DNA of 64,000 nucleotides from Solirubrobacterales bacterium (GTDB lineage Bacteria; Actinomycetota; Thermoleophilia; Solirubrobacterales; 70-9). The notes below the pieces were generated by a model. It was given only the letters and a program-made list of their open reading frames with translations. It did not search any database and was not told the origin of the DNA. Location of the stretch: assembly GCA_009691195.1 (NCBI GenBank), contig SHVA01000006.1, positions 1 through 64,000 on the forward strand, given 5' to 3'. How positions within the stretch are numbered: position 1 is the first letter of the stretch; each line of letters opens with the position of its first letter. Below, one piece after another: positions 1-64,000 of the stretch. The position numbers and the translations under genes were made by a program.

Positions 1-721
1 AGCGCACGCGCACTCCCGTCTCGATCGTCCCTCCGTGCTCGCGCAACACCGCGGCGAGGGCGTCGGTGATCGAGCGCGATCCCCCTGCGGCCACCGGCCA
101 GCCCGTGCTGTGGCAAGCCGAGATCAGCGCCATTCCCACCGATGAGCTCATCGGCCTGGTCAGGGGGCTGAAGGCGTGCGCGGCCACTCCCCCGAACAGG
201 GCTCTCGCCTGGGGGGAGCTCCAGCGTCGCGCGAGCAGCGACGCCGGCAGCGCTGCGGGCAGGCCGAACCGCGCCAGCCGCAAGGGGTGCTTGGGCACGT
301 GCACGATCGGGCGAAGCAGGTCCTCGTTGAGGGCGTCGAAGCCCTCGGAAGGCGACGCGAACAGGCGTCGCCAGGCGGGGCCGTCGTCGCCGAGGCCCCG
401 CACCGTGTGCTCGATCGAGCGCACCATGACGCCGGCGCTGCCGTCGTCGAGCGGATGGGCGAGGTCCAGCTCGGGCCAGCGCCACTCGAGGCCATGGTCC
501 TCGAGCCCGAGCGAGCGCAGGAAGGGCGAGGCGACGGCCATCGGGTGGACGGCCGAGCATTCGTCGTGGAGGAGCCCCGGGACCGTGAGCTCGCTGCTGC
601 GGGTGCCGCCGCCGATCGTCTCCTCGGCCTCGAGCACCGTGACCCGAACGCCCTCGCGGGCGAGAGCCACCGCGCAGGCCAGCCCGTTGGGGCCCGAGCC
701 GACGACGATCGCGTCGCTCAA
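1..721 (-). CDS. FAD-dependent oxidoreductase, phytoene-desaturase/amine-oxidase type (partial, C-terminus off the edge)
   Basis: About 240 residues are visible. The protein opens with a Rossmann dinucleotide motif, VVGSGPNGLACAVAL, near residues 5-19, and the strand ending VTVLEAEE supplies the acidic residue that normally binds the FAD ribose. An IGGGTRSSEL segment follows, as in CrtI-like and amine-oxidase flavoproteins, which usually run to about 500 residues, so roughly half is missing. The start is TTG at 721-719, overlapping the TGA stop of the DUF3556 gene (TTGA), which implies translational coupling. Family members desaturate carotenoids or oxidise amines and related substrates; nothing visible fixes the substrate. 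Confidence 0.8.
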   Translation of the reverse strand, partial: MSDAIVVGSGPNGLACAVALAREGVRVTVLEAEETIGGGTRSSELTVPGLLHDECSAVHPMAVASPFLRSLGLEDHGLEWRWPELDLAHPLDDGSAGVMVRSIEHTVRGLGDDGPAWRRLFASPSEGFDALNEDLLRPIVHVPKHPLRLARFGLPAALPASLLARRWSSPQARALFGGVAAHAFSPLTRPMSSSVGMALISACHSTGWPVAAGGSRSITDALAAVLREHGGTIETGVRVR

Positions 722-2472
722 GCGCCCGAGGCGGAGGAGCCGCCGCCGGCGGGCCTTCCCGCCACCTCGACTGGGAAGTCCCACGACTCGTCCAGCCAGG
801 GCTGGCGGTTGACCATGTCGGCGACGGCGACCGAGCCCTCCTCGAGCAGGCCGGTGGCGGCGTCGTAGATCCGGTAATGCTGGCGGCCGGAAGCGGCCGC
901 CTCGGACTCGAGCGTGATCACGCGGACATCGCCGGCCGCGAAGCCGCAGCGCTCCTGGACGGCGTCGAGCAGCTGCTTGCCGTGGAAATGGGCGTCGCCG
1001 AAGTTCCAGCCGTTGATGACGTTCGAGATCAGCTCGCCCTCGCGCGCGTCGTAGGCCTCGACGTCGTCGACGGCGTGTGGCAGCAGCCCGTTCAGGGCGC
1101 GCCCGTGCGAGTGCATCGCGCGGAACGCCAGGCCCTTGTTGAGCAGGAACTCGGCCAGCTCGCGGTCGTAGATCTTCGCGACCTGCCCCGCGACCATCTC
1201 GGCCGGCTTGGTGATCTGGGAGTCCAGCTTCTCCTCCGCACCGCTGCCCTTGCGGAACAGCCACTGCGTCGTGGCCCAGTTGCCGGCGTAGTAGCGCATC
1301 GAGGGCAGGAAGGAGATCTTGTCGGGGCGGAAGTTCCCGACGATCGGCAGCAGCACGCAGGTGAGCGCGATCAGCCCGATCAGCAGCGGATCGTCGAGCG
1401 TCGAGAGGGGCACGTCGCCGTAGTGCCCGAAGAGGAAGAGGGTCCCGAAGATCATGAAGATGTTCCACTCCAGCGGCACGGCCAGCGGGAACATCGAGGT
1501 GATGTTGACGTGGAAGAGGATCATCCCGATGACCGCGATCGTTCCGATCGTGCCCTTGTCGGAGAGGATCAGGATCAGCGGCCACCCGAACTCCTGGACG
1601 GTGCCGAAGTGGGCGATGGAGGCAGCCAGCCGCGATGGCCGCATGTCCTCGGGGTAGTCGCGCCAGAGCTTGCGCTTGAGCGACTTCGAGCGGTTCCAGG
1701 GAGCGTTGCTGATCATCACCGAGACGACGAATGGGAAATGGTGGTTCAGCTTCGATGACGCCGCTCCCCACCAGATGAAGACGAAGATGAACTGCCAGGC
1801 GACGATCCACTGGTCCACCGGGAACAGGCCGACCGCCAGCATCGTGCCGTAGATCTCGGGGCGGGCGCCGAGGAACGAGACCTTGTCACGCAGGCCGAGC
1901 AGCGCCAGCAGGCCGAGCAGCACGGCGATGCCCTCCGGGGGCAGCCGCCCGGCCCCGAGGCCGGCCGCGTCCGAGCCGGAGGCGGCGAGCAGGAAGATGG
2001 CCGAGGCGAGCACGCCGGCGTAGAGGAGGGCGTCGGCCACGGTACGCCGGGAGCCTCGGGTGAACGGCACCTTGTCGGGCCACGGCGGCAGCCGGATCGT
2101 GCCCGGTCGCAGCCAGTAGAGCGCCCCCCCTATCGGCGGCTTGAAGCGGAAGCTGAGGGGCATCGATCCCGCCCCGAGACCGAGGATCTCCCACAACAGC
2201 GTCCAGACCGCGAACTTCTGGAACACGATCGGCTGCGTCCACCAGTCCCCGATCTCGGTGAGGCTGCCCAGCCCCGGCGTCAGCGAGATCACGAAGAGGG
2301 CGCCGAGGGTGAAGACGACGAGCTTGACCGTGTAGAGGAGATAGACGGCGGAGGGCGATCCGAACCCGTTCAGGCCCCAGTCCTGGACCAGAGGCTTCAG
2401 CCGGGTCAGATGCGGCTTGGTCTTCCACTCCTCGAGCTCGAACGGCGGCGGTGGGGGCGTGAGGAATCCCAT
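718..2472 (-). CDS. DUF3556 family multi-pass membrane protein
   Basis: A 584-residue protein starting with a proline-rich N-terminus (MGFLTPPPPPFELEEW) followed by a long hydrophobic region. The first membrane segment is near residues 41-65 and several more lie before about residue 380. A soluble C-terminal part of roughly 200 residues follows. I recognise the N-terminal pattern as DUF3556, found mainly in Actinobacteria and of unknown function. The ORF extends upstream to 2652, but the extension looks like shadow sequence; ATG at 2472 has a TATTGT hexamer 9 nt upstream. It overlaps the downstream FAD oxidoreductase by 4 nt, suggesting the two act together at the membrane. Confidence 0.75.
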   Translation of the reverse strand: MGFLTPPPPPFELEEWKTKPHLTRLKPLVQDWGLNGFGSPSAVYLLYTVKLVVFTLGALFVISLTPGLGSLTEIGDWWTQPIVFQKFAVWTLLWEILGLGAGSMPLSFRFKPPIGGALYWLRPGTIRLPPWPDKVPFTRGSRRTVADALLYAGVLASAIFLLAASGSDAAGLGAGRLPPEGIAVLLGLLALLGLRDKVSFLGARPEIYGTMLAVGLFPVDQWIVAWQFIFVFIWWGAASSKLNHHFPFVVSVMISNAPWNRSKSLKRKLWRDYPEDMRPSRLAASIAHFGTVQEFGWPLILILSDKGTIGTIAVIGMILFHVNITSMFPLAVPLEWNIFMIFGTLFLFGHYGDVPLSTLDDPLLIGLIALTCVLLPIVGNFRPDKISFLPSMRYYAGNWATTQWLFRKGSGAEEKLDSQITKPAEMVAGQVAKIYDRELAEFLLNKGLAFRAMHSHGRALNGLLPHAVDDVEAYDAREGELISNVINGWNFGDAHFHGKQLLDAVQERCGFAAGDVRVITLESEAAASGRQHYRIYDAATGLLEEGSVAVADMVNRQPWLDESWDFPVEVAGRPAGGGSSASGA

Positions 2473-2664
2473 TCCCCGCGCACAATAACCCGCTCGATGG
2501 GCCGAGCCTACCCGGAGGCCGAGCGGAGGAAGGTCCCGATCAGGGCCGAGAGCGGTAGCGCCCGGCAGGAGTGCCTGGACGTCGTCGCCGGCGCCGGCTG
2601 GGCCCGGAGTCCTCGCCGGAAGCGGCCTTGGCGCCCGCGCCGCACGGATCAAGGTCGTCTCGGC

Positions 2665-3090
2665 TCAAAGGCCCTCCGCGGCGGCCTTGGCGAGCTGCTG
2701 CAGGTTCAGGCGAGCCGACTCCGGCTCGAGCGGGATGTCGTAGGCGCGGTAGATGGGGCTTTCTGCCGCCCTCAGGAGCCGACTGGTCATCGCCACACCG
2801 CGGGCGTTGACCGGACCCGAGCCGTCCAGCCGCGCGGCCAGCTCGAGCAGCGGCACCTGCGCCGCCCCGATCGCCTCCCTGTTGAGAAAGAGGGCGGCGG
2901 TGAACTCGTAGTCCAGCGGGGATGAGGCTCGCTGGACGACGTCCTCGAGTTGCCTCGCGAGGGCACGGCGGCTCTTTCCGGCCACCAGCTCCTCGGCCCG
3001 GGTGGCGAGCGCGCGGTTGGCGCCCGGCGGGGCGCCGGCGGCGAGCCTGTCGTCAAGGGAGGCGCCTCTCAGCATCGTTCTCAGCCGCAT
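2665..3090 (-). CDS. small hypothetical protein
   Basis: A 141-residue, mostly helical protein from ATG at 3090 (an in-frame start 12 codons earlier is possible). It has no membrane segment, cysteines or motif I can name. It is rich in Ala, Arg and Leu, with runs such as RRALARQLEDVV and LEPESARLNLQQLAKA. Its coding look, and its position upstream of the DUF3556 gene on the same strand and divergent from corA, support a real gene. A 192-nt gap separates it from DUF3556, so cotranscription is not certain. Function unknown. Confidence 0.5.
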   Translation of the reverse strand: MRLRTMLRGASLDDRLAAGAPPGANRALATRAEELVAGKSRRALARQLEDVVQRASSPLDYEFTAALFLNREAIGAAQVPLLELAARLDGSGPVNARGVAMTSRLLRAAESPIYRAYDIPLEPESARLNLQQLAKAAAEGL

Positions 3091-3197
3091 GGGAGGGATT
3101 GTCGCCGTTGGCGGCGCGACGGGCAAGCTGGCTGGACGTTCGCGTTCGCGGGGAGGAGGGGCGCCTCGCGGGGTGAACGGAGAGGCGGAGTCCCGAG

Positions 3198-4172
3198 ATG
3201 GTCATCGATTGCGCCCACTACAAGCAAGGAGTCCGTCTGAACGAGGCGGCCCTCGGCCTGGACGAGGCGTCGACCTGCGTCAGGGGAGACGACGAGTTCG
3301 TTTGGCTGGGCGTCCACGACCCGGCGCCCGAGCTGCTCGCCGAGATCCAGCGGCGCTTTGACCTCCATGACCTCGCGATCGAGGACGCCGCACGGGCCCA
3401 CCAGCGCCCCAAGCTCGAGGATTACGAGGGCCACTACTTCGTTGTGCTGAAGACCGCGCACTACGACCAGGAGCGCGAGGAGGTCGAGTTCGGCGAGATC
3501 CACATCTTCCTCAGCGCCAGCTTCGTGATCGTGGTCCGGCACGGAATCGGAAGCGAGCTCGGACCGGCCCGCAAGCGGATGGAGGCACGCCCGGACCTGC
3601 TCGCGGAGGGCCCCGCAGCGGCCTTCTGGGCGATCATCGACAAGGTGGTGGATGACTACGAGCCGGTGGTGGAGGGGATCGACGAGGACATCGAGGAGGT
3701 CGAGGAAGATGTCTTCGACGACGCCAACCCCGCGCCGACCAAGCGGATCTACGGCCTCAAGCGCGAGGTGCTCGAGTTTCACCGCGCGACCTTCCCGCTG
3801 CTCGGGCCGCTGGAGGTGCTGGAGCGCGGCGCCTTCGAGCAGGTCTCCGAGGAGCTGCGCCGCCACTTCCGCGACGTCGCCGACCACGCCCGCCGGGTTG
3901 ATGAGCAGGTCAGCTCCCAGCGGGAGCTGCTGACCAGCGTGCTCGAGGCCAACCTGGCGTTGGTCAGCGTCAACCAGAACAACGTGATCAAGCAGATCTC
4001 AAGCTACGCCGCGATCATCGCGGTGCCCACCTACATCGCCAGCGTCTATGGCATGAACTTCGAGCACATGCCCGAGCTCTCATCGCGGATCGGCTACCCC
4101 CTCAGCCTGCTGGTGATGGGCCTCTCTGTGATCGCGCTGACCAGGTTCTTCAAGCGGATCGGCTGGTTGTAG
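3198..4172 (+). CDS. corA: CorA-type magnesium/cobalt transporter
   Basis: A 324-residue protein with the CorA layout: an N-terminal alpha/beta cytosolic domain, a long helical stalk (about residues 140-260, with an acidic run EDIEEVEEDVFDD) and two C-terminal membrane helices. The first helix ends in YGMNFEHMPEL, which carries the GMN selectivity signature. The protein ends in a short basic tail after the second helix, as usual. CorA forms a pentameric divalent-cation channel in the inner membrane. It is transcribed away from the unknown minus-strand gene and precedes the CtaG-like gene by 23 nt. ATG 3198 follows a purine-rich GGCGGAG. Confidence 0.93.
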   Translation: MVIDCAHYKQGVRLNEAALGLDEASTCVRGDDEFVWLGVHDPAPELLAEIQRRFDLHDLAIEDAARAHQRPKLEDYEGHYFVVLKTAHYDQEREEVEFGEIHIFLSASFVIVVRHGIGSELGPARKRMEARPDLLAEGPAAAFWAIIDKVVDDYEPVVEGIDEDIEEVEEDVFDDANPAPTKRIYGLKREVLEFHRATFPLLGPLEVLERGAFEQVSEELRRHFRDVADHARRVDEQVSSQRELLTSVLEANLALVSVNQNNVIKQISSYAAIIAVPTYIASVYGMNFEHMPELSSRIGYPLSLLVMGLSVIALTRFFKRIGWL

Positions 4173-4195
4173 CGCTCGGTTACGCTGATCGGGCG

Positions 4196-5092
4196 ATGAG
4201 CCTCCAGCTCGCCCACGTCGCGGAGGGCCCGTTCGAGCCGCTCCAGGTCGCCGCAATCACCCTGGTCGCGACGGCCTACCTGCTGCGCTCGCGGACGCTC
4301 TCCGCCGAGGGCCGGTCGCTGCCGGCCTGGCGGATCGCCTGCTTCGCCGCAGGCCTCGGGCTGATCACAGCCGGGCTGGTCACGCCGCTCGCTCACTTGG
4401 GCGGCGAGCTCCTGCTCGCCCACATGGCGCAGCACCTGGTGATGGCCGACCTGGGCGCGGGGCTGCTGGTGCTGGGGCTGACCGGGCCGCTGCTCCAGCC
4501 CCTGCTTGCGATCAGCTGGCTCGGCTGGCTGCGGAAGCTGACCCACCCCCTGATCGCCTTCCCGCTGTGGGCGGCCAACCTCTACATATGGCACCTGCCG
4601 GTGCTCTACCAGGCGACGCTGACCAGCGAGCCCCTCCACGCGCTCCAGCACAGCTGCTTCATCGGCTTTGGGGTGCTGATGTGGATGCCGCTGCTCGGGC
4701 CGCTGCCGAAGCCGAGCTGGTTCGGGCTGACCGCGAAGATCGGCTACGTCGTCGCCGTGCGGCTGGCGGGCACGGTCCTGGGCAACGTCTTCATGTGGTC
4801 GGGCAACGTCTTCTACCCCGACTACGCACCCGGTGAGCGCTACTGGGGGATCTCGCCGCTGAGCGATCAGGGCACGGCCGGGGTGATCATGACCGTGGAG
4901 GGCGGGCTCGTCACCCTCGGCGTGCTCGCCTGGCTCTTCCTCGTCTGGGCCCAGCAGGACACCGAGCGCCAACGCCTGCTCGACCTCGCCGACCAGCGCG
5001 GCGTCGCGCTGGACCAGGATCGCGCCGGGCGCGCGGTCGCCGCCGGGCAGGGGGGGCGACTGGAGAAGCGCCTGCGCGAGGACCGGGCGTGA
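4196..5092 (+). CDS. ctaG: CtaG-like cytochrome c oxidase assembly protein
   Basis: A 298-residue polytopic membrane protein with about seven hydrophobic segments and membrane-embedded histidines (HLGGELLLAHMAQHLVM, NLYIWHLPVLYQ, LQHSCFIGFG). This pattern fits the caa3-type CtaG family, thought to help deliver copper to cytochrome oxidase; the copper role is family knowledge. The C-terminus is a charged cytosolic tail. ATG 4196 lies 9 nt after a TACGCT hexamer, consistent with its own near-leaderless promoter despite the short gap from corA. It overlaps the next gene by 4 nt (GTGA). No oxidase subunits are in the window. Confidence 0.82.
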   Translation: MSLQLAHVAEGPFEPLQVAAITLVATAYLLRSRTLSAEGRSLPAWRIACFAAGLGLITAGLVTPLAHLGGELLLAHMAQHLVMADLGAGLLVLGLTGPLLQPLLAISWLGWLRKLTHPLIAFPLWAANLYIWHLPVLYQATLTSEPLHALQHSCFIGFGVLMWMPLLGPLPKPSWFGLTAKIGYVVAVRLAGTVLGNVFMWSGNVFYPDYAPGERYWGISPLSDQGTAGVIMTVEGGLVTLGVLAWLFLVWAQQDTERQRLLDLADQRGVALDQDRAGRAVAAGQGGRLEKRLREDRA

Positions 5093-6582
5093 ATCGAGGC
5101 TTCCTCTACGTGCTCGTCTTCGTGGTCGGGATGGCGAGCCTCGGGGTCGAGATCGCCGCCGCCCGCCTGATGGCGCCGTTCTTCGGCGCCTCGACCATCG
5201 TCTGGGCGAACACGATCGGCGTCGTCCTGGTTTCGCTCTCGATCGGCTACTGGCTTGGGGGGCGCCTCGGCGACCGCCACCCGAACATGCGCGGACTCTG
5301 CCTGCTGGCCCTGGCGGCGGCGGCGCTGCTGGCGGTCGTCCCGTTCGCCGCCAAGCCCTTCTTCGAGGTCTCGGTGGACGCGCTCGACGAGATCTCCGCC
5401 GGCGCCTTCGTCGGCTCGCTGGGCGGGGTGCTGGTACTGATCTCGGTCCCGGTGGTCCTGCTCGGCGCCTGCTCGCCGTGGGCGATCCGGCTCGCCGTGG
5501 ACGACGTCGAGCACGCCGGCACCGTCGCCGGGCGCCTCTACGCGATCTCGACCGCCGGGTCGCTGCTGGGGACGATGGCCTCGGCCCTGGTCCTGATCCC
5601 GTTCATCGGCACCCAGCGAACGTTCCTCTGCTTCGCCCTGCTGCTTGCGCTCACGGCCACCGCCGGCCTGGGTTGGCGCTATCTGGCGGTGCCCGTGGTG
5701 TTGGCGGGCGTGATCGCGATCCCGATCGGCACCGTCAAGGCCACCGATGCGGGGGACAGCGTCCTCTGGGAGGAGGAGACGGAGGTCCAGTACGCCCGGG
5801 TGGTCGAGGAAGCCGACGGGGACCGGCGCCTGGAGTTGAACGAGGGCGTCGTGGAGCACTCCCACTACCGTCCCGGAAGCTTCCTCACGGGCAACTATTG
5901 GGATGGGCTCCTGGTGCTGCCGCTGGCCGCGCTGGAGAGGCCTCCGCGGCGGATCGCGATCCTCGGCAACGCGGCGGGGACCGCGGAGCGGGGCTATGGC
6001 CACTTCTACCCCGGGGCTGAGGTTGATGGAGTCGAGATTGACGGGCAGCTGACGGACGTCGGGGAGCGCTACTTCGGACTCGAGCTGAATGACCGGCTCC
6101 GGGCCCACACCGAGGACGCCCGCCCCTGGCTGCAGCGCTCCAGTGGCGACTTCGACCTGATCGTCGTGGACGCCTACCGCCAGCCCTACATCCCCTTCTA
6201 TCTGACGACCAGGGAGTTCTTCGAGCTGGCGCGCGAGCGGCTGGCCCCGGGCGGCGTGGTGGTGGTCAACGTCGGCCACCCCGAGGACAACGACGATCTC
6301 GAGAAGGTCGTGGGCGCGACAATGGCCGAGGTCTTCGAGACCGTGGTCAGGGACCCGGTCAAGGACGAGAACTCCCTGCTGCTCGGGGCCGAGGGCGAGG
6401 CCTCGAGCAAGCGGCTGCTGGCCAACCGGCGGCTGCTGCCGCCCGAGCTGCACAACCAGGCTGCGATAGAGGCGGCGAGGCTGGAGCCGAGGCTTGCCGG
6501 CGGCGAGGTCTACAGCGACGATCGCGCGCCGGTCGAGTGGCTGATCGACCGCTCGATTCTCGGCTACGCTTCCGGCGACTGA
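5089..6582 (+). CDS. fused membrane domain + spermidine/spermine-synthase-like protein
   Basis: A 497-residue protein in two parts. Residues 1 to about 220 are hydrophobic, with about seven membrane segments (start RGFLYVLVFVVGMASLGVEI). The C-terminal part has the class I methyltransferase-type fold of polyamine synthases: ILGNAAGT, an acidic strand end (VDGVEID), then DLIVVDAYRQPYIPFYL in the position of the aminopropyl-transfer loop. Such fusions are annotated as fused MFS/spermidine synthases; whether they make polyamines is often unproven. Its GTG start overlaps the ctaG-like stop. It may transfer an aminopropyl or methyl group to a membrane substrate. Confidence 0.78.
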   Translation: MNRGFLYVLVFVVGMASLGVEIAAARLMAPFFGASTIVWANTIGVVLVSLSIGYWLGGRLGDRHPNMRGLCLLALAAAALLAVVPFAAKPFFEVSVDALDEISAGAFVGSLGGVLVLISVPVVLLGACSPWAIRLAVDDVEHAGTVAGRLYAISTAGSLLGTMASALVLIPFIGTQRTFLCFALLLALTATAGLGWRYLAVPVVLAGVIAIPIGTVKATDAGDSVLWEEETEVQYARVVEEADGDRRLELNEGVVEHSHYRPGSFLTGNYWDGLLVLPLAALERPPRRIAILGNAAGTAERGYGHFYPGAEVDGVEIDGQLTDVGERYFGLELNDRLRAHTEDARPWLQRSSGDFDLIVVDAYRQPYIPFYLTTREFFELARERLAPGGVVVVNVGHPEDNDDLEKVVGATMAEVFETVVRDPVKDENSLLLGAEGEASSKRLLANRRLLPPELHNQAAIEAARLEPRLAGGEVYSDDRAPVEWLIDRSILGYASGD

Positions 6583-6762
6583 GGTTTCCGGCCTGTCAGC
6601 CGGGAGCGCAGGCGCCGCGTCCCGTAGGCGACCAACCCGGCCCCCAGCGCGCAGAGGTCGATCGCGAACGACCAGGCGCGCCCGGGAGGGCCGGTCAGAG
6701 CCCATGCGCCCAGCCGCCGGGAGCGCGAGTCGCGAAGGCGCTGCTCTAAGGTCTCGGCCTCG

Positions 6763-8163
6763 ATGAAGACGACGGTAAACGAGCTTCCCGACTCCCGCAT
6801 CCGCGTCGAGGCCGAGGTCGAGGCCCCCGATGTGGAGGTCCGCATGCGCCAGACCGCCGAGGCGCTCAGCAAGGAGATGAAGATCCCGGGCTTCCGCCAG
6901 GGCAAGGTGCCGCCGGAGATGGTGATCCAGAGGCTCGGCCGCGAGTCTGTGCTGAAGCAGACGCTCGAGTCATCCCTGGCCGACTGGTACGAGGGGGCGC
7001 TGCTCGACGCCGCGGTAGAGCCTGTCGGGAGCCCCGAGCTGAACGTCGCGGACTTTCCCGACGAGGGCGGACCGCTGCGCTTCACGATCGAGGTGGGGGT
7101 CCGGCCCAAGGCCGAACTCGGCGAGTACCGGGGCCTCGACGTCGGTCGCGAGAGCACCGAGGTCCCCGCCGACGCCGTGGACGCGGAGCTCGAGCGGCTG
7201 CGGGAGGGCTTCGCGAGCCTCAATACGGTCGAGCGGGCGGCGAGCGAGGGCGACGTGGTCCTGATCGACTATCGCGGCGAGGTGGACGGCGAGCCGTTCG
7301 AGGGTGGCGAAGCGCGGGACTACCTGCTGGAGCTGGGCGCCGGGCGGGTGCTCGAGGACTTCGAGAAGGCGCTCGAGGGCGCCTCCGCAGGGGACGAGCG
7401 CAAGGCGAGCGTGACCTTCCCCGACGACTACCAGGCCGAGGAGATGGCCGGCAAGACGGCCGAGTTCACGATCAGCGCCAAGGAGGTCCGCGAGAAGGAG
7501 TTGCCCGAGCTCGACGACGACTTCGCCTCCGAGGCCTCCGAGTTCGACACCCTCGAGGAGCTTCGGGGCCAGATCGAGTCGCAGCTGGCCGAGGTCCTCG
7601 ACCGCCAGGCGGTCGAGCGCTTCCGCGAGGCAGCGCTAGACGCCGCCGCCGACAACTCCACGGTCGAGCTGCCCGAGCCGATCGTCGCCGCCCGCGCCGA
7701 GGAGGGCTGGGAGCGGCTCGAGCGTCAGATCCGAGAGCAGGGCATGGAGCCCGAGGCCTATCTCCAGATGCAGGGCAAGACGCGGGAGGAGGCGATCGCC
7801 GAGGCCAAGCCGGGCGCCGAGAAGGCGCTCCGCCGCGAGGCGACCCTCGCCGCCGTGGCCGAGGCCGAGGAGATCGAGGTGACCGAGGACGAGATGCTCG
7901 AGGCGCTCCAGATCCCGCCGGGGCACGAGGACCACGGACACCCCGAGCCCGCGGACGCGCTCGCCGAGTTGCGCCGCAGCGGGCGCGAGGGGCTGCTCCA
8001 GCAGGACCTGAGGATGCGCCGCGCGATGGAGCTGATCGCCGAGGAGGCGAACCCGATCCCGCTCAAGCAGGCCGAGGCTCGCGAGAAGATCTGGACCCCT
8101 GAGAAGGAGAAGGAGCGCGAAGCAGAGGAGTCCGCCGGTCTCTGGACGCCGGGCAGCGACTAG
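6763..8163 (+). CDS. tig: trigger factor, ribosome-associated chaperone/prolyl isomerase
   Basis: A 466-residue protein. The N-terminal ribosome-binding domain carries the signature GFRQGKVP near residues 45-52. An FKBP-like PPIase domain follows (about 155-240, with VVLIDYRGEVDGEPFEGG), then a long helical C-terminal chaperone domain. The end is an acidic/basic tail somewhat longer than usual. Trigger factor binds L23 at the exit tunnel and folds nascent chains. In many bacteria tig sits just before clpP-clpX; here the accessory ligase cluster is inserted between them. The stop TAG (8161-8163) directly borders the next ORF, which has no normal start. Confidence 0.95.
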   Translation: MKTTVNELPDSRIRVEAEVEAPDVEVRMRQTAEALSKEMKIPGFRQGKVPPEMVIQRLGRESVLKQTLESSLADWYEGALLDAAVEPVGSPELNVADFPDEGGPLRFTIEVGVRPKAELGEYRGLDVGRESTEVPADAVDAELERLREGFASLNTVERAASEGDVVLIDYRGEVDGEPFEGGEARDYLLELGAGRVLEDFEKALEGASAGDERKASVTFPDDYQAEEMAGKTAEFTISAKEVREKELPELDDDFASEASEFDTLEELRGQIESQLAEVLDRQAVERFREAALDAAADNSTVELPEPIVAARAEEGWERLERQIREQGMEPEAYLQMQGKTREEAIAEAKPGAEKALRREATLAAVAEAEEIEVTEDEMLEALQIPPGHEDHGHPEPADALAELRRSGREGLLQQDLRMRRAMELIAEEANPIPLKQAEAREKIWTPEKEKEREAEESAGLWTPGSD

Positions 8164-8809
8164 CTGTCTCCGCGAGGTACTCCGCACCGAGGGCGCGGGC
8201 GGCGTCTGGCGGCGTGGGCTGGGCGTCACCGTCTACCGGCGGCTGCTGTTCGTCGCCCGCGAGATCGACGCCTCGCCGCCGGTTGAGGAGGATGAAGCGC
8301 CGGGGCTGTCCCTGGAGCAGCTGACGCCCGAGCTGCTCGGCGAGTACGCGCGGCTGCGGCCAGAGGTTTCGGCCGAGGAGACGCGGGGTCGTCTGGAGCG
8401 CGGCCAGAGCTGCCTGCTCACGCGCCAGGGGGACGAGATCATCTCGGCCCGCTGGTACTCGAGCGGGCGCGCCGAGATTCCGTACTTCGGGCTCTCGTTC
8501 GAGCTCGGCGAGGGCGTCGCCTACGTCTATGACGTCTACACGGCCCCGGCGGCGCGCGGACAGAGCATCAGCGGGACCACGCGGCTTCGCTACGAGGCCC
8601 TGCTGCGCGAGCGGGGAGCGCGTTCCCTGCTCGGGACCGTGATGCCGGGCAACGCAGCCGGGCTCGGCCTGGTCCGGGGCGCGGGCTACCGGCCGGTCGG
8701 CACCGTCGGTTGCCTGCGGCTCGGCTCCGCCCGGCTGCCGGTTCGCCGCCGGCTGCCGAGTGCCTACCTCGGCTCAGCGACCCGGTTGCACGTCACCGAG
8801 ACCTTCTAG
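8162..8809 (+). CDS. GNAT-like N-acetyltransferase ORF without a canonical start codon
   Basis: The frame opens at 8036 and runs to TAG at 8807-8809, with coding-like composition from the tig stop onward (about 215 residues). The C-terminal half looks like a GNAT fold: YVYDVYTAPAARGQSI in the acetyl-CoA-binding position, then a strand/helix pair ending LGLVRGAGYRPVGT. There is no in-frame ATG, GTG or TTG before the last quarter of the ORF. Only CTG at 8099 and 8219 could be near-cognate starts. It overlaps the convergent asnB by 4 nt. It may use a rare start, contain a sequence error, or be decayed at the 5' end; the coordinate given is where coding-like sequence begins. Confidence 0.55.
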   Translation, partial: SCLREVLRTEGAGGVWRRGLGVTVYRRLLFVAREIDASPPVEEDEAPGLSLEQLTPELLGEYARLRPEVSAEETRGRLERGQSCLLTRQGDEIISARWYSSGRAEIPYFGLSFELGEGVAYVYDVYTAPAARGQSISGTTRLRYEALLRERGARSLLGTVMPGNAAGLGLVRGAGYRPVGTVGCLRLGSARLPVRRRLPSAYLGSATRLHVTETF

Positions 8810-10669
8810 AGCCAGAGCTCGCGCTCGACGGCCTCGACGCTCTCACCCTCGAGGAAGAGGCGCGCCCAGATCTCCGCCGTCCAGAACCTGATGGCGGTGG
8901 CGAAGGGGCTGCGCGCGAGGAGATCGTCCCACTCGGCCTCGCTCGCCCCGAGCAACTCGCGCAGCAGCCCGCTCCGGACGAACCCTGGGTCGGCCGCCTG
9001 CTCGATCAGCCGGGTCCAGTTGAACATCATCCCGGGGTACTTCGGCCGCTCGACGATCGCCCGGGGAAGGTGCCGCGCGCCGAGCTCGCCGAGGATCCCC
9101 TTGAGCCGCGGCCCGGTGCGGGCCTCGAGAGGCAGGTTCAGGGCCAAGCTGACGACGTCAGGGTCCAGGAATGGGACCCTCGTCTCGACGGAGCGCGACA
9201 TCGCGTCCTTGTCCATGCGGTTGAGCAGGTAGCCGAAGCTCGAGCAGCTGATGTCGGTCACCAGCGCGACCTCCCAATCGAGCCGGGGGCCACTGTGGTG
9301 GGAGTACGCACGGCGCGCGCGTTCCAGCGCCTCCTCCAGGGCGCGCGCCGACTCCGGCGCTCGATCCGGCACGGGCTCAAGCCTTCTCAGGTGCAGGCGC
9401 TGGAGAGCGCGCTTCCAGGGGAACCTGCGCCGGGCGATCCTGCTGAGGTAGTCCTTGATCATGCGGCGCCGCGGCAGGAAGGCCCTCTCCTCGTGGGGGT
9501 GGAAGTAGGGGTAGCCGGCGAAGAGCTCGTCAGCGCCCTCCCCGGTCAGCAGCACCTTGATGCCGCGATTGCGCGCGGCGGCGGCCATCGAGGCGATCGG
9601 CACCGAGCCGGCGCTCGCGAGCGGGTACTCGTGTGAGTGAACGGCCCCGACGAGGTTGGAGCGCCATGCCGCCGAGTCGATGCTCACCGTCTCCAGCTCG
9701 ATCCCGAGAGACCCCGCCACGAGCTGGGCCCAGTGCCCCTCGTCGGCTCGGGGCTCATCGGGCAGCGAGCAGTTGACGGCGGCGACCGGCCCACCGGCCT
9801 CCCGCGCCAGGGCCACCGGCCTCCCGCGCCAGGGCTGTGATCAGCGACGAGTCGAGCCCGCCTGAGCACATCGTCCCCAGCGGCACGTCGGACATCAAGC
9901 GGCGGGTGACCGACTCCCGCAGCACCGACTCGAGGCGGTTGACGAGCTGGGTCCGGGTCATCAACTCGAGTTCACGCGCGAGCTCGGCGTCGACCGAGGC
10001 GGTCGGGTCGTACCACTGGCGCTCGGAAGCCTCGAGTGTGCGGATGTCCACCTCCGCGATGGTGCCTGGGGGCAACCGCTCGATTCCCTCCAGCGGCGTC
10101 AGGCGCCCGTATGTCCAGCCCCGGAACGCTGCGTGTCGCAGCGCGTCGGGTTGTGGCCGACGGGGGATCCCCGCCGCGAGCAGCGACTTGAACTCGCTCG
10201 CGAACCACAGCCAACCCTCGTGGCGGGTGATGTAGAGGGGCTTCTTGCCGAATCGGTCCCGCGCGAGGATCAGCCGGCCGCGCTCGCGGTCCACTGCCGC
10301 CAGGGCAAGCGGCCCGTTGCAGCGCTCGACCGCCTCCGGGCCCCAGGCTGCGAGCGCCTCGACCAACGTCTCGGTATCGCTGTGCCCGCGCCAGCTCCGG
10401 CCCGGGAGCTGACGGCGAAGCTCCATGTGGTTGTAGGCCTCCCCGTTGTAGGCCAGCAGCCAGCGTTCTCCCGCATCGGCCATCGGCTGGCGGCCGGTTG
10501 GCCCCGGGTCCACGATCGAGAGCCGCCGGACGGCGAGCCCGACGTTGCCCTCAACCGCGATTCCGCCGTCGTCGGGGCCACGTGGGCGCAGCGCCTCGGC
10601 CATCGCTTCGAGCACGACCCTGTCCGGGGTCTCCCCGGGGGGCGCCACGCAGCCCGCGATCCCGCACAT
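8806..10669 (-). pseudogene. asnB: asparagine synthase (glutamine-hydrolysing), frameshifted by a 22-bp tandem duplication
   Basis: Two overlapping frames together give one AsnB. The 5' part (10669 down to about 9800) starts MCGIAG, with the Cys2 glutaminase nucleophile, and includes RPRGPDD, YNGEAYNH and the synthetase P-loop CSGGLDSS. The 3' part (about 9816-8806) continues with the synthetase domain, including LTGEGADELFAGYPYFHPHEE. Both frames encode ALAREAGGP at the junction because a 22-bp unit occurs twice (9791-9834). Removing one copy restores a 613-residue protein of normal length. It converts aspartate (or a related carboxylate) to an amide using Gln and ATP. It begins 2 nt after the upstream ligase-GNAT stop. 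As given it would make a truncated product. Confidence 0.85.
9791..9834. repeat. perfect 22-bp tandem direct duplication inside asnB
   Basis: The units 9791-9812 and 9813-9834 are identical, each starting CCACCGGCCT and ending GCGCCAGGG. A 22-bp gain shifts the frame by one and explains why the AsnB N- and C-terminal halves lie in different frames that share nine residues. This may be a slipped-strand duplication in the cell or an assembly artefact. Confidence 0.95.
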
Positions 10670-10671
10670 GT

Positions 10672-12522
10672 CTAGGCCCGGTCTCGATCGCGCATGTAGG
10701 CATCCAGGTCGAGCTCAAGCGTCGTCCAGCGCTCGACCTCGGGGTCGCCGAACTCGTGGAGCTTCTCGACTGATCCGACCTCGCGGTATCCGAAGCGGCG
10801 CTTGTACCACTCGATCGTCTCCGGCCGGTCCGCGTTGGTCGTGACGGTGCGAGCCCCGTGTTCGTGCATGGCCTCGAGCCGGCGCTCCTGGAGCTTGGCG
10901 CCTATCCCCAGACCGCCGTGCTCAGGGTGGACGGCGAGCAGCGTCGTCTTCCCGCAGCCTGGCTCTGGGATCGCGTAGCCGGCTGCGCCGACGATCTCCC
11001 CTCCGATCCGGGCGACGACGAAGCGGTCGGGGTCGAGCTCGCCCATCTCCGGCGAGGGGACGTTGTGCATGTTTGCCGTCTCCATCACGGCCAGGATCGC
11101 GCCTCGGTCGCCCTCGCCGGCGGGATGGTAACTGACGTCCGGCCGGCTCGACTTCGGCCCGGATGGACCGGGGCTCATCGGCACGATCGGCTGAGCCTTT
11201 CCGGAGGAGCGGCGCGGGACCGACTCGACGAAGGACGCCTCGACCCGGAGGTCGCCGCCCAGGCGCTCGCGGAAGCGCCGCTGCGCCCACGCCGCGAGCT
11301 CCGTTCGATCGCAGCCGGCGGAGCTGACGACGGCGGCGCGGATCAGGGTCGGGGACTCCTGGACGAGCTGGTAGCCGAGGACGTCTTCGCGCAGCCGCAT
11401 CAGGGCCTTCAGCGCCTGCCCGTGGATCGGCGCCCCGTCGGTGCGAACTATCCACTCGTCGCTGCGGCCCGTCACATAGGAGAGCAGCGGCAGGTTGCGT
11501 CCACAGGAGCAGCCCGAGCCGAGCCGCGCCGCCCGGTCGCCGAGCCGGTAATTGAGCAGCACGCTCCCGCGCGCGAACAGGTGTGAGGTCACGACGTCGC
11601 CCGTTTCACCCTCGGGCAGCTCCTTTCCGCCGGGACCGATGATCCGCAGCGGGCAGAGGTCCACGTTGAGGTGGTAGCCGGGGTGGATCCCGCACTCGAA
11701 GCCGATCTGGGGCGCCTCGACCGCGCGGTAGGCGCTCAGCACGGTGACTCCGAGCTCCTCGGAGATCAGCCTGCGGCCGCCCTCGGAGAGCTCGTCGGAG
11801 CTGAAGGCCGCGACCCTCGGCAGGTGCGGGTCGCCGCCCTGGTCGCGACGCAGCTTGATCTGGCGGAAGAGCTCCTCGAGGTAGGAGCCGAAGGAGACGA
11901 CCGAGTCCGGGGCGTATTGATCGAGCGCCTCGATCTGCTGAGCGGGTGGGTCGAGCATCGACAGCTCCAGCCGCCGGACGCGGAGCGAGGAGGGGATCAG
12001 CGAGCTGCGGTTGAAGTTGGCGCGCGCTCCCTCTCTCACCGGCAGGAAGATCTCCGCCTGCCTCAGCCGTAATCGCCTCCCGGCGGCCCTGATGGCGACC
12101 GATCGCAGCCGCTCGCGCTGGGCCGCGGAGGCGAAGAGGGCGACGGGGTGGCGGTAGACCGTTGCCGGCTCGCCGCTGCTGCCGCCGCTTCGAAACCGCA
12201 GGTAGCGCTCGATCGGGTAGGCCTCCGAGACGAAGTACTCCGGATCGGCCTGGAGCTGTTGGCGCTCGATCAGCGGCAGCTTCGCGAGGTCCTCCGCCGA
12301 GGTGAAGTCGGCGGGCTTCAACCCCAGCCGCTTCCCGGTCTCGCGGTAGTAGGGGACGTGGGCGAAGGCATGGTCCACGGTCTCGCGCAGGCGCCGGCGC
12401 TGGGCGCGCTCGATCGCCTCGGGCGAGCGGAAGGGGAAGCGGGTTTCGAGTGGGCCGCGGACCGCGAGCCGGGCGCTCCAGGCGGCGCGGCGCAGCAGCG
12501 GCTCTCGCGGGGGCCGGCTCAC
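10672..12522 (-). CDS. phenylacetate-CoA-ligase/CapK-like adenylate-forming protein fused to a C-terminal GNAT domain
   Basis: A 616-residue protein. Residues 1 to about 450 match the PaaK/CapK (coenzyme F390 synthetase-like) pattern: a basic N-terminus, HAFAHVPYYRE near residue 52, the phosphate-binding loop SGGSSGEP at 112-119, NYRLGD, CSCGRNLPLL and a C-terminal SSGKAQPIV with the expected catalytic Lys. After a Pro/Ser linker, residues about 457-616 form a GNAT acetyltransferase with the acetyl-CoA loop HPEHGGLGIGAKLQ and EWYKRRFGYREVG. It overlaps the preceding paralogue by 4 nt (ATGA) and ends 2 nt before asnB. The fusion suggests one substrate is both activated and acylated; the substrate is unknown. 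Confidence 0.8.
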   Translation of the reverse strand: MSRPPREPLLRRAAWSARLAVRGPLETRFPFRSPEAIERAQRRRLRETVDHAFAHVPYYRETGKRLGLKPADFTSAEDLAKLPLIERQQLQADPEYFVSEAYPIERYLRFRSGGSSGEPATVYRHPVALFASAAQRERLRSVAIRAAGRRLRLRQAEIFLPVREGARANFNRSSLIPSSLRVRRLELSMLDPPAQQIEALDQYAPDSVVSFGSYLEELFRQIKLRRDQGGDPHLPRVAAFSSDELSEGGRRLISEELGVTVLSAYRAVEAPQIGFECGIHPGYHLNVDLCPLRIIGPGGKELPEGETGDVVTSHLFARGSVLLNYRLGDRAARLGSGCSCGRNLPLLSYVTGRSDEWIVRTDGAPIHGQALKALMRLREDVLGYQLVQESPTLIRAAVVSSAGCDRTELAAWAQRRFRERLGGDLRVEASFVESVPRRSSGKAQPIVPMSPGPSGPKSSRPDVSYHPAGEGDRGAILAVMETANMHNVPSPEMGELDPDRFVVARIGGEIVGAAGYAIPEPGCGKTTLLAVHPEHGGLGIGAKLQERRLEAMHEHGARTVTTNADRPETIEWYKRRFGYREVGSVEKLHEFGDPEVERWTTLELDLDAYMRDRDRA

Positions 12523-13904
12523 CCCCGCTCCCGTTGCAGGCGCTCCCGGGCCTGCAGCGACATCACGGGGCGCACCTTGCCCCGATCGCTCCTCGGCAGC
12601 GTTGGCACCGCCGCGACCTCGACCGAGCCTCCGCCACCGAGCGGCTCGGCCAGCGTCCGGGCCAGTCGGGCGCAGAGAGCCTCGTCATCAGCGCCGCGGT
12701 CGGTGACGACCTCGACCCTGAGAAGTCCCGGTCCCAGCTGCAGGACCTGGTAGCGGAGTACCGCGGGCTCAGAGGTCAGGGGCGCGCGGATCCGCTGTGG
12801 GTGCAGCAACTCGCCCGATGCGGTCTCGATCAGGTCGTCGCTGCGGGCCTCGAGCTGGGAGAGCAGCGGCAGCCTGCGCCCGCATGGACAGCTCCCGGGG
12901 AGGGCCGCCGCGATGTCGCCGAGCCGGTAGTTGAGGAGGATCGTGGCGCGGTTGACGAGGTTGGAGACCACGACCTCTCCACTCTCGCCCGGCGGCAGAG
13001 ACTCACCCCGCTCGGGGTCCACGATTCGCAGCGCGCTGAGGTCGGCGTTGACGTGCAGGCCCGTATGGCGCTCGCACTCGAAGGCGATCTGGAAGGCCTC
13101 GATCGCGCTGTAGACGCTCAGCACCTCGATCCCGAAGTCGTCGCTGATCAGCCGCCGCATCCGCTCGGACAGCGGGTCGGCCCCGTAGGTGACTACGGAG
13201 GGCGCAAGGAAGGGTTGGCCGCTCTCCCGCAGATGAACGAACAGTGCCTCGAGTCCCGAGCCGAAGCATGCGATCACGTCGGGGCGGAACTCGTTCAGCG
13301 CCTCGACGTTGGCGTCCATCGGATCGAGCATCGAGAGCTCGAGCGACGCGTAGCGAAGCGATGCCGGCAGCAGGCTCGATCCCGAGAATGCCCGGCTGGT
13401 CTGGCGCGAGGAGTCGAGGGGCGCGGCGAGCCGCGCCATCCGGGGCCGCAGCCGGCTCGCGGCGAGGCGGGCGGTCAGGGCGCGGAGGCGCTCCCGGTGA
13501 GCGCCGCCGAGGACCAGCGAGCGCCGGTCCCAGTAGACGGTCACGGGCTCGCCGCCGCCGCCCCCGCTCCGAAGCTCGACGTAGCGTTCCAGCGGCTCCG
13601 CCTCCGAGACGAAGTACTCCGGGTCGGCCTGGAGCTGGTCGCGCTCGATCAGCGGCAGCTTCGCCAGGTCCCCGGCGGCCTGGAAGTCGGCGGGCCCCAG
13701 CCCCAGCCGCTTGCCCGCCTCGCGGTAGTAGGGGACGTGGGCGAAGGCGTGGTCGACGCTCTCGCGCAGGCGCCCGCGCTGGGCGCGCTCGATCGCCTCC
13801 GGTGAGCGGAAGGGGAAGCGGGCCTCGAGCGGGCCGCGGATCGCGAGCCGGGCGCTCCAGGCGGCGCGGCGAGCGACCGAGGCGCCGCTGCGTTGAGCGC
13901 TCAT
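12519..13904 (-). CDS. phenylacetate-CoA-ligase/CapK-like protein, middle paralogue
   Basis: A 461-residue paralogue of both neighbours, very similar over the first 110 residues ([28 protein letters not shown]). The phosphate-binding loop reads SGGGGGEP (113-120), so the Ser/Thr residues of the sister proteins are replaced by Gly. NYRLGD, CPCGRRLPLLS and the C-terminal DRGKVRPVM are kept. Reduced adenylation activity or altered ATP handling is possible. The longer ORF to 14249 is shadow of the upstream gene. ATG 13904 overlaps the upstream TGA (ATGA), and its own stop overlaps the next ATG, so the three ligases look translationally coupled. Confidence 0.8.
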   Translation of the reverse strand: MSAQRSGASVARRAAWSARLAIRGPLEARFPFRSPEAIERAQRGRLRESVDHAFAHVPYYREAGKRLGLGPADFQAAGDLAKLPLIERDQLQADPEYFVSEAEPLERYVELRSGGGGGEPVTVYWDRRSLVLGGAHRERLRALTARLAASRLRPRMARLAAPLDSSRQTSRAFSGSSLLPASLRYASLELSMLDPMDANVEALNEFRPDVIACFGSGLEALFVHLRESGQPFLAPSVVTYGADPLSERMRRLISDDFGIEVLSVYSAIEAFQIAFECERHTGLHVNADLSALRIVDPERGESLPPGESGEVVVSNLVNRATILLNYRLGDIAAALPGSCPCGRRLPLLSQLEARSDDLIETASGELLHPQRIRAPLTSEPAVLRYQVLQLGPGLLRVEVVTDRGADDEALCARLARTLAEPLGGGGSVEVAAVPTLPRSDRGKVRPVMSLQARERLQRERG

Positions 13905-15241
13905 TCGCCCGTCTCCGCCCTCAGGATCGTCCTCACCTTGCCGCTTTCGGCCCGCGAGAGCGTTTCTGAGAACTCGACCCGGGCGTCGAGTGGCTCGCCC
14001 AGCTCCCCCGCACGCGCGGCGATCGCTTCGGCCACGGCGGCCCGGTCGGCGCCGGGAGCCGCGACCACCACCACGCGGAGCTTTCCCGGTTGCTCCTGGA
14101 TGAGCTGATAGCGCCGGATCTCGTCGAAGTTCCTCAGGATCGAGCGCATCGTCTGAGGGTGGATCGGCGCCCCGGAGCGCGAGAGCATCCACTCGCTGGT
14201 CCGTCCCTGCGGGTGGGAGAGCAGCGGCAGCGTGCGCCCGCAGGGGCACGGGTCGGGCAGCTTGGTGGCGAGGTCCCCCAGCCCGTAGTTGAGGAGCATG
14301 GTGGCGCGGTTGACGAGGTTGGAGACCACCACCCGTCCGCTCTCGCCGCCGGGCAGCTCGCTGCCGTCGTCGTCAACGATCCTGACCGGGCAGACGTCGA
14401 GGTTGTGGTGAAGCCCGCTGTGGCGGTCGCATTCCCAGGCGATCGTCGGGGTCTCCACGGCCTGGTAGACGCTCAGGACCTCGATCCCCAGACCGGTCAG
14501 CAACCGCCGGACCTGGTCGGAGAGCGAGTCTGCCGCGTAGACGGCGACGCTCGGGCGGTGGAACTCGCGGTCCGAGGTTGCGAGATCGTTGTAGATGGCC
14601 TCGATCGCCGAGCCATAGCCGGAGACCACGTCGGGGCGGAAGGCGTCGATCTGCGCCTCGATCTCGGGCAGCGGATCAAACAGCGGGATCGTGATCACCA
14701 CCGTCCTCACGCCCTTCCAGAACCGCTGGCGGCCCACCTTTCTGTTGAGGTCGGTGGTCGAGCTGCTGGCCGGGGCGATCATTGCGATCCTCCGCCTCCA
14801 TCGCCTCCCGGTCAGCTTTGCGTTCACCGGCTCGCTCCGCTGGAAGGTGAGCATCCGTTCGTAGAGGCTCGAGCGGTGCCGGAAGAAGGTGATCGGCTCG
14901 CCGGTGCTTCCTCCTGTCTGGAGCTCGAGGTGGTTGTCCAGTGGCTCCGCCTCCGAGACGAAGTACTGGGGGTCGGCCTGGAGGCGGTCCCGCTCGATCA
15001 ACGGCAGCTTCCCCAGGTCGCCGGCGGCCTGGAAGTCGCCGGGCCCCAACCCCAGCCTCTTGCCGGTTTCGCGGTAGTAGGGAACGTGGACGAAGGCGTG
15101 GTCAACGCTCTCGCGCAGCCGCCGGCGCTGCGCGCGCTCGATCGCCTCGGTTGAGCGGAAGGGGAAGCGCTCCTCGAACGGGGCAGCGACGGTCAGCCTG
15201 GCCGTCCAGACGAGTCGCCGCGCGCGCGACCGTTGCTTCAT
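13901..15241 (-). CDS. phenylacetate-CoA-ligase/CapK-like protein, first paralogue of the array
   Basis: A 446-residue adenylate-forming-family protein and first gene of the minus-strand operon. It shows [11 protein letters not shown], the loop TGGSTGEP (109-116), [22 protein letters not shown] and [11 protein letters not shown], and ends with SGKVRTIL carrying the conserved Lys. PaaK-type enzymes activate aryl or acyl acids to CoA thioesters; CapK relatives occur in capsule and exopolysaccharide clusters. It is divergent from clpP with 70 nt between the start codons, so its promoter must lie there or overlap clpP's. The acid it activates cannot be told from sequence. Confidence 0.82.
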
Positions 15242-15295
15242 CGCTTCTCGCTCACGTCGTCATTCTCTCCTGTCGGGGTCGCCCAGGGCGGTCGC

Positions 15296-15301
15296 TACAC
15301 T
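15296..15301 (+). promoter_or_regulatory. candidate -10 element of clpP
   Basis: TACACT ends 10 nt before the clpP ATG at 15312. No convincing -35 is visible. It lies in the 70-nt divergent spacer with the ligase operon. Confidence 0.4.
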
Positions 15302-15311
15302 CCCCGGCCTC

Positions 15312-15896
<585 letters not shown>

Positions 15897-15987
15897 CGCC
15901 CGCGCCCTGGCCCTCGCCGCCGCCCTCCTGGCTCCGGCCGCCGCTTCCGCTGCCGCTGCCCCTCCGCCCCAGATCTCCAACCCCTCG

Positions 15988-16680
15988 GTGAAGCCCGCCA
16001 AGGCCTTCTTCGGCGCGGCCACGGGTGTGCGGGCCAGCTTCCGCGCCTCCACTGACTCCCCGACCCGGGTCTCGGTTCGCTTCACCCGCGGCGGCAACAG
16101 GCTGCGACACATCGTGGTCGAGGTCAAGCCCGGTTCTCCGGGGGTCGTCGTGCCCTGGAACGGGCGAACCGACGCCGGCAAGGTCGCGCCGGACGGCCGC
16201 TACGGGGTCAGCGTCAAGGCAAAGGGCGCAGGCGCCCGGCGGATCGGCAGGGTGGCGCTGCACGGCTACCGCTTCCCGGTTCGCGGCCCTCACGGCAGCC
16301 GCGGAGCTATCGGCCGCTTCCACGCCCCCCGCTCTGGCGGCAGGACCCACCAGGGCTTCGACGTCGTTGCCGACTGCGGGACGCCACTGGTCGCGGCCCG
16401 TGCGGGGACCGTCGTCCGCCGGGGCTACGACCCGGAGCTCTACGGCAACTACCTGCTGATCAATGGCCGCGCCACGCGGCGAAGCCTCTTCTACGCCCAC
16501 CTGATCGCGCCGGCCGAGGTCAAGCGCGGCGATCGCGTCTTCACCGGCACCCGGCTCGGGCTGGTGGGGAGGACGGGCAACGCCAGGACGACGCCATGCC
16601 ACCTCCACTTCGAGATCCGGGTCCACGGTCGCGCGCTCGACCCGGAGCCCTTCCTGCGCGCCTGGAACCGCCACAGCTAG
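15988..16680 (+). CDS. M23-family peptidase/LytM-like secreted protein (true start probably upstream)
   Basis: From GTG 15988 the ORF gives 230 residues. The C-terminal half is an M23/LytM domain: GRTHQGFDV with the first zinc His-x3-Asp, GTPLVAARAGTVV, and CHLHFEIRV with the HxH zinc motif. An upstream segment of about 130 residues is beta-rich. In frame 5' of GTG 15988 the sequence encodes a typical signal peptide (SARALALAAALLAPAAASA) reaching back into the end of clpP, but with no ATG, GTG or TTG. ATC at 15889 or CTG at 15907 would be near-cognate starts. Family role: cleavage of peptidoglycan cross-bridges outside the cell. The true N-terminus is unresolved. Confidence 0.8.
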   Translation: MKPAKAFFGAATGVRASFRASTDSPTRVSVRFTRGGNRLRHIVVEVKPGSPGVVVPWNGRTDAGKVAPDGRYGVSVKAKGAGARRIGRVALHGYRFPVRGPHGSRGAIGRFHAPRSGGRTHQGFDVVADCGTPLVAARAGTVVRRGYDPELYGNYLLINGRATRRSLFYAHLIAPAEVKRGDRVFTGTRLGLVGRTGNARTTPCHLHFEIRVHGRALDPEPFLRAWNRHS

Positions 16681-16736
16681 TCGGCATTTCGTCCGGCCCC
16701 TGGCCTCGCGTTGAGTCGTTGTGCGATGATTCTTGC

Positions 16737-17630
16737 GTGAGGAGTGAGCCGGGGATACGGGCGCTGATCGCGGTGGCGATCTGTGCCGTGGGTTGCCTTG
16801 GCGTGTTCGCGGCTCCCGCGATCGCCAAGAAGAAGCCCCCGGTGGTGACGGTCCACCCCGGCAAGGCCGACGCGATCCAGAAGGCCGTCGACGCGGCCAG
16901 GGCCGGCACCACGATCAAGCTCACCAAGGGCGTCTATCCCGAGAACGTCGTGATCGCCAAGCGGCTCAACCTCGTCAGCGCGGGCAAGGGGATGCCGATC
17001 ATCGACGGCGGCTGTAGCACCCGCTTCACGGTCTCGGTTCGGCACGCCGGCGTCGTGCTCCGGAACCTCAAGGTGATCGGCGCCGCCGACGATCAGGGCG
17101 GCCCCTATCCGTCCGAGGTCGACTTCACCGACGTTGCCGACGGCACCGCCGAGGGCCTGATCCTCCGCGACAGCTGCGACGCGGAGTACGGGATCAACGT
17201 GCTGCGAAGCGCCGGGATCAGGCTGATCGGCAACGAGGCCCGCGGGGGCTTCAGCGACGCCGGCTTCTACATAGGCTCGATCACCGGCGACTCTCCCGGC
17301 GCTCCCGGGCCGCTGCGGGTCAAGCAGAACCTCAGCTACGGCAACACACGCGGGATCATCATCGAGGAGTCCGTCAACGTCGACATCAGGGTCAGCGGCA
17401 ACATCGTCCACAACAACGACGTCGGGATCTTCAACCACGTCAGCGACGGGATGCTCTTCTACGGCAACCAGATCCACGACAACACCTTCGGCATGTATTT
17501 CATCCCCGACGCCGACGACAACCGCGTCATCAACAACGCCTTCAGCGATAACGGCACCGACTTCCTCGACGATGGATCGGGTAACTGCGGCACAGGCAAC
17601 ACGCCCGGCGGCGTCGCCGCCGCCTGCTGA
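16737..17630 (+). CDS. secreted right-handed parallel beta-helix protein
   Basis: A 297-residue protein from GTG 16737. It has a signal peptide (basic start, then IALIAVAICAVGCLGVFAAPAIA-like hydrophobic stretch, roughly residues 8-29). A pectate-lyase/NosD-like beta-helix follows, with repeated Asn-rich rungs: IQKAVDAARAGTTIKL, NIVHNNDVGIFNH, YGNQIHDNTFGMYF, NRVINNAFSDNGTD. Such proteins bind or cleave polysaccharides at the surface; no catalytic site is identifiable. The ORF stays open upstream to 16596, but that part overlaps the peptidase gene and has no signal peptide. It sits between the M23 peptidase and clpX, suggesting cell-envelope work. Confidence 0.78.
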   Translation: MRSEPGIRALIAVAICAVGCLGVFAAPAIAKKKPPVVTVHPGKADAIQKAVDAARAGTTIKLTKGVYPENVVIAKRLNLVSAGKGMPIIDGGCSTRFTVSVRHAGVVLRNLKVIGAADDQGGPYPSEVDFTDVADGTAEGLILRDSCDAEYGINVLRSAGIRLIGNEARGGFSDAGFYIGSITGDSPGAPGPLRVKQNLSYGNTRGIIIEESVNVDIRVSGNIVHNNDVGIFNHVSDGMLFYGNQIHDNTFGMYFIPDADDNRVINNAFSDNGTDFLDDGSGNCGTGNTPGGVAAAC

Positions 17631-17785
17631 GGCGCCCCCGGGGCCGGCGGTGTCGAGCCTTCAGTTGAAGGACTGAGGCGCTCGGCCGAGTATCAAGAGG
17701 CGTCCGACCGAGACCGGCGGTTCCGTAAGCTTCCCCCGAGAGCGGAATCCGGGCTCGAAACTCCAGTCATCAAGGGAGAACCGCT

Positions 17786-19075
<1,290 letters not shown>

Positions 19076-19112
19076 CCGCGCCCCTCGGCGGCGGGCGGCG
19101 ACCGGCCCCGAC

Positions 19113-19118
19113 TAAGAT
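19113..19118 (+). promoter_or_regulatory. candidate -10 element of valS
   Basis: TAAGAT ends 8 nt before the valS ATG at 19127, in a spacer too short for an ordinary leader. No Shine-Dalgarno lies between, which favours a nearly leaderless transcript. Confidence 0.45.
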
Positions 19119-19126
19119 CGGCGCCG

Positions 19127-21673
19127 ATGGACGTGGAGCGCCGAAAGACCCTGGAAAGCACGACTCGCTGGGATCCCGGCGAGGTCGAGCAGCGCGTCTT
19201 CTCGAGCTGGATGGACGGGGGGTACTTCCACCCACCCGCCGACGGCGCGCCCGAGGAGAACTACTCGATCGCGATCCCCCCGCCCAACGTCACGGGCGCC
19301 CTGCACATGGGCCACGCCCTCAACGGCTCGATCCAGGACGCCCTGATCCGGATCAACCGGATGCGGGGGCGCAGGGCGCTCTGGGTGCTCGGCACCGACC
19401 ACGCGGGGATCGGGACGCAGGCCGTGGTCGAGAAGGAGCTGGCGAAGGAGGGGACCTCTCGCCACGAGCTTGGGCGTGAGGAGTTCACCAAGCGCGTCTG
19501 GGAGTGGAAACAGCTCTATGGCGCGAAGATCGTCGAGCAGTTCAAGCGCCTGGGGGCATCCTGCGACTACGAGCGCGAGCGCTTCACCCTCGACGAGGGC
19601 TACGTCGCCGCCGTCTACCGCGTCTTCACGAAGCTCTACGAGAAGGGCCAGGTGTATCGGGACGACTACCTCGTCAACTGGGACCCGGGCCTGCAATCGG
19701 CGGTCTCCGACCTCGAGGTCGAGAACCGCGAGGTGACCGACACCCTCTATGAGATCGCCTATCCGCTCGCCGACGGTGGTGAGCTGGTCGTGGCCACGGT
19801 GCGGCCCGAGACGATGCTCGCCGACACCGCCGTGGCCGTGAACCCGAAGGACGCCCGCTACGCGGACGCGGTCGGCAAGAGCGCGACCCTGCCACTGGTG
19901 GGCCGCGAGCTGCCGGTGATCGCCGACGATCACGTTGATGTCGAGTTCGGCACCGGCGCCCTCAAGATCACGCCCGGCCACGACGCCAACGACTTCGAGA
20001 TCGGGCGCGAGCACGGGCTCGAGCTGATCTCGGTGATCGGCGAGGACGGCCGAATCACCGACGCCGCTCCGGAGCGCTTCGTCGGGATGGCCGTCGCCGA
20101 GGCCCAGTCGGCCGTTGTCGATGAGCTTCGGGAGCAGGGCCTGCTCCGCGGCGAGGAGCCCTACACGCACTCCGTCCCCTTCTCCCACCGCTCGGGTGAG
20201 CGGATCGAGCCGCTGATCTCGCTCCAGTGGTTCTGCCGGATGGACGAGATGGCCAAGCCGGCGATCGAGGCGGTCAAGGATGGTCGCGTCCGCTTCACGC
20301 CCGAGGCCCAGGGTGAGGTCTACCTCGACTGGATGGAGCGGATCCGCCCCTGGTGCATCTCGCGCCAGCTCTGGTGGGGCCACCGGCTGCCGGTCTGGTA
20401 CCGCGGCGAGGAGACCTACGTGGGCGAGGCGGCCCCCGAGGGAGAGGGCTGGGAGCAGGACTCCGATGTGCTCGACACCTGGTTCAGCTCTGCGCTGTGG
20501 CCGTTCGCCACCCTCGGCTGGCCCGACGCCGACGCAGACGAGTACCGCGCCTTCTTCCCTACCGACGTGCTCTCGACCGCGAGGGACATCATCTTCCTGT
20601 GGGTCGCGCGGATGATCATGACCTCGATCGAGTTCACCGGCGAGGTCCCCTTCAGGGACGTCTACATCCACTCGGTGATCCAGGCGCCCGATGGCCGGAG
20701 GATGTCCAAGAGCCTCGGCACCGGGATCGACCCCGTGGAGGAGATCTCCGAGCACGGCGCCGACGCCCTCCGCTTCGGGCTGCTCGCGATGTCCTCGACC
20801 CAGGACGTCCGCTACTCCGCGGCGCGGGTGCAGCAGGGCCGTGACCTCGCCAACAAGATCTGGAACGCCTCGCGGCTGATCCTCCTCAACGCGCGCGACG
20901 ATGTCGAGCCCGGACCGCGCAGCGAGCGGGTCGAGGACCGCTGGATCGCCTCGCGCCTGCAGCGGACGATTGCGTCGGTCACGGCGAAGGTGGAGGTCTA
21001 CGACTTCGCCCATGCGGTACTCGAGCTCTACGACTTCTTCTGGTCGGAGCTGTGCGACTGGTACCTGGAGATCGCCAAGCCGCGGCTCTACGACGGGGAT
21101 GAGGACGCGTCGGCGAGCCTGCTCTGGGCGCTCGAGCAGGTGCTCGCGCTGGCCCACCCCTTCATGCCGTTCGTGACCGAGGAGGTCTACGGCTACATGC
21201 CCGCACGTTCCTCGGATGCCCTCGTGGTCCACGCCTTCGCCGCCGCGGACGAGGGGCTGATCGATGCGGCGGCCGAGGGGGAGATCGGTGAGGCGATCGA
21301 GCTGACCCGCGGGCTGCGACGCTGGCGCGACCTCGCGGGGGTGCCCGCCGGCAAGGTGTTGGCCGCGCGCTCGGAGGGCGATTCGCCCCACGAGCTGGTC
21401 GCGAGGCTCGCGCGCATCGATCTCGGCGATGGCGACGGAGCAGCGATTGCCGCCGTCGGGGGGGTGGAGTTGCTCGAGACCGACGGGGTCGATCCCGAGG
21501 CGGTGAGGGCCCGGATCGACGAGAGGCGGACCAAGCTCCGGGCCGAGGTCGCCCGCGGTGAGGGGAAGCTCGCCAACGAGAGGTTCGTCGCCAAGGCCCC
21601 GGCCGACGTCGTGGACGCCGAGCGCGAGAAGCTCGACGCCTACAGGGCTGAGCTCGAGGAGATCTCGCCATGA
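19127..21673 (+). CDS. valS: valyl-tRNA synthetase
   Basis: An 848-residue class I synthetase. The HIGH-type motif is ALHMGHAL after PPPNVTG. The editing domain is large, and KMSKS appears as RRMSKSLG near residue 525. A C-terminal coiled-coil arm follows (about 785-848: RARIDERRTKLRAEVARGEG). It charges tRNA-Val and edits misactivated Thr in the cytoplasm. Length fits the shorter bacterial type. folC follows within 8 nt, as in many Gram-positive genomes. Confidence 0.97.
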   Translation: MDVERRKTLESTTRWDPGEVEQRVFSSWMDGGYFHPPADGAPEENYSIAIPPPNVTGALHMGHALNGSIQDALIRINRMRGRRALWVLGTDHAGIGTQAVVEKELAKEGTSRHELGREEFTKRVWEWKQLYGAKIVEQFKRLGASCDYERERFTLDEGYVAAVYRVFTKLYEKGQVYRDDYLVNWDPGLQSAVSDLEVENREVTDTLYEIAYPLADGGELVVATVRPETMLADTAVAVNPKDARYADAVGKSATLPLVGRELPVIADDHVDVEFGTGALKITPGHDANDFEIGREHGLELISVIGEDGRITDAAPERFVGMAVAEAQSAVVDELREQGLLRGEEPYTHSVPFSHRSGERIEPLISLQWFCRMDEMAKPAIEAVKDGRVRFTPEAQGEVYLDWMERIRPWCISRQLWWGHRLPVWYRGEETYVGEAAPEGEGWEQDSDVLDTWFSSALWPFATLGWPDADADEYRAFFPTDVLSTARDIIFLWVARMIMTSIEFTGEVPFRDVYIHSVIQAPDGRRMSKSLGTGIDPVEEISEHGADALRFGLLAMSSTQDVRYSAARVQQGRDLANKIWNASRLILLNARDDVEPGPRSERVEDRWIASRLQRTIASVTAKVEVYDFAHAVLELYDFFWSELCDWYLEIAKPRLYDGDEDASASLLWALEQVLALAHPFMPFVTEEVYGYMPARSSDALVVHAFAAADEGLIDAAAEGEIGEAIELTRGLRRWRDLAGVPAGKVLAARSEGDSPHELVARLARIDLGDGDGAAIAAVGGVELLETDGVDPEAVRARIDERRTKLRAEVARGEGKLANERFVAKAPADVVDAEREKLDAYRAELEEISP

Positions 21674-21680
21674 GCAGGGG

Positions 21681-22925
21681 GTGAGCAGGGCCGAGGAGAT
21701 CCTCGCCGCCCGCGAGCCGATCGGCTGGCGGCTGGGGCTCGAGCGGATGCGGCGGCTCTGCACGCTGCTCGGGATGCCCCAGCACCGCTTCGCTTCGATC
21801 CACGTGGTCGGGACCAACGGCAAGACGTCGGTGACCCGGATGACCGCGGCGCTGCTCGAGGCCCACGGGGTCGCCGCCGGCGCCTACCTGTCCCCCCACA
21901 TCAACTCCTGGCGCGAGCGCATCCTGATCCGGGGCGAGCCGATCGGTGAGCCGGCCTTCGACGAGGCGATGGAGAGGGTCGAGGAGGCCGCCCTGATCGC
22001 GGACCGCTCGGCCGGCGACGAGGGGCCCGTGACGCAGTTCGAGCTGGCGACGGCGGCCGCCTTCTGGGCGTTGGCCGCGGCCAAGGTGGAGGTCGGGGTG
22101 ATCGAGGCCGGGCTCGGCGGCAGGCTCGATGCGACGAACGTGATCCCGTCGAAGCTCACCGTCCTCACCTCCATCGGCCTGGACCACACCGACTGGCTGG
22201 GCGAGACCAGGGAGGAGATCGCTGCCGAGAAGCTGGCGGTCCTGCGCGGCCACACGACCCTGATTCACGGCGAGTTGCCGCCGGAGGTCGAGCCCGTGGT
22301 CGAGCTCGAGCTGACCGACAAGCACGCACTCCGGCTCTTCGCACGGCCCGACTCTGCCGCCGGGCCAGCGCCCGGCTACCCATTGCGGAACTGGGCCCTC
22401 GCCCAGGCTGCGACCGAGGCGATGCTCGAACGGATCGACGACGACGCGGTGGGCCGGGCCCGGAGGGAGCTGAGCATCCCCGGCCGCGCCGAGCGGATCG
22501 ACGGTGACCCGCCCCGGATACTCGACGCGGCACACAACGCCCAGGGCGCCCTGGCGCTCGCTCAGCTCCTGCCCGAGCTGTCGAAGGGGCGGCCGGTCAT
22601 CTGCTGCCTTGCGGTGCTCGCGGACAAGGACGCGGGTGAGATCGTTCGCGCCCTCGCCCCGGCCTGCGAAGCCTTCGTCTGCACCGAGGTGCCGCCCGAG
22701 GCGATCGAGGGTTCCGGGCGGCCCGGAGGGCAGTCGGTTGCGGCTGCGGACCTGGCCCGGGAGGTCACGGGCGCGGGCGGGGAGGCCGAGGCGCTGGTCA
22801 CCCCGCTGAAGGCATGGGCGCGTGCGCTTGATCTTGCGAGGGAGCGGCGCGGGGTGGCGCTCGCGACGGGTTCTCACTACCTTCTCGGGTGCCTGTGGAC
22901 CGAGAGGCACGCTCAGAGCTCTTGA
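21681..22925 (+). CDS. folC: bifunctional folylpolyglutamate/dihydrofolate synthase
   Basis: A 414-residue Mur-ligase-fold enzyme. It has the ATP loop VVGTNGKTSV near residue 47, LSPHINSWRERI, GLGGRLDATN and LDAAHNAQGA. GTG 21681 is chosen because it lies just after the valS stop and because the longer ORF from 21558 would overlap valS by 116 nt. FolC adds glutamate to dihydropteroate and/or folates using ATP. A 28-residue membrane ORF follows directly. Confidence 0.92.
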   Translation: MSRAEEILAAREPIGWRLGLERMRRLCTLLGMPQHRFASIHVVGTNGKTSVTRMTAALLEAHGVAAGAYLSPHINSWRERILIRGEPIGEPAFDEAMERVEEAALIADRSAGDEGPVTQFELATAAAFWALAAAKVEVGVIEAGLGGRLDATNVIPSKLTVLTSIGLDHTDWLGETREEIAAEKLAVLRGHTTLIHGELPPEVEPVVELELTDKHALRLFARPDSAAGPAPGYPLRNWALAQAATEAMLERIDDDAVGRARRELSIPGRAERIDGDPPRILDAAHNAQGALALAQLLPELSKGRPVICCLAVLADKDAGEIVRALAPACEAFVCTEVPPEAIEGSGRPGGQSVAAADLAREVTGAGGEAEALVTPLKAWARALDLARERRGVALATGSHYLLGCLWTERHAQSS

Positions 22926-22927
22926 CG

Positions 22928-23014
22928 ATGATGTTGCTGGTGGCGTTCGTCGTCGCCGCGGTTATCCTCGTCTTCTTCGCGGTCGGCTACGTCTTCGGGT
23001 TGCTGTTCCTGTAG
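22928..23014 (+). CDS. 28-residue single-span membrane protein
   Basis: The ORF from ATG 22928 to TAG 23014 is almost purely hydrophobic (LLVAFVVAAVILVFFAVGY, then VFGLLFL), with one membrane span and no charged residues. An alternative TTG at 22922 overlaps the folC stop (TTGA), which would couple the two. Composition and position between folC and the zinc-ribbon gene argue for a real small protein. There is no family name I can attach. Confidence 0.5.
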   Translation: MMLLVAFVVAAVILVFFAVGYVFGLLFL

Positions 23015-23091
23015 GCAGCGCCGCGCGCAGGGGTTGAGATACCCGTAACGAAGTAGACTGCGGCGGTTCTGGCCACCCCAGGCCACTTCCC

Positions 23092-23814
23092 ATGCAACTA
23101 GCGATATTCGGCATAGACGGCGGCGCCCTGAGCATCGCCATCAACCTCCTGGTTCTTTTCCTGGTGGTTTGCTACCTGGCGCTCATCTACTGGACGTACC
23201 TGGATGCCAGGCGCCGGATCGAGGACCCGGTCCTGATCGCATGCGCCGCCGCCGCCTCGCTCTTCCCCTTCGTGGGCACGGTCGTCTATACGATCCTGCG
23301 CCCGCCCGAGTTCATCGAGGACCGCCACGAGCGAGAGCTCGAGCTGAGGGCCGCGGAGCTCAGGCTGCGGCAGCTGATCGAGCAGTCCTGTCCCTACTGC
23401 GAGTATCCGATCGAGCGCAACTACCTGCGCTGCCCCAACTGCGAGCGCCGGCTTCGTGGCCCCTGCCGCAAGTGCCGCAAGCCGCTCGACCCAAAGTGGG
23501 GCGTATGCCCGTACTGCGAGACCGAGGTGCGAAAGCAGAGCGGCGAGCGCCGCGAGCGCGCTCGTCGCGAGGAGCGCTCGGGGAGCCCCCGCGCCCGTGA
23601 ATCCGGCGAGCGATCCTCGGGCTTTTCCTCGGGTTCGCGCAGCTCCTCGGGCTCCGGCGGCTCCGGCCGTTCCAGCTCGCGCTCCGGTGCCTCCGGCGAT
23701 CGCAGCGACAAGCCTCGGCGGGACCCGGACCGACCCTCGGTCAGGGTTCAGGGGCGCTCGGAGGAACGCTCCGGCGGCTCCGGCGGCAGCGGCTCGACCC
23801 GGACCAGCTCGTAG
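23092..23814 (+). CDS. membrane-anchored double zinc-ribbon protein
   Basis: A 240-residue protein. There are two membrane segments near residues 12-32 and 43-68. Cys-pair zinc ribbons follow (CPYCEYPI, CPNCERRL, CRKCRKPL, CPYCETEV), about residues 100-145. After residue 150 comes a disordered, strongly basic and Ser/Gly-rich tail (SSGSGGSGRSSSRS). The four CxxC pairs resemble DZANK-type ribbons. Function unknown; a tail of this kind often binds nucleic acid or the membrane surface, which is inference. A TAGACT hexamer upstream (about 23053) could be a -10. Confidence 0.75.
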   Translation: MQLAIFGIDGGALSIAINLLVLFLVVCYLALIYWTYLDARRRIEDPVLIACAAAASLFPFVGTVVYTILRPPEFIEDRHERELELRAAELRLRQLIEQSCPYCEYPIERNYLRCPNCERRLRGPCRKCRKPLDPKWGVCPYCETEVRKQSGERRERARREERSGSPRARESGERSSGFSSGSRSSSGSGGSGRSSSRSGASGDRSDKPRRDPDRPSVRVQGRSEERSGGSGGSGSTRTSS

Positions 23815-23851
23815 CTTCGTCTGGACCTCGATCCTGTAGCTTCTCGCGCCC

Positions 23852-24256
23852 GTGGAACGCACCCTGATCCTGATCAAGCCCGACGCCTTCGAGCGCGGCT
23901 TCAGCGGCGAGATCATCGACCGCCTGGAGCGCAAGGGGCTGAAGCCCGTTGCGATCAAGCTGATGACCGCCGACACCGACACCGCCAACACCCACTACGC
24001 CGAGCACGCCGAGAAGCCGTTCTTCGGCGAGCTGGTTTCGTTCATCACCGGCGGGCCGCTGGTGGCGATGGTGCTCGAGGGCAACCGGGCGGTCGAGGCC
24101 GCCAGGCAGCTGATCGGCGCGACCGATCCCGTCGAGGCGGCTCCGGGGTCGATCCGGGGGGACTTCGCCACCGAGGTCACCTTCAACCTCGTGCATGGGT
24201 CCGACTCCGAGGAGTCGGCCGAGCGCGAGATCGGGATCTGGTTCCCCGAGCTGTAG
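23852..24256 (+). CDS. ndk: nucleoside diphosphate kinase
   Basis: A 134-residue enzyme from GTG 23852. It starts [12 protein letters not shown], with the Lys that binds nucleotide phosphates, and carries the active-site His115 in NLVHGSDS. It transfers the gamma phosphate between nucleoside triphosphates and diphosphates. TAGCTT lies 9 nt upstream of the start. maf follows 20 nt downstream. Confidence 0.96.
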
Positions 24257-24276
24257 GCGCTCGGCCGGCGGTTCCG

Positions 24277-24849
24277 GTGAAGATCGTCCTCGCGTCCGGG
24301 TCGCCCCAGAGGCGAGCCCTTCTGGAGGCGCTGGGTGTGAAGTTCGACGTGGTCGAGCCGAATGTCACCGAGCTGAGCGAGGGGGAGCCGCAAAGCGTTG
24401 TGCTCGAGAACGCGCTGCTTAAGGCGAGGAAGGTTGCGCGGGGGCATCCGGGTGCCTTGGTGATCGGCGCCGACACCGAGGTCGCGATCGACGGCGGGGT
24501 ACTGGGCCAGCCGGCCGACCGCGAGCACGCGCTTGAGATGCTCCGGCTGCTTGTGGGCCGCACGCACGAGGTCCTGGGAGGCCTCGCCGTGATCTCGCCG
24601 GAGGGCGAGCGCTCGGCGGTGGCGCGGACCTCGGTCAGCTTCGCCCTGGCCGACGAGGCGCTGCTCGAGGCCTACCTTGATTTCGGCGAGTGGCCGGGCC
24701 GGGCCGGCGGCTACGCGATTCAGGGGCTGGGGTCGGCCCTGGTGGAGCGAGTGGACGGGGATCTCGCCAACGTGATCGGGCTACCGGTCAGTTTGTTGCT
24801 CGAAATGACGCCTTTAGACGGCATTGACCGCCCGCTGCGGGAGTCTTAG
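24277..24849 (+). CDS. maf: Maf-like nucleotide pyrophosphatase
   Basis: A 190-residue protein from GTG 24277. It starts KIVLASGSPQRRALLEALG, the Maf/Ham1 signature, with IGADTEVAIDGGVLGQPA and GGYAIQGLGS later. Maf proteins hydrolyse non-canonical or standard nucleoside triphosphates to monophosphates and are linked to septum and shape control. Position between ndk and mreC matches the usual Maf/Mre neighbourhood. ADTEV replaces the more common ADTVV. Confidence 0.92.
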   Translation: MKIVLASGSPQRRALLEALGVKFDVVEPNVTELSEGEPQSVVLENALLKARKVARGHPGALVIGADTEVAIDGGVLGQPADREHALEMLRLLVGRTHEVLGGLAVISPEGERSAVARTSVSFALADEALLEAYLDFGEWPGRAGGYAIQGLGSALVERVDGDLANVIGLPVSLLLEMTPLDGIDRPLRES

Positions 24850-24852
24850 GGT

Positions 24853-25749
24853 ATGTATCGCCGTCAGGTGCGCCGCCGCAGGGCGGTTCTGCTGTTGCTG
24901 GTCGCGGTCTCGCTGACCCTGTTCAGCCTGTTCTTCCGGGAGGGCTCCTCCGGGGGGCCGCTGCACGGTGTCCAGAGCGTCGTCGCCACGATCTTCAGCC
25001 CCTTCGAGGAGGTGACCGGGCGCGCCCTCAAGCCCGCCCGGGACATGATCAACTGGTTCGACGAGACCTTCGATGCCCGCGGTGAGAACGAGCGCCTGCG
25101 GGGTCAGGTGGGGGAGCTCCGCGACGAGCTCGCCCAGCGGCAGACCGAGCTGGCGCAGCGAAAGGAGCTGGGCAAGCTCGACGCGCTCACCGGCGGCGGC
25201 GTGGTGCCGTCGGGGCAGGAGCCGGTGACGGCGCGCGTTATCGGGCGCTCGCCGACCGTCTGGTACGCGACCGTGACCATCGACAAGGGCTCCAGCGCAG
25301 GGCTCGCCGTGGATGACCCGATCGTCACCGGCGACGGCCTCGCGGGCCGGGTCAGCGCCGTGACCAGGGGCACCTCGCAGGTCACCCTGATCACCGACCC
25401 CGACAGCTCGGTCGCCGCCCGGGTGTTCCCGGGGGGCTCTACCGAGATTCCCGCCGACGCTCCGACCGGAGTGGTCGAGGCGGCGGTGGGCGACCCGAAG
25501 GACCTGCAGCTCAACTTCGTCCAGCGGGGGCCCGACATCAACGAGGGCGACACGGTGGTGACGGCCGGCTTCAGCGTCGGCAACCTCGCCTCCCTGTTCC
25601 CGCCCGGCATCCCCATCGGCGAGATCACCGACAGCTCGCTCGAGGAGCAGCAGGCCTACCAGCGGGTCCACCTGCGTGCCTACGCGGACCTGCGCGACAT
25701 GGAGTTCGTCCAGGCGCTCGTGGATGCCGGCAAGGGGGATGGAGGGTGA
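24853..25749 (+). CDS. mreC: MreC, rod-shape-determining elongasome scaffold
   Basis: A 298-residue protein. It has a basic cytoplasmic N-terminus (YRRQVRRRRA), one membrane helix near residues 11-27, a coiled coil near 75-105 (NERLRGQVGELRDELAQRQ), and a periplasmic beta-barrel region containing VIGRSPTVWYATVTIDKG and GLAGRVSAV. It starts 4 nt after maf and overlaps mreD by 4 nt. MreC links the cytoplasmic filament to PBP2. mreB itself is not in this window. Confidence 0.93.
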   Translation: MYRRQVRRRRAVLLLLVAVSLTLFSLFFREGSSGGPLHGVQSVVATIFSPFEEVTGRALKPARDMINWFDETFDARGENERLRGQVGELRDELAQRQTELAQRKELGKLDALTGGGVVPSGQEPVTARVIGRSPTVWYATVTIDKGSSAGLAVDDPIVTGDGLAGRVSAVTRGTSQVTLITDPDSSVAARVFPGGSTEIPADAPTGVVEAAVGDPKDLQLNFVQRGPDINEGDTVVTAGFSVGNLASLFPPGIPIGEITDSSLEEQQAYQRVHLRAYADLRDMEFVQALVDAGKGDGG

Positions 25750-26303
25750 TCCTCACCCCCCGGATCGTGATCAGGCTGGTGCTGCTGGGCGTGCTGACCG
25801 TGCTCGTCCAGATCTCCTTCTTCGGCAGGCTCAGCCTGATCGGGGCCAGCCCCGACGTGACCCCGCTGGTGGTGATGACGATCGGCCTGCTCGGGGGCAC
25901 GGTCTCGGGCGCCGTTGCCGGGTTCGGCATCGGCCTGTTGCTCGATTGCCTCCTTTTGCAGACGATGGGGGCCTCGGGCCTCGCCCTGCTGGGCGTCGGC
26001 TACATCTCCGGGCGCTACCGCGAGGGCTTCGGGCGCCCACGCAAGAGCGCTGTCGCTCTGCTCGGTGGGGGCCTCACAATGTTCTATGTGACCGCTTTCG
26101 GCGCAATTCAGATCGGCCTCGGGGTCGAGGCCGACGTCAGCGCCCTGGTGATTCGGGACGCGATCGTGAAGTCGGTGCTGGGCGGGCTGCTCGCGGTCCC
26201 GGTCTACCTGGGAATCCGCCTGCTTCTGCGCCCCGCCCTGATCGACGACAGGCCCTCGGCGCGCCGCCCCTTCGCGCCGAGGCCGCTTGATGAGCGGAGC
26301 TGA
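25746..26303 (+). CDS. mreD: MreD, rod-shape membrane protein
   Basis: A 185-residue protein from GTG 25746 with about five membrane helices, starting ILTPRIVIRLVLLGVLTVLV. GFGIGLLLDCLLLQTMGASG is a typical MreD mid-region. It is coupled to mreC at the 5' end and overlaps the PBP2 gene at the 3' end. Its role in elongasome assembly is family knowledge. Confidence 0.88.
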   Translation: MILTPRIVIRLVLLGVLTVLVQISFFGRLSLIGASPDVTPLVVMTIGLLGGTVSGAVAGFGIGLLLDCLLLQTMGASGLALLGVGYISGRYREGFGRPRKSAVALLGGGLTMFYVTAFGAIQIGLGVEADVSALVIRDAIVKSVLGGLLAVPVYLGIRLLLRPALIDDRPSARRPFAPRPLDERS

Positions 26304-28206
26304 GGTGTACCTCCACCGCCCCGACCAGGAGCCGCCTCGGATGACCTCGCAGTTCACGCTACGGGTGGCGATCTTCACCGGCCTCGTGATCGCCGTCTTC
26401 TCGATCATCTTCCTGCGGCTCTGGTACCTCGAGGTCCTCTCGGGTGACCACTACGAGCAGCTGGCCCGGGATAACCGCGTCCGCGAGGTCAGGGTGCCGG
26501 CTCCCCGCGGCGACATCCTCGATCGTGACGGCAAGGTGCTTGTGGAGAACCGCTCCGACCTGGCCCTTCAGATAACCCCGCAGGACCTGCCCAAGCGCCC
26601 CGCAGAGCGGGCCGCGCTGCTGCGGCGGCTGGGCGAAGTCGTCGGGATCACGCCTCAGCAGATCGAGGCCAAGCTCGCCGAGCAGGAGGTGCGCCTGCCC
26701 AACAGCCCGGCGATCATCCGCCAGGGCCTCGGCAGCCAGAAGCTGTTCTACCTGCGGGAGAACCGCACCCGCTTCCCCGGCGTCAACGTCGAGCGGATCT
26801 TCGTCCGCGACTATCGGCAGAGCTCACTCGCGGCGCACCTGCTCGGCAACGTCGGCGAGGTCAACGCCAAGCAGCTCGAGGAGCCCCGCTACCAGACCCT
26901 CCAGCAGGGCGACGTCGTCGGCCAGTCCGGGATCGAGTACGAGTACGACCGCTTCCTCAGGGGCAGGCCGGGGGAGCAGCGCCTCCAGTTCGACGCCCTC
27001 GGGCGCCCCAAGGGCCAGCTCGGCAACACGCCGGCGCGCGCGGGGGAGAACGTCAGGCTGACGATCGACTCCGACCTCCAGGCGACCGGTGAGGCGGCGC
27101 TGGGCTCGTTCGGGCTTCCCGGCGCCTTCGTCGCGATGGACGTGGAGACGGGCGAGGTGCTGGCGCTGGGCTCGACGCCCAGCTTCGACCCGACCTTCTA
27201 CACCAAGCCCCACACCCAGGCCGAGTACAAGGCGTTCGCAGATCGAAAGGACGACCCGTTCACCGACCGGGCGACCCAGAGCGGCTACCCGACGGGCTCG
27301 ACCTTCAAGGCGATCACCGCGACCGCCGCGCTCGAGGACGGCCTGATCACCCCCGAGGAGATCGTGGACGACACCGGCGCCCTCAAGGTGGACACGATCA
27401 CCTTCAAGAACGCGGGCGACGCCGTCAACGGGCCGATCAACATGAGCGACGCGCTCAAGGTCTCATCCGACGTCTACTTCTACAAGCTCGGCCTCGAGGC
27501 GCCCACCGAGGGCAACCACGGCGCGATCCAGGACTGGGCACGCAAGCTCGGGCTCGGCGAGCCGACCGGGATCGACCTGCCGGACGAGAGCACCGGCCTG
27601 GTGCCGACGCCCGTTTGGCGCAACAAGGCCTTCCGCAACCGCGACCCGGACTGCTCTCTGTGCATCGACCGGCCCTGGACGGCCGGCGACAACATCAACC
27701 TCTCGGTCGGCCAGGGCGACCTCCAGGCCGACCCGCTCCAGATGGCGGTCGCCTATGCCGCGATCGCCAACGGCGGCACCGTGCTGCGACCGCACCTCGC
27801 CGAAAGGGTCGAGAGCGTCACCGGCGAAGTCCTGCAGGAGGTACGGCCGGCGCCCAAGCGCAACGTCGACATCTCCAAGGACACGCAATCCACGATCCTG
27901 GGCGGCCTCAGCCGCGCGGCGCAGGAGCCAGGAGGGACCTCCTACCCGGTGTTCGGCAACTTCCCGATCGGGGTCGCCGGCAAGACGGGCACCGCCGAGC
28001 GCGGCGAGCTCCCCGACCAGTCGTGGTACATGGCCCTCGCTCCCTACCCGAATCCGAAGATCGTGGTGGCCGTCACGGTGGAGCGCGGGGGATTCGGCGT
28101 CAACAGCGCCGCACCGATCGCGGCACGCATGCTGGAGAGCTATTTCAAGGTCAAACAGACCCCTCCGGCCGCATCGCCTGATTCCGCCTCTACCCTCACG
28201 GAGTGA
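26290..28206 (+). CDS. mrdA: penicillin-binding protein 2 (elongasome transpeptidase)
   Basis: About 638 residues. A single N-terminal membrane anchor (near residues 27-47) is followed by the PBP dimerisation domain (APRGDILDRDG) and the transpeptidase domain. The domain has the catalytic serine in GSTFK (about residue 337, with Lys340), SSDVYFYK as second motif and AGKTGTAE as KTG. TTG at 26287 is also possible; ATG 26290 is taken. It overlaps mreD by 14 nt and is followed by rodA with a 4-nt overlap. With RodA it makes lateral-wall peptidoglycan. Confidence 0.94.
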   Translation: MSGAEVYLHRPDQEPPRMTSQFTLRVAIFTGLVIAVFSIIFLRLWYLEVLSGDHYEQLARDNRVREVRVPAPRGDILDRDGKVLVENRSDLALQITPQDLPKRPAERAALLRRLGEVVGITPQQIEAKLAEQEVRLPNSPAIIRQGLGSQKLFYLRENRTRFPGVNVERIFVRDYRQSSLAAHLLGNVGEVNAKQLEEPRYQTLQQGDVVGQSGIEYEYDRFLRGRPGEQRLQFDALGRPKGQLGNTPARAGENVRLTIDSDLQATGEAALGSFGLPGAFVAMDVETGEVLALGSTPSFDPTFYTKPHTQAEYKAFADRKDDPFTDRATQSGYPTGSTFKAITATAALEDGLITPEEIVDDTGALKVDTITFKNAGDAVNGPINMSDALKVSSDVYFYKLGLEAPTEGNHGAIQDWARKLGLGEPTGIDLPDESTGLVPTPVWRNKAFRNRDPDCSLCIDRPWTAGDNINLSVGQGDLQADPLQMAVAYAAIANGGTVLRPHLAERVESVTGEVLQEVRPAPKRNVDISKDTQSTILGGLSRAAQEPGGTSYPVFGNFPIGVAGKTGTAERGELPDQSWYMALAPYPNPKIVVAVTVERGGFGVNSAAPIAARMLESYFKVKQTPPAASPDSASTLTE

Positions 28207-29417
28207 TGGCGACCGCCCGCTCACGCCCACTGGGCTTCTCCGCACGCCGTTCAGGCGTGTTGGAGCGGCTCAACATCCCCCACATGGATGGGGTCCTGGT
28301 CGGCTCCGCCCTGGGGCTGATCGCCTTCAGCGTCTTCACGCTGGCCAGCGTGACCCAGGACGACATCCCCGGGCAGCCCTTTTTCTTCGTCATCCGGCAG
28401 AGCGCCTATGCGCTGGTCGGAGTCGCGCTGATGCTCGCGATCGCCCGCGTCGACTACTCGCGCTTTCGCGAGCTGCGCGTCGGCATCTACTCGTTCATGG
28501 TGGCGACCATCTGCTTCGTGCTGGCCTTCGGCGCCGCGGCGGGCGGTGCACGCCGCTGGATCGAGCTCCCCTACTTCCGCTTCCAGCCCTCCGAGCTCGC
28601 CAAGTTGCTGTTGATCGTCTCGCTCGCTGCGTTCGTGATCGAGCGCACTCGTGGCGGGAGGGATCTGCGGCAGACGGCCCGGATGCTGGCGCTCGGTTTG
28701 GCGCCGGCCGCACTTGTCTTCCTACAACCTGACCTCGGCACGGGCATCGTGTTGATGGTCATCACACTCGCGGTTCTGTTCATCGCCGGAGTGCCGTGGT
28801 CTCATTTCGCGGCCACGGCGGGCGTGGCGACGGTTGTCGCCCTGCTCACCTTCGTGGTGGCGCCGACCTTTGGGGTCCCGCTGCTTCGCGGCTATCAGGA
28901 GGAGCGCTTGACGAGCTTCCTGAATCCGAGCGATGAGGACGCGGGAAGCTCGAGCTACCAGATCAATCAGGCCCTGATCGCAGTCGGCTCCGGAGGCAAG
29001 ACCGGACGTGGTGACCAGGCGACCCAGACTGATCTGAACTTCCTACCCGAACGGCACACGGACTTCGTGTTCGCCGTCGTCGGGGAGCGCTTCGGGTTTC
29101 TCGGAGCCGCGTTCGTACTGTCCCTCTACGCCCTGCTGATCTGGCGGGCGCTGCGTATCTTGACGCTCTCGAAGAACTTGTATGGAACCTTGATCGCGGG
29201 CGGCATAGTCGCCATGGTCATGTTCCAGGTCTTCGTCAACGTCGGCATGAACCTAGGTCTCATGCCGGTGACCGGGATCACCCTCCCACTGATGAGCTAT
29301 GGAGGCTCGTCGGTGCTGGTGACCTTCATGGCGATCGGCCTCTTACAGAGCATTCATGTGCAGTCGCGACTTGCATCCGCGCGCAGCGGCAGGGCAGAAG
29401 TACCACTGTTGCGCTGA
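28203..29417 (+). CDS. rodA: RodA, SEDS-family peptidoglycan polymerase
   Basis: A 404-residue protein with about ten membrane segments. SEDS signatures include RRWIELPYFRFQPSELAK and, near the end, PVTGITLPLMSYGGSSVL. GTG 28203 or ATG 28206 may start it. From about 28600 to the end, codon choice shifts: TTG, CTA, TTA, ATA, GTA, CTT and GGA appear repeatedly, unlike the neighbouring genes, while the protein remains intact. RodA polymerises lipid II glycan with PBP2 as partner. Confidence 0.94.
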   Translation: MMATARSRPLGFSARRSGVLERLNIPHMDGVLVGSALGLIAFSVFTLASVTQDDIPGQPFFFVIRQSAYALVGVALMLAIARVDYSRFRELRVGIYSFMVATICFVLAFGAAAGGARRWIELPYFRFQPSELAKLLLIVSLAAFVIERTRGGRDLRQTARMLALGLAPAALVFLQPDLGTGIVLMVITLAVLFIAGVPWSHFAATAGVATVVALLTFVVAPTFGVPLLRGYQEERLTSFLNPSDEDAGSSSYQINQALIAVGSGGKTGRGDQATQTDLNFLPERHTDFVFAVVGERFGFLGAAFVLSLYALLIWRALRILTLSKNLYGTLIAGGIVAMVMFQVFVNVGMNLGLMPVTGITLPLMSYGGSSVLVTFMAIGLLQSIHVQSRLASARSGRAEVPLLR

Positions 29418-29429
29418 GCGCGAATAAAA

Positions 29430-29502
29430 GACGACATCAGACGCCAAGCGGCAGGCGGCCGGGCATGCGCCCGGGCTTGACGCCTGCGCGGGCAATGTCG
29501 TC
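29430..29502 (+). promoter_or_regulatory. nested hairpin in the leader of the RNase E/G gene
   Basis: Three nested complementary arms lie between rodA and rng. The outer arm is GACGACAT (29430-29437) with ATGTCGTC (29495-29502). The middle arm is CAGGCG (29452-29457) with CGCCTG (29481-29486). The inner arm is CCGGGC (29459-29464) with GCCCGG (29469-29474), loop ATGC. It ends 27 nt before the rng ATG, with no U-run after it. It could be an RNA control element; RNase E is autoregulated through its leader in E. coli (established), and the same here is inference. Confidence 0.55.
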
Positions 29503-29529
29503 CTGCGCGCCGGTGCGGAAAGGAAATAC

Positions 29530-31404
29530 ATGAGAAAGACAATTCTCGTCAGCGTTGACCGGGGTGAGACCCGGGTCTCCGTACTCGAGGCAAAGGGAAA
29601 GCCCCCGGAGCGCAAGGGCCGCCGAAAGAAGGCCGCCCCGGGGCCGGACTGGAAGGTTGCGGAGCTCTACGTCGAGCGTCGCGGCCGCCGTTCGATCGTC
29701 GGCAACATCTACAAGGGCCGGGTGGACAACGTGCTTCCCGGAATGGAGGCCGCGTTCGTTGACTTCGGCCTCGAGCGAAACGGGTTCCTGCACGTGGACG
29801 AGATCGTCCCCGCCGACGGCAGCGCCGCGCCCAAGCGCGGCCGCGGCCGAGGCCGGCGGATCGACGAGCTGCTCAAGTCCGGGCAGGAGATCGTCGTCCA
29901 GGTGGTCAAGGACCCCCTGAAGACGAAGGGGGCGAGGCTCTCGATGAACCTGTCGATCGCCGGCCGCTACCTCGTCTACATGCCCCAGGGAGGCGGGGTC
30001 GGAGTCTCCAAGCGGGTTCCCGACAAGGAGCGCACCCGTTTGCGCAAGTTGATCGAGAACCTCGACGTCGGCGGCGGAGGCGTGATCGTTCGCACCGCCG
30101 CCCAGGGCGGCCAGAAGGAGGACTTCAAGCGGGAGATCGCCTACCTGCACCGCCTCGCCGAGGTCGTCGGGCGCCGCGCCAATGACGCCGAGATCGGGAC
30201 CATGATCTTCCAGGAGGCCGATCTCTCCGTCCGGGTGATCCGTGACGTCCTGGTGGAGGAGTTCGAGGCGGCGATCCTCGACGACCAGAAGCAGTACGAG
30301 CGGGTGGCCAGCTTCCTGCAGCGGACTGCGCCCGAGCTCGAGAAGAGCGTCGAGCTCTACGACCGCACCAAGGAGCCCCTGTTCGACAAGTGGGGCGCCG
30401 AGGAGGCCTTCAACTCGGTGCTGTCGCGCCGGGTCGAGCTCCCCTCGGGCGGCTATCTGATCATCGACTATGCCGAGGCGCTGACCGTGATCGACATCAA
30501 CACCGGCAGCTTCACCGGCCGCGGCAAGGGCCGGCTCGAGGACACGATCACCAAGGTCAACGTCGAGGCCGCCGAGGAGGTGGTGCGCCAGCTCCGCATG
30601 CGCGACATCGGCGGGATCATCGTGATCGACTTCATCGACATGGCCCGGGCACGCAACCGGGACCAGGTCCTGAAGACGCTGCGCAAGGCGCTGGACGAGG
30701 ACCGGACCAAGACCTATGTGGTCGAGGTCTCGCCGCTGGGCCTGGTCGAGATGACCCGGCAGAACGTCACCGACGGCGTGCGGGAGATCCTGACCAAGCG
30801 CTGCCCCGTCTGCGACGGCGAGGGAGTCGTCTCCTCCGAGGAGACGGTGGCGATCGAGATCGTGCGAAAGCTGCGCGAGGTGGTCGCCGAGCAGCCCGAC
30901 CCCGAGGCCTTCCTGGTCCGGGTCAACCCACGGGTGGCCGGCGAGCTGATGCACGAGGGGTCGGGCCTGACCGAGCTCGAGGAGAGCGCCGGCAAGCGCT
31001 TTCACTTCGAGGGTGGCGACGTGCTGCCGCTCGACACCTTCGCGGTGGTCGAGACCGGCGGGCGCGAGGAGATCGAGGAGCGAGCGCTGCCATTCAAGGT
31101 CGGCGACGAGGTCCTGGTCACGATCGAGGAGCCGCACATGTACAACGCCGAAGACGCTGTGGCGAGGGTCGAGGCCTACATCGTCAGCGTCACCGGCGGC
31201 GGCGGACACGTAGGCGAGCGGCGGATGGTCCGGATCGAGGACGTAGGACGCTCATCGGCGACCGCGAGCCTGCTCGACGACGGCAACGGGGCGGGTGGGG
31301 ACGGCTCCGCCAAGCAGCTAGAATCCGCGTCCGCCGGTGGGCGCAGGCGCCGTGGCAGCAGGGGCGGCAAGAAGCGCTCTGGAGCCGGCGACAAGAGCTC
31401 CTGA
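29530..31404 (+). CDS. rng: ribonuclease E/G family endoribonuclease
   Basis: A 624-residue protein. An S1-type RNA-binding part lies near residues 50-130 (GNIYKGRVDNVLPGMEAAFVDFG). The catalytic DNase I-like domain has metal-binding Asp322 in VIDINTGSF and Asp367 in VIDFIDMA. Zn-link CPVC is near residues 425-428. The C-terminal third holds a TRAM-like beta region and a basic Gly/Arg/Lys tail (GGRRRRGSRGGKKRSG). It cuts single-stranded AU-rich RNA in decay and rRNA processing. SD GGAAAGG precedes ATG 29530. rplU and rpmA follow, a common rng-rplU-rpmA-obg order. Confidence 0.94.
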   Translation: MRKTILVSVDRGETRVSVLEAKGKPPERKGRRKKAAPGPDWKVAELYVERRGRRSIVGNIYKGRVDNVLPGMEAAFVDFGLERNGFLHVDEIVPADGSAAPKRGRGRGRRIDELLKSGQEIVVQVVKDPLKTKGARLSMNLSIAGRYLVYMPQGGGVGVSKRVPDKERTRLRKLIENLDVGGGGVIVRTAAQGGQKEDFKREIAYLHRLAEVVGRRANDAEIGTMIFQEADLSVRVIRDVLVEEFEAAILDDQKQYERVASFLQRTAPELEKSVELYDRTKEPLFDKWGAEEAFNSVLSRRVELPSGGYLIIDYAEALTVIDINTGSFTGRGKGRLEDTITKVNVEAAEEVVRQLRMRDIGGIIVIDFIDMARARNRDQVLKTLRKALDEDRTKTYVVEVSPLGLVEMTRQNVTDGVREILTKRCPVCDGEGVVSSEETVAIEIVRKLREVVAEQPDPEAFLVRVNPRVAGELMHEGSGLTELEESAGKRFHFEGGDVLPLDTFAVVETGGREEIEERALPFKVGDEVLVTIEEPHMYNAEDAVARVEAYIVSVTGGGGHVGERRMVRIEDVGRSSATASLLDDGNGAGGDGSAKQLESASAGGRRRRGSRGGKKRSGAGDKSS

Positions 31405-31425
31405 CGGTGAATAGGACATGACGAG

Positions 31426-31794
31426 ATGACCACCTACGCAGTCGTAGAAACCGGCGGTAAGCAGTACCGCGTCGAGAAGGGCACAGAGCTGCTCGTCGAC
31501 AGGCTGCCCGAAGACGAGGGCGCCAAGGTGGCGCTGCGGCCCGTCATGTTCCGCGACGGCGACGTGGTCACCGGCAAGGACCTCGACAAGGTCAAGGTTG
31601 AGGCGAAGATCGCCGAGCACCTTCGGGGCCCGAAGATCCGCGTTTTCAAGTACAAGGCGAAGAAGGGCTACCGCAAGCGCCAGGGCCACCGCTCCGAGTT
31701 GACCCGGCTCGAGGTCACCGACCTGAAGATGCTCTCGCGCAAGCCCGCAGCCAAGACCGCAGCCAAGGACGAGGAGGCGGACGATGGCTCATAA
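31426..31794 (+). CDS. rplU: 50S ribosomal protein L21
   Basis: A 122-residue protein with the L21 core: [16 protein letters not shown] at the start and [20 protein letters not shown] near residues 67-88, followed by a Lys/Ala-rich acidic C-terminal extension. It binds 23S rRNA in the large subunit. It overlaps rpmA by 11 nt, which is an unusually long overlap and implies coupled synthesis. Confidence 0.97.
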
Positions 31795-32038
31795 GAAGGG
31801 CCTCGGCTCGAGCCGAAACGGCCGCGACTCCAAGCCGAAGTTCCTCGGCGTCAAGGTGTTCGCCGGCCAGGCGGTCAGCGGCGGCGAGATCATCGTCCGC
31901 CAGCGTGGCACCCGCTTTCGCCCTGGCGACGGCGTCGGGATCGGGCGCGACCACACGATCTTCGCGACCCGCGAGGGCGTCGTCCAGTTCAACAGCGGCC
32001 GTCGCGGCCGCTCCATCTCGGTCGTCGACTCCGAGTAG
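31784..32038 (+). CDS. rpmA: 50S ribosomal protein L27
   Basis: An 84-residue protein beginning [16 protein letters not shown], with the canonical L27 mid-region [19 protein letters not shown]. The N-terminal tail reaches the peptidyl-transferase centre. The sequence starts directly at the mature-type N-terminus, without the cleaved Firmicutes leader. It is coupled to rplU. Confidence 0.97.
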
Positions 32039-32103
32039 CACCGGCGGCGCCGCAGGGCGCCGCTTCCCGGGCCTGAGGGCTCGCGGCGTGGCATATTCGC
32101 CGG

Positions 32104-33387
32104 GTGCTGTTCGACAAGGCGAGGGTCTTTGTGGAGGGCGGAGCCGGCGGCAGCGGGGTCGTCTCCTTTCGCCGTGAGGCCCACGTCCCGCGGGGCGGGC
32201 CCGACGGCGGCGATGGAGGCCACGGCGGCGACGTGATGGTCGTCTGCGACCCCTCCCGCCGCGACCTCTCGGCCCTGGGGCGCAGCAAGCACTTCCGCGG
32301 GGAGCGCGGCCACCACGGGGAGGGCAGCCAGCGCCACGGCGCCCGCGGCACCGAGCTTGAGCTGGCGGTGCCCCCGGGGACGGTGGTCACCGGGCTCGAC
32401 GGGAGCGTCTCCGAGCTGCTCGCCGAGGGCCAGCGGGTCGTGGTCGCCAGGGGCGGGAGCGGCGGTCACGGCAACAAGCGCTTCGCGAACTCAACCCGGC
32501 AGGCGCCTCGGTTCGCCGAGCAGGGGCTGAAGGGCGAGTCGGGCTGGATCGAGCTGCAGCTGAAGCTGCTCGCCGACGCCGGCCTGGTCGGGCTCCCCAA
32601 CGCCGGCAAGTCCTCGCTGCTCGCGCGCCTGACCCGGGCCGCCCCGAAGGTCGCCAACTACCCCTTCACGACACTCGAGCCCGCGCTCGGCACGCTCGAC
32701 CTCGACGACCGCCAGGTGATCCTCGCCGACATCCCCGGCCTGATCGAGGGTGCCGCGGACGGTGCCGGCCTCGGGCACGAGTTCCTCGCCCACATCGAGC
32801 GCTGCCGGCTGCTGATCCAGCTGGTCGAGGTTGAGCCCGCCGAGGGCGACCCCGCCTCCAACTACGAGTCGGTTCGCCTCGAGCTCTCCTCATACGGCGG
32901 CGGCCTCGACCGGCTCCCCGAGTTGCTGGTCCTCTCCAAGATCGACCTGGTGCCCCCCGACCGCGCCGAGCAGCTCGTCGCCGAGTGGCGCAACCGTCTC
33001 GGCTCGGAGGCCCGAGTCCTCGCGATCTCCTCAGCGACCGGCGCCGGCCTCGACGAGCTGCGGCGCGAGATAGTCAGGGCGCTGCCGGCCGACGCGCCCA
33101 GCGCCGCCGCCGCACCGGGGGAGTTCGAGGCCGAGCACCGCGTCTACCGGCCGGGGGAGGAGGAGGGCTTCGAGGTGGAGCCCGACGGCGAGGGGCGCTG
33201 GCGGGTCACCGGCCGCGGGATCGAGATGCTGGTCGAGCGCTTCGACCTCGGCAACCACGAGGCCCTCGACTACCTGGAGGCCCGGCTCCGTGAGATCGGC
33301 GTGGTCGCCGAGCTGGAGCGCGCGGGCTTCGAGCGCGGCGACGAGGTCGTGATCGGCGAGACCGAGTTCGACTTCGACCCGGCCTAG
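32104..33387 (+). CDS. obgE: Obg GTPase (ribosome assembly)
   Basis: A 427-residue protein from GTG 32104. It has the glycine-rich Obg fold (GGAGGSGVVSFRREAHVP, DGGDGGHGGDV), a G domain with P-loop GLPNAGKSS (about residue 162) and DIPGLIEGA, and a C-terminal OCT domain (about 335-427). A CATATT hexamer ends 6 nt before the start. Obg acts in 50S maturation and stress responses. The rplU-rpmA-obg order is conserved. Confidence 0.96.
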   Translation: MLFDKARVFVEGGAGGSGVVSFRREAHVPRGGPDGGDGGHGGDVMVVCDPSRRDLSALGRSKHFRGERGHHGEGSQRHGARGTELELAVPPGTVVTGLDGSVSELLAEGQRVVVARGGSGGHGNKRFANSTRQAPRFAEQGLKGESGWIELQLKLLADAGLVGLPNAGKSSLLARLTRAAPKVANYPFTTLEPALGTLDLDDRQVILADIPGLIEGAADGAGLGHEFLAHIERCRLLIQLVEVEPAEGDPASNYESVRLELSSYGGGLDRLPELLVLSKIDLVPPDRAEQLVAEWRNRLGSEARVLAISSATGAGLDELRREIVRALPADAPSAAAAPGEFEAEHRVYRPGEEEGFEVEPDGEGRWRVTGRGIEMLVERFDLGNHEALDYLEARLREIGVVAELERAGFERGDEVVIGETEFDFDPA

Positions 33388-33401
33388 GGCGCGCGCCTTC
33401 C

Positions 33402-33407
33402 TACACT
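33402..33407 (+). promoter_or_regulatory. candidate -10 element of proB
   Basis: TACACT ends 6 nt before the proB ATG at 33414, with no room for a Shine-Dalgarno. This is the spacing expected for a leaderless actinobacterial mRNA. Confidence 0.5.
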
Positions 33408-33413
33408 GGCGCC

Positions 33414-34505
33414 ATGACCGTGGTCGCAAAGCTCGGCTCCTCGATCGTCGCCGACGACGACGGCGCCCTGCGCGCCGATGTGCTCGACGCCGTCTGCGAG
33501 CAGGTGGCGGGCCTTCACGCGGGGGGCGAGGAGGTCGTCCTCGTCACCTCGGGCGCGATCGCGCGCGGCATGCGGCTGCTGGAGATGGCTAAGCGCCCGA
33601 CCACCGTCGACGAGCTCCAGGCCGCCTCCGCCCTGGGCCAGGGCAGCCTCTTCCGTGCCTATGAGGAGCGCCTGGGCGCGGGCGGCGTGCTGGCGGCGCA
33701 GGTGCTGCTGACGGGCTTCGACCTCGCGACCCGGGTTCACTACCTCAACGCGCGCCAGACCTTGCGCAAGCTGCTCGAGTGGCGCGCGGTCCCGGTCGTC
33801 AACGAGAACGACACCACCGCCACCGACGAGATCACCTTCGGCGACAACGACTTCCTCGCCTCCCAGGTGGCGACCATGCTCGAGGCCCGATTGCTGGTGC
33901 TGCTCACCGACACGGCGGGGCTGCATACAGCCGATCCTCGCCGCGACCCCGGCGCCGAGCTGGTGACCGAGGTCAGCGGGCACGATCAGCTCGCCTCCTA
34001 CGAGATCGGACAGCGCACGTCGCCGTTCGGCTCGGGCGGGATGGCGAGCAAGGTCGCCGCGGCCGAGATGGCCGGCGCCGCCGGCATCCCGACCGTGATC
34101 TGCGACGGCACCAGCCCGGGGACGCTCCGCGCCGCCGCGGCCGGGGAGGCCGTCGGCACCCGGATCCAGCCCCACGCTGAGCCGACCTCGTCCTTCAAGC
34201 TCTGGCTGCGCTACGCCAAGCCCGCCCGCGGGACGATCCGGGTGGACGGCGGGGCGGAGCGGGTCCTGCGCGAATCGGGCAGCAGCCTGCTCCCCGTGGG
34301 CGTGACCGAGGTCGAGGGCGAGTTCGAGGCCGGTGACGCGATCGAGGTAGCGGGTGACGGCGGCCTTGTGATCGGGAAGGGCATCGTCAACTACTCGGCC
34401 GAGGAGCTGCGCCGGATCAAGGGGATGCGCAGCGACGGGGTGCGCGAACTGCTTCCGCACGCCTCCGAGGAGGCCGTGCACCGCGACTACCTCGTGCTGA
34501 CCTAG
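33414..34505 (+). CDS. proB: glutamate 5-kinase
   Basis: A 363-residue enzyme. It has an amino-acid-kinase domain (VVAKLGSSIVADDDG, VTSGAIARGMRLL, PVVNENDTTATDEITFGDND, FGSGGMASKV) and a C-terminal PUA domain (about 270-363). It phosphorylates glutamate in the first proline step. proA is not adjacent; it lies 8.4 kb downstream beyond a block of unrelated genes. Confidence 0.95.
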   Translation: MTVVAKLGSSIVADDDGALRADVLDAVCEQVAGLHAGGEEVVLVTSGAIARGMRLLEMAKRPTTVDELQAASALGQGSLFRAYEERLGAGGVLAAQVLLTGFDLATRVHYLNARQTLRKLLEWRAVPVVNENDTTATDEITFGDNDFLASQVATMLEARLLVLLTDTAGLHTADPRRDPGAELVTEVSGHDQLASYEIGQRTSPFGSGGMASKVAAAEMAGAAGIPTVICDGTSPGTLRAAAAGEAVGTRIQPHAEPTSSFKLWLRYAKPARGTIRVDGGAERVLRESGSSLLPVGVTEVEGEFEAGDAIEVAGDGGLVIGKGIVNYSAEELRRIKGMRSDGVRELLPHASEEAVHRDYLVLT

Positions 34506-34530
34506 GCCTCCGTCTCAGCTTGGCCGGATT

Positions 34531-34559
34531 CGTCTGACAGCTGGCATTCCTGCCAGACG
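34531..34559 (+). promoter_or_regulatory. palindromic operator candidate upstream of the GlxA-type regulator
   Basis: CGTCTGACAG (34531-34540) and CTGCCAGACG (34550-34559) form a 10-bp inverted repeat with one mismatch. Inside lies a perfect CTGGCA-TTCC-TGCCAG palindrome (34541-34556). It ends 21 nt before the regulator ATG at 34581, so binding there would sit on the promoter/start region. Confidence 0.5.
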
Positions 34560-34580
34560 GCGATCGGGCATGGTGGCGGC

Positions 34581-35570
34581 ATGCCCCAATCCAGCAAGGA
34601 CGCTCGCCGGGTCGTGATCGTCGCCTTCCCCGGCATCCAGACGCTCGACGTGACCGGGCCGATGGAGGTCTTCTGGCTGGCCGGCCAGATCGCTCGCGAG
34701 CCCTACGAGGTCGAGGTCGTCGCCCGCGAGCCGGGCCCGATCGTCACCGGCAGCGGCCTCCGGATCGAGCCGCATCGCACCCTCCGCGGGACCCGTGGCC
34801 CGATCGACACCCTCCTGGTCGCCGGCGGCACCGGCGTCCGCGAAGCGGAGAACGACGAGGCGCTGATCCGCTGGCTGCGCTCGGCCGCGAAGCGCTCGCG
34901 GCGGGTCACCTCGGTCTGCAGCGGCGCCTTCCTGCTGGCCCGCGCCGGGCTGCTCGACGGGCGGCGCGCCACCACCCACTGGTCCTCGTGCGAGTTGCTC
35001 CAGCGCCGCTACCCCAGCGTCGAGGTGGACAGCGACGCGATCTTCGTCCGCGACGGCGACGTCTGGACCTCGGCTGGTGTCACGTCCGGGATGGACCTGG
35101 CGCTGGCTCTGGTCGAGGAGGACCTGGGCCGTGCGACAGCGCTCGAGGTGGCGCGCTGGCTGGTTCTGTTCGTCAAGCGCCCGGGGGGGCAGTCGCAGTT
35201 CAGCGTCCAGCTCTCGGCCCAGGCGGCCGAGAGCGAGCCCCTGCGAGACCTCCAGAGCTGGGTCGGCGACAACCTCGACGCCGACCTCTCGGTCGAGGCC
35301 CTTGCCGGGCGGACGGCGATGAGCCCCCGCAACTTCGCCAGGGTCTTCCGCCGCGAGCTCGGGATCACGCCTGCCGCCTACGTGGAAGCCGTCAGGGTCG
35401 AGCGGGCCCAATCCGAGCTCGAGGGCTCCCGCGCCCCGATCGACTCGATCGCCCGCCGCTGTGGCTTCGGCAGCCCCGAGACGATGAGGCGCGCCTTCCA
35501 GCGCCGCCTGGGCGTCGGCCTCGGGGACTACCGGGAACGCTTCAGACCCGCACTCGAACGCGTCGCCTAG
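34581..35570 (+). CDS. GlxA-family transcriptional regulator (DJ-1/PfpI domain + AraC helix-turn-helix)
   Basis: A 329-residue protein. The N-terminal DJ-1/PfpI-like domain (about 10-190) has the elbow cysteine in VCSGAFLLA. The C-terminal AraC-type DNA-binding domain (about 225-320) has SPRNFARVFRRELGITPAAYVE and a second helix-turn-helix containing CGFGSPETMRRAFQRRLG. Regulators of this type sense small metabolites. An inverted repeat lies just upstream. The next gene encodes a stand-alone DJ-1 protein, so the pair probably forms a sensing/enzyme unit; the effector is unknown. Confidence 0.9.
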   Translation: MPQSSKDARRVVIVAFPGIQTLDVTGPMEVFWLAGQIAREPYEVEVVAREPGPIVTGSGLRIEPHRTLRGTRGPIDTLLVAGGTGVREAENDEALIRWLRSAAKRSRRVTSVCSGAFLLARAGLLDGRRATTHWSSCELLQRRYPSVEVDSDAIFVRDGDVWTSAGVTSGMDLALALVEEDLGRATALEVARWLVLFVKRPGGQSQFSVQLSAQAAESEPLRDLQSWVGDNLDADLSVEALAGRTAMSPRNFARVFRRELGITPAAYVEAVRVERAQSELEGSRAPIDSIARRCGFGSPETMRRAFQRRLGVGLGDYRERFRPALERVA

Positions 35571-35594
35571 CGCGGCCGAAAGGAGAACCAAAGA

Positions 35595-36248
35595 ATGCAG
35601 ATCGCCTACCTGCTCTACGACCGCTTCACCGCGCTCGACGCGATCGGCCCGCACGACGTCCTCAGCCAGATCCCCGGCGCTGAGCCGGTCTTCGTGGCCG
35701 AGGAGGCGGGGCCGATCGAGAACGAGTCCCGGACCATGTCGATCGTCGCCCAGAAGTCGCTCTCGGAGGTGACCGCACCCCAGATCCTCGTCGTGCCCGG
35801 AGGCTTCGGCACCCGCGCCGTGCTGGAGCACGAGCCGCTGCTGCAGTGGATCCGCGACGTCCACGAGACGAGCGACTACACGACCTCGGTCTGCACCGGC
35901 TCGCTACTGCTGGCCGCGGCGGGCCTGCTCGACGGCGCACCCGCGACCACCCACTGGCTCGCGAGGGACGAGCTGGCGGAGCTGGGCGCCCGCCCCGTGG
36001 AGGAGCGCGTGGTCGAGCACGGCAAGATCCTGATGGCCGCCGGTGTCTCCTCAGGCATCGACATGGCGCTGAGGCTCGTGCAGAAGATGTACGGGGACGA
36101 GGCCGCGCAGGCGGTCCAGCTCGGGATTGAGTACGACCCCGACCCGCCCTTCGACGCCGGCTCCCCCGACAAGGCCCCGGCCGCGATCGTGGAGCTCGTG
36201 ACCGCCGCCTTCGAGGCCCGCGAGGCCGAGGCGACCGCGAAGGCCTGA
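35595..36248 (+). CDS. DJ-1/PfpI family protein
   Basis: A 217-residue single-domain DJ-1/PfpI protein with the elbow SVCTGSLLLAAAGLL and TTHWLARDEL, paralogous to the N-terminal half of the upstream regulator. A good SD (GGAG of AAAGGAGAACC) precedes ATG 35595. Relatives include isonitrile hydratases, amidases and glyoxalase-like enzymes. The presence of Thr-His-Trp after the Cys resembles isonitrile-hydratase-type members, but I would not assign that activity firmly. Confidence 0.82.
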   Translation: MQIAYLLYDRFTALDAIGPHDVLSQIPGAEPVFVAEEAGPIENESRTMSIVAQKSLSEVTAPQILVVPGGFGTRAVLEHEPLLQWIRDVHETSDYTTSVCTGSLLLAAAGLLDGAPATTHWLARDELAELGARPVEERVVEHGKILMAAGVSSGIDMALRLVQKMYGDEAAQAVQLGIEYDPDPPFDAGSPDKAPAAIVELVTAAFEAREAEATAKA

Positions 36249-36303
36249 CGGGGGTTGGCCGGCTGGCCAATCCGGGTAGAGTCCGCGGCGGATTGAGGTT
36301 GAG

Positions 36304-38301
36304 GTGAGCGAGCTCAGCGACGCACAGAAGGCGGCGCTTGCGAGCGTCTGCGACACGGTCGTGCCGGCGATCGCGCGCGAGGCCGACCCGACCGGCTTCT
36401 GGGGACGCTCGGCGTCCGACCTCGGCGTACCCGACGGCGTCGAGCAGCTGATCACCGGGCTCGCCCCCGAGATGCAGGCGGGCCTCGGCCGGCTCCTCGA
36501 CGCCCTCGCCGGGCAGGGGATCAGGCGCAGCCCCTCGCAGCCCTCGCGCGAGCAGATGCTCCGCAACGTCTCGCTCGCGAGCCCCGAGGCCGCCGCCGGA
36601 GTCGGCGCCCTGGTCGCGATGACCCTCTTCCTCCACTACGGCGCGCCCGATCCTGACACCGGGCGCAACCCCAACTGGGACAAGTTCGGCTTCCCCGGGC
36701 CGATCTCTGCGCCCCCCGACGTGCCGAAGGCCCTGACGCTCACCGAGCCCGAGGGCGACGAGCCCGCGATCGACGCTGACGTCTGCATCGTCGGCTCCGG
36801 CGCCGGGGGCGGCGTGATCGCGGCGACGCTCGCCGCGCACGGCATGAAGGTCGTCGTGCTCGAGGCGGCCGGCTACTTCAACGAATCCGACTTCAACCAG
36901 CTCGAGCTGCCCGCCTACCAGCAGATGTTCTGGCGCGGCGGGCCCAACCCGACCGCGGAGGGCAGCGTCAGCCTCCAGGCCGGGACCACCCTCGGCGGTG
37001 GCACCACGATCAACTGGACCAACTGCCTGCGCACCTGGCCCTGGGTCCGCCGGCAGTGGGCCGAGCATGGCCTCGAGGACGTCGCCGGCGCCGAGTTCGA
37101 CGCCCACCTCGACGCGGTGATGGAGCGGATCGGCGCCAACGACGGCTGCAGCGACCTCAACGGTCCCCAGCAGCGGATGCTCGAGGGTTGCGAGGCGCTC
37201 GGCTGGAGCACCGAGACGATCCTCCGCAACACGGACCCGGGCTCCTACAGCGCCGACTACGCCGGCTACCTCGGCTTCGGCGACCAGTCGGGCAGCAAGC
37301 AGAGCGGCGACCGGACCTGGCTCGCCGACGCCCAGGCCAACGGCGCGGAGCTGGTCGCCAACTGCCGCGCGCAGCGGATCCTCACCGAGGACGGCCGCGC
37401 CTCCGGCGTCGAGGCCAGCTGGGCGCATCCCGACGGCCGCACGGCCACCGTCACGGTCACTGCTCCCCAGGTCGTGGTCGCCTGCGGCGCGCTCGAGTCG
37501 CCCTCCCTTCTCGCCCGCTCGGGGATCGGCGGCCCGGCCGTCGGCGCCAACCTGCGGCTCCATCCCTGCTCCGCCGTCGTCGGCTACTACGACTCCGACC
37601 AGCAGGCCTGGTGGGGCCCGCCGCAGGCGCTGCTCTGCGACGAGTTCGCCGACACCGGCGAGGGTTACGGCTTCCTGATCGAGACGGCCCAGTACGCGCC
37701 GGGCCTGGTCGGCTCCGCGACGCCCTGGACGGGCGGCGAGCAGCACAAGGAGCTGGTCAGCGAGACCCCCAAGACCGCGACCACGATCGGCCTCATCCGC
37801 GATCGCGGCGCCGGACGCGTGGACGTCGACGCCGACGGGGAGTCGGTGCCGAGCTACGCGGTCACCGACGAGCTCGACCTCGCCAACATGCACCTCGGAA
37901 TCGAGTCCCAGGTGCGGATGCACATCGCGGCGGGCGCCCGCCAGATCGGCGCGCTGGCTGCGGGCCTCCCGATCTGGCGAGCCGGAGACGACGTCGACCG
38001 CTATCTCGAGCGGCTGCGCCGGATCCCGGTGCGGGCCGGCGGATACAGGCTCTTCAGCGCCCATCAGATGGGCAGCTGCCGGATGGGCGCCGACGCGGAG
38101 ACGTCGGTCGCGAATCCCGATGGCGAGCTCCACGACACCCAGGGGGTCTGGATCGGCGACGGCAGCGCCTTTCCGACATCCTCGGGCACGAATCCGATGA
38201 TCACGATCATGGCGCTCGCGCGGCGCACCGCCGGGAGGATCGCCTCCTCCGCCGGTGCCGGGTCGAGCTCAGGCAAACAGGAGGTAGGAGTTGGCGACTG
38301 A
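36304..38301 (+). CDS. GMC-family alcohol oxidoreductase (long-chain alcohol oxidase type) with an extra N-terminal helical domain
   Basis: A 665-residue protein from GTG 36304. Residues 1-155 are a helical domain like those preceding fatty-alcohol oxidases. The FAD motif [21 protein letters not shown] lies near residues 162-182 and [10 protein letters not shown] follows. [19 protein letters not shown] fits the long-chain alcohol oxidase type. The C-terminal GMC catalytic region has HQMGSCRMG and [15 protein letters not shown]. It oxidises an alcohol to an aldehyde. The next gene, an aldehyde dehydrogenase, overlaps by 11 nt, so the pair likely converts alcohol to acid. Confidence 0.85.
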
Positions 38302-39757
38302 GACGCAGGCACCACGGGCAGCGGCGCACATCACCGAGCCGATCGTCAGAGACCGGATCTACATCGGCGGCGAGTGGGTCGCCTCAGCCGGCGACGCCTC
38401 GATCGAGGTGCTCGACTCCACCACCGAGCAGGTGATCGGGACCGTGCCCGAGGGCACGGCCGCGGACGTCGATCTCGCCGTCACATCGGGCCACGCGGGC
38501 TTCGAGGCCTGGTCGCAGGTGCCGATGGGCGAGCGGGCCGAGGCCTGTCGCGCGATCTCCGCGGGGCTGGCCCAGCGCGCCGAGGAGTTGGCGCTGCTGA
38601 TCGCCTGCGAGGTCGGGATGCCGATCGGGCAGGCCGCCGCGATCCAGGCCGGGCTGCCGGCGATGGACTTCGGCGCCGCTCCCGAGGCGCTCGAGGAGAT
38701 CGCCTGGGAGGAGCAGGTCGGGAACTCGCTGATCGTCCGCGAGCCGGTCGGAGTGGTCGGCGCGATCACTCCCTGGAACTACCCGCTCCACCAGATCTGC
38801 GCCAAGGTCGCGCCGGCGCTCGCCGCCGGCTGCTCGATCGTGGTCAAGCCGAGCGAGGTGACCCCGCTGAGCGCCTTCGTTCTCGCCGAGATCATCGACG
38901 AGATCGGCCTGCCCCCCGGCGCCTTCAATCTGGTCACCGGCTTCGGCCCGGTCGTGGGCGAGGCGATCGCGGCCCACCCCGACGTCGACATGGTCTCCTT
39001 CACTGGCTCCACCCGCGCCGGCCGGCGCGTCAGCGAGGTCGCGGCCGGGACCGTCAAGCGCGTGGCCTTGGAGCTCGGCGGCAAGTCAGCGAACGTCGTG
39101 CTCGACGACGCCGACCTCATCACCGCCGTCTCCTACGGGGTCGGCAACTGCTTCCTCAACTCGGGCCAGACCTGCAGCGCGCATACGAGGATGCTGGTGC
39201 CTCGCGCGAAGCTCGCCGAGGCCGAGGCGATCGCCGCGGCCGCCGCCGAGAAGTCGACGATCGGGGATCCGCTCGATCCCGCCACCCGGCTCGGGCCACT
39301 CGTCTCCGACGCCCACCGCGAGCACGTGCGCGACTACATCCGCAAGGGGGAGGCGGAGGGCGCGAAGCTGGTCGCCGGCGGCGCCGATGCTCCCGAGGAT
39401 CTCGAGAGCGGCTACTTCGTCCGGCCCACGGTCTTTTCCGAGGTGAAGCCGGACATGGCGATCGCCCAGGAGGAGATCTTCGGGCCGGTGCTCTCGATCA
39501 TTCCCTACGACGACGAGGACGAGGCCGTGGAGATCGCCAACGGCACGGTCTACGGCCTCGACGGCGGCGTCTGGTCATCCGACCCCGAGCACGCCAAGTC
39601 CGTGGCGCGGAGGATGCGCACCGGACAGGTCCAGATCAACGGCGCCACCTTCAACCCGGTGGCTCCCTTCGGCGGCGTAAAGCAGTCGGGCAACGGCCGC
39701 GAGCTCGGCAAGTTCGGGCTCGAGGAGTTCCTCGACGTCAAGTCCATTCAGCTCTGA
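38291..39757 (+). CDS. NAD(P)-dependent aldehyde dehydrogenase
   Basis: A 488-residue ALDH from TTG 38291, preceded by an AGGAGG Shine-Dalgarno. It shows [20 protein letters not shown], the cofactor/glutamate motif [10 protein letters not shown], the catalytic Cys in [12 protein letters not shown], and a C-terminal [15 protein letters not shown]. Substrate is not determined; the coupled GMC oxidoreductase suggests it takes the aldehyde made by that enzyme. Confidence 0.92.
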
Positions 39758-39786
39758 GCCGGTAGGCGGGCACCAAGGAGGGGCGA

Positions 39787-40389
39787 ATGACGGACGTGAA
39801 GGCGCGGGTTGCGACCGAGGCGGACCTCGATGCGGTCGTCGACTTGCTCGCGCTGGCCTTCCACGAGGACCCGACCTGGAGCTGGGCGTTCCACGATCCC
39901 GCGACGCGGTTTGACGCCCAGCGCGCGTGGTGGCGCATGCACGTGCGCAGCGCCATCCCGCACGAATGGGTGTGGCTGACCGAGGATGGAGGCGCGGCGT
40001 CGCTCTGGATCCCTCCGGGCAAGCCCGAGCTCAGCGACGAGGACGAAGCGAGGTCCGAGCCGCTGATGAGGGAGCTGGCCGGGTCGCACGCTGACGAGGT
40101 GCTCGTGCTGCTCGACCGCTTCGGGTCCAACCATCCCGTCGGGGAGCCCCACTACTACCTGAGCCTGCTGGGAACTCATCCCGACCATCGCGGCAAGGGC
40201 ATCGGAATGAGCCTGCTCACCGACAACCTCGCCAGGATCGACCGGGAGGGATCGGCCGCCTACCTCGAGTCAAGCAACCCTGACAACGACGAGCGCTACG
40301 AGCGGCTCGGCTTCACCACGGTCGGGGAGTTCTCGGCGCCGGGCGGTGAGCCCACCGTGGCCTGCATGTGGCGAAGCGCGCGCGCCTAG
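39787..40389 (+). CDS. GNAT family N-acetyltransferase
   Basis: A 200-residue acetyltransferase. It has the acetyl-CoA loop LLGTHPDHRGKGIGMSLL and then AYLESSNPDNDERYERLGF, as in GNAT proteins acting on small molecules. SD AAGGAGG precedes ATG 39787. It follows the aldehyde dehydrogenase by 29 nt and overlaps the convergent hydrolase by 4 nt. The substrate is unknown. Confidence 0.88.
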   Translation: MTDVKARVATEADLDAVVDLLALAFHEDPTWSWAFHDPATRFDAQRAWWRMHVRSAIPHEWVWLTEDGGAASLWIPPGKPELSDEDEARSEPLMRELAGSHADEVLVLLDRFGSNHPVGEPHYYLSLLGTHPDHRGKGIGMSLLTDNLARIDREGSAAYLESSNPDNDERYERLGFTTVGEFSAPGGEPTVACMWRSARA

Positions 40390-41804
40390 CCGTGGCGGCC
40401 CACGAAGGCCCTGATCTTGCGGGCGGCCGGCCCGCGCGGGTAGTAGAGGGCGTTGACGTGGCCGGCGTTCGGCGGGATGAACTGGCGGGCGTGGGGGAAG
40501 GGCTGCGCGGTGTAGCGGCCCTCCGTCGCGGTGGTGACGTCGTCCATCTCGCCTGAGACGACGAGCACGGGAGCACCCGGGGCCTTCGCGCCCGCTGCCT
40601 GGGGCGGCTCGTAGAAGGGCCCCGGCGCCGGCGCGGTGAGGCAATAGCGGTAGTTGATGAAAATCGAGCGTGCGATCTCCGCCGGCGTGAACGGCGCGAA
40701 GCGCTTTGCGGGATAGGCGGCGATCGAGCGCTTCAGCTGGAGCCGGCGCTGGGGCTCGGACGCGTCCTTCTTCCAGAGCATCGGATAGTCGTTGCAGCTG
40801 ACGACCATCTCCTCGGCATGGGAGTAGGCCTTGACGGCCCCGTAGCCGCCACCCCCGCCCTTGGTGAGGCGGTCATAGAGCTTGGAGTCCCCTCTCGACA
40901 GCCCGCTGACCGCGTTATTGACCTTCAGGTATCCCTGCGGCGGCGTGTATCCGGCGCTCCAGATCAGGTCGGCGAGCGGCACGGCGCCGCGCCGGGTCTT
41001 GCGCAGCTTGTGAACGGCCCTGCCGAGGCGCGCGCGGGCGTCGCCGTGGCACTTCGGCGACCGCGCGCAGGAGAGCTTCAGAGAACGCAGGCCGGTCCGC
41101 GGCCCGCTCGGGTACCAGGGGCTCTCTCCGCTGGTCGGGTAGGCGGAGTCGAGAACCAGTGCCTTCAGGGTTTTCCCGTGGCGGTAGGCGTAGGACTGGG
41201 CGAGGTAGGTCCCGTAGGAGTCGCCATAAAGGACGATGCGGCCGAGGCCGAGGGCCCGCCTGACGGCGGCGAGGTCATCCGCCCCCGCGGAGGTCCGGTA
41301 GGACTCGAAGCGCGGCCCCAGCTCGGCGGCGCAGCGCGCGAGGATCACCTGGTCGCTGACCTTGGCGGCCTGGGAGCCGGGGCAGTGCAGCGCCCTCGAC
41401 ATGCCGGTTCCCCGCTGGTCCACGAGCACCAGTGCCCGCCGGTTCAGCAGCTTCCCGAAGGTCGCGACGTATTCGCTCGCGCTCCCGGTCGAGGAGTACC
41501 CGGGCCCGCCCTCTGCCGCGAAGATCGTTCCCAGCGAGGGCCGCGAGCGATCAGAGCGCGGCCGCATCGCGAACGCGATCGGCGTTGTTCCCAGCCCCGG
41601 GTCGGCCCGCTCGAAGGGAACCGTGAGCCTGCCGCAGCGAAATCCGCTCAGGGCGGTGCCGGGGCAGCCGCCGAGCCGGACCGAGGAGGCGGCGGACGGC
41701 TCGTCGTCGCGCAGCGACGATGGGCTCGGTGTCCCGGCGGCCGCGAAGGCGGCGGTGAAGAGGGCGATCGCGAGGATCAGGGTCGAGGGCAGGAGGCGGC
41801 TCAT
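40386..41804 (-). CDS. secreted alpha/beta hydrolase, tripeptidyl-aminopeptidase-like
   Basis: A 472-residue protein. A signal peptide (SRLLPSTLILAIALF) starts at ATG 41804; the longer ORF start at 41858 would put 18 residues before it. The hydrolase core has LVDQRGTGMS, the nucleophile elbow GDSYGTYLAQ, a late Asp in VVSGEMDDVT and the His in PNAGHVNALYY. A Cys-rich insert is present. This pattern is that of the actinobacterial TAP-like peptidase family, which trims N-terminal peptides outside the cell. Confidence 0.85.
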   Translation of the reverse strand: MSRLLPSTLILAIALFTAAFAAAGTPSPSSLRDDEPSAASSVRLGGCPGTALSGFRCGRLTVPFERADPGLGTTPIAFAMRPRSDRSRPSLGTIFAAEGGPGYSSTGSASEYVATFGKLLNRRALVLVDQRGTGMSRALHCPGSQAAKVSDQVILARCAAELGPRFESYRTSAGADDLAAVRRALGLGRIVLYGDSYGTYLAQSYAYRHGKTLKALVLDSAYPTSGESPWYPSGPRTGLRSLKLSCARSPKCHGDARARLGRAVHKLRKTRRGAVPLADLIWSAGYTPPQGYLKVNNAVSGLSRGDSKLYDRLTKGGGGGYGAVKAYSHAEEMVVSCNDYPMLWKKDASEPQRRLQLKRSIAAYPAKRFAPFTPAEIARSIFINYRYCLTAPAPGPFYEPPQAAGAKAPGAPVLVVSGEMDDVTTATEGRYTAQPFPHARQFIPPNAGHVNALYYPRGPAARKIRAFVGRHG

Positions 41805-41858
41805 GGTGGCGACAGTAACAGCCGCCCGAGGGAGGCCTGGTTGCGGCGAACGAGCCAT

Positions 41859-42866
41859 TCAGCCGCTCTCCCGGCGTCGCGGGCGAACGGCGAAGCGCTG
41901 CTCGTCGAGGCGGCTGACCACGCTGCCGAGGGGAGCGCAGGCGTGGGCCAGGCGGGTGGCAATCCACTCGGCCTCTTCGCCACGAGCCAACCGCGTGGAG
42001 CAGTGCTCCAGCCGCAGGCCGACGAGCTCGACCTCCGGGTCGCCCCCGGGTCGCCACAGCGCGAGGATGCCGAGGTCGCTGCGGAGCGCAGAGTTGACCG
42101 GGGTGTCGTGGAGCGCGTCGCCCAGGTCGTAGAGGATCGGCCTCCCGCGCCGCCAGCCGACGCCGTGGAAGCTGTGGGCCGAGTGGCCGGCAACGGCGTC
42201 AGCGCCGGCCGCGAGCAGGCGCCGGGCGAGCAGGCGCTGCCAGACCGCCGGGCGGGTGGTCAGGTTCGGCCCCCAGTGAGGGAAGACGAGCACTTGGTCG
42301 CAGCGCTCCGCCAGCAGTCGAACCTCGGCCAAGAGCCACGAGGGCCGCTTCCAGCGCGCCCCGCGCCGTCGCGAGGATTGGATCAGGGCGACGCCCGGCT
42401 CGTCCTCTCCGGCCGCGGTCCCGAAGTGGTGGTCGGCGCAGGCCACGATGCCGACGGTGGCGCCCCCGGACTCGATCGTCACGCTAGCGCGCGCCCGGGC
42501 TCGGTCGGCCCCGGCGCCGACGGGAGCGAATCCGGCGCCCTCGAGATGCCGCACGGTGTCGGCAAGGCTCTCCGGGCCGTAGTCAAAAGAGTGGTTGTTG
42601 GCGAGCGAGGCGGCGTCGGCGCCGATCGCGCCGAGGGCGCCGAGGGCCGCTGGCGGCGCGCGAAGGAAATAGCGCTTTGCCCGAACGCGGTCGGTCTCGG
42701 CGCCCCCCTCCGATATGCAGCACTCGAGGTTGACGATCGTCAGCTCACAACCGCGCAGCAGCTCGCGCAGCTCGGGCGCCCAGACGCTCTCGGCGCCCTC
42801 GGCGATGAGCTTCTGCCCGACCGCGCGGCCGAGCATCACGTCGCCGAGCAGGGCGATCGTGGTCAG
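41859..42866 (-). CDS. CapA-like (poly-gamma-glutamate synthesis type) metallophosphatase-fold protein
   Basis: Homology begins at IALLGDVMLGR, the metallophosphoesterase-type motif of CapA proteins, followed by TIVNLECCISEG, SLANNHSFDYGPES and VFPHWGPNL. The ATG at 42986 would overlap the divergent proA gene by 60 nt and add unrelated residues. A better candidate is CTG 42866, preceded by GGGAGGG and placed directly before the domain. CapA-like proteins are linked to gamma-polyglutamate or peptide polymer processing at the envelope. From CTG the protein has 335 residues. Confidence 0.75.
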   Translation of the reverse strand: MTTIALLGDVMLGRAVGQKLIAEGAESVWAPELRELLRGCELTIVNLECCISEGGAETDRVRAKRYFLRAPPAALGALGAIGADAASLANNHSFDYGPESLADTVRHLEGAGFAPVGAGADRARARASVTIESGGATVGIVACADHHFGTAAGEDEPGVALIQSSRRRGARWKRPSWLLAEVRLLAERCDQVLVFPHWGPNLTTRPAVWQRLLARRLLAAGADAVAGHSAHSFHGVGWRRGRPILYDLGDALHDTPVNSALRSDLGILALWRPGGDPEVELVGLRLEHCSTRLARGEEAEWIATRLAHACAPLGSVVSRLDEQRFAVRPRRRESG

Positions 42867-42914
42867 GGTCCCTCCCGGGGCCAGCGGGTCGCCATTGGGG
42901 CTGAGTTTGCCGGG

Positions 42915-42920
42915 TACGCT
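42915..42920 (+). promoter_or_regulatory. candidate -10 element of proA
   Basis: TACGCT ends 6 nt before the proA GTG at 42927. A TTGGGG lies 14 nt further upstream, short for a -35. Leaderless spacing again. Confidence 0.4.
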
Positions 42921-42926
42921 TACCCC

Positions 42927-44192
42927 GTGGCAACCAAGACCAGGAGCGTCGCCGACATCTGTCGCGATGCCAAGGACGCTTTTCACGTGCTCGCGCGGCT
43001 GGATCGCGCGCCCAAGGACGCCTGCCTCAACGACCTCGCCGACCGCCTCGAGAGCCGGACGGGCGAGATCCTCGAGGCGAACGCATCCGATCTGGCGGCT
43101 GGGCGCGAGGCCGGCCTCGACGAGGCGCTGATCGACAGGCTCGCCATGACCCAGGCACGGATCGCGGGAATGGCCACCGGCGTGCGAGAGGTGGCTCAGC
43201 TGCCCGACCCCGTCGGCGAGGTGGTGGAGACCTCGACACTCCAGAACGGCCTCGAGGTCTCCAAGCAGCGCGTGCCGATCGGCGTGATCGGGATCGTCTA
43301 CGAGGCGCGGCCGAACGTCACCGTTGACGCTGCGGCGCTCTGCCTCAAGAGCGGCAACGCGGTGGTGCTGCGGGGCTCCTCGGCCGCCGAGGCGTCGAAT
43401 GCCGTGCTCGCGGGCCTCGTCGTTGAGTCCCTGCGTGAGGCCGGCATCCCCGAGACCGCCGTCTCACCGCTCTCGGGCGGCGGCCACGAGCAGCTCCGCG
43501 AGCTGGCCACCCAGGAGGGGCTGGTGGACCTGATCATCCCAAGGGGGGGCGACGGGCTCAAGAACGCGCTCAAGGAGGTGGCGAGGGTCCCCGTGATGTA
43601 TGCCGCCGCGGGCAACTGCCACGTATACGTCCACGAGGACGCCGACCTTCAGATGGCCCAGCGGATCGCCTACAACGCGAAGGTGCAGCGGCCCGGCGTC
43701 TGCAACGCGGCCGAGACGCTGCTGGTCCACCGCGCGGCCGCCGGCGCGCTGCTCCCGGCCCTGCTCCAACAGCTCAGCGACGCGGGCGTCGAGCTGGTCG
43801 GCGACGAGCGGGCGCGCGACAACGCCGCCGACGTCCCCGTCGGGCCCGCAAGCGCCGAGGACTGGGACACCGAGTACCACGGGCTGAAGATGGCCGTGGG
43901 CGTGGTGGACTCGCTCTTCGCGGCGGTCGACCACGTCAACAGGCACGGCAGCGGCCATTCCGAGGCGATCGTGACCTCATCCAACGAGGCAGCCAACGAG
44001 TTCACCGAGGCGGTTGACGCAGCCGCGGTCTACGTCAACGCCTCGACCCGCTTCACCGACGGCTACGAGTTTGGGATGGGAGCGGAGATCGGCAACTCGA
44101 CCCAGAAGCTGCACGCGCGAGGGCCGATCGGGCTGCGCGAGCTGACCACCACCAAGTACATCGTTCGCGGCAGCGGCCAGGTCAGGGAGTAG
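42927..44192 (+). CDS. proA: gamma-glutamyl phosphate reductase
   Basis: A 421-residue enzyme from GTG 42927. An ORF open far upstream to 40818 is antisense shadow. It has PIGVIGIVYEARPNVTVDAAALCLKSGN-like cofactor region (positions about 43280-43370), catalytic Cys in VQRPGVCNAAET and the ending IGLRELTTTKYIV typical of ProA. It makes glutamate semialdehyde for proline synthesis. It is followed by nadD and rsfS, as often seen in Gram-positive genomes, but separated from proB by the inserted block. Confidence 0.95.
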   Translation: MATKTRSVADICRDAKDAFHVLARLDRAPKDACLNDLADRLESRTGEILEANASDLAAGREAGLDEALIDRLAMTQARIAGMATGVREVAQLPDPVGEVVETSTLQNGLEVSKQRVPIGVIGIVYEARPNVTVDAAALCLKSGNAVVLRGSSAAEASNAVLAGLVVESLREAGIPETAVSPLSGGGHEQLRELATQEGLVDLIIPRGGDGLKNALKEVARVPVMYAAAGNCHVYVHEDADLQMAQRIAYNAKVQRPGVCNAAETLLVHRAAAGALLPALLQQLSDAGVELVGDERARDNAADVPVGPASAEDWDTEYHGLKMAVGVVDSLFAAVDHVNRHGSGHSEAIVTSSNEAANEFTEAVDAAAVYVNASTRFTDGYEFGMGAEIGNSTQKLHARGPIGLRELTTTKYIVRGSGQVRE

Positions 44193-44222
44193 GGCGGTCC
44201 GCACCGCCGAGGCAGCGGCCTG

Positions 44223-44834
44223 ATGGTCGCTTCGAACGAGGGCCGGGTCGGCGTGCTCGGGAGCGCCTTCAACCCGCCCCACGTAGGGCACATGCTGCTG
44301 GCCCAGGAGGCGCGCTGGCAACTCGGCCTCGGGCGGGTGCTGCTGATGACCACCGGCAGGCCCCCGCACAAGGAGATCGCCGACGATCCCGGGGCGGAGC
44401 TGAGGCTGGAGATGGCCGCCACGGCCGCTGCCGAGGAGGAGTGGCTCGAGGCCTCGCCGCTGGAGGTGGAGCGCGACGAGACCTCGTACTCCTACCGCAC
44501 CCTCGAGCTGTTGCGCAAGCGGGACCCCGAGGCCGAGCTCTGGTTCCTCCTGGGGGCCGACATGGCGGCGGGCCTCGAGAGCTGGGAGCGGCCCGAGCGG
44601 GTGCTGGAGCTTGCGCGCCTGGCGGTGGTGCCGCGGCCCGGGGTCGAGATGGACGCGGTCAGCTCGACGCTGGAGCGGCTCGGTGCCGCCGCTCGAGCCG
44701 AGATACTCGAGATGCCACGGTGCGGGGTCTCATCCACCATGATCAGGCAACGAGTATCGGAGGGTCGGCCGTTGGGGCGGCTCGCCCCGGACGGAGTGGT
44801 GGAGATGATCGAGCGGCGGGGCCTTTACCGATGA
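44223..44834 (+). CDS. nadD: nicotinate-nucleotide adenylyltransferase
   Basis: A 203-residue protein. The nucleotidyltransferase motif reads GSAFNPPHVGHMLLAQEA instead of the more common GGTFDPxHxGH, keeping the catalytic HxGH. The C-terminal SSTMIRQRVSEGRPLGRL is the ISSTxIR-type motif. It makes nicotinate adenine dinucleotide. Its stop overlaps the rsfS ATG (ATGA). Confidence 0.92.
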   Translation: MVASNEGRVGVLGSAFNPPHVGHMLLAQEARWQLGLGRVLLMTTGRPPHKEIADDPGAELRLEMAATAAAEEEWLEASPLEVERDETSYSYRTLELLRKRDPEAELWFLLGADMAAGLESWERPERVLELARLAVVPRPGVEMDAVSSTLERLGAAARAEILEMPRCGVSSTMIRQRVSEGRPLGRLAPDGVVEMIERRGLYR

Positions 44835-45184
44835 GCTCAGAGGCCCTCGCGCGGCGAATCGCGGCCATCGCCGACGCCAAGCTTGGTACCGACCTCGTTG
44901 CGCTCGACATGCGGGGGCTCGTCGGCTACACCGACTTCCTGGTCTTGTGCACGGTTCGCAACGAGCGCCAGGGGCGATCTATCAATGAGGACGTTCGCAG
45001 AGAGCTGAAGCCGGAGGGGTTGACGCCTGCGCGCGTGGAGGGCCTGGATGAGGGCGAGTGGGTGCTGATCGACTACCTCGATTGCATCCTGCACGTGATG
45101 ACCGAGGGCGTTCGCGAGCGCTACCGCCTCGAGCAGCTCTGGGGCGAGGCCGCCCGCCTCGACCTCGATCTTCAGGCCGCCTAG
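44831..45184 (+). CDS. rsfS: ribosome silencing factor RsfS
   Basis: A 117-residue protein with the Oligomerisation/RsfS domain: DLVALDMRGLVGYTDFLVLC, then EGLDEGEWVLIDYLDCILHVM. RsfS binds L14 and blocks subunit joining when nutrients are short. The start ATG at 44831 overlaps the nadD stop, so the two are translationally coupled. Confidence 0.95.
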   Translation: MSSEALARRIAAIADAKLGTDLVALDMRGLVGYTDFLVLCTVRNERQGRSINEDVRRELKPEGLTPARVEGLDEGEWVLIDYLDCILHVMTEGVRERYRLEQLWGEAARLDLDLQAA

Positions 45185-45238
45185 CCTCGAGCGGAGAGCG
45201 CGCGGGATACGTCCGCAGGCCCACCTAGCCTGCGGTTC

Positions 45239-45970
45239 GTGGCCAGCGAGAGCTTCCGCCGAGCGTTGCGCGGCTACGACCCCGAGGAGGTGGACGCCGC
45301 GCTGAGCAAGAAGCAGGCGCGGGTCGAGCGCCTCGAGCGTGAGGCCAAGCAGCTTGCGCAGCGGGTGATGGAGAAGGAGCGCCGCTTACAAGAGGCGCTC
45401 GCCCGCCTTGGAGAGGAGGGCGAGGACTCGCCCGGAGCGATCGCGTCGCTGAGCCGCAGGCTCGAGGAGATCCACGGGCAGGCCCGCCAGCAGGCGACCC
45501 GGATCAGGATGAAGGCGCTCGACGACGCCGTGCAGATGGCGGACCGGGTCAGCGAGCTGGCGAGGCTGCGCGACGACCTCGGCTCCAGGGTCTTCGATCT
45601 CGCCGGGCGCGCCGGGATCGGCCCCGGTCACGAGGCTGATCAGGCGGCGGCCGAGGAGGCCCCGGCGACGCCCCCCGCCCCCCGTGGCGGAATCTATGAG
45701 GGGGCCGTCGAGGTGGAGGTCGGGCCGCTCAACGACTTCTCCCAGCTCGCCGGCTTCGAGGACGCGGCGGCGAAGGTCGACGGGGCCGACGAGATCAAGG
45801 TGCGCCGCTTCTCCGGTCGCCGCGCCACCGTCTCGATCAGCCTGAGCGAGCCCGTGGAGCTGTTGCGCCAGCTCGAGGAGCATGCCCCCTTCGAGTTCAA
45901 GATCAGCGACCAGCGCTCCGGGCGCGTCGTCCTCGACATCGACGACGACGAGCACCACAAGGCCGCCTGA
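45239..45970 (+). CDS. DivIVA-domain coiled-coil protein
   Basis: A 243-residue protein from GTG 45239, with TAGCCT 7 nt before. The N-terminus has the DivIVA/GpsB-type motif SFRRALRGYDPEEVDAAL (residues 5-22). A long coiled coil follows (about 23-125, LERLEREAKQLAQRVMEKER), then a Pro/Ala linker and a beta-rich C-terminal domain (about 155-243) ending in acidic residues. DivIVA proteins mark poles and septa. The C-terminal domain is not one I can name. Confidence 0.72.
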   Translation: MASESFRRALRGYDPEEVDAALSKKQARVERLEREAKQLAQRVMEKERRLQEALARLGEEGEDSPGAIASLSRRLEEIHGQARQQATRIRMKALDDAVQMADRVSELARLRDDLGSRVFDLAGRAGIGPGHEADQAAAEEAPATPPAPRGGIYEGAVEVEVGPLNDFSQLAGFEDAAAKVDGADEIKVRRFSGRRATVSISLSEPVELLRQLEEHAPFEFKISDQRSGRVVLDIDDDEHHKAA

Positions 45971-46010
45971 GCGCCGTTCGGCGCGATACTCGACGGCCGG
46001 CCTCCGCGGC

Positions 46011-46016
46011 TAACAT
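46011..46016 (+). promoter_or_regulatory. candidate -10 element of tRNA-Ala
   Basis: TAACAT lies 16 nt before the tRNA 5' end. The upstream -35 region is not clear. Confidence 0.35.
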
Positions 46017-46032
46017 TCCGCTGGCGTTTCCC

Positions 46033-46106
46033 GGGGCTGTAGCTCAGTTGGCTAGAGCGCCTGCATGGCATGCAGGAGGTCGGGGGTTCGAGTCCCCCCA
46101 GCTCCA
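46033..46106 (+). tRNA. tRNA-Ala (anticodon GGC)
   Basis: A 74-nt cloverleaf. The acceptor stem GGGGCTG pairs with CAGCTCC, with one G-U pair. The D-arm contains AGCTCAGTTGG. The anticodon stem CCTGC/GCAGG holds the loop ATGGCAT with GGC anticodon. The T-arm has GGGGGTTCGAGTCCCCC. Discriminator A at 46106; CCA is not encoded. Nearby copies of its 3' end suggest it is an integration site. Confidence 0.95.
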
Positions 46107-46122
46107 TCTCAAGCTTGGTTGC
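46084..46122 (+). repeat. attachment-like repeat R1 (tRNA-Ala 3' end)
   Basis: The T-arm and 3' end, continuing as CTCCATCTCAAGCTTGGTTG beyond the tRNA, is matched imperfectly by copies at 47141-47180 and 48134-48160. Shared blocks are GGTTCGA, CTCCATCTCA and GGTTGCTT. Confidence 0.45.
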
Positions 46123-46293
46123 TTTATCTATCGTCGGATCGTCTTGCGTGAATCAGGTATCCGAATTGAGGCGACTGCTCCGGGATGCTTCTTTGACCCG
46201 GCTTCCATCGCGTCTCCAAATCCCATCGATGGGCGATCGGCCTGCTATTCGCGTCTTGTGGTCGTGATCGCAATGTCTAGTTAGGCTCTTTGA

Positions 46294-46980
46294 ATGCTGC
46301 AATGCCCACGGTGCGGTGGAACGAGGGTCCGCCCCCTCGGCCAGGGCGTCTATCAGTGCGAGGAGAGCGGAGACTACGACTCGCCTGATACCGATCGTGA
46401 TATCTGTGGCTGGAAGTACCGGGAGGGGGACCCTCCCCTCGCGCCGCCAGAGTTCGAGTCCCCTCCGGGGCGAGAGGATCCCCTAGAGATAGGAGGTGCT
46501 GAGGAACGCTATGCGCGGAAGCGGGAGTCGGCGCTGCGGGCGGACGACACAGCCCGGCGGGAGGCAAGGTCCACGCAGGAGAGGCAAGCCAAGCTTCTCG
46601 CAAGGATCGGGACGTTCCGCTCAGTGATGGCAGCCGCGGGCAACCCAGGCACCCAGCGGATTACGCTAGTTGAGAACAAAACGACACGGCGCGGGAAGAC
46701 GCGACAGATACGCCGGGTCGTTGGGAAAGGCTGGAAGGTCGCGACCTCCGGCAGTCCTGGTGGTTTCTCGCGGGGATCAAGATCACTTGTAGTTGCGACG
46801 GACGGGAGCTTATGGACGACGTTCGGATCTCACGAAGAGCTGCTCGCGTACCAGCGATGGGTCCTGAGCGAAACCCCGCTTGGGGATGACGATCTCCGAA
46901 TGGCGATGGATGTCATGACCCACCTACTCGCTAAGTCTGACCTTGTCTGGCCCTCAGGCGCTCAGCCTCGTGGCGGCTAA
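46294..46980 (+). CDS. orphan protein with N-terminal zinc ribbon
   Basis: A 228-residue protein. The N-terminus MLQCPRCGGTRVRPLG plus a later Cys pair (QCEES, DICGW) looks like a zinc ribbon over about residues 4-40. The middle is charged, and the C-terminal half has no motif I recognise. Codon use is richer in A/T than neighbouring genes and it lies just after the tRNA, as expected of acquired DNA. Function unknown. Confidence 0.55.
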   Translation: MLQCPRCGGTRVRPLGQGVYQCEESGDYDSPDTDRDICGWKYREGDPPLAPPEFESPPGREDPLEIGGAEERYARKRESALRADDTARREARSTQERQAKLLARIGTFRSVMAAAGNPGTQRITLVENKTTRRGKTRQIRRVVGKGWKVATSGSPGGFSRGSRSLVVATDGSLWTTFGSHEELLAYQRWVLSETPLGDDDLRMAMDVMTHLLAKSDLVWPSGAQPRGG

Positions 46981-47140
46981 GAGTTCACACGTTGAATGTA
47001 AGTTGTGTCGGGCAGCCTGATCCCGCGTGCAGCGGATTTGCCGAGTCGGTCCGGCGGTCTCGCTTGGATTGCTAATTCGATGCTAGCCAGACGTCACCTG
47101 ACCAAACCGAGAAGGGCACGGAGCTGACGAACGAACGTTT

Positions 47141-47180
47141 GGTTCGAAAGTCGTCCCGCTAACTCCATCTCATGGTTGCT
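47141..47180 (+). repeat. attachment-like repeat R2
   Basis: This copy resembles a T-arm and 3' end: GGTTCGAAAGTCGTCCCGC, then AACTCCATCTCATGGTTGCTT. It matches the tRNA-Ala end and its 3' flank in blocks, but lacks the rest of a tRNA. The 270-bp gap it sits in (46981-47250) holds no gene I can support. Confidence 0.45.
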
Positions 47181-47250
47181 TGCTTCAGGGAGGAACCTTG
47201 AGCGCTTAGCCTCGCCCTACCAGTTCAATCTTCCTTCGCCAGGCGCCGCT

Positions 47251-47934
47251 CTATGGCCCTGGCGCCAACCAGGTCATCGAGAACTCGGGCGAAAATTCAT
47301 TCGACTTGAAGATGTTCAGGGGCGTGGTGCCGCTGACCATGAGCACCCGCGCCTCGACGTAGTCGCCTTCCTGGAGCTGCACCTGGGTGGTCAGCTCCTG
47401 AACGTTGGCGTCGCCCAGCACGGCACCTGCCTGCTCGATCGCGATATCCGTGCTGCCATTCTTCCGCAGCAGCAGTGCGCGGCGAGTGTCGTTGGCGGTG
47501 TCCCACCCGACCTGGCCAGTCACCGCGTAAATCCCGGTCACCGGTGCAGTGAGCCGAAAGTTGTTGGTCGAGTTGTCGTGCATGTTCGCCGTGTCGTAGC
47601 GCTCGGAGTCAAAGTTCAGCGTCTCTACGACGCCGGTGTCGATGCTCTGGCCGTCGGAGTCCGTCACCCGGGCGGCCGGAATCGAACTCGAGAACTTACC
47701 CGTCCCCAGGGACCCGTTGCTGATGTCCGCGCCGCCGAGGCTCTGGTTCGTGACGTCGGCGCCCTTCAGGTTCTTGACGTCCTTACCCGTCAGGGAGTTG
47801 TTCCTGACGTCACCTCCGTCGATCAGGCGCGCAGCGACGGCCGTGCCGCTCAAGGCGACGATCAACGCAAGCAAGGAGGTCACGTTTGCGAACGTGAGCC
47901 GACCTCCAATTGCCCCTCCAAATCTTTTTCGCAT
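47251..47934 (-). CDS. secreted/surface protein with C1q/TNF-like domain
   Basis: A 227-residue protein. Its N-terminus (FGGAIGGRLTFANVTSLLAL, then a hydrophobic run to VALSGTAVAA) is a signal or anchor of the kind repeated in many Solirubrobacterales proteins. About ten short GxD/N repeats follow (SLTGKDVKNLKGADVTNQSL), forming a pentapeptide-like stalk. The C-terminal 130 residues form a beta-sandwich like C1q/TNF (FRLTAPVTGIYAVTGQVGW, SMTWLAPGP). It is likely exported and may bind ligands; function is unknown. AT-rich sequence upstream (47935-47960) contains possible -10 elements on the minus strand. Confidence 0.72.
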   Translation of the reverse strand: MRKRFGGAIGGRLTFANVTSLLALIVALSGTAVAARLIDGGDVRNNSLTGKDVKNLKGADVTNQSLGGADISNGSLGTGKFSSSIPAARVTDSDGQSIDTGVVETLNFDSERYDTANMHDNSTNNFRLTAPVTGIYAVTGQVGWDTANDTRRALLLRKNGSTDIAIEQAGAVLGDANVQELTTQVQLQEGDYVEARVLMVSGTTPLNIFKSNEFSPEFSMTWLAPGP

Positions 47935-48133
47935 CGTCTATTAACAAGCAATGCTTATAGACAAGCTGATTGGGAATCGAGAAGCAGGGGGTATGTGCGA
48001 CGGCCTCGCATGAAAGCGGCAGCGCCGGCCCGCAGCCCTGACGCGTACGCCCGCGTCCGCAACGCGAAACAGCGGTGGCGACGCTCAGCGGCCTCGGATG
48101 TCGCTCAGTCTGCTGAGAGAGCTAACGAACTCA

Positions 48134-48160
48134 GGGTTCGAAAGTCTTCCGGCTAACTTC
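48134..48160 (+). repeat. attachment-like repeat R3
   Basis: GGGTTCGAAAGTC followed by TTCCGGCTAACTTCC matches R2 closely and the tRNA T-arm more weakly. It marks the apparent far edge of the island, just before a decayed gene. Confidence 0.4.
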
Positions 48161-48203
48161 CACAAGTCTTCGATACCCAACTGACGGGCGAGCGACAACA
48201 ACC

Positions 48204-48490
48204 ATGAAGAAGAAGAGCGGCTCGAAGGAAGCAACAGGAGGGGACTCCCCCTCTCAGTTGATAGACGCGAGGATCGAGGAGCTGGGTGATTGGCGGGCGA
48301 GGCGCTCGCTCGGGCCCGAGCCGTGATCAAGCAGGCCGACCCCGACCTGGTCGAGGAGCTGAAGTGGAGGAAGCTCTCCAGTCCCGGAGGGGTCCCGGAG
48401 TGGTCACACGACGGGATCATCTGCACAGGCGAGACCTACAAGGACAAGGTGAAGCTTCGCGCCGCCCTGACACTGAACACGTCCCCCTGA
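48204..48490 (+). pseudogene. DUF1801-like gene, frameshifted and internally deleted
   Basis: From ATG 48204 the frame gives a start typical of the family (QLIDARIEELGDWR), then runs into TGA near 48324. The next frame, from about 48296, continues the same protein: GEALARARAVIKQADPDLVEE, EWSHDGIICTGETYKDKVKL. Restoring one base near 48293 joins the two. After KVKL it jumps to RAALTLNTSP; a stretch of perhaps 45 residues present in family members is missing. The gene is thus dead or a remnant. Confidence 0.7.
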
Positions 48491-48500
48491 TTCGAGGAAC

Positions 48501-49196
48501 TTGCCCGAGGCGATCTCGATACCCGCGCGCTTCAACGGGCCCCTCGACAGCGGCAACGGTGGATATTGCTCAGGGGTCGTTGCCGGCTTCCTCGGGGGGG
48601 CGGTCGAGGTCAGCCTGAGGCGTCCGGTACCGCTCGACGTGGTCCGCGAGAGCGATGGCTCGGTACGTGCGCTCGACGGCGAGATGCTCGTACTGGAGGC
48701 GCGCCCGGCGCCCGAGTTCGAGCTCGAGCCGCCCGCCCCGGTGCGCCCGGAGCAGGCGCGCGCGGCGGCGGCGGGCTACAGAGGCCTCGCGGAGGGTGTC
48801 TTCAGCAACTGCTTCGTCTGCGGCCTCGCCCGGGACGACGCGTTCGGGGTGTTCGCGGGCGAGGTGGAGGGCCGGCAGATCGTCGCCTCACCGTGGACGC
48901 CGTCCGGGGCGACCGCCGACGCGGCCGGCCAGGTGCTCCCGGAATTCGTCTGGGCGGCGCTCGACTGCCCCAGCTACTTCGCGGTCCATTTGCACAGGGA
49001 TCTGTCGCTGAGCGTGCTCGCCCGGCTGACGGCGCGGGTGGACGCGCCCGTCCTTGCCGGCGAGGAGCACGTCGTGGTCTCCTGGCCGATCGAGTCGGAG
49101 GGCCGCAAGCACCACGCCGGGGCGGCGGTGCTCTCGGCCGAAGGTGAAACGCTCGCGGTCGCGCGTGCGCTCATGATCGAGCCGCGCGAGGGGTAG
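48501..49196 (+). CDS. hotdog-fold thioesterase-like protein (tentative)
   Basis: A 231-residue protein from TTG 48501. Its two halves look like a doubled hotdog fold: a FNGPLDSGNGGYCSGVVAGF beginning, VEVSLRRPVPLD, then FVCGLARDDAFGVF and an FVWAALDCPSYFAVH helix. A strand run YCSG, ARLTARV and VVVSWP follows. Such proteins hydrolyse or bind acyl-CoA, though no catalytic residue is certain. It has no operon partner and lies after the decayed DUF1801 gene. Confidence 0.55.
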   Translation: MPEAISIPARFNGPLDSGNGGYCSGVVAGFLGGAVEVSLRRPVPLDVVRESDGSVRALDGEMLVLEARPAPEFELEPPAPVRPEQARAAAAGYRGLAEGVFSNCFVCGLARDDAFGVFAGEVEGRQIVASPWTPSGATADAAGQVLPEFVWAALDCPSYFAVHLHRDLSLSVLARLTARVDAPVLAGEEHVVVSWPIESEGRKHHAGAAVLSAEGETLAVARALMIEPREG

Positions 49197-49209
49197 TGGG
49201 TGCCGCCGC

Positions 49210-50262
49210 CTACGGCGGCGATCCGCCCCCTTCCTCCTCGCTCGCCTTCGCTTCCTCTTCGTCCCCGTGTGGCCCGAAGCCGACGTCCACCACCTGGAAC
49301 CCCTTGTGCCGCTCGCTCTCGGCGTATCCGGCGTAGGCCCGTTCGTCCGCGGGGGTCAGGTTCACCCGGTCGGTGAACGGCGTCAGCAGTGCCCGGGGCC
49401 AGAGGCGCTTCTGGGCGACGACGTTGATCTCGGCCGCGAACACGATCACCACTGCCAGCAGGTAGATCCACGCGATCAGGCCGAGGACGAGGCCGAAGAC
49501 CCCGTAGGCCTCGGGGGCGCCCTTGAGCGCGTGCGCGACGAAATAGGTCCCCAGGAGTTGGACCAGCTCCCAGCCGATGCCGGCCACGATCGCGCCGATG
49601 CGCAGCTGGCGCGTGGGCACCTCCCTCGCGGTCAGCAGCCTGAAGGCGAGCAGGAAGAGGCCGATGTTGACGAGCGTGGCCAGCGGGATTGCGAGCACGC
49701 TGAGCCAGGTGCCCATGGACGCCCCGAAGGCGTCCCCCCCGGCGGGCAGCCCCGAGAGCGCCGTGGTGATGAGCACGCCGGCCCCGAGCACCAGCAGCAG
49801 GACCAGGCTCCGAAGCCTCAGGGAGATCGGGTTCGGCCGGCTGTTGCGGGGCACGGCCCAGGCCCGGTTGAACGCGTTCTGCGCCGCCCCGGCGGCACCC
49901 AGGCAGCCATAGATCGTGACCAGGATCCCGACCGCGAGCCCGACGCCGCTGCCCTTGAGCGCGTGCACGTTCTGGCGCAGCTGGGTGCCGACTATCGGAA
50001 GCTCCGAGAGCGTCGAGTTGACCAGCTTGTCGCGCAGCTCGGGGTCTCCCTGCAGGACGAACCCGAGGATCGTCACAAGCAGAAGCAGTAGCGGGAACAG
50101 CGAAAGGAAGCCGTAGTAGGTGATCAGCGCCGTCAGGTACGGGCCCTGGTCATCGCCGAACTTGTAGGCGACGGCGAGGGGAAAGCCCAGCCAGCGGTGG
50201 CGCCGCTGGTAGGCGTCCACCGCGTCCACTGCGCGACCCGCCACTTCCCGCTTTGCCCGCAT
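49210..50262 (-). CDS. YihY/BrkB-family membrane protein
   Basis: A 350-residue protein. Six or so membrane helices span residues about 40-290, with the family signature DQGPYLTALITYYGFLSLFPLLLL and GCLGAAGAAQNAFNRAW. The C-terminal 60 residues are soluble and acidic (GDEEEAKASEEEGGG). ATG 50262 is chosen; the upstream ORF extension to 50709 overlaps the next gene. The former name ribonuclease BN is not supported for this family. It stands 3 nt after the gene for the PH-like protein. Confidence 0.83.
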   Translation of the reverse strand: MRAKREVAGRAVDAVDAYQRRHRWLGFPLAVAYKFGDDQGPYLTALITYYGFLSLFPLLLLLVTILGFVLQGDPELRDKLVNSTLSELPIVGTQLRQNVHALKGSGVGLAVGILVTIYGCLGAAGAAQNAFNRAWAVPRNSRPNPISLRLRSLVLLLVLGAGVLITTALSGLPAGGDAFGASMGTWLSVLAIPLATLVNIGLFLLAFRLLTAREVPTRQLRIGAIVAGIGWELVQLLGTYFVAHALKGAPEAYGVFGLVLGLIAWIYLLAVVIVFAAEINVVAQKRLWPRALLTPFTDRVNLTPADERAYAGYAESERHKGFQVVDVGFGPHGDEEEAKASEEEGGGSPP

Positions 50263-50264
50263 CT

Positions 50265-50690
50265 CTAGACGGCGGCGAACCACGCCGCCATCGCCTCGAT
50301 GCCCTCTCGCTGGCCCTCGCCTCCGCCGAGCTTCCCGAAGCTGCCCGTCCCGCGCATCATCATCAACTTCAGCTTGTCCCCGTCCGTCGTTTCCAGCCGC
50401 ACCGTGATCGCCGCGCCGTCCATCACCGCCGCCGTCACCGTGAACCAATCGCCGCCGGCGCCGCTCGCCTTGGCGGACTTGATCTGGCCGGGCTCGATCG
50501 AGATGGCATCGCCGTCGCGCTCGAACTTTCGGGTCATCCGCTGTACCAGCAGCCGCCGGTCCGTGGTCCCGACCGCGACCTGCGAGCCCTTGAAGGTGCT
50601 CTGCTGGGTCGCGAAACAGGCGCCCACCAGCTCCTCCCCCGGCGCGAGCGACGGCTCCAGCGCCTTCCTCAGCTTTGCTGCCAGCTCCAC
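50265..50690 (-). CDS. small PH-like domain protein
   Basis: A 141-residue protein. It has helical ends and a beta-rich centre (VGACFATQQSTFKGSQVAVG, RRLLVQRMTRKF, WFTVTAAVMDGAAITVRLE), which looks like the bacterial PH domain seen in actinobacterial hypotheticals. Its stop lies 2 nt before the YihY start, so the two probably share an mRNA. Function unknown. Confidence 0.55.
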   Translation of the reverse strand: MELAAKLRKALEPSLAPGEELVGACFATQQSTFKGSQVAVGTTDRRLLVQRMTRKFERDGDAISIEPGQIKSAKASGAGGDWFTVTAAVMDGAAITVRLETTDGDKLKLMMMRGTGSFGKLGGGEGQREGIEAMAAWFAAV

Positions 50691-50718
50691 GCCGCCAGGC
50701 TACCCGCAACTCCCGCCG

Positions 50719-53262
50719 CTACTCGTAGGAAAGCGCTTCCAGCACGTCCAGCCGCGAGGCTCGCCGCGCGGGGCCGATCGCCGCAACGACGCCCGCCGCA
50801 GCGGCGAGCACCATCAACAACAGCAGGGAGCCGACCGGGATCGTGAGGGTGAAGCCCTCGTCGGCGAGGGGGCGGCTGATCGTGATCGCGAACACGACGC
50901 CCAGCACCAACCCCAGGACGGCGCCGATCAGCGCCGTGATCACCGCCTCGTAGCGCACGATCTGTCGGGTCTGGCGCCGCGACATCCCCACCGCGCGCAG
51001 CAGTCCCAACTCTCGGGTTCGCTCGTAGATCGAGAGGGCGAGGGTATTGACGATGCCGAACAGCGACACGATCACCGCCAGCGCCAACAGCGCGTAGATC
51101 ACTCCCAGCAGCGTGTTGAGTTGGCTCGAGATCGAGTCCTTCAGCTCCTGCTGGTTCTGTACCTTGATCGTCGGAAACGGCTTCAGCTGCTCGTCGATCC
51201 CGCTGCGAACGGCGTCGGTGTCCGCGCCCTCGTCGAGCTTGATGAAGATGCTGGTCGTCGTCTGGCCCTCGCCGTATGCCCTGGCGTTGACGTCGGATGC
51301 GGCGTAGTCGCCGATGAAGTCGGTGTTGTCCTTGAATGTGCCCGTTGCCGTGTAGTTGATCTTGCGCCCCGAGACGGTGGTGACGGTGAAGGCGTCACCG
51401 ACCTCGAGCTTGCGCTTGTCGGCGAACTTCTCGTCGAGCACCGCTTCCGTCGGGCCGAGGTCGGTCAGCGTCTGGTCCGACCCCTGCCTCCAATCGAGCT
51501 TCAGCACGTCGGCCGCCGTGGCCGGCGCCACCAGCGAGAGATAGCCGTCGCCGTCGGGCGAGGCGTACTGGGTGTAGCGATAGGGAGAGGCAACCGCGAC
51601 ACCGTCCACACCCTCGACCGCCTTCACCGGTGTCAGCGGGATGTCGGAGAAGCCGTCGGTGCTGCCCAGGATGAGATCCCCCCCGAGCGTCTTGTCGATC
51701 GCGTCGTCGATCGAGCCCCGAATGCCGGCGGCGAAGATCGCCACGAAGGAGACGAGCGCCAGGCCGATCATCAGCGCCGCCGCGGTGGCGGCCGTGCGGC
51801 CGGGGTTGCGGACTGAGTTCTCGCGGGCGAGGCGGCCGGCGACGCCCCGGGTCCTCTCCAGGGGCAGCCCCACCAGCGATGCGAGCGGCCGAACCAGCCG
51901 CGGGCTCAGCAGGGCGACCCCCAGGAACATGGCGCCTGCGCCGATCCCGACCCAGGCGGCGCCGGAGCCACCGATCACGCCGAAGACGCCGCCCAACATC
52001 GCGATCAGCCCCAGCCCCGTCAGGGCGACGGCGATGGCGGTGCGCAGCCGCTTGGTCCCGGGCGCCTCCACCACGATGCCCTCGCGCAGGCCCTCGACGG
52101 GCTCGACCCTCGTGGCGCGCAGGGCCGGCACCAGCGCCGCGACCACGGTCAGCACGGTTCCGACGGCCAGTGACAGGATCACGGTGCGAACCCCGATCAC
52201 GTTGCCCGCGCTGGGGAGGTCGATTCCGGTCGCCTTGAACAGGCTCGAGATGGCCGAGGCGAAGGCGATCCCGAGCAGCAGCCCGATCACCGAGGCGGCG
52301 AAGCCGATCAGCAGCGCCTCGAGCGCCACCGAGCGGACTATCTGGCGGCGGTTGGCGCCGAGGGTCCGCAGCATCGCGAACTCCCTGGTGCGCTGGGCAA
52401 CCGTGATCGAGAAGGTGTTGAAGATCAGGAACGAGGCGACGAACAGCGCCACCCCCGCGAACACGAGCAGGGCGGTCTTGAGGAAGCCGATGAACTCGCC
52501 GACGTCGTCCTTCTGGGACTGGGTGTTCTCCTCACCGGTCTCGGCCTCGACGTTCTTGGGAAGCACCTGGGTCAGGTTCGCCGCGAGCTGTCCGGGGGTG
52601 GTGTCGTCATCGGCGGCCACCGCGATCTGATCGAACTCGCCCTGCTTTCCGGTGATCAGCTGGGCCTGGGGGAGGGTGAAGACGGCGATGCTGGCTCCGC
52701 CGAAGGAGTCGACGTCGCCGATGCTGGCGAAGCCCACCAGCCTGTAGGGACGCGCCGATTCCTTGCCGGCGACCGTGACCCGGTCGCCGAGCTCGAAGCC
52801 CGCCTTGTCGGCGGCGGTCTTGTCGATCGCGACCTCGTTCGCCGTCCGCGGAGCCCTGCCCTCGTAGTCGAGGGTCTCGAAGCGCCGCGGCTGGGCCGAG
52901 GAGCCGAAGCTGGGAGCGCCGTTGCCACCGATCGGATCGCCGTCCTTGTCGATGATCGCGACCTGGGGGTCAAAGATGCCGCCCGCGGCCGCGGCGACCC
53001 CCTCAGTCGAACGCACCTCCGGCAGCAGCGAAGCGCTGATCGGGGGGTCCTGGGCGTCGTCGGTCTTGACGGCCTGCTTGGAGGTGACGACCGCGTCGAT
53101 CCCCTTGTTGCTCTCCGTGAAGATCTCGTCGAAGGCCTGGTCGATCGTGTCGGTGAACACGTAGGTGCCGGCGATCATCATCACGCCGAGCACGATCGCC
53201 AACGCCGTGAGGACGGTGCGCAGCTTGCGGGCCCAGAGGTTTCGCAGGGCGATCGAGGTCAC
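50719..53262 (-). CDS. FtsX/MacB-type ABC transporter permease
   Basis: An 847-residue protein. An N-terminal membrane segment (residues 12-35) precedes a large extracytoplasmic region, then two FtsX-like membrane blocks of three or four helices each (about 260-400 and 720-840). The C-terminus ends LDVLEALSYE, typical of the family. The duplicate-FtsX layout is used in export of lipids, peptides or other envelope molecules. It overlaps the ATPase gene by one base at 53262. Confidence 0.9.
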   Translation of the reverse strand: MTSIALRNLWARKLRTVLTALAIVLGVMMIAGTYVFTDTIDQAFDEIFTESNKGIDAVVTSKQAVKTDDAQDPPISASLLPEVRSTEGVAAAAGGIFDPQVAIIDKDGDPIGGNGAPSFGSSAQPRRFETLDYEGRAPRTANEVAIDKTAADKAGFELGDRVTVAGKESARPYRLVGFASIGDVDSFGGASIAVFTLPQAQLITGKQGEFDQIAVAADDDTTPGQLAANLTQVLPKNVEAETGEENTQSQKDDVGEFIGFLKTALLVFAGVALFVASFLIFNTFSITVAQRTREFAMLRTLGANRRQIVRSVALEALLIGFAASVIGLLLGIAFASAISSLFKATGIDLPSAGNVIGVRTVILSLAVGTVLTVVAALVPALRATRVEPVEGLREGIVVEAPGTKRLRTAIAVALTGLGLIAMLGGVFGVIGGSGAAWVGIGAGAMFLGVALLSPRLVRPLASLVGLPLERTRGVAGRLARENSVRNPGRTAATAAALMIGLALVSFVAIFAAGIRGSIDDAIDKTLGGDLILGSTDGFSDIPLTPVKAVEGVDGVAVASPYRYTQYASPDGDGYLSLVAPATAADVLKLDWRQGSDQTLTDLGPTEAVLDEKFADKRKLEVGDAFTVTTVSGRKINYTATGTFKDNTDFIGDYAASDVNARAYGEGQTTTSIFIKLDEGADTDAVRSGIDEQLKPFPTIKVQNQQELKDSISSQLNTLLGVIYALLALAVIVSLFGIVNTLALSIYERTRELGLLRAVGMSRRQTRQIVRYEAVITALIGAVLGLVLGVVFAITISRPLADEGFTLTIPVGSLLLLMVLAAAAGVVAAIGPARRASRLDVLEALSYE

Positions 53263-53990
53263 TACGCGGGTTGCTTCATCAGGTCGAGGACCTGCTCCGG
53301 GCTCGTCGCGGGCTCGTCCCGGACGATCCTGCCATCAACCAGCACCACCACCCGGTCCGCCGTGGCCGCAGCGTTGGCGTCATGGGTGACCATGACCACC
53401 GACTGGCCGTAGTCGTCCACCGCTGTGCGCAGCAAGGCGAGGATCTCCTCGCTGGACTTCGAGTCGAGGTTGCCGGTGGGCTCGTCGGCGAAGACCACCG
53501 CGGGCTCGGACAGGAGCGCGCGCGCGACGGCAACTCGCTGCTGCTGGCCGCCCGAGAGCTCGGCGGGGCGATGGCTGACGCGGTCGCTGAGGCCGACCGC
53601 CTCAACGAGCTCGTCGAAGCGCTTGCGGTGGGGCTTGCGCCCCGCCAGTGAGAGCGGCAGCACGATGTTCTCCTCGGCGGTCAGCACGGGGAGCAGGTTG
53701 AAGAACTGGAAGATGAAGCCCACCTTGTCGCGCCGCACCTCGGTCAGCTTGCCGTCGTCGAGGTCGTTGAGCGCGACGCCGTCGATCTCGACCCCGCCCA
53801 CGGTCGGCCTGTCCAGTCCGGCAAGGAGGTGCATCAGCGTCGACTTGCCCGACCCCGAGGGCCCCATGATCGCCGTGAACCTGCCCTCGGGAAACTCGAG
53901 CGAGACATCGTCGAGGGCCTTGACGGAGGCATCGCCCTCCCCGAACACGCGAGTCACGTTGGTGGCGGAGACGATCGCTTCGTTGGGCAC
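53262..53990 (-). CDS. LolD/MacB-like ABC transporter ATP-binding protein
   Basis: A 242-residue ATPase with Walker A GPSGSGKS, signature LSGGQQQRVAVARAL and Walker B VVFADEPTGNLDS. It is coupled to the FtsX permease gene downstream and likely drives it in export from the membrane. ATG 53990 lies at the operon's upstream end, 75 nt from the frameshifted cupin gene. Confidence 0.92.
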   Translation of the reverse strand: MPNEAIVSATNVTRVFGEGDASVKALDDVSLEFPEGRFTAIMGPSGSGKSTLMHLLAGLDRPTVGGVEIDGVALNDLDDGKLTEVRRDKVGFIFQFFNLLPVLTAEENIVLPLSLAGRKPHRKRFDELVEAVGLSDRVSHRPAELSGGQQQRVAVARALLSEPAVVFADEPTGNLDSKSSEEILALLRTAVDDYGQSVVMVTHDANAAATADRVVVLVDGRIVRDEPATSPEQVLDLMKQPA

Positions 53991-54065
53991 GGGGGTCCTT
54001 TCGTAGGTCGTTGCGAGAGGGCGGACGGCGCAGTCAACCGAGCGCCGGATTGTGATCTCCCAGGG

Positions 54066-54466
54066 TCAGCTCGTCTGCACGCTCGGGTCGGGCGCTCCCA
54101 GCTTGGTCATGGGTGGCGCCTCGTAGGCAGCGCCGGGGACGCCACCCACGATCAGGACGCGAATGCCCTCCGCGCCCGGCCTGAGCTTGCGGCTGACGCC
54201 GGGGCCGACCCGGGCCAGCCACTCGGAGTCGATCGGATGGCGCTCGCCGTCAATCTCGATCTCGCCGCTGCCCTTGAGGGTCACGTAAAGCTCCTCCTGG
54301 CCGCTCTCCGCCTCGTCGTGCTCGGGATGGCCCTCCTCGCCGGGCGGCATCTGAACCACCTGGAAGCCGAAGGCACTGGCGCCGAGCTCGGCCCGCGCGC
54401 GCGGACGAAGCCGCCACCGTAGATCGACTCCATCTCGTCGATCCGCTTCAGCTCGAACTCACTCAT
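54066..54466 (-). pseudogene. cupin-domain gene with a 2-nt frameshift in a CG tract
   Basis: The 5' frame gives MSEFELKRIDEMESIYGGGF and VRAR, then goes into a basic run. The other frame holds the expected continuation: ELGASAFGFQ, PPGEEGHPEHDEAESGQEE and YVTLKGSGEIEIDGER, a cupin with HPEHDE as metal-type ligands. Removing one CG pair from the tract at 54394-54403 fuses them into a cupin of about 133 residues. Upstream SD GGAG lies before ATG 54466. It could be a sequence error, a switch or a pseudogene. Confidence 0.75.
54394..54403. repeat. CG dinucleotide tract at the cupin frameshift
   Basis: CGCGCGCGCG (five CG units) sits exactly where the two cupin frames meet. Loss of one unit would restore the gene. 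Confidence 0.85.
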
Positions 54467-54586
54467 CTGGTTTCTCCTCCGTTCCGCCGGTGGCGGATGG
54501 GTTCATTGAGGGGCCAACTTAGCGCGTCCAGGATCGTCGCCCTCCGGCGGCCAACCGATCGCTTCCGCCGCCGGCTGCGCCCTGCC

Positions 54587-54592
54587 TAAACT
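54587..54592 (+). promoter_or_regulatory. candidate -10 element of leuS
   Basis: TAAACT ends 8 nt before the leuS ATG at 54601. No Shine-Dalgarno lies between and no T-box-type leader is possible. Confidence 0.45.
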
Positions 54593-54600
54593 GGCCCGCT

Positions 54601-57102
54601 ATGACGAGCGCCGACACCACAGCCGACGACCAGTCCGAGCGTTACGACCCGCACACGATCGAGCGGCGCTGGCAGCGGGTCTGGGCCGACGAGGGCACCT
54701 GGGAGGTCGCCAACCCCGGCCAGCCGGGATTCGACGCCGAGGACCCCAAGGCCTACGTGCTCGAGATGCTGCCCTACCCATCCGGCGAGCCCCACATGGG
54801 CCACCTCAAGGTCTATTCGGTCGGCGACGCGATCGCCCACTTCAGGCGTCGCCACGGCCACAACGTGGTCCATCCGATGGGCTACGACGCCTTCGGCCTG
54901 CCCGCCGAAAACAACGCGATCAAGACCGGCGAGCACCCCCGCACTGCGACCGAGAAGTCGATCGCAGCCTTCCGCGAGCAGTTCAAGAGCTGGGGGATCT
55001 CGATCGACTGGACGCGCGAGATCGGGACCCACGATCCCGACTACTACCGCTGGACCCAGTGGATCTTCCTCAAGCTCTACGAGCAGGGCCTCGCCTACCG
55101 CACCGAGGCGCACGTGAACTGGTGCCCCAAGGACGCGACCGTGCTCGCCAACGAGCAGGTGATCGACGGGCACTGCGAGCGCTGCGGGACGCTGGTCGAG
55201 CAGCGCCGGCTCGAGCAGTGGTTCTTCAAGATCACCGACTACGCCGACCGTCTGCTGGAGGACGCCGCGGAGCTGGACTGGCCCGAGAACGTGCTGACCA
55301 TGCAGCGCAACTGGATCGGCCGCTCGGAGGGCGCCGAGGTGGTCTTCAGCTGCGAGCAGCCCGCGCTCGAGTTCCCGGTCTTCACGACCCGCCCCGAGAC
55401 GCTGTTCGGCGCCACCTTCTTCGTGCTCTCACCCGAGCACCCGGAGATCGAGCGGATCGCGGCGGGCACCGGCCAGGAGGACGCCGTCCGCGACTACGTC
55501 AACGAGGCGGCCCGCAGCACCTCCGAGGAGCGCGGCGCCGAGGACCGGCCCAAGACGGGCGTCCCGCTCGGCCGCGAGGTCGTCAACCCGGTCAACGGCG
55601 AGCGGATCCCGATGTTCGTCGCCGACTACGTGCTGATGGAGTACGGCACCGGCGCGATCATGGCCGTGCCCGCCCACGACGAGCGCGACCACGAGTTCGC
55701 CGAGACCTATGACCTGCCGATTCGCCGGGTGATCGAGGGGGACGAGCTGCCCTACGCCGGCGACGGCGCGATGGTCAACTCCGGGCGCTTCGACGGCAAG
55801 GACAACCGCGAGGCCTACACCGAGATAGTCGCCTGGCTCGAATCGGAGGGGCGTGGCAAGCCGGCGATCAACTACCGCCTCCGCGACTGGCTCGTCAGCC
55901 GCCAGCGCTACTGGGGCGCGCCGATCCCGTTCGTCTACTGCGACAAGGACGGGATCGTCCCCGTGCCCGCCGACCAGCTCCCGGTGCTGCTGCCGGAGAT
56001 CGAAGACTACGCCCCCAAGGGCAAGAGCCCGCTCGCCGCGGCCGAGGACTGGGTCAACACCGAGTGCCCGGTCTGCGGCGGCCCCGCGCGCCGGGAGACC
56101 GACACGATGGACACCTTCGTCGACAGCTCCTGGTACTTCCTGCGCTACCTCGATCCCGGCAACGAGGAGCTCCCCTGGGCCCGCGAGGTCGCCGACTACT
56201 GGATGCCCGTGGACCAGTACATCGGCGGGGTCGAGCACGCGATCCTGCACCTGATGTACGCGCGCTTCTTCACCAAGGCGCTCGCGGACATGGGCCTGCT
56301 CGCCGCGCAGGAGCCCTTCGCCAACCTCTTCACGCAGGGGATGATCACCCGCGACGGGGCGAAGATGTCGAAGTCCAAGGGCAACGTCGTCAGTCCCGCC
56401 GAGTACGTCGAGCGCTACGGCGCCGACGCGGCGCGGACCTACATCTGCTTCATGGCGCCGCCGGTCAAGGGCGGCGACTGGTCTGACGAGGGCGCCGAGG
56501 GAGTCTTCCGCTTCCTGGCCCGCGTCTGGCGGCTCAGCCGTGAGGTCGCCGAGCGCTGCGGCAGCTCAGCCGGCGCCGAGACCCCCGACGGCGCCTCGGG
56601 CGAGGCCCGCGAGCTGCTCGCCAAGGCGCACTGGGCGATCGACAAGGTGACCAGGGACATCGACCCGCGCTTCCAGTTCAACACCGCGGTCTCCGCCGTG
56701 ATGGAGCTGGTCAATGACGTCTACCGGCTCAAGGACGGCCTCTACGACGATCCGGCCGGCTCGGCGGCCGTCCGCTTCGCGACCGCGACCGCGGCCTCGC
56801 TGCTGTTCCCCTTCGCCCCGCACCTCGGCTCGGAGGTCTACGAGCAGCTCACCGGCGAGCGCGTCTGGGAGCAGCCCTGGCCAAAGGCCGACCCCGCGCT
56901 GCTCGAGCACGACACCTACACGCTGATCGTGCAGGTCAACGGCAAGCTCCGCGACCGAATCGAGGTCGCGACGAGCGCTTCCGAGGAGGAGATCCTCGAG
57001 CTTGCCCGCGGCAGCGAAAAGGTTGGGGCGCACCTCGACGGCGGCGAGGTCGTCAAGGAGGTCGTCGTGCCGGGCAAGCTCGTCAACATCGTCGTGCGCT
57101 GA
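54601..57102 (+). CDS. leuS: leucyl-tRNA synthetase
   Basis: An 833-residue class I enzyme. HIGH is HMGHLKVY after PYPSGEP, KMSKS is GAKMSKSKGN, and the CP1 editing domain with GAIMAVPAHDERD lies between. DWLVSRQRYWGAPIP precedes KMSKS. Length is usual for bacterial LeuRS. It charges tRNA-Leu. The gene is probably leaderless; it follows a divergent frameshifted cupin gene. Confidence 0.97.
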   Translation: MTSADTTADDQSERYDPHTIERRWQRVWADEGTWEVANPGQPGFDAEDPKAYVLEMLPYPSGEPHMGHLKVYSVGDAIAHFRRRHGHNVVHPMGYDAFGLPAENNAIKTGEHPRTATEKSIAAFREQFKSWGISIDWTREIGTHDPDYYRWTQWIFLKLYEQGLAYRTEAHVNWCPKDATVLANEQVIDGHCERCGTLVEQRRLEQWFFKITDYADRLLEDAAELDWPENVLTMQRNWIGRSEGAEVVFSCEQPALEFPVFTTRPETLFGATFFVLSPEHPEIERIAAGTGQEDAVRDYVNEAARSTSEERGAEDRPKTGVPLGREVVNPVNGERIPMFVADYVLMEYGTGAIMAVPAHDERDHEFAETYDLPIRRVIEGDELPYAGDGAMVNSGRFDGKDNREAYTEIVAWLESEGRGKPAINYRLRDWLVSRQRYWGAPIPFVYCDKDGIVPVPADQLPVLLPEIEDYAPKGKSPLAAAEDWVNTECPVCGGPARRETDTMDTFVDSSWYFLRYLDPGNEELPWAREVADYWMPVDQYIGGVEHAILHLMYARFFTKALADMGLLAAQEPFANLFTQGMITRDGAKMSKSKGNVVSPAEYVERYGADAARTYICFMAPPVKGGDWSDEGAEGVFRFLARVWRLSREVAERCGSSAGAETPDGASGEARELLAKAHWAIDKVTRDIDPRFQFNTAVSAVMELVNDVYRLKDGLYDDPAGSAAVRFATATAASLLFPFAPHLGSEVYEQLTGERVWEQPWPKADPALLEHDTYTLIVQVNGKLRDRIEVATSASEEEILELARGSEKVGAHLDGGEVVKEVVVPGKLVNIVVR

Positions 57103-57138
57103 AACCAGGCCCAGCACCGCACAGCCCTCGATATCTGG

Positions 57139-57144
57139 TAGAAA
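57139..57144 (+). promoter_or_regulatory. candidate -10 element of the cupin gene
   Basis: TAGAAA ends 6 nt before the GTG at 57151. This again gives leaderless spacing. Confidence 0.35.
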
Positions 57145-57150
57145 GCTCGC

Positions 57151-57552
57151 GTGCTGGTCAGGAGGCTCGCGGAGGCGCCGATCGAGGATTGGCACCGCCT
57201 TCGCAACCACATACTCATGGACGCCGGCGAGCTCGGCTCCCGAAATCTGTCCGTCACCTGGCTGGAGGTCCCCGCGGGCATCGACCAGGACCTCCATTCC
57301 CACGAGGAGGGCGAGCAGGTCTACGTGATCGTCGAGGGCGCGGGCACGATGACCGTCGCCGGCGACACCCAGGAAGTCACCGCCGGGGACCTGGTGATGG
57401 TGCCGCCCGCCACCGACCACTCGATCGCAACGGGCGACGGCGGCCTGGCCTGCGTCTCGGTGCAGTCGCCGCCGATAACCGTCTCCGAGGTCTACGGACC
57501 CCAGGTCGCCGCCGCGGCCGCCGAGTACGGCGAGGACGACGACGCCGAGTAG
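57151..57552 (+). CDS. small cupin-domain protein
   Basis: A 133-residue protein from GTG 57151. It has the cupin motifs GIDQDLHSHEEGEQVYVIVEG and PPATDHSIATG, with His residues in the usual metal positions. It is acidic at both ends. Cupins of this size bind small metabolites or act as isomerases or dioxygenases, with no activity assigned here. Its TAG stop (57550-57552) directly borders the acylphosphatase frame. Confidence 0.82.
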   Translation: MLVRRLAEAPIEDWHRLRNHILMDAGELGSRNLSVTWLEVPAGIDQDLHSHEEGEQVYVIVEGAGTMTVAGDTQEVTAGDLVMVPPATDHSIATGDGGLACVSVQSPPITVSEVYGPQVAAAAAEYGEDDDAE

Positions 57553-57826
57553 CCCGGGCGCGACCCGCCGCAGGGTCGTCGTCCACGGTCGCGTTCAGGG
57601 AGTCTTCTTCCGCGACACCGCCCGCCGCCGCGCCCAGGAGCTCGGGGTGGCCGGTTGGGTCGCCAACCGCGCCGACGGCGCGGTGGAGGCGGCTTTCGAG
57701 GGTGAGCCCGAGGCCGTCGAGGCGATGGTGGACTTCTGCCGGCAGGGCCCCAGGGGCGCCGAGGTCGAGAGCGTCGAGGTCTCCGAGGAGCCGCCAGAGG
57801 GTCTGGACGGCTTCTCGATCCACTAG
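57551..57826 (+). CDS. acyP: acylphosphatase, start codon not identified
   Basis: About 87 residues from the end of the cupin gene to TAG 57826. The core is RRVVVHGRVQGVFFRDTARR with the catalytic Arg, then VAGWVANRADGAVEA with the catalytic Asn, and an EGEPEAVEAMV helix. It hydrolyses acylphosphates such as 1,3-bisphosphoglycerate. No ATG, GTG or TTG exists in frame before this core. Near-cognate ACG codons occur at 57536-57544. The family is clear; the N-terminus is not. Confidence 0.78.
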   Translation, partial: SPGATRRRVVVHGRVQGVFFRDTARRRAQELGVAGWVANRADGAVEAAFEGEPEAVEAMVDFCRQGPRGAEVESVEVSEEPPEGLDGFSIH

Positions 57827-57842
57827 GGGGATTCCAGTCATC

Positions 57843-57848
57843 GATAAT
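57843..57848 (+). promoter_or_regulatory. candidate -10 element of the membrane-protein gene
   Basis: GATAAT ends 8 nt before GTG 57857. It is the most typical sigma70-like -10 in this region, but lacks an obvious -35. Confidence 0.45.
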
Positions 57849-57856
57849 GGGAGCGC

Positions 57857-58546
57857 GTGCCCACTGCTGGCAGTTCCATACCGGTCTTGCCCGACGCTGC
57901 GCAGAGACTGGCCCGGCTGGTCGGCGCCGTTGCGCTCGTCGTCGTGGCGACGCTCGTGTGGCTGAACGAGATCGCAGACGACTCACACCCCGAGTGGTGG
58001 TTGAATGCTGGGGGCATCCTGCTCGTCATCGCAGCTGGGTGGCTGGCTCGCACGCCGTGGATACTCCTCGCGGCCCTGCTCCCTATCCCCCTCGGGATTC
58101 CGTTTGGATTCGCGGCAACCGACTTCGAAGAGTCAGTGCCGGTCTGGCTCGCGGGGGCCTACACCGTCCCCGAGTGGGCGATCTGCCTCGGGATCGGGCT
58201 TGTCGCTGCGGAAGGGAGCTGGAAGGCGGGGGCGATTGGGGTAGGTCTCCTCGCTGCGATTGGCGCACTCACAGGCGCGGCGCTTTTGATCTTCGACGAT
58301 CAGCCCGGGCCCCAGATTGGTGCCACCGACGTGAAGCGAGTGGTAGTGGCACACGAGTCGCTCTCAGCACTCGACGCGCGAGACCTGCACTGCGCGCCCA
58401 CGGACCGCACCGATGTGGGCCTATGGCGATGCGCGGTGGACAGGCCTGCTGGACGCTCAAGCCCCGCGTTCACGCTGCGGGTACGCGCCGACGGTTCCTA
58501 CAGCGGACCGGCGATGAAGGGCTGCTGCATTCGAGTGAGGGAATGA
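57857..58546 (+). CDS. hypothetical multi-span membrane protein
   Basis: A 229-residue protein from GTG 57857. Four or five hydrophobic segments lie between about residues 18 and 145 (VGAVALVVVATLVWLN, NAGGILLVIAAGWLA, WAICLGIGLVAAEG). A soluble C-terminal domain follows (about 150-229), with four cysteines (LHCAPT, LWRCAV, GCCIRV) that could form disulphides. Less GC-rich than its neighbours. I do not recognise the family. Confidence 0.6.
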   Translation: MPTAGSSIPVLPDAAQRLARLVGAVALVVVATLVWLNEIADDSHPEWWLNAGGILLVIAAGWLARTPWILLAALLPIPLGIPFGFAATDFEESVPVWLAGAYTVPEWAICLGIGLVAAEGSWKAGAIGVGLLAAIGALTGAALLIFDDQPGPQIGATDVKRVVVAHESLSALDARDLHCAPTDRTDVGLWRCAVDRPAGRSSPAFTLRVRADGSYSGPAMKGCCIRVRE

Positions 58547-58633
58547 CGCCGCCGCACTGAATTTGATTCACGCCTTACTCCGCGGAGTCAGCCAACTGTC
58601 CCTTCTCTTCCAAAGCGCCTGTCTCCTGGAAAC

Positions 58634-58663
58634 CGAACGGCCCGCACCGAGGCGGGCCGTTCG
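58634..58663 (+). terminator. strong hairpin, likely transcription terminator
   Basis: CGAACGGCCCGC (58634-58645) is perfectly complementary to GCGGGCCGTTCG (58652-58663), a 12-bp stem with a 6-nt loop. There is no T-run after it, as is common in high-GC Actinobacteria. It lies between the membrane-protein gene and comEA in a 263-bp gap with no supported gene. Confidence 0.5.
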
Positions 58664-58809
58664 AGGTCGAAGCCGAGTCGCGTGTTACTCGGCGCACGGC
58701 TGAGGACTCGAGGGTAACGCTGAATTCGATAGGTGTTGGCTAGACGCGGTTTTCGGTTTCGGCACGACGCGCGCGCCATAGGGGGCATGGTGGCGGCCAC
58801 CTTGATTGC

Positions 58810-59391
58810 GTGCCTGAGTTCAGCCGCTCGCAGCTCGCCGTCTATGGGGCCATCGCCGTTGCCCTGCTGCTGGTCGGAGCGCGCTGGATCCGTTCTGCGG
58901 AGGCGGAGGGCGGGAGCTCCGGCGGGTCGGGGCTGAGCTTCGGGGCGGACTCCTTCCGGCCGAGTGAGGAGGGGAGCCGCGACGTGGTGGTTCATGTCGC
59001 GGGTGCTGTTAGGCGGCCCGGCGTGTACCGGCTTCCGGCCGGCGCCAGGGTCACCGAAGCGGTCGAGCGGGCGGGTGGGCTGGCGCCGGGGGCGCTCGAG
59101 GACTCGATCAACCTCGCCGCGCGGCTCAGCGACGGACAGCAGGTGGTGGTGCCGGCCAGAGGCGCAAGCTCGTCGGCCACTTCGGCGGGCGCCGCCGAGG
59201 GACCGGTCAGCCTCGGGAGCGCGACCCTGGAGCAGCTCGACGGGATCGAGGGGATCGGCCCGGTCACCGCTCAGGACATCCTCGACTACCGCGACGAGCA
59301 CGGCGGCCTCTCCTCGATCGAGCAGCTCAACGAGGTCAGCGGGATCGGCCCGGCGACGATGGAGTCGCTTCGGGACCGGCTTCAGCCCTGA
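58810..59391 (+). CDS. comEA: ComEA-like DNA-binding competence protein
   Basis: A 193-residue protein from GTG 58810. It has one N-terminal membrane anchor (about residues 9-25), an SLBB-like domain (VVVHVAGAVRRPGVYRLP), then a helix-hairpin-helix domain (LDGIEGIGPVTAQDILDYRD, EVSGIGPATMESL). It binds incoming double-stranded DNA at the cell surface. Its stop overlaps a possible CTG start of comEC (CTGA). Confidence 0.92.
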   Translation: MPEFSRSQLAVYGAIAVALLLVGARWIRSAEAEGGSSGGSGLSFGADSFRPSEEGSRDVVVHVAGAVRRPGVYRLPAGARVTEAVERAGGLAPGALEDSINLAARLSDGQQVVVPARGASSSATSAGAAEGPVSLGSATLEQLDGIEGIGPVTAQDILDYRDEHGGLSSIEQLNEVSGIGPATMESLRDRLQP

Positions 59392-59429
59392 GGGTCCCGG
59401 CCGCGATCCTGGGCGGGCTCTGCGCCGGC

Positions 59430-61724
59430 TTGGCGTCCTCGCCGCTGCTGCAGTCGCGGGCGCTCGGGCCCGGCCAACTCGTAACGATCGCAGCGCTGGC
59501 CCTGGCGCTGGCACTGCTGCCACCGCGCGGGAGCGGAGCCGCGGGACCGGGCGCCGCCTGGCTGGCGCTGGTGACCACGCTCGCCCTCGCCACCGGCGCC
59601 CTCGCGGGTGGCGCCCGCCTGGCGGCGATCGACGGCGGCGCCCTGAGGGCGCCGAACGGAGCCAGGGCCGAGTTGCGCGGCGATGTCGCCTCGGTTCCGC
59701 GCCGCGACGACGGCAAGGTGGATGTGGAGGTTGCGGCCCAGGCGGGCCGGGTCCTGGTCTCCGCCCCGGAGCCGGTGCCCGAGCTGCGCGTCGGGGACGA
59801 GGTCGAGGCCGCCGGGGTCATGGCCGAGCCCGAGGATTGGCAGCTTCCTTGGCTGCGCCGCAGGGGGATCGCGATGGTGCTGAGGGCTGGCGCGATCGAT
59901 CCCACCGGCGGCCGCCGCGGCGGCGTCCAGGGACGCCTCGATTCGGTCCGAAACCGCGCCGAGGCGGCTCTGGAGAAGGGAATGCCCGAGCTGGAGGCGG
60001 CGCTGGCGCGAGGCTTCGTGCTCGGCCAGGACGACAGCGTCGATCCGGGCACCCGAACCGACTTCAAGCGGTCGGGACTCGCCCACATCCTCGCCGTCAG
60101 CGGTCAGAACGTGGTCCTGCTTTGCATCCTCGCCTGGCCGCTGCTGGCGCTGGTCGGCCTCACCCTGCGCGCGCGGCTCATCTGCCTGATCGTGCTGGTC
60201 GCGCTCTACGTGCCCCTGGCCGGGGCGGCACCCTCGATCCAGCGGGCGGGCGTGATGGGGATCGCGGGGATCGCGGCGGCGCTGGCGGGCCGCCCCGCCG
60301 TTCGCTGGTACGTGGTCCTGGTCGCGGCGACCGCGACCCTCGCGGTCAATCCGCGGACCAGCGGCGACATCGGCTGGCAGCTCAGCTTCGCGGCGGTGAT
60401 CGGAATCATCCTCTGGACCGCGCGGCTGACCCCGCTGTTGGCCGGGAGCTCGCGTCGCGGCTCACCGCGCCACGCGGTCGCCGAGGGCGCCGCGGTGACG
60501 ATCGCCGCCACGGTGGCGACGGCGCCGCTGATGGCGGCCCACTTCGACTCCTTCTCGCTCGCCTCGCTGCCGGCCAACCTGCTCGCCCTCCCGGCGGTGG
60601 CCCCGGCGATGTGGCTGGGGATGCTGTCGGCGATCGCCGGCCAGGTGCCCGGGCTGCCGGTCGAGCCGCTCAACGCCGTCAACGCCCTGCTGGTCGGCTA
60701 CGTGGCGCAGGTCGCCCACTGGCTCGCGGCGCCAGGCTGGGCGCTGGTGGGCGTCAGGCTCAATGGCCCGGGTGCCGTCGCGGCGGCCTACGCGCTGTTG
60801 GCCGCGACGATGGCGCTGCTGCTCGGCTGGGGCGAACGCCGCCGCGGCATGTCGGTGCTGAAGGCGGAGATGGGCTCGCCGGAGCTCGCGCCCGGCGCCC
60901 GGCGTCGCCGCGCCGGCCTGGCGATCGGCGGCATTGCGGTCCTCCTGGCAACGATCGCGCTGGTCGCCCTCCGCGGCCGGGACCCGGCAGGCTCCGGCGC
61001 AGCGGGCCTGCGTGTCGAGGTGATCGACGTGGGCCAAGGCGACTCGATCCTGCTCGACCCGCCCAAGGGCGAGCCGGTGCTTATCGACGCCGGCCCCGAG
61101 GACGCCGCGGTCGCCGAGCACCTCCGGAGTGAGGGGGTGGGCTCCCTGGCGGCCGCGATCGCCACCCACGACCAGTCTGACCACGCCGGCGGGATCCCCG
61201 GCGTGCTCGCGACGCTGAACGTCGAGCGCTTCGGCTACGCGATGGCGGGCGACGCCCTGCGGGGAGCGGCCGCAGCTGCCGGGTCGGAGCCTCTGCCGCT
61301 GGCAGAGGGTGATGAGCTGCGCTCGGGCGCGCTCCACCTCGAGGTCCTGTGGCCGCCGCGCGAGCTGCTCGGCAGCGGCGGGGACCCCAACGAGACCTCG
61401 CTGGTCCTGTTGGCCGAATGGAGGCACTTCTCGATGCTGCTCACCGGCGACGCCGAGTCCGACGCCGTCCCCTATGACCCCGGCCCGGTGGACGTGCTCA
61501 AGCTCGCCCACCACGGCAGCGAGGATGCGGGGCTGTCGTCACTGCTGGAAGGCACCGTCCCCAAGCTCGCTGTGATCTCGGTTGGCGAGGGCAACTCCTA
61601 CGGCCACCCGACCGCCGAGGCGCTCGGAGAGCTGCGCGGCCATGGGGTGCCTGCCATGCGAACCGATCTCGACGGCGACATCGAGATCCGCGTCTCCTCG
61701 CGGGGCTGGGGCGTGACCGGCTGA
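59430..61724 (+). CDS. comEC: ComEC/Rec2-type DNA-uptake channel
   Basis: A 764-residue protein from TTG 59430. The competence membrane domain has about ten helices and contains FKRSGLAHILAVSGQNV. The C-terminal metallo-beta-lactamase-like domain has VEVIDVGQGDSILL, ATHDQSDHAGGIPG and LKLAHHGSEDAG, the ComEC-type nuclease motifs. CTG at 59388, in CTGA overlap with the comEA stop, adds 14 in-frame residues that extend a credible N-terminus; this may be the real start. Confidence 0.93.
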   Translation: MASSPLLQSRALGPGQLVTIAALALALALLPPRGSGAAGPGAAWLALVTTLALATGALAGGARLAAIDGGALRAPNGARAELRGDVASVPRRDDGKVDVEVAAQAGRVLVSAPEPVPELRVGDEVEAAGVMAEPEDWQLPWLRRRGIAMVLRAGAIDPTGGRRGGVQGRLDSVRNRAEAALEKGMPELEAALARGFVLGQDDSVDPGTRTDFKRSGLAHILAVSGQNVVLLCILAWPLLALVGLTLRARLICLIVLVALYVPLAGAAPSIQRAGVMGIAGIAAALAGRPAVRWYVVLVAATATLAVNPRTSGDIGWQLSFAAVIGIILWTARLTPLLAGSSRRGSPRHAVAEGAAVTIAATVATAPLMAAHFDSFSLASLPANLLALPAVAPAMWLGMLSAIAGQVPGLPVEPLNAVNALLVGYVAQVAHWLAAPGWALVGVRLNGPGAVAAAYALLAATMALLLGWGERRRGMSVLKAEMGSPELAPGARRRRAGLAIGGIAVLLATIALVALRGRDPAGSGAAGLRVEVIDVGQGDSILLDPPKGEPVLIDAGPEDAAVAEHLRSEGVGSLAAAIATHDQSDHAGGIPGVLATLNVERFGYAMAGDALRGAAAAAGSEPLPLAEGDELRSGALHLEVLWPPRELLGSGGDPNETSLVLLAEWRHFSMLLTGDAESDAVPYDPGPVDVLKLAHHGSEDAGLSSLLEGTVPKLAVISVGEGNSYGHPTAEALGELRGHGVPAMRTDLDGDIEIRVSSRGWGVTG

Positions 61725-61742
61725 CGCGCCCGGCCGCGGGAC

Positions 61743-61748
61743 TACAAT
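61743..61748 (+). promoter_or_regulatory. promoter of holA (-10, with possible -35)
   Basis: TACAAT ends 7 nt before ATG 61756. CTGACG at 61721-61726, 16 nt upstream of the -10, could be its -35. Best promoter candidate of the window. Confidence 0.55.
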
Positions 61749-61755
61749 TGGGCCG

Positions 61756-62736
61756 ATGGCCGACGAGATCAAGGACGCCTACCTGATCGCCGGGACCGAC
61801 GAGGCGAAGATCGACGCGACCCGCCGCGCGCTCAGGGCCCGCGCCGAGCGCGAGGGCGGACAGGGCGCGCTCGAGGTATTCGAGGCTGGGGCCGGACGCC
61901 GCAGCCCGGACGCCGACGCCTTCCTCGGCGCCCTGCTCGCGATCTCGCTGATCGCCTCGCGCCGCTACCTGCTCGCCGACGGGGTCGAGGCCTGGGGGGC
62001 CAAGGACGCCGAGAGGGTGGCCGACGCGCTCGCCTCGCCGCCCCCGGAGGCCACTGTCGTGCTCGTCGCTCATGGCAAGGCCCCGGCGAAGCTGGCCAAG
62101 GCGGTGGAGCAGGCGAAGGGCGAGGTGCTCGTCTTCGACGCACCCAAGGCGAGGGAGCTGCCCCGCAAGCTCGTCGGCGACGCTCGCAGGCTCGGCTACA
62201 CGCTCGAGCCTGACGCGGCGCGGATGCTGGTCGACAGGCTCGGGGAGAGCTCGCTGCGGTTGCAGAACGAGCTCGAGAGGCTGGCGCTGTGGGCGGAGGA
62301 GGGTGGAACCGTCAGGATCGAGGATCTCGAGGCGATGGTGGCCGACACCTCCGAGCAGGCGATCTGGTCGCTCTCGGATGCGATCACCGAGGGAAAGCAG
62401 GCCGATGTGCTGCGGATTGCCGAGCAGCTCGCGGACCAGGGGGAGGCGCTGCCGCGGATCGTCTACTCGCTGGCCCCCCGCCTTCGCCAGGCCCGCCAGG
62501 CGGCGGCCGAGCTCGAAGCGGGGCGCTCACCCAAGCAGGTCGCCGAGGGGCTCTCGATGCATCCCTACGCGGCGCGGATGCTCGTCAAGCGGGTCCAGGG
62601 GCGCGACCCCGCGGATCTCGACGCGGCGATCTGGGCGATGGCGGACCTGGAGATGTGGTCGCGAGGGGGATCCGACTATCCGGAGGACGTGGCGCTGACG
62701 CTGTCCCTGCGCAGCGCCGTCGGAGCTGCGGGCTAG
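61756..62736 (+). CDS. holA: DNA polymerase III delta subunit
   Basis: A 326-residue protein. It has the HolA layout: an N-terminal AAA-like domain (DAYLIAGTDEAKIDATRRAL), a central region with LVDRLGESSLRLQNELERLALW and a C-terminal helical domain ending ALTLSLRSAVGAAG. It opens the beta clamp in the clamp loader. It overlaps the convergent rpsT by 4 nt. The order comEA-comEC-holA-rpsT is widely conserved. Confidence 0.92.
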   Translation: MADEIKDAYLIAGTDEAKIDATRRALRARAEREGGQGALEVFEAGAGRRSPDADAFLGALLAISLIASRRYLLADGVEAWGAKDAERVADALASPPPEATVVLVAHGKAPAKLAKAVEQAKGEVLVFDAPKARELPRKLVGDARRLGYTLEPDAARMLVDRLGESSLRLQNELERLALWAEEGGTVRIEDLEAMVADTSEQAIWSLSDAITEGKQADVLRIAEQLADQGEALPRIVYSLAPRLRQARQAAAELEAGRSPKQVAEGLSMHPYAARMLVKRVQGRDPADLDAAIWAMADLEMWSRGGSDYPEDVALTLSLRSAVGAAG

Positions 62737-63014
62737 TCCGACTTGGCGGGCGCGGAGGCGCCGGCGACGAGTCGCGCGGCGCGAGACTTCTTGCGGGCGC
62801 CCGCGTTTCGGTGAAGAGCGCCATGCTTCACGGCCTTGTCAACCCGCATTATCAGGCTGGCGTGCTCGGTGGCGATCTTGTCGGCGTCGCCCTCGGCGAC
62901 GGCGCTCTCGAGCCGCTTGAAGTGCGTCTTGACCGCGCTCGCGACGCGCCGGTTCTCCAAGCGTTCGCGCTCGGTCCGGGCGATGCGCTTCTTTTGGGAT
63001 GCAATGTTTGCCAT
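62733..63014 (-). CDS. rpsT: 30S ribosomal protein S20
   Basis: A 93-residue basic protein beginning MANIASQKKRIARTERERLENR, with HFKRLESAVAEGDADKI and a Lys/Ala-rich end containing GALHRNAGARKKSRAARL. It binds 16S rRNA in the small subunit. It is convergent with holA and divergent from murJ by 49 nt, the usual arrangement around rpsT. Confidence 0.96.
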   Translation of the reverse strand: MANIASQKKRIARTERERLENRRVASAVKTHFKRLESAVAEGDADKIATEHASLIMRVDKAVKHGALHRNAGARKKSRAARLVAGASAPAKSD

Positions 63015-63051
63015 AAGCGTGCAAGAGCCCGCGGGGCGGGCGGCGAATGAA

Positions 63052-63057
63052 TATAGC
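63052..63057 (+). promoter_or_regulatory. candidate -10 element of murJ
   Basis: TATAGC (overlapping TAGCTA) ends 6 nt before murJ ATG 63064. It lies in the short divergent spacer with rpsT. Confidence 0.4.
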
Positions 63058-63063
63058 TAAGGC

Positions 63064-64000
63064 ATGAGCGAACGGCCCGACGGCCCAGACGATCCCCTCA
63101 GCGGCGAGCCTCCCTCGCCCGGCGGGCCCTTCGACCCCTTCGGAGAGGACGAGGAGGAGGCGCCGCTGATCAGGGCCGAGGAGGAGGCCCTCGGCGTGAT
63201 CAAGGACGAGGCGATTGAGCCGCTCGAGGAGAAGGCTCACCTGCGCCCGCGCCGGCGCTACGAGGCGGTCTCGATGGACACCGAGACGTTCATGGCGCTG
63301 CCGCCCCCGCCCAGCCCGCGGACGACCTTCGAGCCCTGGGAGCCGGGCGAGGAGCCGCCGCCGCGCGCGAGAAGGCTGGCCGTGTCCACTGCCTTCTTCT
63401 CGCTCGCCACCGGCGCCTCCCGGATCGCCGGGCTGGTCCGCGAGATCGTCGCCGCGAGCTACTTCGGCGTCACCGGCCCGATGTCGGCCTTCACGATCGC
63501 CTTCCAGATCCCCAACCTGGTCCGCAGCCTGTTCGCGGACGCCGCGATCCAGGCGGCGTTCGTGCCGGTCTTCACCGAGCAGCTCCAGAAGGGGAACAAG
63601 CGTGAGGCGTTCCGCCTGGCCTCGACCCTGATCTTCCTGGTGACGATGATCCTGGGCGCGATCACCGCGATCTTCGTGCTCGCCGCGCCGCTGATCGTGC
63701 CGCTGTTCGCGCCGGGCTTCTCGGGCGAGCTTCTCGACCTGACGGTCACCCTCTCGCAGGTCCTCTTCCCGGTCCTGATCATGCTCGGGCTCTCGGGGAT
63801 GGTCGTCGGCGTCCTCAACAGCTATGACCGCTTCGCGGCCTTCGCGATCGCGCCGTTCTTCTGGAACGTGGCGATCATCGTCGTCCTGGTCCTGCTGGCG
63901 CCGGCCTTCAGCGAGCAGAACCGGATCTATGCCTACGCGATCGGGATCCTGGTCGGGACGGCGATCCAGCTCGCGATCCCCGCCTGGGACCTGCGCAACA
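63064..64000 (+). CDS. murJ: MurJ-type lipid II flippase (partial, C-terminus off the edge)
   Basis: About 312 residues are visible. Residues 1-100 form an acidic, proline-rich cytoplasmic extension (FGEDEEEAPLIRAEEEA, PPPPSPRTTFEPWEPGEEPP). Then the membrane domain starts with STAFFSLATGASRIAGLVRE, IPNLVRSLFADAAIQAAFVP and VVGVLNSYDRFAAFAIAP, the MurJ/MviN signature. MurJ flips lipid II for peptidoglycan synthesis. The acidic N-terminal extension is longer than in the standard proteins. Confidence 0.9.
   Translation, partial: MSERPDGPDDPLSGEPPSPGGPFDPFGEDEEEAPLIRAEEEALGVIKDEAIEPLEEKAHLRPRRRYEAVSMDTETFMALPPPPSPRTTFEPWEPGEEPPPRARRLAVSTAFFSLATGASRIAGLVREIVAASYFGVTGPMSAFTIAFQIPNLVRSLFADAAIQAAFVPVFTEQLQKGNKREAFRLASTLIFLVTMILGAITAIFVLAAPLIVPLFAPGFSGELLDLTVTLSQVLFPVLIMLGLSGMVVGVLNSYDRFAAFAIAPFFWNVAIIVVLVLLAPAFSEQNRIYAYAIGILVGTAIQLAIPAWDLRN

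Follow-up and report, generated by a model that had tools for sequence, protein, structure and literature searches.

The window, comprising the 64 kb that were analysed out of an 88.9-kb contig, belongs to a genome of 2.3 Mb that is assembled into 60 contigs and 92.65% complete. Here a 7.1-kb insert separates tig (6763-8163, plus strand) from clpP (15312-15896, plus strand), as originally predicted. On the minus strand the insert carries, in order, ligase 1, ligase 2, ligase 3 with a C-terminal GNAT domain, and asnB, and the three consecutive paralogues that had been proposed were all recovered as open reading frames, with the coordinates given for them. The features of the insert are the following.

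15242-15311, no strand: divergent intergenic region of 70 bp between ligase 1 and clpP, taken from the gene coordinates
13901-15241, minus strand: ligase 1, CapK/PaaK-type adenylate-forming, 446 aa; P-loop TGGSTGEP intact, C-terminal SGK
14918-15241, minus strand: matching 5' segment of ligase 1, 68-76% identical in amino acids to the other two
12519-13904, minus strand: ligase 2, CapK/PaaK-type adenylate-forming, 461 aa; P-loop SGGGGGEP degenerate, without the second Ser/Thr; C-terminal RGK retained
13572-13904, minus strand: putatively homogenised 5' segment of ligase 2, 43 of 52 fourfold synonymous sites equal to those of ligase 3
10672-12522, minus strand: ligase 3 fused to GNAT, 616 aa; P-loop SGGSSGEP intact, SGK
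12190-12522, minus strand: putatively homogenised 5' segment of ligase 3
10675-11148, minus strand: C-terminal GNAT domain of ligase 3, 158 aa, 'NMH-VPS-EM' family
9755-10669, minus strand: 5' part of asnB, glutaminase domain (Cys2) followed by the beginning of the synthetase domain (SGGLDSS)
8806-9816, minus strand: 3' part of asnB in a different frame, remainder of the synthetase domain
9791-9835, minus strand: exact tandem duplication of 22 bp, disrupting the asnB frame
8168-8809, plus strand: convergent GNAT-like frame in the tig/asnB interval, without a standard start codon before 8639

The overlap between ligases 1 and 2 reads ATGA, as had been claimed for the array as a whole, whereas that between ligases 2 and 3 reads GTGA, the third gene starting with GTG. 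The distance from ligase 3 to the ATG of asnB is 2 nt, in agreement with the earlier reading. Together, the 4-nt overlaps and the 2-nt gap suggest a single transcript. Beyond the insert, a gene for a NosD-like right-handed beta-helix protein (16596-17630, plus strand) sits between clpP and clpX, and the same interval holds an M23-like peptidase gene (15988-16680) that recurs there in several relatives.

Three divergent ligases with a shared N-terminal segment

Ligases of the PaaK type convert an acid, ATP and CoA to an acyl-CoA, and PaaK-like enzymes may also halt at the acyl-AMP. The three window ligases, 46-56% identical to each other as proteins, match phenylacetate-CoA ligases of the PDB over the catalytic domain (E=2e-27) and the PaaK models of NCBIfam (E down to 1e-33). 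In alignment with phenylacetate-CoA ligase and its kin (PDB 4r1l, 2y27 and 2y4o), the P-loop position, the Tyr/Glu and GD motifs and the C-terminal GK coincide. The window ligases are however only distantly similar to these enzymes, and differ from them in forming a tandem trio, in the apparently homogenised 5' end, and in one member being joined to a GNAT. The phenylacetate-CoA ligase equivalog TIGR02155 yields 77, 115 and 73 bits against a cut-off of 646, and the ligases stay under every NCBIfam equivalog cut-off, the best score being 133.5 of 300 bits. All three genes are open, ligases 1 and 3 show a third-position G+C typical of coding sequence (0.91), and each of the three retains the C-terminal catalytic Lys. 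The P-loop is intact in ligases 1 and 3 and degenerate in ligase 2, the activity of which may be weak or altered.

Divergence is unevenly spread along the proteins. Over residues 1-108 the paralogues share 68-81% identity, compared with 35-49% in the core (109-290) and 33-36% at the end, whereas against the ligases of two genomes from another family of the class, G297 and G333, the N-terminal and core segments are about equal (0.31-0.35 and 0.30-0.37, respectively). The striking likeness of the N-terminal coding segments noted in the original prediction holds, at 82-89% nucleotide identity over alignment columns 31-120 for the pairs ligase 2/ligase 3 and ligase 1/ligase 2. Between ligases 2 and 3, 43 of 52 fourfold sites agree in the first segment and 53 of 101 beyond it (Fisher p=2e-4; expected identity at saturation 0.43), a synonymous contrast that is significant in this pair alone and not in those with ligase 1. 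The simplest reading of the mosaic, as the pattern suggests, is gene conversion of the 5' end together with divergence of the pocket region, the alternative being a strong constraint on the N-terminus within the clade. Gene conversion is not proven to account for this similarity by itself, the ligase 1 contrasts lacking significance. The three ligases would offer a small natural example of substrate pockets that diversify while the 5' segment ahead of them stays conserved.

Origin and distribution of the cassette

A tree of 29 ligases places those of the window in one clade (support 0.999), the sister group of which is composed of the two single ligases of G297 and G333, each located beside unrelated genes. 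The three arose by local duplication, a single ligase having been copied twice on the spot between tig and clpP. Searching related genomes for the array between tig and clpP, as had been advised, returned it from none of the 49 other genomes of the family (no match at 1e-40). A first scan of genome contigs with the three ligases gave no match, and tblastn against plasmids recovered only generic ligases of about 27% identity. Normally tig and clpP are adjacent: of 29 relatives, 26 have clpP no more than 1.5 kb from tig. In G008, however, which by its tig is among the two nearest relatives, 2.3 kb of unrelated genes occupy this position. By eye these are SRPBCC-, ArsR- and DUF488-like (L062, 5085-7356), hinting at an insertion-prone spot in the subclade. 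The array and the window hardly differ in G+C (0.71 and 0.70). The lone clade, the absence from the family, the genes in the G008 gap and the ordinary base composition therefore mark the array as a local expansion at a variable spot rather than a conserved system. Since no other family member carries the cassette, its function gains no support from conservation.

The fused GNAT domain and its family

The predicted GNAT fusion in the third ligase was substantiated by Pfam (PF00583, 3e-11) and by an AlphaFold2 model of the domain (pLDDT 88), for which Foldseek returned the GNAT fold; the PDB matches are generic GNATs alone and indicate no function. A model of the entire fusion, from a 4-row alignment, was poor (pLDDT 50) and was set aside. 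By sequence the domain belongs to what we term the 'NMH-VPS-EM' family, with 50-60% identity to 21 homologues. This family is rare: of 299 genomes in the class only G121 also carries it, no genome besides that of the window has it in a 397-genome sample of the phylum, and searches of viral contigs and, by tblastn, of plasmids yielded none. A scan of 84,980 genomes uncovered 23 loci, spread over Thermoleophilaceae, Gemmatimonadales, Chlorobiaceae, proteobacteria and others.

At these loci the GNAT is fused to a BKACE in 14 of 23 cases and adjacent to one in four more (18/23 total). L138 (LNEQ01000275.1), from another actinobacterial family, encodes two consecutive ATPgrasp_ST proteins, a BKACE-GNAT fusion and asnB, the start of asnB touching the GNAT stop, and its gene content matches that of L116, the locus of G121. 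The asnB of L116 and L138 changes frame in the assembly, as does that of the window. In the deltaproteobacterial L121 (CP070770.1), a decarboxylase, a CapK ligase and a GNAT-BKACE fusion follow in order; the consecutive genes of 5892-11329 are amine oxidase-like, Orn/DAP-type decarboxylase, CapK ligase and the fusion. Elsewhere the GNAT is followed by two ATP-grasp genes, BKACE being absent (L132, Gemmatimonadales, 8287-11160), lies amid apparent NRPS genes (L134) or stands alone (L117). Neither the asnB of L116/L138 nor the CapK of L121 is the nearest relative of its window counterpart, and hence the couplings of the GNAT to asnB and to CapK look independently assembled.

Compared to GNAT-BKACE fusions such as those of L121, L124 and L138, the window protein shares a GNAT domain of 50-60% identity, but the partner is a CapK ligase instead of a BKACE. 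BKACE enzymes of the Kce type release a new acyl-CoA from a beta-keto acid and acetyl-CoA. Because one GNAT family is thus fused to both BKACE and PaaK-type proteins, both makers of acyl-CoA, the GNAT would use the acyl-CoA made by its partner. Within the literature that was searched, neither a CapK-GNAT nor a GNAT-BKACE fusion is described. Should the shared-donor reading be true, the rule is that the fusion partner makes acyl-CoA, and the GNAT family marks N-acylation pathways that are missed by current annotation. The transferable point is the repeated coupling of this family to acyl-CoA-forming and amide-forming enzymes.

AMP-forming acyl-CoA synthetases are known to be under Pat-type regulation, and the fused GNAT could analogously be a lysine acetyltransferase that inactivates the ligases through acetylation of their C-terminal catalytic Lys. 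That this residue is present in all three ligases fits such a role. The usual partner of the GNAT family, whether fused or adjacent, is however BKACE, an enzyme that is no AMP-forming ligase and lacks such a Lys switch; the family occurs also beside NRPS and ATP-grasp genes. A Pat-like function is highly improbable.

A frameshifted amidotransferase gene downstream of the ligases

The gene downstream of the array is an AsnB homologue, as foreseen, but not one gene as assembled: it is composed of two open reading frames in different frames, 9755-10669 and 8806-9816, split by the 22-bp duplication (9791-9835), the top-scoring tandem repeat of the whole window. The Cys nucleophile (MCGIAG) and the PP-loop SGGLDSS are both found in the 5' half. 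Aligned to an intact homologue of 622 aa in G049, the halves cover residues 1-283 (62% identity) and 278-621 (45%), with no further break. The lesion is thus single, and either recent or an artefact of assembly or strain mixture. The G049 gene, the closest asnB (62%, N-terminal half), is an orphan with no ligase near.

This frameshift bears on whether the pathway is alive. A cassette that was assembled in a variable spot and is now decaying, with the ligases perhaps still made and the pathway defunct, would account for the asnB lesion, for the adjacent GNAT-like frame (8168-8809) without a start codon, for the degenerate P-loop of ligase 2, for the absence from 49 family relatives, and for the other, unrelated genes in the tig-clpP gap of G008. 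Against decay, the three ligases remain open, with high third-position G+C in two and the C-terminal Lys in all, the asnB halves are jointly full length, the duplication could have arisen from metagenome assembly or strain mixture, and the G+C of the array is near that of the window. On balance we regard decay as rather unlikely.

Alternatively, asnB may be an unrelated amidotransferase that stands behind the ligases by chance and either makes asparagine or, like LtsA, amidates cell-wall mDAP, a reaction carried out by AsnB-type enzymes in Gram-positives (PMC8554201). Congruent with this, it is the sole asnB of the genome, its nearest relative is the G049 orphan, and the halves score 226 and 121 bits with TIGR01536. 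Yet the gene begins only 2 nt from ligase 3, and L116/L138 again pair the GNAT with asnB, although that asnB is of different affinity; chance adjacency there is roughly estimated at about 0.1% (about 1.1 asnB per genome and some 2,400 genes). Moreover, GatB is present in the genome, and asparagine can therefore probably be made on tRNA. We consider a chance association unlikely.

Comparison with known systems and proposed pathway

A functional parallel is the synthesis of the osmolyte N-acetylglutaminylglutamine amide (NAGGN; Ngg GNAT/ligase and AsnO), the mechanism of which has been described (PMC8070244). In both systems a single operon combines a GNAT with an ATP-dependent ligase and an amidotransferase of the AsnB type, but the window ligase is of the CapK type. 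Membership in the NAGGN system was not borne out: the asnB halves reach 214 and 64 bits with the AsnO model TIGR03104, even combined far under the cut-off of 570, and the GNAT of Ngg is joined to its own, non-CapK peptide ligase, in contrast to the CapK-type partner in the window. Similarly, the XrtA/PEP-CTERM model TIGR03108 gives 197 and 53 bits against a cut-off of 817, and neither an exosortase nor the glycosyltransferases of that system were recognised in the window.

The exopolysaccharide setting that was first suggested gained no local support. CapK and AsnB enzyme types do occur together in polysaccharide clusters, such as Rubrivivax psc1 (PMC3684757), and the sugar-transfer-associated ATPgrasp_ST lies beside the GNAT in L116; the cassette could accordingly decorate an exopolysaccharide or capsule. 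Different from psc1, however, the window is without glycosyltransferase or export genes. As already observed in the original prediction, no glycosyltransferase or carrier was recognised in it by eye, nor was a flippase, and the surrounding genes are housekeeping ones (tig, clpP, clpX, valS, mreCD, obg). The ligase relatives in G297 and G333 likewise lie outside polysaccharide clusters. We therefore deem this role quite improbable.

Our preferred reading, put forward tentatively, is of a lineage-specific, probably co-transcribed cassette that modifies a small molecule or polymer through acid activation, N-acylation and amidation. Each ligase would activate a different carboxylic acid, via acyl-AMP to acyl-CoA. 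The GNAT of ligase 3 would then take up acyl-CoA formed on the same polypeptide and transfer the acyl group to an amine, and finally the AsnB-type amidotransferase, frameshifted in the assembly, would turn the free carboxyl of the product into an amide. The order of steps would resemble NAGGN synthesis, where GNAT, ATP-dependent ligase and AsnO act, with CapK ligases replacing the ATP-grasp enzyme; we infer every one of these biochemical steps. The earlier notion of such a module gains from the GNAT located ahead of asnB in L116/L138 and beside CapK in L121, and loses from the absence of the array in all 49 relatives and the asnB frameshift. That asnB is broken in the only genome carrying the cassette counts against the pathway, and the paralogues themselves are in part affected, ligase 2 lacking the P-loop Ser/Thr. 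The orphan state of the nearest asnB, the solitary GNAT of L117 and the ability of PaaK-like enzymes to halt at acyl-AMP weigh on the same side. More ambitiously, though doubtfully, the locus could belong to an undescribed acyl-amide pathway in which interchangeable acyl-CoA makers (BKACE or CapK) are fused to one GNAT family and work together with an AsnB amidotransferase, with tandem ligases diversifying their acid pockets and the 5' segment kept uniform by gene conversion.

The convergent GNAT-like frame

The frame at 8168-8809 is not in the earlier reading of the window. It overlaps the end of asnB by 4 bp, has no ATG, GTG or TTG before 8639, and has a 34%-identical paralogue at G000:C25:69224-69775. 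A related GNAT is apparently fused to a methyltransferase in G178 (L108, 8179-9651), and a similar methyltransferase comes after the G297 ligase (L091, 8524-9252).
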